DNA from: a virus
Length of the DNA stretch: 21,479 nt
Reading direction: 5' to 3' (one strand)
IMG/VR virus record: IMGVR_UViG_3300047309_000071
Location: 1-21,479 of that record
Part shown: positions 1-21,479 of the stretch, in pieces
Numbering within the stretch: position 1 is the stretch's first letter
Layout of the letters: each line of letters starts with the position of its first letter
Notes under the pieces: generated by a model
Told to the model about the DNA's origin: nothing
What the model saw: the letters and a program-made list of their open reading frames with translations, nothing else
Databases searched by the model: none
Position numbers and translations under genes: made by a program

Positions 1-1
1 G

Positions 2-37
2 AATAAACCCCATGGCGCGAGTTGTGGGGTTTATTTT
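2..37 (+). terminator. Terminator hairpin of an upstream unit
   Basis: An 11-bp perfect stem (AATAAACCCCA at 2-12 with TGGGGTTTATT at 25-35) encloses a 12-nt loop and runs into TTTT on the + strand. Because the stem begins with AATAAA, the opposite strand also ends in a T-containing run, so it may work in both directions. It separates the terminase unit from whatever lies upstream of the window. Confidence 0.75.
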
Positions 38-60
38 GTGCTTATCGCGTTGTTATTATT

Positions 61-89
61 GGCCAATGGATTGATTAGGCCAATGGATT
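61..89. repeat. Two copies of GGCCAATGGATT
   Basis: The 12-mer GGCCAATGGATT occurs at 61-72 and again at 78-89, 17 bp apart from start to start, just before the small terminase gene. The first copy lies in the palindrome TTGGCCAA (59-66). The spacing is close to one and a half helical turns. It could be an operator or TerS-binding site, or a simple local duplication. No clear promoter was recognised beside it. Confidence 0.5.
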
Positions 90-133
90 CGCGCTTGGCT
101 TTTCCTTGGCTGGCAAGATAGGCAAGTGAAGCA

Positions 134-865
134 ATGGCACAAGTTAAGGCAAAGATAGCTCAAGATGGATTAGAGCCAGATAGCTTAGGGCGAGCCAGTG
201 AAGCAAAGCCAGAACGCAAAAAGGCAAAGAAGCCTAAAGAGCTAAGAACGCGATATAGCGGCGCAGAATTGCGAGAAGAGCTAAGCATTCGCCTTCCTGC
301 TCTTAAAGCCAATAGGACAAAGCTAGATAAGAAGACCATAGGAAGACCAAGCCAATATGATCCAACAATAGGGGATAAGATATTAGAGCTGATGAGTGAA
401 GGAATGACCCTGACAGAGTCTTGTGACTTTCTAGGGGTTAAACGATCTACAGTGTATAGTTGGGCAGAAAGAACGCCCTCCTTCTCGACACTTCTCGCAC
501 GCGCCAAGATTGCCCTAGCAGAGCATAGTTTCACGCAAGCGCATCTAATCCCGAAAAAGCTATATGAATCAGCGCTTAGCGGCGCAGAGATTGACGGCCC
601 AATGGTAGCTGCAGCTAGGCTCTACACTGACAGTCTCAAATGGTATGCAGAGCGGCTCAATCCCAAAGACTATGCTCAGCAATCCAGACAAAGTATTGAA
701 TTAACTGGCAAAAACGGCGGGCCAATACAGACAGCCGCGCTTGTGATAGATAGCAGGTCACTAGCACCAGAAGCGCGTGACGCATTGCGCCTAGCTCTGC
801 AATTGGCAAAACCTAATGAAATCAATGAGATAGAAGGTGATGCTGATGAAGTGGTGGAAGAATAA
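134..865 (+). CDS. terS: Terminase small subunit (TerS)
   Basis: A 243-residue protein that probably recognises phage DNA and hands it to the large terminase during packaging. The first 60 residues are Lys/Arg/Glu-rich and probably flexible. Residues 70-113 form a helix-turn-helix resembling small terminases, with GRPSQYD, a turn at FLGVKRSTVYSW, then helices. WYAERLNPKDYAQQ near residue 170 matches the Trp-x2-(E/K)-x-LxPKxY motif common in these proteins. The C-terminus is acidic. The start ATG has only a weak Shine-Dalgarno sequence. Unusually, TerS is not adjacent to TerL: about 2 kb lies between them, including a repeat-bearing non-coding stretch. The assignment rests on motif recognition and on the large terminase downstream; a generic HTH regulator is the main alternative. 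Confidence 0.75.
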   Translation: MAQVKAKIAQDGLEPDSLGRASEAKPERKKAKKPKELRTRYSGAELREELSIRLPALKANRTKLDKKTIGRPSQYDPTIGDKILELMSEGMTLTESCDFLGVKRSTVYSWAERTPSFSTLLARAKIALAEHSFTQAHLIPKKLYESALSGAEIDGPMVAAARLYTDSLKWYAERLNPKDYAQQSRQSIELTGKNGGPIQTAALVIDSRSLAPEARDALRLALQLAKPNEINEIEGDADEVVEE

Positions 866-909
866 ACTAAGTACCTAATGCAAAAAGGGTTCCCGACAGC
901 AGGATAGGG

Positions 910-959
910 GGGAGGGGCTAATAGGGAGATCCTGACAAAGTCTTAGGCTTCCCCCTCCC
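910..959. other. Long G-rich/C-rich stem-loop after TerS
   Basis: GGGAGGGG (910-917) pairs with CCCCTCCC (952-959). CTAA (918-921) extends the stem with TTAG (943-946), leaving a 5-nt bulge on the 3' side. No T-run follows on either strand, so a simple intrinsic terminator is unlikely. It may be an RNA processing or stability element for the terS transcript, or part of a packaging or control site. Confidence 0.4.
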
Positions 960-1031
960 TGTAATTGCATACAAAATACCTAAAAACTTCCAAAACCCCC
1001 GTAAAATGCACTTTTGACCCCATACGGATAC

Positions 1032-1104
1032 ATGGGTCCCCTATTCCCTATAGGTGTATGGGTCCCTTATTCCCTATGGGTCCCCTTTTGCCTATCAGTT
1101 CCCT
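1032..1104. repeat. ATGGGTCCC repeat cluster, left part (3 copies)
   Basis: ATGGGTCCC starts at 1032, 1058 and 1076. In the first two units it is followed by (C/T)TATTCCCTAT or a close variant, and a diverged TTCCCTATAG follows the third. The core GGGTCCC is an odd palindrome, GGG-T-CCC, as expected for a site bound by a dimeric protein. Unit spacing is 26 then 18 bp. Confidence 0.65.
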
Positions 1105-1120
1105 ATAGCCCAAACAGCAA

Positions 1121-1155
1121 AAAGCCGGACCCTGACTTAACAGGTATCCGGCTTT
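1121..1155. terminator. Bidirectional terminator-like hairpin
   Basis: AAAGCCGGA (1121-1129) pairs with TCCGGCTTT (1147-1155), and the stem continues as CCTG (1131-1134) with CAGG (1141-1144) around the loop ACTTAA. On the minus strand the stem is followed by TTTTTGCTGTTT, a good U-tract. On the plus strand only TTT follows. It could end terS transcription and also shield it from antisense transcription. Confidence 0.55.
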
Positions 1156-1231
1156 AAAGCGCGCACACGCATTTGCCCAACGGGGTTCGAAGCCTATTGA
1201 ACAATGTTAATATCTCATAAATGTCAGATAC

Positions 1232-1261
1232 TTGCAAGCAGATTTAACCCCCCTTTATAAC
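1232..1261 (+). promoter_or_regulatory. Weak sigma70-like promoter candidate
   Basis: TTGCAA (1232-1237) and TATAAC (1256-1261) are separated by 18 bp, giving 4/6 and 5/6 matches to the -35 and -10 consensus. A transcript starting near 1268 would carry the 1293-1329 ATGGGTCCC sites in its leader and read into the genes from 1394. This is motif matching only. Confidence 0.3.
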
Positions 1262-1292
1262 TGTTTTTCTATTTTGTCAGACTTACCTTGAC

Positions 1293-1331
1293 ATGGGTCC
1301 CCTATATGTTAGGGTCCCATATGGGTCCCAT
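1293..1331. repeat. ATGGGTCCC repeat cluster, right part
   Basis: Exact ATGGGTCCC copies lie at 1293-1301 and 1321-1329, with a partial copy AGGGTCCC at 1311-1318. The last copy extends to the perfect odd palindrome ATGGGTCCCAT (1321-1331), and CCCATATGGG (1316-1325) is an overlapping even palindrome. The cluster lies about 60 bp before the first gene of the next unit, a good position for an operator. Confidence 0.6.
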
Positions 1332-1393
1332 CCCGGCCACCTTTCACTGGCGGCCATACCTTTGCGGCCCAAGTTACTGATATTGGGGGTATC

Positions 1394-1621
1394 ATGGAAA
1401 ACAATATGGTTGTGTTGTCTGATAATGAACGGTCATGGTTGATGGATCAAATTGCCTTGGCTGCTGTTAAAGCATTGGCATCTAATGAGAATTGGGAACC
1501 AAAGTTTATTGCTCAGCGTGCCTATGACATAGCTGATGCTGTTTTGGATGAACGTGATAGCAGGTTAGCTATGCGGTATACACTCCCGTATACCAAGAGC
1601 AATCCAAATGCTTCAGCTTAA
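1394..1621 (+). CDS. Small hypothetical protein, 75 aa
   Basis: I do not recognise this protein. It is mostly helical by composition: an N-terminal region with ERSWLMDQIALAAVKALA, then a second helix-rich stretch ending in a polar tail. No Cys pairs, membrane segment or catalytic motif is visible. The ATG is preceded by GGGGGT about 6 bases upstream, a fair ribosome-binding site. It is the first gene after the repeat-rich non-coding region and overlaps the next gene by 14 bases, so the two are probably translationally coupled. Confidence 0.6.
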   Translation: MENNMVVLSDNERSWLMDQIALAAVKALASNENWEPKFIAQRAYDIADAVLDERDSRLAMRYTLPYTKSNPNASA

Positions 1622-1796
1622 TCCGCCGCTGCCTGTGGTTACGCCACACGGTAAAGCTTTGGCGCATATCCTGATTGATTATGGACCGGAGCATGACCTG
1701 CTTTGGGTTTGCTTTCAGGATAATGGCGAGTGCTGGACATGGAGAAATCATGATGTCCGGGCTGAAACCAATGTCACATTCGGGAGAGTTAAGTGA
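1608..1796 (+). CDS. Small conserved-looking phage protein, 62 aa
   Basis: A compact protein with the pattern PLPVVTPHGKALAHILIDYG, then E-x-DLLWVCFQD, GECWTW and N-x-TFGR. I recall a similar layout in small proteins of other phages (a G-K-A-x-x-L-I-D-Y-G strand, then a WVxFxDxGExWxWxN block), but I know no function for it. The alternation of hydrophobic residues suggests a small beta fold. It starts inside the previous gene and its TGA overlaps the GTG start of the following gene (GTGA), so the three genes read as one translational unit. Confidence 0.6.
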   Translation: MLQLNPPLPVVTPHGKALAHILIDYGPEHDLLWVCFQDNGECWTWRNHDVRAETNVTFGRVK

Positions 1797-2374
1797 ACGC
1801 TATTGAGTTAGTTGAGCATTATCGGCAGATCAGGAAGCGGCTAAACGGGATGCCAAAGCCTGTTGGGGTTAAGGTTCCTCCCCGCCCTGTGCCTAAGGTT
1901 GAGGAAAATCAAATTGTTGTGGAACCGCCCCCGTTCAAGGGAGACGTGCTGAAGTTTGTCGGGGTCAAGACCAAGCATAATGATATGCGAGCTGTCATGC
2001 GGCAAATTGCTCTGGATGCCGGATATACCCTTGATGAGGTCTTTAGTCGAACCCGCTATCGCAAGTATGTTGTTGTTCGTCAACGCATTTGGGCTTGGTT
2101 GAGATTGTGCGGCATGTCTAATTTCCAGATCAGCATGATGTGCAAGCCGGACGATCCATATGACCACACGACCATTATGCACGGCATCAAAAAGTTCAAT
2201 CAGAACCCCGTTAGCTTGCCACCAGTGATTGCCTATGGGACACTCCAAGCCGTCCATGGACCTAAACCTACGGAGAGCTGCCCGCTTATCATAGAAAGGC
2301 AAACAGATGAAACAAGTGATTATCCCCACACTGGCGGCCATGATATGTGCCACCATAGCAACCAAAGCATTTGA
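1793..2374 (+). CDS. DnaA domain IV-like DNA-binding protein lacking the ATPase
   Basis: A 193-residue protein whose central part (about residues 66-136) resembles the C-terminal DNA-box-binding domain of the replication initiator DnaA. It has a helix before SRTRYRKYVVVRQRIWAWL (the equivalent of the SRxRxxVxARQ helix), a helix-turn-helix, and the DnaA signature in the form DHTTIMHGIKKF (residues 124-135). There is no Walker A, Walker B or AAA+ region. The first 60 residues are Pro/Lys-rich and probably disordered, and the C-terminal tail has several His. It probably binds specific DNA sites, either as a phage replication or transcription regulator or as a competitor for host DnaA sites. The start is GTG, overlapping the previous stop as GTGA, with GGGAGAG upstream. 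The 3' end overlaps the next gene by 68 bases. Confidence 0.75.
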   Translation: MNAIELVEHYRQIRKRLNGMPKPVGVKVPPRPVPKVEENQIVVEPPPFKGDVLKFVGVKTKHNDMRAVMRQIALDAGYTLDEVFSRTRYRKYVVVRQRIWAWLRLCGMSNFQISMMCKPDDPYDHTTIMHGIKKFNQNPVSLPPVIAYGTLQAVHGPKPTESCPLIIERQTDETSDYPHTGGHDMCHHSNQSI

Positions 2375-2903
2375 AGGTGACGATAACCCGGCGATTTATT
2401 TCCAAAGAGACAAAGCTGGCTGGGGTAAGAATGTAGATGCAAACCTGAGCTGGACAGATACAATGTCCAAGAACCAGCAACAGGTCGCTGCCGAGATAGC
2501 TTCAAAAGCAAGATCAAGATTAGGACCTGAATGGGTTGAACCTGCCCTTAAGATTGCCAAGATTGAATCAGGCTATACCTGCGATGTCAAAGGACCCAAG
2601 ACCAAACACGGTCGAGCTATCGGGCCATTGCAAGTTCTGGTCAGCAGTGCTGAAAGTCTGGGTATTACCGCAGCCGAGCTAAACTCATCCTGTATGGCTC
2701 AGATTGAAGCTGGAATGCGGCATATGGAGCGATGCATACAATTGGGTGCAAGGACCCAAGCCCAGTTTGCATCCTGCCATGTATCTGGAAATCCGTTCAA
2801 CCCAAGATTAAGTCGTAAAGCTGAACGTTATCGCCAGAAGTACATCAAGATGGCACAGAACGCTAAAATCCCGTCATGGGTTGGCGGGTTATATTACTGG
2901 TAG
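2307..2903 (+). CDS. Exported lytic transglycosylase-like protein
   Basis: A 198-residue protein with an N-terminal signal-like segment (Lys2, then a hydrophobic run to about residue 19). From about residue 75 it resembles the Slt/lysozyme-like fold: ALKIAKIESGY places the likely catalytic Glu at 87, and GRAIGPLQVL (102-111) corresponds to the GAxGLMQ segment. Four Cys (92, 129, 143, 157) could form periplasmic disulfides. It probably cleaves peptidoglycan, either as an endolysin reaching the periplasm by its signal or as a virion enzyme that opens the wall during DNA entry. It lies between the DnaA-like gene and TerL, and no holin is recognisable in the window. The family is fairly certain; the stage of infection at which it acts is not. 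Confidence 0.7.
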   Translation: MKQVIIPTLAAMICATIATKAFEGDDNPAIYFQRDKAGWGKNVDANLSWTDTMSKNQQQVAAEIASKARSRLGPEWVEPALKIAKIESGYTCDVKGPKTKHGRAIGPLQVLVSSAESLGITAAELNSSCMAQIEAGMRHMERCIQLGARTQAQFASCHVSGNPFNPRLSRKAERYRQKYIKMAQNAKIPSWVGGLYYW

Positions 2904-2908
2904 GTCTT

Positions 2909-4678
2909 ATGGGTATCGTCACAATAGATGGTGTGGACGTTGATCTGGAACGCCAATTAGCCGATCTTGATCGAGCTGATTGCGAAGATAGTTTGTATAA
3001 GTTCCTCAAAACAGCTTGGAGATACATAGACTCCAGCCAGTTTACCGATGGTTGGCCCATTGAAGCTGTTGCAGAACATCTTCAAGCGGTCACTGACGGT
3101 GATATTAAGAGGCTCATTATCAACATCCCGCCACGTTGCGCCAAATCATCTCTTGTGTCGGTCGCCTTTCCTGCTTGGACTTGGGGCCAACCCCGTATCT
3201 GGGATAGCCCCACTTCCGGGCCGGGTGTTAAGTTCCTTCATGCGTCCTATGCCCAGCAGCTATCTCTCAGAGACAGCACCCAGTGCCGCCGCCTGATTGA
3301 AAGCCCTTGGTATCAAGCCCTTTGGGGTGATCGCTATAAGCTCAGCTCGGACCAGAATACCAAAACAAGGTTTGATAACGATCAATCAGGGTCCCGACTG
3401 GCAACCTCCGTGGGGTCCGCCCTGACAGGTGAAGGTGGTAATATCATTGTCGTTGACGATCCCAATGCCGCTCAGGATGCGTTCTCCGAGGCAACCATCC
3501 AGTCAACTATTGAATGGTGGGATACCGCCCTGTCTACCCGTCTCAATGATCCCAAGACTGGTGCGTTTATTGTAATCCAGCAAAGATTATCCGAAGAGGA
3601 CCTGACCGGGCATATCCTGTCCAAGGATAGTGGCAATTGGACGCATCTGTGTTTGCCTATGCGCTATGAATGGAAGCGCCATAGCTACACAGCAATCGAC
3701 TGGAATGACCCAAGAGGCATGGATGCCGATGGCAATCCTCTGGTGGCCATTGACGATGATGGCAACCGCATCCCTGTAAGCTATGCCGCACAGATAGAGC
3801 TGGAGAAAAGGGAAGGAACCCTCCTCTGGCCAGAGCGTTTTGACAAAAAAGTGGTTGATGCACTGGAAAGCGAACAGGGTCCTTGGACCTTTGCTGGCCA
3901 GTATCAGCAACGCCCCGAACCCAAGGGTGGTGGTATCATCAAGGATGAGTGGTGGCAGCCATGGGATAACAATGAGTTTCCCCCGATGGACCTGATTATT
4001 GCCACGCTTGATACTGCTTACACGACTAAAACCCAGAATGACCCCTCAGCCATGACCGTCTGGGGTGTGTTTACGGGTGCAAAAACCGAAATGACCAATC
4101 GGTATATTGCCAAAAACAACAAAAACCGCGACAGCGAAACCCAATCCATGCTGTTTGACGAAGGTGTGAGGGTCAAATATGGCCGCAGCTTTACCGAAAA
4201 TGCCTCTCCCAAGGTTATGCTCATGGATGCGTGGGAAGGTCGGTACGAATTACACCAGCTTGTGACCAAAGTTGCCCAAACTTGCCGCAAGATGAAGGTA
4301 GATCGGCTCCTGATTGAGAATAAAGCCGCTGGTCACAGCATTGCCCAAGAGCTAAAACGCCTCTATGGCTATGAAAACTTTGCCATTCAGCTCTATGACC
4401 CCAAATCTCAGGATAAATTATCCCGTTTGCACTCCGTTGAGCATCTGTTTGCCGATGGGATGGTCTTTGCACCCAATAAACAATGGGCAGAAATGGTCAT
4501 CAGGCAGGTTTCCCAGTTTCCAAAGGGTAAGCATGACGATCTGGTGGATACTGTATCTATGGCCTTGAGACATTTGAGGGAAAGCGGCGTTCTGGTCAGA
4601 CATTCCGAATGGACAACAGACATGGAAAACTCCATGATGTTCCAAGGAAATACCTCAACCCCCTTATATCCGGTTTAA
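2909..4678 (+). CDS. terL: Terminase large subunit (TerL)
   Basis: A 589-residue packaging motor with an N-terminal ATPase and a C-terminal RNase H-like nuclease. Walker A is PPRCAKS (residues 74-80, Lys79) and Walker B is NIIVVDDPN (Asp183-Asp184 area). VIQQRLSEEDLTG (222-234) is the expected coupling region. The nuclease acidic residues are visible as LDTAY (Asp368), LLIEN (Glu470) and HDDLVDT (Asp543, 544 and 547). The ATG at 2909 is preferred over an in-frame ATG at 2876, because the latter lies inside the previous gene and adds 11 residues that only read through its overlap. The protein would cut concatemeric phage DNA and pump it through the portal encoded two genes downstream. Confidence 0.93.
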   Translation: MGIVTIDGVDVDLERQLADLDRADCEDSLYKFLKTAWRYIDSSQFTDGWPIEAVAEHLQAVTDGDIKRLIINIPPRCAKSSLVSVAFPAWTWGQPRIWDSPTSGPGVKFLHASYAQQLSLRDSTQCRRLIESPWYQALWGDRYKLSSDQNTKTRFDNDQSGSRLATSVGSALTGEGGNIIVVDDPNAAQDAFSEATIQSTIEWWDTALSTRLNDPKTGAFIVIQQRLSEEDLTGHILSKDSGNWTHLCLPMRYEWKRHSYTAIDWNDPRGMDADGNPLVAIDDDGNRIPVSYAAQIELEKREGTLLWPERFDKKVVDALESEQGPWTFAGQYQQRPEPKGGGIIKDEWWQPWDNNEFPPMDLIIATLDTAYTTKTQNDPSAMTVWGVFTGAKTEMTNRYIAKNNKNRDSETQSMLFDEGVRVKYGRSFTENASPKVMLMDAWEGRYELHQLVTKVAQTCRKMKVDRLLIENKAAGHSIAQELKRLYGYENFAIQLYDPKSQDKLSRLHSVEHLFADGMVFAPNKQWAEMVIRQVSQFPKGKHDDLVDTVSMALRHLRESGVLVRHSEWTTDMENSMMFQGNTSTPLYPV

Positions 4679-4682
4679 GATA

Positions 4683-4892
4683 ATGCGAGTGCTTGCTAAC
4701 GCTGTTGTTGATGTCTTGAAAGAACCTACCTCGACTACAATTGGAAACTTTCATGTCGAAGTCTGGGGCAAAGAGCCTCATGATTTTGTCAGGCACTATG
4801 AAATTCAAGCAAAAACAGATACAATGGCTGCACAAGAAGGACTTCGGCGCTTTGTCGAAGAAATGGAACAGCTTGATTCTGTAGAGGAATGA
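4683..4892 (+). CDS. Small protein between TerL and portal, 69 aa
   Basis: I do not know the function. The middle has the pattern FHVEVWGKEPHDFVRHYEI followed by a helix AAQEGLRRFVEEMEQL, which looks like a small alpha/beta fold ending in an acidic helix. I recall similar short proteins next to terminase or portal in other uncultured-phage contigs. It begins 4 bases after the TerL stop and ends 3 bases before the portal start, and its last codons contain GAGGA, the portal ribosome-binding site. Tight coupling with the packaging genes suggests a packaging or portal-assembly role, but that is inference. Confidence 0.65.
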   Translation: MRVLANAVVDVLKEPTSTTIGNFHVEVWGKEPHDFVRHYEIQAKTDTMAAQEGLRRFVEEMEQLDSVEE

Positions 4893-4895
4893 CAA

Positions 4896-7157
4896 ATGCC
4901 CATGGTTCCGGGGCTTATGCCCAACATACGCCAACCAGAACCCGAAGCGGCTCCGGCCATTGATCCTGTTGATATTGTTATCGAAATGGTCGATGACAAG
5001 GAAGACAGGCCTGAACTCGATCAACACGGCAATGTCCTCAAAATTGAACACGCAGATGGCTCGGTCAGCGTTTCTCTGGACGGCAAACCCATCCAAAACG
5101 CAGAGAATGATTACAATGAGGAGTTCTTTGAGAACCTTGTTGATAAGATTGAGGATACTGAACTTAATCGCATCTCCAGTGAACTGATTCGCGGCATCAG
5201 TGACGACATTGAAAGCCGCCGTGAGTGGATTGAGGACCGTGCGCTTGGTATCAAGCTGCTTGGCCTGAAGATCGAGATCCCGAATGTTCAAGGTGCTGCC
5301 GATGGCGCACCCGTGGAAGGCATGTCCAAGGTCAGGCATCCGCTTCTCCTTGAAGCCGTGTTGCGTTTCCAAGCTAATGCCCGATCTGAGCTGCTGCCGA
5401 CCGATGGACCTGTCAAAATCCGCGATGACGGCAACAATACTGACCTTCAAAAAGATCAACTTGCCAACTTCCTAGAGCGTGATCTTAATCATTACCTGAC
5501 CGCAACAGCTTCAGAGTATTATCCCGATACTGATCGCATGTTGCTGATGCTTGGGTTTGGCGGGACAGCGTTCAAGAAGATTTATTTTTGTCCGTTGCGA
5601 AATCGCCCCATATCCGAAAGCGTTGATGCTGATGATTTGATTGTCAACAATGCCGCCACGGATCTGGAGAATGCTCGCCGCATCACACACCGCACATTTA
5701 TGAAGCCATCAACTGTTAAACGGCTTCAAATCTTGGGTGTGTACCGCGATGTTGAGCTTTCTGCGCCATCATCTGCAATGCTTGATAGCGTTCAGCGCGA
5801 GAAAAACGCCGTACAAGGCATCATGCCTGAAACAATGCGGCCAGAAGATCGTGATCGTGAGATTTACGAGTGCTATTGCGAATTAAACATCAAAGGTTTT
5901 GAGCATAAGTGGAAAAGCAAAGAGACTGGCCTTGAAATCCCTTATCGCGTGACGATTGATGTATCTTCAAAAGAAATTTTGTCGATTGTGCGCAATTATG
6001 ATGAGGGGGACGATGAGCTACCGACCGCAAGACGAAACTTTGTCAAATACACCTTTGTTCCGGGCATGGGCTTCTATGATATTGGCCTACTGCACATACT
6101 TGGCAATACAACTAATGCTATCACTGCTGCGTGGCGTGAGCTTCTTGACGCTGGGATGTATGCAAATTTTCCCGGCTTCCTCATGGCCGAAACTGGTGCG
6201 CGTCAGAATACGAATATCTTTCGCGTTCCTCCGGGCGGAGGCGCACTTGTTAAGACTGGTGGTATGCCGCTAAGCGAAGCCATCATGCCATTGCCATACA
6301 AGGAACCTTCTGGAGCCTTGATGACACTGGTTGATAACATTGCACAGACAGGTATGCGCATTGGCGGCGTGTCAGAGCAGCAAGTTGGCGAAGGCAAGTC
6401 GGAAATGCCTGTTGGCACAACACTGGCCATGCTTGAGCAAGCAGCCAAAGTGCTAAACGCTGTTCACAAGCGCCTTCATTCATCTCAATCTGAAGAGTTT
6501 GAGCTTCTTGTCAGAACATTCAAGGAACATCCTGATAGCTTCTGGCAGCGTAACAAGAAGCCAGCTTATGATTGGGATGAAAAAACATTTTTAACTGCCA
6601 TAAATAACTGCGACTTTGTGCCTCAAGCTGATCCGAACACAGCTTCACAAGCCCAGCGTCTTGTTAAGATCAGCGCATTGAAGCAACTTCAGCAAGCCAA
6701 CCCAGCATTGTATGATCCTGTAGCGGTTGAGGTTGCATCCTTGCAAGCTCTTGGATGGAACAACCCGCAACAGTTCCTTGCTCCGCCAGATCAGCGCAAC
6801 AAGCCCTCGCCTGAGCAGCAAAAAGCTATGGCTGATGCTCAGAACGACTCCAAGAATGCTGATGCTCGTATGCTTGATAGCCAGACACGGGCTAAAGAGA
6901 CTGATGCCAAGATTGCTCTGGATCAGCAGCGCATCCAAATGGATGGAGCCGAGACCCAAGGCGATATGATGCGCAATGCGCAAAACTTTAGCGAAAAAGA
7001 AAAGGATCGCCAGTCAAATGAGCGTATCCAACTTCTTGATTTTGCTCAAGATTTGGTTAAGAACCCTGAAGCATTGCCGCTTGTTGAGCCAATCATTGCT
7101 CCGGTATTGCAAAGTATTGGCCTTGGCGGTCTTAAGCCGCCCGGTGTTGGAGGTTAA
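4896..7157 (+). CDS. Portal protein (head-to-tail connector)
   Basis: A 753-residue protein of the size expected for P22-like portals. After an acidic N-terminal region the core contains helices rich in conserved Arg/Glu. The segment GGVSEQQVGEGKSEMPVGTTLAMLEQAAK (nt 6360-6450) matches the portal wing/stem region, where a Gln/Gly-rich turn precedes a long helix. The last about 150 residues are Gln/Asp/Lys-rich and predicted helical, as in the C-terminal barrel of long podoviral portals, and end in a Gly/Pro tail. Dodecameric portals form the vertex through which TerL loads DNA and onto which the gp4-like adaptor (18749) docks. The start has GAGGA about 7 bases upstream. Identification is by size, gene order and motifs. 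Confidence 0.85.
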   Translation: MPMVPGLMPNIRQPEPEAAPAIDPVDIVIEMVDDKEDRPELDQHGNVLKIEHADGSVSVSLDGKPIQNAENDYNEEFFENLVDKIEDTELNRISSELIRGISDDIESRREWIEDRALGIKLLGLKIEIPNVQGAADGAPVEGMSKVRHPLLLEAVLRFQANARSELLPTDGPVKIRDDGNNTDLQKDQLANFLERDLNHYLTATASEYYPDTDRMLLMLGFGGTAFKKIYFCPLRNRPISESVDADDLIVNNAATDLENARRITHRTFMKPSTVKRLQILGVYRDVELSAPSSAMLDSVQREKNAVQGIMPETMRPEDRDREIYECYCELNIKGFEHKWKSKETGLEIPYRVTIDVSSKEILSIVRNYDEGDDELPTARRNFVKYTFVPGMGFYDIGLLHILGNTTNAITAAWRELLDAGMYANFPGFLMAETGARQNTNIFRVPPGGGALVKTGGMPLSEAIMPLPYKEPSGALMTLVDNIAQTGMRIGGVSEQQVGEGKSEMPVGTTLAMLEQAAKVLNAVHKRLHSSQSEEFELLVRTFKEHPDSFWQRNKKPAYDWDEKTFLTAINNCDFVPQADPNTASQAQRLVKISALKQLQQANPALYDPVAVEVASLQALGWNNPQQFLAPPDQRNKPSPEQQKAMADAQNDSKNADARMLDSQTRAKETDAKIALDQQRIQMDGAETQGDMMRNAQNFSEKEKDRQSNERIQLLDFAQDLVKNPEALPLVEPIIAPVLQSIGLGGLKPPGVGG

Positions 7158-7159
7158 TC

Positions 7160-8611
7160 GTGGCAGATAGAAAACCCGTAACGCCTCGCTCACTGGCTGG
7201 CAATCTTACCGCTCCAGAGGATCGCCCCGGCTATCAGGAATATATTTCTGATCCCCGAAATCAGGACGCTGCCGTAGAAGCTGCAATGAACCTTGCCCAG
7301 CTTTATTTAGCTCCGTTGAGTGTCGCTCGTGGTTCTATCCCGCCAATCTTAAGTGCTGTCAGGCGTGCGCCTGATCTTATTCGGGCCGCCAGTAAAGCCG
7401 ACCAGTATTTCCGCCCGCAAACATCTCGCCCTAATTCAATGTATGCAGATGAGATGCTGGAAGCTGCACCCATGCTTCCCAAGCGTCCTGCTCAAAAGCA
7501 ATTGTCTTATGACGAGAATTACCGAGACCCAGCTTATTTTGGTAAGCGAACAGAACCCAGCCGTGAGATGATGGCTGGTGATGAGGGCTACGGTGCGGGG
7601 GCGGCGTTTCTTGGCGAGCGTCAACAGATGGCTCGCACAGCAGAAGAAGATTTTATCCGCGATCAATTAGCTCGGATGCAAGAAGAAGGCGGCATGGAGC
7701 CGATGAACGAGCTTCTTCGTCGCCAAGTCAGGGCAGATGAAGATAAAAGATTTGCAGCTCGTCAATTATCTGAACTTGAGGGCGAGGGTGGACTGACTGC
7801 TGATGCCATTCAAGCTGCCAAAGACCTGCACAATGAGCGTATTGCTCGTGAGCAAGCAATAAGGGATGCTGAAGTTGCCCGCTGGGAAGACGAGGGCGGC
7901 GGCATGGCGCATACTACAACACCGCCAGTGTTCACCCGTGACTTTACCATGGGTGAAACGGTTCCTATGACGCATGGCATATTACAGGGGAAACCATACT
8001 ATGGGCCATTGGCTACAAGAGCTGCTTCTGAAGAGTCCGCCGCAACAAACTATCCACTTATCTCTGCCGCAATCCAAGAGGCTCGCAATTCTAGCGGGTC
8101 TAATCTTCCTTTACTTGCTGCCTTGGGGATTGGCGGTGTTGGTGGTGCTGCTGGTCTTAATTATCTTTATGGCGATAGAGCTGAACCAGCGATTTCACCT
8201 GCTGCAAGCTCACAAACACAAAGAGAAGTTGTTGCGACTTCTCCAGCAGCGAGTGGAAAGAGTGCAGAAATAGATCCGCTAACCGGACTTGCTGTTGAGG
8301 GTGGTGGCGCAAATTACACAGGCCGCGCTGCTACTCGTAGCGCACAGCTTAATCCTGTTGAAGTTGCCCGTCAGATTGTATCTCAGCGTCAAGATGCAGC
8401 ACCCGCAAGTGATCGTATGCAAATTAACTGGGGCGATCCTGATCGGGCTTCTGACTTCTTCCGCGCATCAAAGCAGATGCAAGAAGCAATAAAAGCTGGC
8501 AAAGATGTTGGATATTACGGTCAGGGCGAAAACCGTGGCGGCAGTGTTCAAAAGAAACCTGATGCGGTTCACAAAGCCCTTGAGATCATTCACCATCTAG
8601 TCACTCGGTGA
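7160..8611 (+). CDS. Hypothetical virion-associated protein, 483 aa
   Basis: Starts at GTG with TTGGAGGT seven bases upstream. Most of the protein is charged and predicted helical, with many Glu, Arg, Gln and Ala residues and short acidic Gly patches (EEGGMEP, EGEGG, DEGGG). A hydrophobic Gly/Ala/Leu segment at about residues 316-338 could be a single membrane-spanning or membrane-active stretch. The C-terminus has NRGGSVQKK followed by a helix containing HKAL, resembling the C-terminus of the next gene product. The position right after the portal, together with the helical and membrane-active features, would fit an internal or ejection protein that enters the host with the DNA. I recognise no defined domain, so the function is inference. 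Confidence 0.6.
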   Translation: MADRKPVTPRSLAGNLTAPEDRPGYQEYISDPRNQDAAVEAAMNLAQLYLAPLSVARGSIPPILSAVRRAPDLIRAASKADQYFRPQTSRPNSMYADEMLEAAPMLPKRPAQKQLSYDENYRDPAYFGKRTEPSREMMAGDEGYGAGAAFLGERQQMARTAEEDFIRDQLARMQEEGGMEPMNELLRRQVRADEDKRFAARQLSELEGEGGLTADAIQAAKDLHNERIAREQAIRDAEVARWEDEGGGMAHTTTPPVFTRDFTMGETVPMTHGILQGKPYYGPLATRAASEESAATNYPLISAAIQEARNSSGSNLPLLAALGIGGVGGAAGLNYLYGDRAEPAISPAASSQTQREVVATSPAASGKSAEIDPLTGLAVEGGGANYTGRAATRSAQLNPVEVARQIVSQRQDAAPASDRMQINWGDPDRASDFFRASKQMQEAIKAGKDVGYYGQGENRGGSVQKKPDAVHKALEIIHHLVTR

Positions 8612-8615
8612 TGCT

Positions 8616-10238
8616 ATGCGAGATAAGAGCAAAGCTGTAAGGACTGCGTTAAGGGTTGCTAAGTCAAAACCCGTTCGGCGCAAGTTTGACATTGGTGGCT
8701 TTGCTGATCCGTTTGATCCGACAAGCGAAGAAGAGCAACGCAAGAAGCTCTATCCATTCTTGTCAACAGGCAATGATGCTCCATTCTCGCCAACAGCATT
8801 TGCTCCAACAAACCCGCAAATATCCATGCCGGATATTCCCGGCGTGACATCTCAAGTACCCGGAAATATCAATCAACCATCAGGCAAAAACGATTTGGTT
8901 GGCTATAACAATGCCAATTATATGCCCGGAACTTATCAGGTTGCCGATCTTCCTCCGCCCGCTAATGTAGCAGACCCATTTAGCGCTTACATCTCTGCGG
9001 CTTTGGCTGGCATCCCATCAACACCCGCGCCAGCTCCCGCCCCCGCACCAGCGCCGTCTCCTGCTCCTGCTGTAATGACATCAGCTACACAATCACCGAC
9101 AACACCTACAGCTACAGCAACGCCATCGACACCAAGCATGACAACACCAGCAAATGTTGCTGCTTTGCCAAACTCTATGACTGGCTTGTTTGCGCCATCA
9201 ACCAGAGACATGAGCAATCTGGTATCGCCATCCACGCCAGCCTCTACAATAGCGGGTGAAAAGCTTGGTACACGAGCTATGGCAAATCCCAAAGAAGATG
9301 TGTTTGCCGGAGCATTGATACCCGGATACGGAGTAAGAGAAACACCCAATTGGGTTGGCAGTTTTCCATCAAGCTTTACATCTCCACCAAGCTCAACATT
9401 TGGCCAGCAATACGGCCCTGCAATGCCAACCGCATTGGAAACAAATGTATTTGGACCAAACCAAGTTGCAACTGGCGACAAGTTAGCTGCACAACAAGCT
9501 GAAGCAGAGCGTGTTGGAAATCTTGGTTTTGAACAAAACCCAATGACAGGATTGGTTGACGAATCTAATCCCGGACTTACCGCAGCCAGTTTTGACAGAA
9601 GCGGAGATACAGGGAACATCATCAGCGGCGTTGCTGGTGGCGATCAATCATTGTTTGGAAATGCTGGATCACCTGATTACGGCTGGGGTGAGGTATCAAA
9701 CCCAAATGCACCTGAAGGCGCTGGCATAGAAGTATTTGGCGGCAATGTTCCAGAAGGCACTGGTGAAGAACCCGGCGGCGGAGAAGAGACGGGCGGCGGC
9801 GAGGAAACCGGAGGCGGTGAAGATTCTGGTGGTGGCGATGAGGGCGGCGGCGGTGGTGATGGTGGCGGCGGTGGCCCAGAGGAAAAGCGCGGCGGTCGTA
9901 TTAGCTATCCATTAGCCAAAGATGGCAAAAACAAACTTACACAAATGAAGCCAAAAGAATTTTTGAAACAAGCCAGACCTCTTCATGTTGGCAAGCATGA
10001 TCGCAAGATTATAGACAGCTTCAAAGCGTCTATGTCAAAAGGCGACAAGCTCGATCCATTGGCTTTATATCCGCACAATAGAGAAAATGGCCGCCATAGG
10101 GCGATTGCCGCTAAGGAACTGGGAATCAATAAGGTTCCAGTACATAATTATCGCAAGGAAGCCTCTGGTGGCTCTATTGTTGATAAAGCTCTTATGTTAA
10201 CTTCGCGTAGGCTTGCTGCTGCCAAAGCCCCCAAATAG
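8616..10238 (+). CDS. Low-complexity protein with C-terminal ParB/Srx-like domain
   Basis: 540 residues. The first about 380 are Pro/Ala/Thr/Ser-rich and probably disordered, including an AP-repeat block around residue 140. An acidic Gly linker (GGGEETGGG-type units, residues about 385-420) follows. EKRGGRISYPL then leads into a folded domain at about 435-515 that resembles ParB-like nucleases: RPLHVGKHDRK, DPLALYPHNRENGRHRAIAAKELGI, then KVPVHNY. The (E)NGxHRxxAA..LG...VPV block at residues 489-510 is the recognisable signature. The tail SGGSIVDKALMLTSRR echoes the previous protein. It follows the previous stop by four bases. It may bind or cut DNA, or act as a structural protein carrying an enzymatic tip. 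The ParB-like call is from pattern only. Confidence 0.65.
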   Translation: MRDKSKAVRTALRVAKSKPVRRKFDIGGFADPFDPTSEEEQRKKLYPFLSTGNDAPFSPTAFAPTNPQISMPDIPGVTSQVPGNINQPSGKNDLVGYNNANYMPGTYQVADLPPPANVADPFSAYISAALAGIPSTPAPAPAPAPAPSPAPAVMTSATQSPTTPTATATPSTPSMTTPANVAALPNSMTGLFAPSTRDMSNLVSPSTPASTIAGEKLGTRAMANPKEDVFAGALIPGYGVRETPNWVGSFPSSFTSPPSSTFGQQYGPAMPTALETNVFGPNQVATGDKLAAQQAEAERVGNLGFEQNPMTGLVDESNPGLTAASFDRSGDTGNIISGVAGGDQSLFGNAGSPDYGWGEVSNPNAPEGAGIEVFGGNVPEGTGEEPGGGEETGGGEETGGGEDSGGGDEGGGGGDGGGGGPEEKRGGRISYPLAKDGKNKLTQMKPKEFLKQARPLHVGKHDRKIIDSFKASMSKGDKLDPLALYPHNRENGRHRAIAAKELGINKVPVHNYRKEASGGSIVDKALMLTSRRLAAAKAPK

Positions 10239-10245
10239 GGCAGCA

Positions 10246-10273
10246 CCGGGGACGCCCGGAAACTCCTTGGAGT
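10246..10273 (+). promoter_or_regulatory. Two adjacent hairpins, one containing the Shine-Dalgarno
   Basis: CCGGG-GACG-CCCGG (10246-10259) is a short perfect hairpin. ACTCC (10262-10266) can pair with GGAGT (10269-10273), which contains the GGAG ribosome-binding site of the gene starting at 10276. The second stem has only a 2-nt spacer, so in RNA the closing pairs must open. A mild translational brake is possible. Confidence 0.35.
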
Positions 10274-10275
10274 AG

Positions 10276-11730
10276 ATGATGTCAGAATTGGCTAAAAAGG
10301 CCCGTGCGGCCATGAAGGCGAAAGCCAAAAGCATAACAACCGACCCCCACCAAAAGGTTGACTCGTCAACTTGGACTCCTCCTGAGCCTTTGAACACAGA
10401 GGCAAAGACAGGGATGCGTCCTGTCAGTCGCCGCGCCTACAAGAAGGGTGGCAAGGTTGAGGGTTGCGGAGTCAAGATGCACGCTGGCAAAAAGCCTCGC
10501 GCTTCTGGCGGCAAGACCATGGCTAAAGATTGGATCAATCGTAATGCCAAAGAAGCCAATGAAGAGCGTGATGGAATCAAGCATGTTGGCGGCATGAAGA
10601 AGGGTGGCCGTGCAGAACGCGCCACAAAGGGTTTTGTTCCCCCGAAGAACCCGCCGCTTCCGCCAGAACGTCCCGCTGACCTCGGTGGCAAGAGCAAGTC
10701 TGTTGCCGATCAGCTCAACAAGATGACAACCCCTGAGTATCGCAATGCTCTGGAAGGCAAAGAGCCTCAACCCAAGGATTTGTACTCTCCTGAACAAGTA
10801 GAAGCTTTGGAGCGTGGTACAAACAAGCGCGGTGGCCGCACCAAGAAAATGGACGGTGGACCTATGCCAGCAATGGCTACGCCTCCCATGGCTGACCCTC
10901 GCTTGGGTATTGTTAAGCCAAAGATGATGAATTTTACCAACAACCCTGTTGTTCCCGGCCAGAAGAAAGGCGGCAAGGTTGAGAAGCATGAAGATGTTGC
11001 CGAAGACAAGGCACTCATCCGCAAAATGGTAAAGCCATCTGCAAGAACAGGGAAATTAGGCGGCGGCCCGCTGTCTGATCCTGCTTTCATGCAAGGGATG
11101 ACAGCTATGCGTGCGCACGCTGCTAACCGCAAGGACGGCGGCGATGCAGAGAAGAAGGAAAAGAAGTCAGAGAAACGCGAAAAGCGTGCTACTGGCGGCA
11201 ATGTCTTCTCAGGCCCCAGCTATCCCGGCAAAGTCCCCGGCGTAACAGGCGGTCGCATTGCTCGCGCCACTGGCGGCAAGACAAAAGGCAAGACAGACAT
11301 CAACATCATCATCTCTGCTGGCAAAGATCAGGGACAAGGTGGGATGCCCGGTATGCCCCGCCCTGTAGGTTTGGCTGGCGCTATGCCTCCTCCTCCCCCT
11401 CCCGGTCCTATGCCGCCACAAGCTGGCCCGATGATGCCTCCCATGCCCGCTGGTAGCCCTCCCGGTATGCCTCCGGGTATGCCCCCAATGCCTCCGGGCG
11501 GTGCGCCTCTGCCCCGTAAGTCTGGCGGTCGTGCCAAATCCTACATGGATATGACTGCTGGCTCTGGATCTGGCGAGGGCCGTATCCAAAAGACAGAGAT
11601 TGCTGAGTATAAGCGTGGAAAGCGTAAAGCTGGTGGTCGCACATACCGCAGCTACAAGGATATGGATGCTGGTGCAGGGTCTGGTATTGGCCGATTGGAA
11701 AAGACCGAGATTGCTGCACACGCTAAGTAA
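10276..11730 (+). CDS. Basic Gly-Gly-motif and Pro-rich protein, 484 aa
   Basis: Very Lys/Arg/Gly/Pro-rich, with no enzymatic motif. About a dozen short (K/R)-x-GG-(K/R) motifs are scattered through it (KKGGK, ASGGK, KKGGR, KRGGR, TGGRIARATGGK and others). Residues 56-90 resemble residues 40-77 of the small protein at 16994. Residues about 370-413 are a Met/Pro/Gly block similar to MPPGMPPMPPGG. The C-terminus is a tandem duplication (residues 415-443 and 451-480) with the pattern K-x-GGR-x2-3-SY-x-DM-x-AG-x-GSG-x-GR-x2-KTEIA. The charge suggests contact with DNA or an acidic partner. The position before the capsid genes suggests a virion or assembly protein, but the function is unknown. Two in-frame ATGs (10276, 10279) follow a GGAG site. 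Confidence 0.65.
   Translation: MMSELAKKARAAMKAKAKSITTDPHQKVDSSTWTPPEPLNTEAKTGMRPVSRRAYKKGGKVEGCGVKMHAGKKPRASGGKTMAKDWINRNAKEANEERDGIKHVGGMKKGGRAERATKGFVPPKNPPLPPERPADLGGKSKSVADQLNKMTTPEYRNALEGKEPQPKDLYSPEQVEALERGTNKRGGRTKKMDGGPMPAMATPPMADPRLGIVKPKMMNFTNNPVVPGQKKGGKVEKHEDVAEDKALIRKMVKPSARTGKLGGGPLSDPAFMQGMTAMRAHAANRKDGGDAEKKEKKSEKREKRATGGNVFSGPSYPGKVPGVTGGRIARATGGKTKGKTDINIIISAGKDQGQGGMPGMPRPVGLAGAMPPPPPPGPMPPQAGPMMPPMPAGSPPGMPPGMPPMPPGGAPLPRKSGGRAKSYMDMTAGSGSGEGRIQKTEIAEYKRGKRKAGGRTYRSYKDMDAGAGSGIGRLEKTEIAAHAK
11518..11715 (+). repeat. Tandem C-terminal protein repeat (2 copies)
   Basis: Copy 1 (11518-11604) and copy 2 (11626-11715) encode the same pattern: K-(S/A)-GGR, SY-x-DM, AG-x-GSG-x-GR, KTEIA. 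Many codons differ between copies while the amino acids are kept. This indicates an old duplication held by selection on the protein, not a recent slippage event. Confidence 0.75.
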
Positions 11731-11760
11731 CTTGCCACTGTCGGCCACACTGGCGAGTTA

Positions 11761-11828
11761 GGGGTGGAAATGGGTCCCCCTCTCATTTCCACCCCACCTA
11801 TACAGGGGGATAGCGTCTTAAGGGGGAC
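11761..11828 (+). promoter_or_regulatory. 12-bp leader hairpin with loop complementary to the next SD (candidate RNA switch)
   Basis: GGGGTGGAAATG (11761-11772) pairs perfectly with CATTTCCACCCC (11784-11795). The 11-nt loop contains GTCCCCCT (11774-11781), the exact complement of AGGGGGAC (11821-11828), which holds the Shine-Dalgarno sequence of the gene starting at 11832. The layout is that of an H-type pseudoknot hiding the ribosome-binding site. A second GGGGG at 11805-11809 could compete. No T-run follows, so it is not a standard terminator. Confidence 0.55.
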
Positions 11829-11831
11829 ACT

Positions 11832-12044
11832 ATGTTGACGCATCAGGCATTTTACGATGCCACACTTAAAAAGCTCATTTCTGAAGAAATTGAGCGAAGG
11901 AAAAACAACCTTATTGCAGCCCATCAGGCCAAAGGGTTTGATTTCCCAGCATTTAAACACCATGTTGGTATTATTGAAGGACTTCAAATGGCCTTGGGGC
12001 TATGTGAGGAGGCTGAGAAATTGGCCAATCAGACGTACAGATAA
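11832..12044 (+). CDS. Small helical protein, 70 aa
   Basis: I do not recognise a named family. The sequence is mostly helical: a helix with KKLISEEIERRKNNL, a short turn (KGFDFPAFK), then a helix GIIEGLQMALGLCEEAEKL. Proteins of this size and style occur between portal and capsid genes in many phages. The ATG follows AGGGGG at a spacing of five bases, and that site lies in the predicted pseudoknot described at 11761-11828. It is followed after 12 bases by the GroES-like gene, so regulation of this start could affect the whole head operon through coupling. Confidence 0.65.
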   Translation: MLTHQAFYDATLKKLISEEIERRKNNLIAAHQAKGFDFPAFKHHVGIIEGLQMALGLCEEAEKLANQTYR

Positions 12045-12056
12045 AGGGGGTAAAAT

Positions 12057-12449
12057 ATGCCGTATATGAAGATGGAACACGAAGTTGATCCAGCCGTTAC
12101 CTTATTGAAAGAGCTGGGTGACATTTCACAGTTTGAGATATTCAACAACCAAATTCTGGTGGCTGTCTATCTTAGGCCAGAAAAGACCAAGAGCGGCATT
12201 TTATTGCCCGGTCAAGTCAGAGATGAAGATAAGTATCAATCCAAAGTTGGCCTTGTCGTCAAAAAAGGCCCCACAGCCTTTGAAGATGCTGGCGAGGAAT
12301 GGTTCAAGGACGTTGAACTTAATCTTCATGATTGGATTGTTTATCGGTCAACTGAAGGATGGGGCATTACGGTCAATAATGTTCTTTGCCGTGTGCTTGA
12401 TGACACTTCAGTAAGGGGCCGCATCCCTCACCCAGATTTTGTTTGGTAA
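12057..12449 (+). CDS. GroES-like co-chaperonin
   Basis: A 130-residue protein with the cpn10 fold pattern. After an N-terminal extension of about 28 residues comes NNQILVAVYLRPEKTKSGILLPG (residues 30-52), matching the strand and mobile loop by which GroES contacts GroEL (E-x-T-x-x-G-I-x-L-P). It continues with KVGLVVKKGP (63-72) and closes with strands DWIVYRSTEGWGITVNNVLCRVL. It would cap host GroEL and help fold phage head proteins, the role played by gp31 in T4 and by CocO in RB49. A GroES-type protein normally has about 95 residues, so the N- and C-terminal additions here are phage-specific. The gene sits directly before the scaffold-like protein, and GGGGGT upstream of the ATG is a good ribosome-binding site. 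Confidence 0.82.
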   Translation: MPYMKMEHEVDPAVTLLKELGDISQFEIFNNQILVAVYLRPEKTKSGILLPGQVRDEDKYQSKVGLVVKKGPTAFEDAGEEWFKDVELNLHDWIVYRSTEGWGITVNNVLCRVLDDTSVRGRIPHPDFVW

Positions 12450-12459
12450 GGAGCCAACC

Positions 12460-13365
12460 ATGTCAGGAACAGAAACAGATATTGAAATCCAAATTGATGA
12501 AGAGCTTCCAAAGGCAGAAGACATTAAGATTGTTAATGCTGAAGATGCCACCCAAGCACAAGAAGAAGATGGTGAAAATGATGTCCAAAAAGCTTTAAAA
12601 AAGATGGACAAGAAGCTGAAGCGCGAGCGAAAAGCCCGTGAAGAGGCTGAAAAATATGCCCGATATGTCGCCCAGCAAGCAAATAGCGCATTTGCAGAAG
12701 TAGGAGATACTCAACTTCATCTTGTTGCAAATGCTTTGGATAGCGTTGTTCAGCAAAATAATATTCTGAAAGCGCATTTGGCAGAAGCTACAGCTTCAGG
12801 TGACTATGCCCGTATGGCAGAAATCCAAGAAGCTATTAGTGTTAATGCCGTTAAGCTCAATCAGCTTGAGCAAGGTAAGCGCGAGATGGAGGCGCGGCCA
12901 AAGCAGCAGAACTATGTTGCTCCGCCGCCCAACGCAAAAAGGTCTAGTGACGCCTTAGATGAGATTATTGCTAACGTAACGCCAGCCTCAGCCAAGTGGT
13001 TGGAGAGAAATAGGGACCATATTAAGGACCAAAACGACATTGATGATATGTTTAACGCCCATAATTCGGCTGTTAGGCGCGGAATTAAGCCGGATACTGA
13101 GGCTTACTTCAAATTTGTCGAAAATCGTCTTGGTATCACTGGATACGAGGCTCAGGAACAAATGGAATCTAATCCAATACCACCCAAAAAGTCAGCTCCA
13201 CCCGCCGCACCTGTAACCCGCAGCGGAAATGGCACTGGAACACGCCCAAATGTGGTTCGTCTAAGCTCAGAAGAGCGTGAAATGGCGTCTATGATGGGTA
13301 TGACTGACCAAGAATACGCACTTAATAAGCTAAGTTTGCAAAAAGCTGGCAGATTGCCAAACTGA
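12460..13365 (+). CDS. Scaffold-like protein, 301 aa
   Basis: Acidic N-terminus (DIEIQIDEELPKAED), then a long Lys/Glu/Ala-rich stretch predicted as coiled coil (about residues 45-145, including KKMDKKLKRERKAREEAEKYA). A Pro-rich linker, a small folded part around SAKWLERNRDHIKDQNDID, and a C-terminal helix complete it. This composition and the place two genes before the capsid block fit a phage scaffolding protein that templates procapsid assembly and then leaves. The ATG at 12460 is chosen because AAGGAG lies six bases upstream. An upstream in-frame TTG at 12439 lies inside the previous gene and has no such site. Confidence 0.72.
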   Translation: MSGTETDIEIQIDEELPKAEDIKIVNAEDATQAQEEDGENDVQKALKKMDKKLKRERKAREEAEKYARYVAQQANSAFAEVGDTQLHLVANALDSVVQQNNILKAHLAEATASGDYARMAEIQEAISVNAVKLNQLEQGKREMEARPKQQNYVAPPPNAKRSSDALDEIIANVTPASAKWLERNRDHIKDQNDIDDMFNAHNSAVRRGIKPDTEAYFKFVENRLGITGYEAQEQMESNPIPPKKSAPPAAPVTRSGNGTGTRPNVVRLSSEEREMASMMGMTDQEYALNKLSLQKAGRLPN

Positions 13366-13375
13366 GGAGGATTAA

Positions 13376-13978
13376 ATGACTGAAGCAAAGACAGGCGCAC
13401 GCCGTCGAGGTCGCCCGGCCCGTGTTCTGGCGGCAAAAGGCACAGAAGTTACAGAGACAATTGAAGCTCATGTATCTGATCGCCCGGCATTGAGGCCCAA
13501 AATGCGCGAAGATGATCCTAGAGCTGCCGCTGCCCGCCGTACAGCCGAGATTATGGGCAATCTTGGCACTTTGGATAATGGAACGGATGAGTTTTATATT
13601 GATCCGAGCGTTGTACCTGAGGGGTGGAGTTACGAGTGGAAGCGCAAAACTCTTCTTGGGCAAGAAGATCCTGCTTATCAGATTGCACTAGCGCGTACTG
13701 GTTGGGAACCTGTGCCAACAAAATATCATCCTGAGATGATGCCCGGTAATGGCAACCACCCAATTATTGAGCGTAAGGGTCAGGTCTTGATGATGCGTCC
13801 GCAAGAAATTACGGAACAAATTCGTCAAATTGATTCGAATCGCGCCAAAAGTCAGGTGCAAGTTAAGGTTGAACAGCTTTCTGGCACACCAGAAGGTGGC
13901 TTGGGACACAGAAATCACCCGCAAGCTAAGCCAAAAATCAGTAAAAGTTATGAGGCAATCCCTGTTCCAAGGGACTAA
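13376..13978 (+). CDS. Hypothetical head-region protein, 200 aa
   Basis: A basic N-terminus (ARRRGRPARVL) is followed by a folded centre with DEFYIDPSVVPEGWSYEWKRKTLLGQ and GWEPVPTKYHPEMMPG, and a Gln/Lys-rich C-terminal part ending EAIPVPRD. I recall similar proteins beside capsid genes of other phages but know no function. The RGRPA element resembles an AT-hook-like tail and may touch DNA. The start has a perfect AGGAGG five bases upstream. The gene is the last before the terminator at 14003, so it closes the scaffold unit. Confidence 0.65.
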   Translation: MTEAKTGARRRGRPARVLAAKGTEVTETIEAHVSDRPALRPKMREDDPRAAAARRTAEIMGNLGTLDNGTDEFYIDPSVVPEGWSYEWKRKTLLGQEDPAYQIALARTGWEPVPTKYHPEMMPGNGNHPIIERKGQVLMMRPQEITEQIRQIDSNRAKSQVQVKVEQLSGTPEGGLGHRNHPQAKPKISKSYEAIPVPRD

Positions 13979-14002
13979 ATCAAATAAATATAAGGACATG
14001 AG

Positions 14003-14027
14003 GGGGCTGCCTATTGGTGGCCCCTTT
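14003..14027 (+). terminator. Terminator at the end of the scaffold unit
   Basis: GGGGCTGCC (14003-14011) pairs with GGTGGCCCC (14016-14024) around the loop TATT, as a 9-bp RNA stem including two G-U pairs. A short TTT and further A/T-rich sequence follow. It lies just after the gene ending at 13978. Confidence 0.65.
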
Positions 14028-14061
14028 ACATTTAAAATTTATTTGTAGATATTTGTATAAA
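14025..14061 (+). promoter_or_regulatory. Possible promoter for the capsid genes
   Basis: The A/T-rich stretch after the terminator has TTTACA (14025-14030) and TATAAA (14056-14061), but the spacing between them is too long for a sigma70 pair. TAGATA at 14046-14051 gives better spacing and a poor match. A promoter is expected here because a terminator precedes highly expressed capsid genes, but no consensus pair is convincing. Confidence 0.2.
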
Positions 14062-14131
14062 GCCTGTATGGGCTTACCTCCCCCGGCGTGGAGGTTCAAA
14101 AATACTGTTCCTAGCTACCCCGGCGTGTAGT
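14060..14131 (+). promoter_or_regulatory. Three stem-loops in the capsid leader, two sharing loop CCCGGCGT
   Basis: Hairpin 1 is AAGCC/GGCTT (14060-14064 with 14071-14075). Hairpin 2, directly abutting it, is ACCTCC/GGAGGT (14076-14081 with 14090-14095) with loop CCCGGCGT (14082-14089). Hairpin 3 is GCTAC/GTAGT (14114-14118 with 14127-14131, the outer pair G-T) with the identical loop CCCGGCGT (14119-14126). The stems of 2 and 3 differ in sequence yet both pair, while the loop is unchanged. That is the pattern expected of a structured RNA or hairpin-binding protein site. Confidence 0.65.
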
Positions 14132-14164
14132 GATTGGGACTTCTTGTAAAAAGGAGAATCCGTC

Positions 14165-14749
14165 ATGGCGAATACGAATGCGCCTTTCGGCTTCCGTCAA
14201 TACAGCGGCACTGGCTCTGCCCCGACTTATGAACAAGTCGCTGTCCAGATCGCTTATAATGCTACCAATATCTTCTTTGGCGACCCCGTAGAACCTGCTG
14301 CTGACGGCACAGTGACTCAGGGTGACGGTACAACTGCGGCTGCTGGCATTGCTGGCGTCTTTGTTGGCTGTCAGTACCTTTCTGTTTCCCAGAAGCGTAC
14401 CGTCTGGTCGAATTATTGGCCCGGTTCTGACGTTGCATCTACCAATGTCGTGACTGGTTATATTGTCAATGATCCCAATGCTAAGTTTGTTGCTCAGACA
14501 GACAGCTCTGGCCTTGCTCAGACTGATGTTAATGCAACAATCGGTTACACGACAGGTTCCGGCAATACCGCAAATGGTATTTCTGGTGCTTATCTGTCCG
14601 GCGTTGGCCCGACGACATCCACCCTTCCTTTCCGTGTTGTTGGTCTTGTTGTCGATCCTCCGGGTTCGGCTGGCACGGCCTCTGGCGGCTACAACTGGGC
14701 TATTGTTGCGTTTAACAACGTAACAACTAAGAACCAGACCGGTATCTAA
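14165..14749 (+). CDS. Head decoration/accessory capsid protein (putative)
   Basis: A 194-residue protein beginning MANTNAPFGF, rich in Gly, Thr, Ala and Val, with alternating strands and no enzymatic motif. It lies immediately upstream of the major capsid gene. The N-terminal pattern (N-APFGFR, then a GD-V-P-A-A-DGTV block) resembles small virion proteins I recall next to capsid genes in other phages, often called decoration or head-stabilising proteins. AAAAAGGAGAA upstream of the ATG is a strong ribosome-binding site, as expected for an abundant virion protein. It is the first gene after the stem-loop leader at 14060-14131. Confidence 0.65.
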   Translation: MANTNAPFGFRQYSGTGSAPTYEQVAVQIAYNATNIFFGDPVEPAADGTVTQGDGTTAAAGIAGVFVGCQYLSVSQKRTVWSNYWPGSDVASTNVVTGYIVNDPNAKFVAQTDSSGLAQTDVNATIGYTTGSGNTANGISGAYLSGVGPTTSTLPFRVVGLVVDPPGSAGTASGGYNWAIVAFNNVTTKNQTGI

Positions 14750-14764
14750 TAGGAGTAAGGACCA

Positions 14765-15679
14765 ATGGCTGTTAATCTCTCAGCGATTAAAGACCTTCTC
14801 CTGCCCGGTCTCCGTGGCGTTGAAGGCAAGTACGAGCAAATCCCGTCTCAGTACGATAAAATCTTCACCAAGCATGACTCTAAGATGGCGCTGGAGCGTA
14901 CCGCTGAAATGCGTTACCTCGGTCTGGCCCAGCTTAAGACAGAAGGCGGTCAAACTGCTTTCGACAACAGTGCTGGTGAGCGTTATATCTACAATCAGGA
15001 ACACACTGAAATCGCTCTTGGGTATGCAATTACCCGTAAGGCGATTGACGACAACCTGTACAAGACACAGTTTGCTCCTTCAAACCTTGGCCTGATTGAA
15101 TCTTTCGGTCAGACAAAGGAAATCTACGGTGCTAACGTGCTTAACACAGCGCAGACCTACAATGCCAATGTTGGCGGCGATGGTGTTGCATTGTGCGCAT
15201 CTAACCACCCGATTGATGGCGGCACGGTTGCGAATCAGCCCGCTGTTCAGGTCGATTTGAATGAATCGACACTGCTCAACGCGATGATCTCGATCCGTAC
15301 CAACTTCAAGGATCAAGCTGGCCTGAAGGTGTTTGCCCGTGGTCGCAAGCTGATCGTTCCTCCCCAGTTGGAACCCGTTGCAATCCGTCTGACAAAGACT
15401 GAGCTGCGTCCGGGTACAGCAGACAATGACGTTAACGCCATATTCACAACCGCTGGCGGCTTGCCAGAGGGGTATATGGTTAACGACTTCTTGACCTCGC
15501 CTTACGCTTGGTTCCTGCTGACCAACATTGATGGTCTGTCGTACATGGAACGTGTCAAGTTTGAGACTGACATGCAAGTCGATTTTGTCACTGACAATTT
15601 GTTGGTTAAAGGATACGAGAGATATTCTTTTGGCTATTATAATTGGCGGTCAATCTACGGCAGCTTCCCAACCTCGTAA
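14765..15679 (+). CDS. Major capsid protein (HK97-like, gpT-type)
   Basis: A 304-residue protein expected to build the icosahedral shell. N-terminal helices are followed by EMRYLGLAQLKTEGGQTAFDN and GYAITRKAIDDNLY, and a long helix GLIESFGQTKEIYGANVLNTA (the spine helix). The A-domain-like part contains CASNHPI, KVFARGRKLIVPPQLEP, TELRPGTADNDVN and WFLLTNIDGLSYMERVKFE. This order (xKLIVPPxLE, NDVN, F-L-x-x, C-terminal F-GYYNWR) is typical of the Mu gpT-like capsid group. The size, position after the decoration-like gene and strong ribosome-binding site (AGGAGT) agree. GroES-like and scaffold-like proteins upstream are its probable assembly partners. Confidence 0.88.
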   Translation: MAVNLSAIKDLLLPGLRGVEGKYEQIPSQYDKIFTKHDSKMALERTAEMRYLGLAQLKTEGGQTAFDNSAGERYIYNQEHTEIALGYAITRKAIDDNLYKTQFAPSNLGLIESFGQTKEIYGANVLNTAQTYNANVGGDGVALCASNHPIDGGTVANQPAVQVDLNESTLLNAMISIRTNFKDQAGLKVFARGRKLIVPPQLEPVAIRLTKTELRPGTADNDVNAIFTTAGGLPEGYMVNDFLTSPYAWFLLTNIDGLSYMERVKFETDMQVDFVTDNLLVKGYERYSFGYYNWRSIYGSFPTS

Positions 15680-15700
15680 AATCAATTAGTTAAGGAGTTT

Positions 15701-15733
15701 ATGAGCGATACAAGTTTTAAGTTGACTTTCTAA
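15701..15733 (+). other. Ten-codon mini-ORF after the capsid gene
   Basis: ATG at 15701 with AAGGAG only three bases upstream encodes MSDTSFKLTF and stops at 15733. It may be the stranded 5' end of a gene disrupted when the HNH nuclease gene arrived, a leader peptide, or chance. Its TTGACT also serves as the -35 of the promoter candidate at 15722-15752. Confidence 0.3.
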
Positions 15734-15752
15734 ATAAGCACCTTAATATAAG
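15722..15752 (+). promoter_or_regulatory. Promoter candidate for the HNH gene
   Basis: TTGACT (15722-15727) matches -35 at 5/6. Downstream, TATAAG (15747-15752) matches -10 at 5/6 with 19 bp spacing, and TAATAT (15744-15749) offers 16 bp. It would give the nuclease gene its own start of transcription, independent of the capsid transcript. Confidence 0.4.
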
Positions 15753-15773
15753 GTTGTCTAAATAGGAGTTAAC

Positions 15774-16433
15774 ATGAAACTGCAAGAACTGAGCTACAGC
15801 GATGTGTCTGAAGGTATCGCTTATAATCCTGAAACTGGGATTTTTACTTGGAAGGTCGATGCTTCCCGGAATGTGAAAAAAGGAGCTGTGGCGGGTACAA
15901 TCAAAAGAACCCGTCACCGCACCACAGGGCAGACAAAATCCTACCTTTATATCAGATATAAAGATCGGGAAATGGTTGGCTCAAGAGTTGCGTGGTTGTT
16001 GCATTACGGTGTTTGGCCTGACCGGTCTGTAATGTTTGTTGATGGAGATACAGCAAATCTTAAGATTTCAAATCTTAAATTGTCTGAATTTACATCAAAG
16101 TCTATCAGCCAAGATGGTCGTGTTGTTAGGAAAATACCTAAGGATAAGCAAAGGCACTATAGCCTGAAGCGCCATTATGGGATTTCACTTAATGACTACG
16201 CCGAAATGTATCGCCTTCAGGACGGCAAATGTGCAATTTGCAAGCTCCCGGAGGAAAATCGAGACCGACACGGGAATGTTCGCGTTCTAGCTGTCGATCA
16301 TGACCATAAAACTGGTTCCGTGCGTGAGCTTTTATGCTATGCTTGTAATAGTATGTTAGGGCAAGCAAGGGACAATAAAGAAGTTCTATTGGCGGCTGCT
16401 GAGTATGTACAAAAGCATTCTGGCAATAGATAG
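15774..16433 (+). CDS. Free-standing homing nuclease: degenerate HNH plus endonuclease VII domain
   Basis: 219 residues with two nuclease-type modules. The N-terminal part (residues 1-105) follows the HNH_3 homing-nuclease layout: YNPETGIFTWK, an AG turn, GSRVAWLLHYGVWP, then NLKISNLK. The usual D/E-H-x-N-G-D element reads MFVDGD (87-92) here, so the catalytic His is missing. The C-terminal part (about 125-219) is an intact recombination endonuclease VII-like domain: zinc Cys pairs CAIC (153/156) and CYAC (188/191), catalytic VDHDHKTG (174-181) and N192. It probably cuts phage DNA at a target near this locus and spreads its own gene. It sits between the capsid gene and the next virion gene, behind its own promoter candidate, with TAGGAGTTAAC before the ATG. 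Confidence 0.85.
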   Translation: MKLQELSYSDVSEGIAYNPETGIFTWKVDASRNVKKGAVAGTIKRTRHRTTGQTKSYLYIRYKDREMVGSRVAWLLHYGVWPDRSVMFVDGDTANLKISNLKLSEFTSKSISQDGRVVRKIPKDKQRHYSLKRHYGISLNDYAEMYRLQDGKCAICKLPEENRDRHGNVRVLAVDHDHKTGSVRELLCYACNSMLGQARDNKEVLLAAAEYVQKHSGNR

Positions 16434-16448
16434 TATCTAGGATTAACA

Positions 16449-16491
16449 GTCACATAGACCAGCCTAGTGGACTCTGCATAGACTATGTGAC
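16449..16491. other. 9-bp inverted repeat after the HNH gene
   Basis: GTCACATAG (16449-16457) is perfectly inverted as CTATGTGAC (16483-16491), separated by 25 nt. The right arm also completes the near-palindrome CATAG-A-CTATG (16477-16487), so the two foldings exclude each other. No T-run follows. It lies between the homing nuclease and the ribosome-binding site at 16501, a place where a nuclease recognition or insertion border could be. Confidence 0.45.
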
Positions 16492-16511
16492 GACTCGTGC
16501 AGGAGGCACAC

Positions 16512-16973
16512 ATGGGAATGTCAACCTTCACTGGTCCAATTACGGCTGGTGACGTTCTTGATACTACTGGCTCTACCGTTGGTACGCTCAAGAATGTCGG
16601 CTATGTCGAAATGGCCCAGACTTATGCCGTCAATCAGACGACAACTGAGACCGCTACCGCCACCACAATTGTGATCCCGGCGAATAGCTTAATTGTTGCA
16701 ATTGATCTTATCACTACGGTGGCTTGGTCAAGTGCAACAACAACTTACACAATCAGTGTTGGCACAAGCGCAACGGCTACAGAACTTGTTTCTGCAACCA
16801 ATGCTAACTCTGTCAGCAAGATTGCACTTGTACCCGCCACTTTGGCTCAATCAACGCTTTGGATTAACACCGGAACCTCTGACATTCAGATTTATGTCAA
16901 GTCTGGTGCGCATAGTGTTACCAATGGTTTGGGTACTCTGGTTGTTCGTTATATTCAGGCTATTAACGCCTAA
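16512..16973 (+). CDS. Probable virion beta-protein, 153 aa
   Basis: Rich in Thr, Ser, Ala, Val and Ile with alternating strands (TTIVIPANSLIVAIDLITTVAW, YTISVGTSA, STLWINTGTSDIQIYVKSG, LGTLVVRYI). This is typical of small beta-sandwich virion proteins. It has no catalytic residues and no Cys. ATG 16512 is chosen because AGGAGG lies five bases upstream; an in-frame GTG at 16497 has no such site. It follows the capsid gene apart from the intruding nuclease, so it was probably its direct neighbour before that insertion. A decoration, head-fibre or neck protein is plausible. Confidence 0.65.
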   Translation: MGMSTFTGPITAGDVLDTTGSTVGTLKNVGYVEMAQTYAVNQTTTETATATTIVIPANSLIVAIDLITTVAWSSATTTYTISVGTSATATELVSATNANSVSKIALVPATLAQSTLWINTGTSDIQIYVKSGAHSVTNGLGTLVVRYIQAINA

Positions 16974-16993
16974 TCTAGCCATAGGAGGCTAAT

Positions 16994-17278
16994 ATGAAAG
17001 GTCGCAGTAAAAGAGCATCTGGTGGCGTTAATGACGCTGCTCAGGACCTCGCCAAGAAGAACATGGAGTACACAAAGGACTCCAATGTAAATCGCGAAGC
17101 CGTTGAGCGTAAGCGCGGCGGTAAGACAGTTGGTAAAATGGCTGGTATGGCCGCCAAGATGTCTGCTGGCCGCAAGCCCCGCAAGACAGGTGGACGTACT
17201 TTGGCTGGCTCCGATTGGTCGGCAGCTCAAAAAAGCACACCGCCCGCTGGCCGCAACGTGTCCGGCAGCTTGAGCTAA
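16994..17278 (+). CDS. Small basic Gly-Gly-motif protein, 94 aa
   Basis: A strongly basic protein with three (K/R)-x-GG motifs: RASGGV, KRGGKT and KTGGRT. Residues 40-77 (KRGGK, a Met-rich helix, SAGRKPRKTGGRTLAGSDW) match residues 56-90 of the 484-aa protein at 10276 in order and spacing, so they share a domain. I know no function; high charge suggests nucleic-acid contact or packing inside the capsid. AGGAGG lies five bases before the ATG. The gene ends just before the terminator at 17285. Confidence 0.65.
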   Translation: MKGRSKRASGGVNDAAQDLAKKNMEYTKDSNVNREAVERKRGGKTVGKMAGMAAKMSAGRKPRKTGGRTLAGSDWSAAQKSTPPAGRNVSGSLS

Positions 17279-17284
17279 TTGATT

Positions 17285-17308
17285 GGGGGCTTCGGCCCCC
17301 TTTCTTCT
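17285..17308 (+). terminator. Perfect UUCG-tetraloop terminator
   Basis: GGGGGC (17285-17290) pairs with GCCCCC (17295-17300) around TTCG, giving the very stable C(UUCG)G tetraloop, followed by TTTCTTCT. It lies only a few bases before the ribosome-binding site at 17311 of the next gene, so it must be partly read through or the next gene needs another promoter. Confidence 0.85.
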
Positions 17309-17320
17309 CAGGAGGTAATC

Positions 17321-17584
17321 ATGGGTAGTGCATGGACCCGCAAGGAAGGCCAAAATCCATCTGGCGGCTTAAATGCCAAAGGCAGGGCATCTGCTAAAGC
17401 TGAGGGTCATAATCTCAAGCCTCCCGTATCCCGTGAGCAAGCCCATAAAAGCGAAATGGCTGCCGCTCGCCGCAGATCATTCTGTGCGCGAATGGAAGGG
17501 ATGAAAAAGCACATGACTGGTGCTAAAACAGCTCATGATCCAGATAGCAGAATCAACAAATCGTTGAGAAAATGGGATTGCTGA
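17321..17584 (+). CDS. DUF6321-like small basic protein, 87 aa
   Basis: The layout AWTRKEGQNPSGGLNAKGRAS, RRRSFCARMEGMKKHMTGAKT, then DPDSRINKSLRKWDC agrees with what I recall as DUF6321, a phage family of unknown function. The two Cys (55 and 87) lie in the conserved FCARM and KWxC elements and may bind metal or each other. ATG 17321 is chosen because GGAGG is five bases upstream, while an upstream TTG at 17279 would place the terminator stem inside the gene. It sits in a run of small basic proteins that may coat DNA or the inner head, which is inference. Confidence 0.75.
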   Translation: MGSAWTRKEGQNPSGGLNAKGRASAKAEGHNLKPPVSREQAHKSEMAAARRRSFCARMEGMKKHMTGAKTAHDPDSRINKSLRKWDC

Positions 17585-17585
17585 C

Positions 17586-17750
17586 ATGGCTGAAAAACCT
17601 TTTTGGGAGAAAAAAGCTCCAAAAGATGCTACACATAAGCAACTGAACAAAAAACAGGTTCAGTCTGCTAAAGCCAAAGCAAGAGCCGCTGGTCGTCCTT
17701 ATCCAAATCTGGTAGATAATGTTGCAGCAGCCCGATTAAGAGGGAAATGA
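17586..17750 (+). CDS. Very small basic phage protein, 54 aa
   Basis: Begins one base after the previous stop and ends one base before the next start, so it belongs to the same tight operon. The protein is MAEKPFWEKKAPKDATHKQL, then a Lys/Ala helix KQVQSAKAKARAAGRPYPNL and VDNVAAARL. The pattern KPFWEK, a basic helix, AGRPYPNLVDN is one I recall in small proteins of other phages near tail/head genes, without known role. Its fit between two neighbours and its composition support it as real although short. Confidence 0.7.
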   Translation: MAEKPFWEKKAPKDATHKQLNKKQVQSAKAKARAAGRPYPNLVDNVAAARLRGK

Positions 17751-17751
17751 T

Positions 17752-18099
17752 ATGCAGCCGATTAGAGTTTCCACGACAGACGCCACAGCAGGTACGACAT
17801 ACAGCCGCTTGGTTCGTATGGATAGCTGGGCTAATGCTCAATCTATCATTCAAGTCGATGTTACTGGTACGGTGACCTACACTGTTGAGACATCCATGGA
17901 TGACCCAAACGATCCTGTTAACCCTGTCGCTTTAGGTAGTATGACATGGGTTAATGCTGCCGATAGCGCTGTCGTTGCTAAGTCAGCAGCGGCCCAAGGC
18001 GTTCTGGCGGCAACACCCACGTTTGTCCGCATCAAACAAACGGCTGGTAATGGCTCTACTACAATGACAATTGCCCAATTCGGCAACGCCACATACTAA
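17752..18099 (+). CDS. Small beta-rich virion-like protein, 115 aa
   Basis: The sequence alternates short strands (YSRLVRMDSW, SIIQVDVTGTVTYTVETSMD, PTFVRIKQTAGNG, TTMTIAQFGNATY), typical of a compact beta-sandwich. The ending FVRIKQTAGNGSTTMTI is a pattern I recall in phage head or tail accessory proteins. There are no Cys and no enzymatic motif. AGAGGGAAATGAT precedes the ATG. It is the last virion gene before the GIY-YIG insertion, so its natural downstream neighbour is probably the gp4-like gene at 18749. Confidence 0.65.
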   Translation: MQPIRVSTTDATAGTTYSRLVRMDSWANAQSIIQVDVTGTVTYTVETSMDDPNDPVNPVALGSMTWVNAADSAVVAKSAAAQGVLAATPTFVRIKQTAGNGSTTMTIAQFGNATY

Positions 18100-18107
18100 G
18101 GTAAGAT

Positions 18108-18752
18108 ATGGCAACGAGCGGAACCTTTTACGTCTATGAGCATTGGCGGCTTGACCGCGATGAGTGCTTTTATGTTGGAAAAGGCAAGGGCAATAGAGCT
18201 TATTCTATGAAGAATCGAAACCGCTATCATCAAGCTATTCGTTCAAAATTGAATCGCATAGGCTCAGCATTTGAAGTAAGAATTGTTGCTACTAATTTAC
18301 TAGAAGAAGATGCGTTTTGCCTTGAGCGTGAGCGTATTTTGTTTTGGCGTAATAATAATATTGACTTATCAAATATGACCGATGGCGGCGAAGGTGTTCG
18401 TGGAATTTCAAAAGAAATTAGAATTAATGCTGCAAGGGTTCATATTGGCAACAAATACAATCTTGGAAGATTTTGGACTGAAGAACAAAAATATTTTATG
18501 AGAAAAAAGAAACTTGGATGCAAGGCCCCTGTTGAAACTGAAAAAATGAGGCAAACTAGAATTAAAAATATTGAAAAATCTGCAATTAGCCGCAGAAAAA
18601 AAGTTATATGTTTAAATGATATGGTTGAGTTTAATAGCGTCTCAGATGCCGCGAATCATTATGATTTGCCAAAATCTACCATATCTAAAATTTGCTGCGG
18701 AAATCGTAACGCTGCATATGGCCTTAAATTTAAATTTAAGGAGGCCGTATGA
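18108..18752 (+). CDS. GIY-YIG homing endonuclease with NUMOD1-like tail
   Basis: 214 residues. The N-terminus carries the GIY-YIG nuclease core: FYVYEHW (GIY position, residues 7-13), CFYVGKGKGNRAY (YIG position, 20-32, Arg30) and an acidic helix LERERILFWR (72-81) with the candidate catalytic Glu, followed by NMTDGGEG. The middle is Lys-rich and probably DNA-binding. Residues about 165-210 (KVICLN, SVSDAANHYDLPKSTISKICCG, YGLKFKF) form a NUMOD1-like helix-turn-helix for site recognition. The gene is visibly more A/T-rich than its neighbours, with runs such as AAATATTTT and Lys/Asn codons AAA/AAT, as expected for a mobile gene. Its stop overlaps the next ATG (ATGA). Confidence 0.87.
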   Translation: MATSGTFYVYEHWRLDRDECFYVGKGKGNRAYSMKNRNRYHQAIRSKLNRIGSAFEVRIVATNLLEEDAFCLERERILFWRNNNIDLSNMTDGGEGVRGISKEIRINAARVHIGNKYNLGRFWTEEQKYFMRKKKLGCKAPVETEKMRQTRIKNIEKSAISRRKKVICLNDMVEFNSVSDAANHYDLPKSTISKICCGNRNAAYGLKFKFKEAV

Positions 18753-19441
18753 GTACATCTAATACATATTCGTTTGCACCATCGCTTGGCGAATTGACGC
18801 TCTATGCCTATAACCTTGCTGGTTTGCGCAATACTTCCCTTATGCAAGAGCATATGGAGTCAGCCAGAATGGCTACAAACCTTATGCTGGCAAGGTGGGC
18901 CAATCAGGGTGTGAACCTGTGGGCTGTTGATCTTATTACCGTACCTCTGGTTACTGGTCAGGCAACGTATCCGGTCGATCCCAATACGGTTGTGATGCTC
19001 GATGCGTATGTCACCAACGACCAAACAGGTGATAATATTGATCGCATTATTATGCCGATCAGCCGTACGGAATATGCTTCATATCCAAACAAAGAACAAC
19101 AAGGATTTCCAACTGTATTCTGGTTTGATCGTTTGATTTCACCAACAGTAACGCTTTGGCCTGTTCCAAATGTTGATAATGGCCCAAAAACACTGAGCTA
19201 TTACCGTGTGCGCCAAATACAGGACGCAAATTTGCAAAATGGCCAAAATGTAGAAATCCCATATCTTTGGCTTGAAGCATTTGCTTATGGATTAGCATCT
19301 CGCCTTGCTCAAGTATGGTCGCCAGACAAGATTCAATTCTTGAAGCCATTTGCTGATGAAGCATATCAAATTGCAGCGTCACAAAACGTAGAGACAGCCC
19401 AGCAATACATCTCGCCTACAATTAGCGGCTATTTTAGATAA
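18749..19441 (+). CDS. P22 gp4-like head-completion/adaptor protein
   Basis: 230 residues with the layout of tail accessory factor gp4 relatives. An N-terminal helix region (ESARMATNLMLARWANQGVNLW) is followed by strands around LVTGQATYPVDP, then the hallmark R-x-EYASYPNKEQQGFPTVFWFDR, TVTLWPVPN, YYRVRQIQDA, and IPYLWLEAFAYGLASRLAQV. In P22, gp4 docks under the portal and closes the packaged head, giving the tail a platform. The match strengthens the portal call and the short-tail prediction. AAGGAGG, inside the 3' end of the GIY-YIG gene, is its ribosome-binding site. Confidence 0.82.
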   Translation: MSTSNTYSFAPSLGELTLYAYNLAGLRNTSLMQEHMESARMATNLMLARWANQGVNLWAVDLITVPLVTGQATYPVDPNTVVMLDAYVTNDQTGDNIDRIIMPISRTEYASYPNKEQQGFPTVFWFDRLISPTVTLWPVPNVDNGPKTLSYYRVRQIQDANLQNGQNVEIPYLWLEAFAYGLASRLAQVWSPDKIQFLKPFADEAYQIAASQNVETAQQYISPTISGYFR

Positions 19442-19450
19442 GGGGACGTT

Positions 19451-20182
19451 ATGGCATATGCGTCCCAAGCCGGAAGGGCAAGAACCAGCTCCAGAAGCCC
19501 TCAAGCCCATGCAATTTGTGATCGTTGCGGCTTTCGCTACAACCATGTTGACCTTCAATGGCAATATGATTGGGCTGGCGCATCTTTAATTAACAAACGC
19601 TTGTTGGTTTGCAATACATGCAATGATGTTCCGCAACAGCAGTTGAGAGCTATCATTGTACCTGCTGATCCAATGCCCATCATCAATCCTCGTATTGAGC
19701 CTTATGCTTGGGATGAAGTGGATCGTCGTCAGGTATCTGGCTACAATACAACAAACCAAAATACTGGTATCCCTGTTCAGCAGGGCGACACTCGTGTCAC
19801 CAGCTTGGATAATGTGGCTACACAGAATACCCGTGTCACTCAGCAAACTGGTGAGCCGCCAAATGGCAAGAACCAATTGCCCGGCACTGATCCTGATGCA
19901 GTTAGCTACAGAAACATTACTAATGTGAGCAATTATGCTGGAATAATTCAGATAACTGTCAACAACACCAATGGATTCAAGACGAGCCAGCGTGTTATTG
20001 TTGGGGGCGTTGAAGGTGTAATTGTAGCTAATGGATCGTGGACTATAACCGTTGTTGACCAGACAAAAATCAATTTGCAAGGGTCGATTTTTTCAGGCTC
20101 ATACACATCTGGCGGCTATATTATCAATGATCCTAGCTTGCCTTATGGTTTCAATGAAATTCCGAAGACAGGGCCTCTTTGA
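19451..20182 (+). CDS. Zinc-ribbon virion protein with C-terminal beta domain
   Basis: 243 residues. CDRC (Cys23/26) and CNTC (Cys54/57) are spaced like a zinc ribbon around NHVDLQWQYDW. A Gln/Pro/Thr-rich middle follows. Residues about 152-231 have the pattern NVSNYAGIIQITVNN, F-x-x-x-QRVIVGGVEG, NGSWTITVVD, INLQGS, YTSGG, a small beta domain often repeated in phage tail proteins. I recall similar zinc-ribbon proteins next to gp4-like genes. A neck or tail-hub role is likely but inferred. It follows the gp4-like gene by nine bases and its TGA overlaps the next ATG. Confidence 0.68.
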   Translation: MAYASQAGRARTSSRSPQAHAICDRCGFRYNHVDLQWQYDWAGASLINKRLLVCNTCNDVPQQQLRAIIVPADPMPIINPRIEPYAWDEVDRRQVSGYNTTNQNTGIPVQQGDTRVTSLDNVATQNTRVTQQTGEPPNGKNQLPGTDPDAVSYRNITNVSNYAGIIQITVNNTNGFKTSQRVIVGGVEGVIVANGSWTITVVDQTKINLQGSIFSGSYTSGGYIINDPSLPYGFNEIPKTGPL

Positions 20183-20457
20183 TGCCTAGATACGCTAGTA
20201 ACATACAAATCCCAAACTTGCCTGTAGCCATTGCTTTGACTGGCGCAGAGCAGGTTGAGATTGTTCAAAGCGGCGTATCTTCTCGCACGACAACACAAGC
20301 TATTGCTAATTTGAACCAGCTAACCAAAGCCCCAAATTGCACTACAGTTCAAAAAAATGCTTTATCTGCAACCATTGGCTCATTAGTGTTTGACACCAAC
20401 TTGCAAAAGTTGTGCGTTTATACTTCTGGCGGCTGGCAAACAATTACTTCGGTGTAG
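20182..20457 (+). CDS. Short tail-fibre-like protein without shaft, 91 aa
   Basis: Residues about 8-47 ([14 protein letters not shown], then EQVEIVQSGVSSRTT, then QAIANL) are closely related to the start of the next gene product, with 27 of 38 aligned residues identical by eye. The rest has IGSLVFDTNLQKLCVYTSGGWQTI, a pattern common at the tips of phage tail fibres. So it combines a probable virion anchor with a fibre tip and no shaft. The start ATG overlaps the previous stop (TGATG); an upstream TTG at 20179 is less likely. It could be a minor receptor-binding protein or an anchor accessory subunit. Confidence 0.72.
   Translation: MPRYASNIQIPNLPVAIALTGAEQVEIVQSGVSSRTTTQAIANLNQLTKAPNCTTVQKNALSATIGSLVFDTNLQKLCVYTSGGWQTITSV

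Positions 20458-21479
<1,022 letters not shown>

Follow-up and report, generated by a model that had tools for sequence, protein, structure and literature searches.

Gene setting and leader of the small gene

The DNA analysed, here called the window, is a virus record of 21,479 bases. Its + strand carries a small gene coding for a 70-aa protein (11832..12044), followed by a gene for a GroES-like co-chaperonin (12057..12449; phrog_3188, E 2.9e-9; PF00166 Cpn10, 29.5 bits against a cut-off of 21.1). The 70-aa protein (11832-12044) matched no PHROGs or Pfam entry; homologues of it occupy this position for every one of the 162 distinct leaders in the comparison. The gene after GroES, called 'scaffold' in an initial annotation made from the sequence of the window, belongs to phrog_28737, annotated as of unknown function, and the major head protein (phrog_371) is encoded farther along, past that gene. 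Named head-protein relatives of the window were found in 21 records, including Pelagibacter, Roseobacter and Caulobacter phages, 20 of them being less than 60% identical; the genome assemblies with head-protein relatives were bins that span many phyla. No sigma-70-like promoter was detected in 11300-12200.

Folding predicted three hairpins upstream of the small gene, all on the + strand. The first, P0 (11728..11760; MFE fold, -14.3 kcal/mol alone), has its 5′ end at the stop codon of the preceding ORF and lies directly against the second, P1 (11761..11795; -24.1 kcal/mol). The P1 stem has 12 perfect pairs (11761-11772 with 11784-11795) and reaches 14 bp by folding (arms 11761-11774 and 11782-11795), which adds the pairs G11773-U11783 and G11774-C11782 and leaves a free loop at 11775-11781, UCCCCCU. 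An 8-nt linker (L3 of pseudoknot 1; 11796..11803) leads to the tract AGGGGGA (G1; 11804..11810), complementary to the P1 loop over all 7 nt; the pairing of the two is termed PK1. The third hairpin, P2 (11810..11833; 11810-11819 with 11824-11833, one mismatch and a 4-nt loop; -7.3 kcal/mol), lies around the Shine-Dalgarno (SD) segment of the small gene and takes in two bases of its AUG. That SD segment, AGGGGGAC (G2; 11821..11828), ends 3 nt before the AUG and is the reverse complement of GTCCCCCT, present at 11774-11781; this 8-nt pairing with the P1 loop region is termed PK2. Since G11774 is paired within P1 in the predicted fold, the eighth loop-SD pair would cost one P1 pair. The SD of GroES, AGGGGG (G3; 12045..12050), is a 6-nt complement of the P1 loop and a possible further target. 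As isolated duplexes, the second stems of PK1 and PK2 in the window were calculated at about -12.6 and -15.3 kcal/mol, respectively. Compared with dinucleotide shuffles of itself, the leader folded more stably (z -3.3 for 11740-11860, z -4.1 for 11728-11840).

The initial annotation had described the 12-bp stem, the 8-nt loop and its SD complement, all of which were recovered where it had placed them. The competitor that it proposed for the SD, a GGGGG at 11805-11809, proved to be a better one, as the whole of AGGGGGA (11804-11810) matches the loop. It did not mention hairpin P0, the P2 hairpin that encloses the SD, or a potential role of the GroES SD as third target.

A terminator scan made a single + strand call, which starts at 11761 and has a different 5-bp pairing. 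P1 is followed by ACCTATACA, not by the T run that accompanies the GC-rich hairpin of an intrinsic terminator, and this reading is disfavoured.

Chance level of the complementarity in the window

The + strand of the window contains two perfect hairpins with a stem of at least 10 bp and a loop of 5-14 nt. Only P1 is followed, within 60 nt, by a 7-nt complement of its loop, and such a complement occurs there twice. When the hairpin was kept fixed and the 36 nt downstream were dinucleotide-shuffled in 20,000 rounds, an 8-nt complement arose in 2,255 shuffles, and 193 shuffles contained two 7-nt complements. For this genome alone, the loop-SD match is thus only moderately unlikely by chance because the region is C/G-biased, a caution that had been raised in the initial annotation and that was correct for a single sequence. 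Chance matches being this frequent, the case depends on relatives.

Occurrence of the element among relatives

Loci L001-L273 were obtained from scans with GroES, the small gene, the head protein and sequence patterns. A scan of viral contigs with the pattern CCCCCT...ACCTA...GAGGGGG listed mostly unrelated sequence, and L084, L101, L105 and L142 were contributed by it among the matches listed; an RNA model run on 98 pattern-scan loci recognized two true elements plus one weak match, L184.

In the first (discovery) set, the small gene was present in 135 sequences, 133 of them with enough upstream sequence, and 83 leaders were kept once those more than 90% identical had been dropped. A hairpin with C in the loop was found in 53 of these 83 leaders and not in the other 30. 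Eleven of the 53, without G-tracts, were set aside by eye before the G1 and G2 tests, and both tracts were present in 40 of the remaining 42. A strong hairpin occupied the P0 position just 5′ of P1 in 39 of these 42 element leaders, at most 3 nt from P1 in 36 of the 39. A held-out set was fetched afterwards; its 182 loci, 173 of which contained the small gene, gave 171 leaders and added 79 new distinct ones, of which 63 had the hairpin and 50 had both tracts under a fixed rule. The rule for G-runs was widened after L194 and L218 had been seen, and again for the combined set; for the held-out set, only GGG or longer was accepted. With both sets combined, the full arrangement was present in 92 of the 162 distinct leaders (including L063 and L239, with a single G-tract each), and a partial one in 11, marked by eye.

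Presence of the element was clustered on the tree, requiring 12 changes as compared with a mean of 48.6 when the labels were shuffled. Relatives without the complementarity mostly lacked the whole element and had ordinary SDs. The element was not found in any named phage; the closest one, MW202675, has the genes without the G-tracts. Within the collections that were searched, all phages known so far to carry it are uncultured.

Two leaders depart from the common layout. In L213 (287-414), P1 and its C-rich loop are kept and an inserted stretch with a hairpin of its own separates P1 from a GGGGGA SD; G1 seems to have been lost. In L191 (1640-1710), eight T directly follow P1, in the manner of an intrinsic terminator, and both G-tracts are still present downstream.

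Covariation of the P1 loop with G1 and G2

Pairing of the P1 loop was evaluated by swap tests, in which the longest Watson-Crick run between the loop and a partner was compared with the runs obtained after exchanging partners among relatives, a procedure that preserves the composition of the family. In the discovery set, all 53 hairpins tested against the whole downstream stretch, a test independent of the by-eye exclusion of the 11 leaders, gave a native mean of 7.04 and a swapped mean of 5.57 (0 of 20,000 permutations reaching the native value). The corresponding values were 7.45 and 5.84 for G1 (n = 40) and 7.08 and 5.87 for G2 (n = 40), each with 0/20,000. The test still gave 0/20,000 when the leaders were collapsed to 28 or 13 clusters, and 169 and 171 of 20,000 with 5 clusters; with 2 clusters it had no power. 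The held-out set behaved likewise: 6.94 against 5.63 for the whole stretch (n = 63), 6.94 against 5.74 for G1 (n = 50) and 6.64 against 5.75 for G2 (n = 50), all at 0/20,000.

In phylogenetically independent pairs from the combined set, the native G1 partner was better in 21, worse in 8 and tied in 9 (Wilcoxon p 0.0004), and the native G2 partner was better in 16, worse in 3 and tied in 19 (Wilcoxon p 0.0008). Of the 38 pairs, 8 for G1 and 3 for G2 favoured the swapped tract; for G1, the L001/window pair is one of them. Tract sequences vary among relatives (GAGAAGGG, GGTAGAGGGA, CGGGGA, GAGGAAG), and changed loops go with changed tracts. Loop ACCCCTTCTCA of L194 is accompanied by tracts TGAGAAGG and TGAGAAGGG, loop ATCCCTCTACC of L211 by GGTAGAGGGA and GAGGGAT, loop ATCCCTCCC of L049 by GGGAGGG and GGGAGG, and loop GTCCCCG of L331 by CGGGGA and AGGGGA. 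The poorest fits are L212 and L215 for G1 (5-nt match) and L245 and L249 for G2 (4-nt match only).

These sequence comparisons support pairing of the P1 loop both with G1 and with G2. The H-type loop-SD pairing and the competing tract proposed initially are thus each retained by compensating changes in relatives, according to both the swap tests and the independent pairs. The check that had been suggested at the time, a search for paired changes, indicated that, where the element is present, complementarity is not as a rule lost without compensating changes.

Covariation within the P1 and P2 hairpins

A MAFFT alignment (A2) with an RNAalifold consensus misregistered P1, and covariation was therefore taken from per-sequence parsing and from a model alignment (A4), which matched 72 of the 74 chosen sources given to it. 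In the 72 aligned elements, 96.7% of the P1+P2 cells were paired, as against 62.0% with the 3′ letters shuffled; both sides had changed in 16 of the 17 P1+P2 pairs, and the covariation score was 0.894 (0.216 shuffled, at most 0.111 when slid), figures that lean toward structure because A4 was fitted to it. For P1 on its own (helix 1), 98.5% of the cells were paired and 11 of 12 pairs had changed on both sides. The P2 arms, parsed independently, scored 12.95 in the native combination and 8.72 when swapped (0/20,000), although L245 and L249 have almost no P2. The stems of P1 and P2 vary in sequence and keep their pairing, a conclusion that the comparison supports for both hairpins.

The GroES Shine-Dalgarno sequence

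The GroES SD also matched the P1 loop better in the native combination than after swapping, both in the discovery set (6.71 and 5.69, n = 42; 0/20,000) and in the held-out set (6.64 and 5.61, n = 50; 0/20,000). Independent pairs were evenly divided in the first set (7:7), and the combined set gave 16:7 (sign p 0.047, Wilcoxon p 0.062). The match of the GroES SD to the loop is suggestive and weaker than those of G1 and G2; being borderline by independent pairs, it was kept out of the main claim.

A G-tract SD, defined as at least four consecutive G or as GGGAGGG, preceded GroES in 33 of 42 element leaders of the first set as compared with 2 of 41 others, and in 39 of 50 as compared with 8 of 29 in the second set, where the 29 include partial-element leaders. 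Such an SD was found before the gene after GroES in 1 of 40 element leaders and in 2 of 39 others. The SD of this last gene, used as a control, had no loop match (native 3.78, swapped 3.78; 10,992/20,000; pairs 4:8). The timing of head proteins, which the initial annotation had seen as the object of control, is not borne out by these values: within the run, it is the small gene and GroES that have SDs of the G-tract type. Such an SD is missing from most other ORFs of the window; the exceptions seen are the ORFs at 1394 and 19451, whose starts are preceded by at least four G, so that this type of SD is not exclusive to the small gene and GroES. Overall, the reading given in the initial annotation is partly supported.

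Copy number and database searches

In the window, the RNA model scored 57 bits at the leader, the sole strong site. At E<=0.1 it matched 16 of 18 larger virus records, with a single match in 14 of them and a second weak match (E 0.07-0.1) in G008 and in G017; there was no match in the other 2 of the 18, where the element may be absent or divergent. Among 76 loci, no strong match fell outside the leader; L238, with the hairpin and without the tracts, gave E 0.001. Normally, then, a record appears to contain one element.

A comparison with Rfam 15 gave 0 matches at the gathering score for the window and 0 at E<=1 with permissive filters for 11650-12080. A full-text literature search on pseudoknots and structured RNAs found no description of the element, and no paper on the regulation of phage-encoded GroES was found. 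The best reading of the data is that P0, P1, the decoy tract G1 and an SD-presenting P2 make up a putative new cis-acting element of phage mRNAs.

Several known systems share traits with it, as far as the available excerpts of the cited papers describe them. Closest in action are the ColIb-P9 repZ leader, the T4-type gene 32 leader and the operators of ribosomal proteins. In repZ (PMC8383071), translation downstream depends likewise on a pseudoknot near the ribosome-binding site; there, however, the pseudoknot activates and an antisense RNA blocks it, whereas the loop of the phage element has two partners, one of them the SD, and no known antisense RNA. The gene 32 leader (PMC3014915) is also a phage mRNA leader with a pseudoknot of coaxial stems involved in translation control, but gp32 nucleates on a pseudoknot located 5′ of the SD, whereas in the element the pairing reaches the SD and covaries. 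In the rpsO, alpha operon and bL20 operators (PMC10931766), leader pseudoknots include or flank the ribosome-binding site and are bound by a ribosomal protein, the element having no known protein partner. Closest in look are the ar14/cuckoo hairpins and other sRNAs with C-rich loops (PMC10746234, PMC10253847, PMC8383071), which have variable stems and C-rich anti-SD loops; these act in trans through CCUCCUCCC or UCCC motifs, whereas the loop of the element varies with tracts of its own mRNA. The ar14/cuckoo motif CCUCCUCCC is not present in the window loop, UCCCCCU. The Pseudomon-groES motif RF01721, whose name is listed in PMC2864571, is likewise a structured RNA named for groES, but at E<=1 it did not match the leader of the window.

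A model for translational control and its alternatives

In 40 leaders, PK1 had a stem 1 of 12 bp, a stem 2 of 7 bp and loops L1, L2 and L3 of 2, 0 and 9 nt (medians; L3 range 7-16). PK2 has similar stems, with a median linker of 23 nt. The pairing run was longer in PK1 in 17 of the 40 leaders, longer in PK2 in another 17 and equal in 6. Covariation and geometry together give PK1 the features of an H-type pseudoknot, namely a loop paired with a downstream tract, short loops and near-coaxial stems. The loop-G2 covariation places the SD inside a pairing, as in H-type operators, and this pairing would be what blocks it.

These observations make it probable, in our judgement, that a cis-acting structured RNA leader sets translation initiation of the small gene, with a probable carry-over to GroES. 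P0 and P1 would form a stable pair of adjacent hairpins, the C-rich loop of P1 acting as an anti-SD segment for which G1 and G2 would be mutually exclusive partners. Formation of PK1, a short-linker pseudoknot of the H type, would leave the SD in the P2 loop, and a ribosome could open this weak hairpin. In PK2 the SD would be hidden, giving a closed state. PK1 would form first during transcription, and because G1 is transcribed first the default state is probably permissive; whatever occupies or unmakes PK1 would move the loop onto the SD. Competition of the two pairings in vivo, the ON state, its trigger and the effect on GroES are what we infer from this scheme. Against it, the pseudoknot-free fold of the window is already stable and its P2 sequesters the SD together with part of the AUG, so that translation might be OFF in both states, or weakly ON in both, and the open state is of uncertain strength. 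In addition, a cis mechanism with one loop per mRNA leaves the GroES SD match unexplained, and a further SD-like partner, at GroES, is easier to reconcile with trans or alternating action than with one in cis alone. A broader scheme, which we put forward only tentatively, is that one anti-SD loop, checked by the built-in decoy G1, controls the ribosome-binding sites of the small gene (in cis) and of GroES (in cis or in trans), the loop and the three tracts co-evolving.

The GroES match is also what speaks for a different, rather unlikely possibility: that P0-P1 is released by linker cleavage or termination as a trans-acting anti-SD RNA that represses the small-gene and GroES SDs of other transcripts, with G1 as a lock that keeps the loop inactive in the intact mRNA. 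The GroES SD lies about 220 nt away, and a single loop cannot occupy the two SDs of an mRNA simultaneously; the eight T directly after P1 in L191 would suit termination; and the alphaproteobacterial ar14 sRNAs have variable-stem hairpins with anti-SD loops (PMC10746234). However, the H-type geometry of PK1 (L2 median 0, L3 7-16 nt) and the position of G2 within P2 point to cis action, a T run directly 3′ of P1 was seen by eye in only 1 of 42 discovery elements (L191), and the GroES link is the borderline one in independent pairs. It is marginally less likely still that PK1 alone is functional and static, as an mRNA stabiliser, a standby site or a protein-binding operator, G2 and G3 being similar to G1 because all three are SD-like tracts suited to one host. 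The shorter and less variable geometry of PK1 agrees with this, and a phage leader pseudoknot can be a protein site, as in T4 gene 32 (PMC3014915). Yet the loop-G2 covariation holds independently (16:3), the tract differences among relatives disfavour one fixed protein motif, and the lack of a G-tract SD in most other ORFs of the window argues against a host preference that holds genome-wide.

An ordinary intercistronic or terminator hairpin with purely compositional complementarity would account for the many relatives that have a plain hairpin there, in some followed by T-rich sequence (L016, L020), and for the frequency of the 8-nt match in the window shuffles (2,255/20,000). It is nevertheless very improbable, since the composition-preserving swap tests gave 0/20,000 in two sets and the P1 of the window has no T tail. 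Variation of the GAGAAGG and GAGGAAG type likewise disfavoured a fixed protein motif at the tracts, and led to the rejection of a G-quadruplex, as tracts like these lack the G-runs needed.

Pseudoknot control of phage translation rests on few cases, to which the element would add about 100 distinct natural variants; a 2010 review (PMC3014915) regarded T4 gene 32 as possibly the sole viral pseudoknot in translational autoregulation. Two competing pairings, one of them with the SD, are readable from compensating changes, and a two-state RNA model is therefore testable with natural variants. The element also links RNA control to a phage-encoded GroES. If a decoy-checked loop does control two sites, it would amount to a self-contained RNA switch with a lock, and RNA would set the output of the phage co-chaperonin.

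Other features of the window

A second strong hairpin is located at 13999-14028 (GAGGGGGCTGCC / GGTGGCCCCTTT), about 137 nt upstream of the ORF at 14165. Many relatives have hairpins with a TTTACATTTG- or TTTACTTTTG-like tail at a similar distance (+2.1 kb from the small gene), and the 13999-14028 hairpin may be a terminator or another signal. Two ORFs, 15774-16433 and 18108-18752, lie between structural genes; by their motifs they resemble HNH and GIY-YIG homing endonucleases. The ORF at 20461-21477, which runs off the end of the window, contains a long collagen-like Gly-Pro-Thr repeat and presumably codes for a tail or fibre protein.

Follow-up and report, generated by a model that had tools for sequence, protein, structure and literature searches.

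Matched twin hairpins form a widespread leader RNA family ahead of phage capsid genes and may control their translation

Two hairpins that carry the same loop on different stems, directly ahead of the capsid genes of a phage, raise the question of what they do and what recognizes their loops. We addressed this question in one stretch of viral DNA, hereafter the window (IMG/VR virus record IMGVR_UViG_3300047309_000071, 21,479 bases), and in its relatives. Terminase, portal, and a GroES-like protein are encoded 5′ of this leader, and a 194-aa protein followed by the major capsid protein are encoded 3′ of it; the transcription signals, the leader elements, and these last two genes all lie on the + strand. 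In the computed fold, a terminator-like G+C-rich hairpin with a short T tract closes the preceding transcript (13999–14028), a layout found in most relatives, and promoter scoring placed a sigma-70-like promoter (TTTACA-17-GATATT) at 14025–14053, with a predicted transcript start at ~14060. An initial annotation had set the hairpins after a terminator and before the decoration and capsid genes, and this placement was confirmed. Across leaders the best promoter score averaged 8.2 of 12, compared with 6.6 for mononucleotide shuffles, and the distance from the −10 element to the ATG clustered at 110–118; given a promoter at a conserved distance, the transcript should start at the 5′-terminal hairpin, H0.

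The first gene of this transcript (14165–14749), which we take to be the regulated one, encodes the 194-aa protein and belongs to PHROG 37556 (unknown function). The closest solved folds to its AlphaFold model (pLDDT 78.6) were capsid decoration proteins, all of them weak matches (best E 0.02), and on the strength of this model "decoration-like" seems a reasonable label. The second gene (14765–15679) encodes the major capsid protein (phrog_371 major head protein, E 5e-12). Directly 3′ of it, an N-terminal HNH-type domain is fused to an endonuclease VII domain in a gene that looks like a selfish endonuclease insertion (15774–16433). Elsewhere in the window, a homing-endonuclease-like gene lies amid structural genes (18108–18752), and a collagen-like tail fibre gene extends past the contig end (20461–21477). 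The long intergenic region 3′ of the small terminase gene holds TATGGGTCCCnTA-like repeat units, some of them palindromic (1031–1332), at six positions on the + strand and with 9 matches when both strands are counted, where 1.1 would be expected; these are possibly operator or origin repeats.

Within the leader, H0 (14060–14075) abuts H1 (14076–14095), in which the stem ACCTCC/GGAGGT carries the loop CCCGGCGT at 14082–14089. This loop can be parsed as a C1-G7 pair enclosing the pentaloop C C G G C (14083–14087), followed by a bulged T8. The same CCCGGCGT loop recurs at 14119–14126 in H2, on an inner stem GCTAC/GTAGT (14114–14118/14127–14131). The hairpin positions in the initial annotation were right on recheck, as was its observation that the two loops are identical and closed by C-G while the stems differ yet pair; the interval that it gave for H2 (14114–14131) holds for the inner stem-loop, but H2 is longer, with an outer helix (14107–14111/14136–14140) that extends it to 14107–14140. 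Further 3′, a predicted Shine-Dalgarno hairpin (14140–14156; strands 14140–14145/14151–14156) covers AGGAG (14152–14156). H0, H1, and H2 are each predicted to fold in isolation. Nevertheless, a 95-nt stretch of the window folds no better than its shuffles (z −0.65), and CCCGGCGT is found twice more in the window within coding sequence, so that the single window is weak evidence for the hairpins.

Stronger evidence comes from relatives. Leaders were gathered by protein-only searches and by loop-pattern-only searches, and were read by rule (~180) or, for unusual ones, by hand (~70). The initial annotation had allowed that no other phage might show hairpins with this loop, or that relatives might keep the loop bases and not the stems. 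Instead, both hairpins were present in 250 distinct leaders, of which protein similarity alone supplied 194, and the stems covary. The pair is kept with covarying stems in essentially every relative of the downstream gene, down to ~45–50% identity; in two extracted sets of leaders, it is missing only in HTVC023P (31% identical) and is ambiguous in L479. All seven pairs of the H1 stem are doubly changed, with 92.9% of cells paired and a covariation of 0.87 (shuffles, 0.29; slid controls, ≤0.24), and the H2 inner stem has 98% of cells paired, three of five pairs doubly changed, and a covariation of 0.78 (0.31 in the control). Swapping halves between leaders weakened both the H2 outer helix, from −6.4 to −4.9 kcal/mol, and the Shine-Dalgarno hairpin, from −6.1 to −5.2 kcal/mol. 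H0 is variable in sequence and missing in some clades; its segments fold below −3 kcal/mol in 72% of cases, compared with 29% of shuffles. The second hairpin keeps a tight spacing to the start codon across leaders. The earlier claim that structure and loop are both under selection is thus borne out by the retention of both hairpins and the covariation of their stems.

The distribution of the leader is similarly consistent. In 28 of 29 phage records, a covariance model recovered a single strong copy in the genome, at the decoration-like gene, and the exception was a divergent leader of a Rhizobiales-type prophage (G013). In a loop-pattern scan, matches with good stems on both copies preceded the decoration-like gene family in every case in which the following start codon was identified. 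The other pattern matches have unpaired stems and look like chance occurrences in GC-rich sequence; tandem matches in IMG/VR that lack a promoter (e.g., L202, L168, and L210) were rejected as GC-rich coding sequence or direct repeats, again with unpaired stems. Prophages of Rhizobium, Bosea, and relatives (L413, L418, L409, L410, L415, and L408) carry a divergent leader whose loops differ from the others but match one another, as GGGCC/GGGCC or GCGCC/GCGCC, and at least three of these Rhizobiales-type leaders sit in named isolates. The more distant named phages HTVC023P, DSL-LC04, Alcaligenes QDWS535, Roseobacter CRP-902, Pag-Yong1, and Caulobacter RW are without the leader, and in most of them the intergenic gap is just 15–60 nt. 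Its absence from such distant phages with homologous genes (those of Alcaligenes, Roseobacter, Caulobacter, and others) marks the leader as an acquisition of one large clade. Rfam gave no match in the window or in loci with ACGAT loops, and the leader was described nowhere in a literature search that mostly did not reach subscription papers. We therefore consider it almost certain that the leader is a real and widespread RNA family without an Rfam entry.

Natural variants help to define the architecture of this family. In five leaders (L125, L407, L411, L446, and L150) the bulge is absent and the stem pairs straight into the pentaloop, and in another (L130) one pair is added, which supports reading the loop as C1-[N2 C3 G4 N5 Y6]-G7 plus a bulged eighth base; in one further leader (L589) the bulge comprises two bases in each hairpin. 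Some phages have three loop copies (L185, L192, and L214), with H0 carrying the same loop as H1 and H2. The order is permuted in L129, where a plain hairpin H0 stands between H1 and H2, which makes the leader elements modular. In seven leaders (L112, L116, L139, L161, L049, L067, and L070), one loop is swapped for a TCGG tetraloop on a lengthened stem while the other loop is standard.

The two loops of a leader change together. At loop position 5, 204 of the 250 leaders have G in both hairpins and 46 have another base in both, and mixed leaders do not occur. Mapped onto a tree of decoration proteins, from which one leader of odd register (L054) was excluded, loop class changed 17 times, an upper bound on mutational events given that phages may have exchanged leaders as blocks; all 13 independent pairs were concordant (p = 0.00024). 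The capsid tree offered only five supported pairs, all concordant (p = 0.06). The stems around non-G loops differ among leaders. Positions 2 and 3 are also coupled between the hairpins, position 4 is nearly invariant, and position 6 is barely coupled. Seventeen real leaders have CCGTT as their first loop, and the second is CCGTT in 15 and CCGCT in two; among non-G leaders, one loop may carry T, C, or A where the other carries a different one of these bases. No G-class first loop followed by a non-G second loop turned up when all of IMG/VR was scanned for this order in the standard context.

One explanation for this matching is that the loops touch each other. Antiparallel cross-loop pairing reached 3.59 of 4 positions, above the maximum of 3.42 in 1000 permutations that swapped loops between leaders. 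Nearly all loop variants keep at least two cross pairs, and GCGC, like CCGG, is a perfect palindrome. Kissing in an alternative register with an N5-N5 mismatch was rejected; it would favour G opposite C, which is never seen. The initial annotation had taken the shared loop as a sign of one partner binding twice. Its premise that the hairpins act as a pair stands, but loop-loop contact, which it had not considered, explains the matching at least as well. A shared partner better explains the CCGTT class, in which only two cross-loop pairs are possible, and also why T, C, and A mix in the non-G class. From these loop sequences we infer that the two loops of a leader kiss, are held by one common ligand, or both.

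How the pair could act on the downstream genes is suggested by a second predicted structure. Main-clade leaders have an H2 3′ strand that, with the GATGATGG following it, is complementary to CCGTCATGGCG around the start codon. In the window, 14130–14138, comprising the H2 3′ strand and beyond, would pair with 14159–14166, which includes the A and T of the ATG; this alternative helix (14130–14166) encloses the Shine-Dalgarno hairpin and excludes H2. The consensus duplex has an energy of −17.3 kcal/mol, matched by only 12 of 20,000 shuffles. Over 135 leaders, and with all folding computed on naked RNA, ignoring ribosomes and co-transcriptional folding, the predicted probability that the start codon is paired with the H2 3′ strand was 0.81 and that of H2 was 0.16, the one nearly always excluding the other; with the 8 nt ahead of the ATG shuffled, start-codon pairing fell to 0.23. 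Of 126 leaders with the helix signature, 100 have GCG as codon 2, lengthening the helix; over the rest of these genes, GCG accounts for 21% of alanine codons. GCG also occupies codon 2 in 63 of 93 leaders without the signature, however, so this bias is supportive, not decisive. Coupling between H2 and the start region was modest by permutation (−10.2 vs −9.7, sd 0.15) and partly phylogenetic. The L008-like clade and the Rhizobiales prophages lack the start-codon helix while retaining both hairpins, so the helix cannot by itself explain what the leader does and is either secondary or a clade-specific output stage.

These results can be combined in a model in which the leader would be a cis-acting RNA of ~105 nt on the decoration/capsid mRNA, running from the conserved promoter to the decoration-like start codon just ahead of the major capsid gene. 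The two matched loops would act as one unit, by kissing and/or through one common ligand, and in the main clade would set the choice between two folds predicted to compete. In the ON fold, H1 and H2 would both be formed and the start codon free; in the OFF fold, the predicted ground state, the H2 3′ strand would pair with the start codon and mask it together with the Shine-Dalgarno hairpin. Stabilization of the hairpin pair would then turn capsid translation on or prolong it, with binding presumably corresponding to the ON state. That the leader RNA regulates translation of the capsid operon is most likely. That it does so by switching between the hairpin pair and a competing helix that masks the start codon is a quite plausible reading of the predicted folds, although we advance it tentatively.

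Other readers of the loops must be weighed against this model. One possibility, which we regard with some reservation, is that a single trans-acting RNA-binding protein (a phage backbone gene product or a host factor) binds both loops to regulate the translation or stability of the capsid mRNA, and that the loops change together when phage or host does. Such a protein would account for loop matching even in the poorly kissing CCGTT class, for the mixing of non-G bases, more in keeping with a reader than with base pairing, and for the three-loop leaders and the permuted order of L129. Across 26 phage genomes, loop class followed terminase (p < 0.0005) and not decoration (p = 0.70) or capsid protein (p = 0.60), as dependence on host or backbone predicts; a 70-aa ORF (p = 0.003) and the GroES-like protein (p = 0.011) were also associated, but more than 40 families were tested and only terminase survives correction. 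As terminase shows the same association, that of the GroES-like protein is probably genome background, and the pattern as a whole points to genome background or host. However, the link to terminase comes from 26 genomes, of which 10 are non-G; no candidate protein was found, and a shared protein does not predict the mutual complementarity of the loops. The 70-aa ORF (11832–12044) is conserved, is of unknown family, and adjoins the GroES-like gene; its groups follow loop class at the uncorrected p value given above, making it a possible but weak candidate for a loop partner.

The initial annotation had looked to the virion proteins. Repression by capsid or decoration protein of its own translation, through binding to the hairpins, would suit a leader that directly precedes these genes, and has a precedent in RNA phages, where the coat proteins of MS2 and PP7 control translation by binding a single operator hairpin near the start codon. 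The phage leader resembles those operators in having a hairpin near the start codon of virion genes, but it comprises a matched pair of hairpins, without any link to the capsid sequence: different loop classes accompany capsids that are 98% identical and decoration proteins that are 96.6% identical, no residue column separates the classes, and nearest-neighbour agreement in class gave p = 0.60 for capsid and p = 0.70 for decoration. Hairpin specificity thus did not covary with either protein. In addition, the unbound main-clade RNA is already predicted to be masked, so binding to the hairpins should activate rather than repress. The proposal is unsupported, and we consider such autoregulation highly improbable. 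An element that binds RNA polymerase as nascent RNA and promotes read-through of late-operon pauses and terminators also appears improbable, if less so. The put RNA of phage HK022 consists of two stem-loops directly after a phage promoter (PMC9378689), an arrangement shared by the phage leader, and a host-dependent partner would fit the concerted loop change. However, put acts on early genes and is recognized by polymerase through its stems and a bulged region, whereas the phage leader belongs to late genes and has conserved loop tips and a fixed start-codon distance; a polymerase element needs neither this tight distance nor the interaction predicted there, and each genome has only one copy. 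Finally, the 5′ hairpins might only shield the capsid mRNA from decay, in keeping with the predicted position of H0 at the 5′ end of the transcript, but this would leave the conserved concerted loops and the start-site complementarity unexplained, and we give it very little weight.

Returning to the proposed translation switch, it can be compared with known two-hairpin leaders. The thrS leader operator of E. coli places two hairpin domains before the Shine-Dalgarno site for one dimeric partner, the synthetase, which regulates itself through anticodon mimicry. The phage leader likewise has two hairpin domains ahead of this site, but its loops have no consistent codon or anticodon identity. A closer likeness is to the guanidine-II (mini-ykkC) riboswitch, in which two leader hairpins with matched loops are joined by cross-strand C-G pairs and the ribosome-binding site is freed once the hairpins form (PMC5486947, PMC9094411). 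Here too, two G+C-rich hairpins in a 5′ leader have matched loops centred on a self-complementary CpG, which by complementarity could make the same two cross-strand pairs. Unlike the ACGR tetraloop of guanidine-II, however, the phage loops are NCGNY pentaloops with a C-G closing pair and a 3′ bulge (consensus CCGGY, with minority ACGAT or GCGAT loops that are still pentaloops). Their sequence drifts in concert, the genes controlled would be those of the capsid, and masking would fall to the 3′ strand of hairpin 2, not to the linker. By analogy, the phage leader would work most like a guanidine-II riboswitch, yet it is not a member of that class, as an ACGR tetraloop in both hairpins and an Rfam match are both lacking.

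Several other readings were rejected. The window has an open frame across both hairpins, but the spacing of the loops (36–43 nt) has no period of 3, which argues against a leader peptide. Reading the loops as arginine codons (CGG vs CGU/CGC/CGA, for tRNA-Arg) was ruled out by CAG loops in L406 and GGC loops in Rhizobiales. Neither a conserved frame nor a constant loop codon, as expected of a tRNA-binding or leader-peptide attenuator, was found across the leaders. The GATGAT segment, read as a K-turn, departs from that motif and is better explained by complementarity to the start codon.

Of all the proteins made in a phage infection, those of the capsid demand the largest investment, and in the literature searched no RNA switch is described at the capsid genes of DNA phages. 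A bolder reading, which we consider somewhat doubtful at present, is that the leader represents a new class of twin-loop switch, the first known for DNA-phage capsid genes, in which hairpins recognize each other, possibly around a ligand, to expose the capsid operon's masked start codon in a large and mostly uncultured phage group, with loop specificity having changed repeatedly in concert. The element is compact and abundant, and its structure is testable; as it is present in prophages of cultured Rhizobium strains, it can be studied in living cells. Loops that evolve in lockstep provide a natural record of molecular recognition that single-base swaps can probe, and the leader could be developed into a small two-loop regulator.
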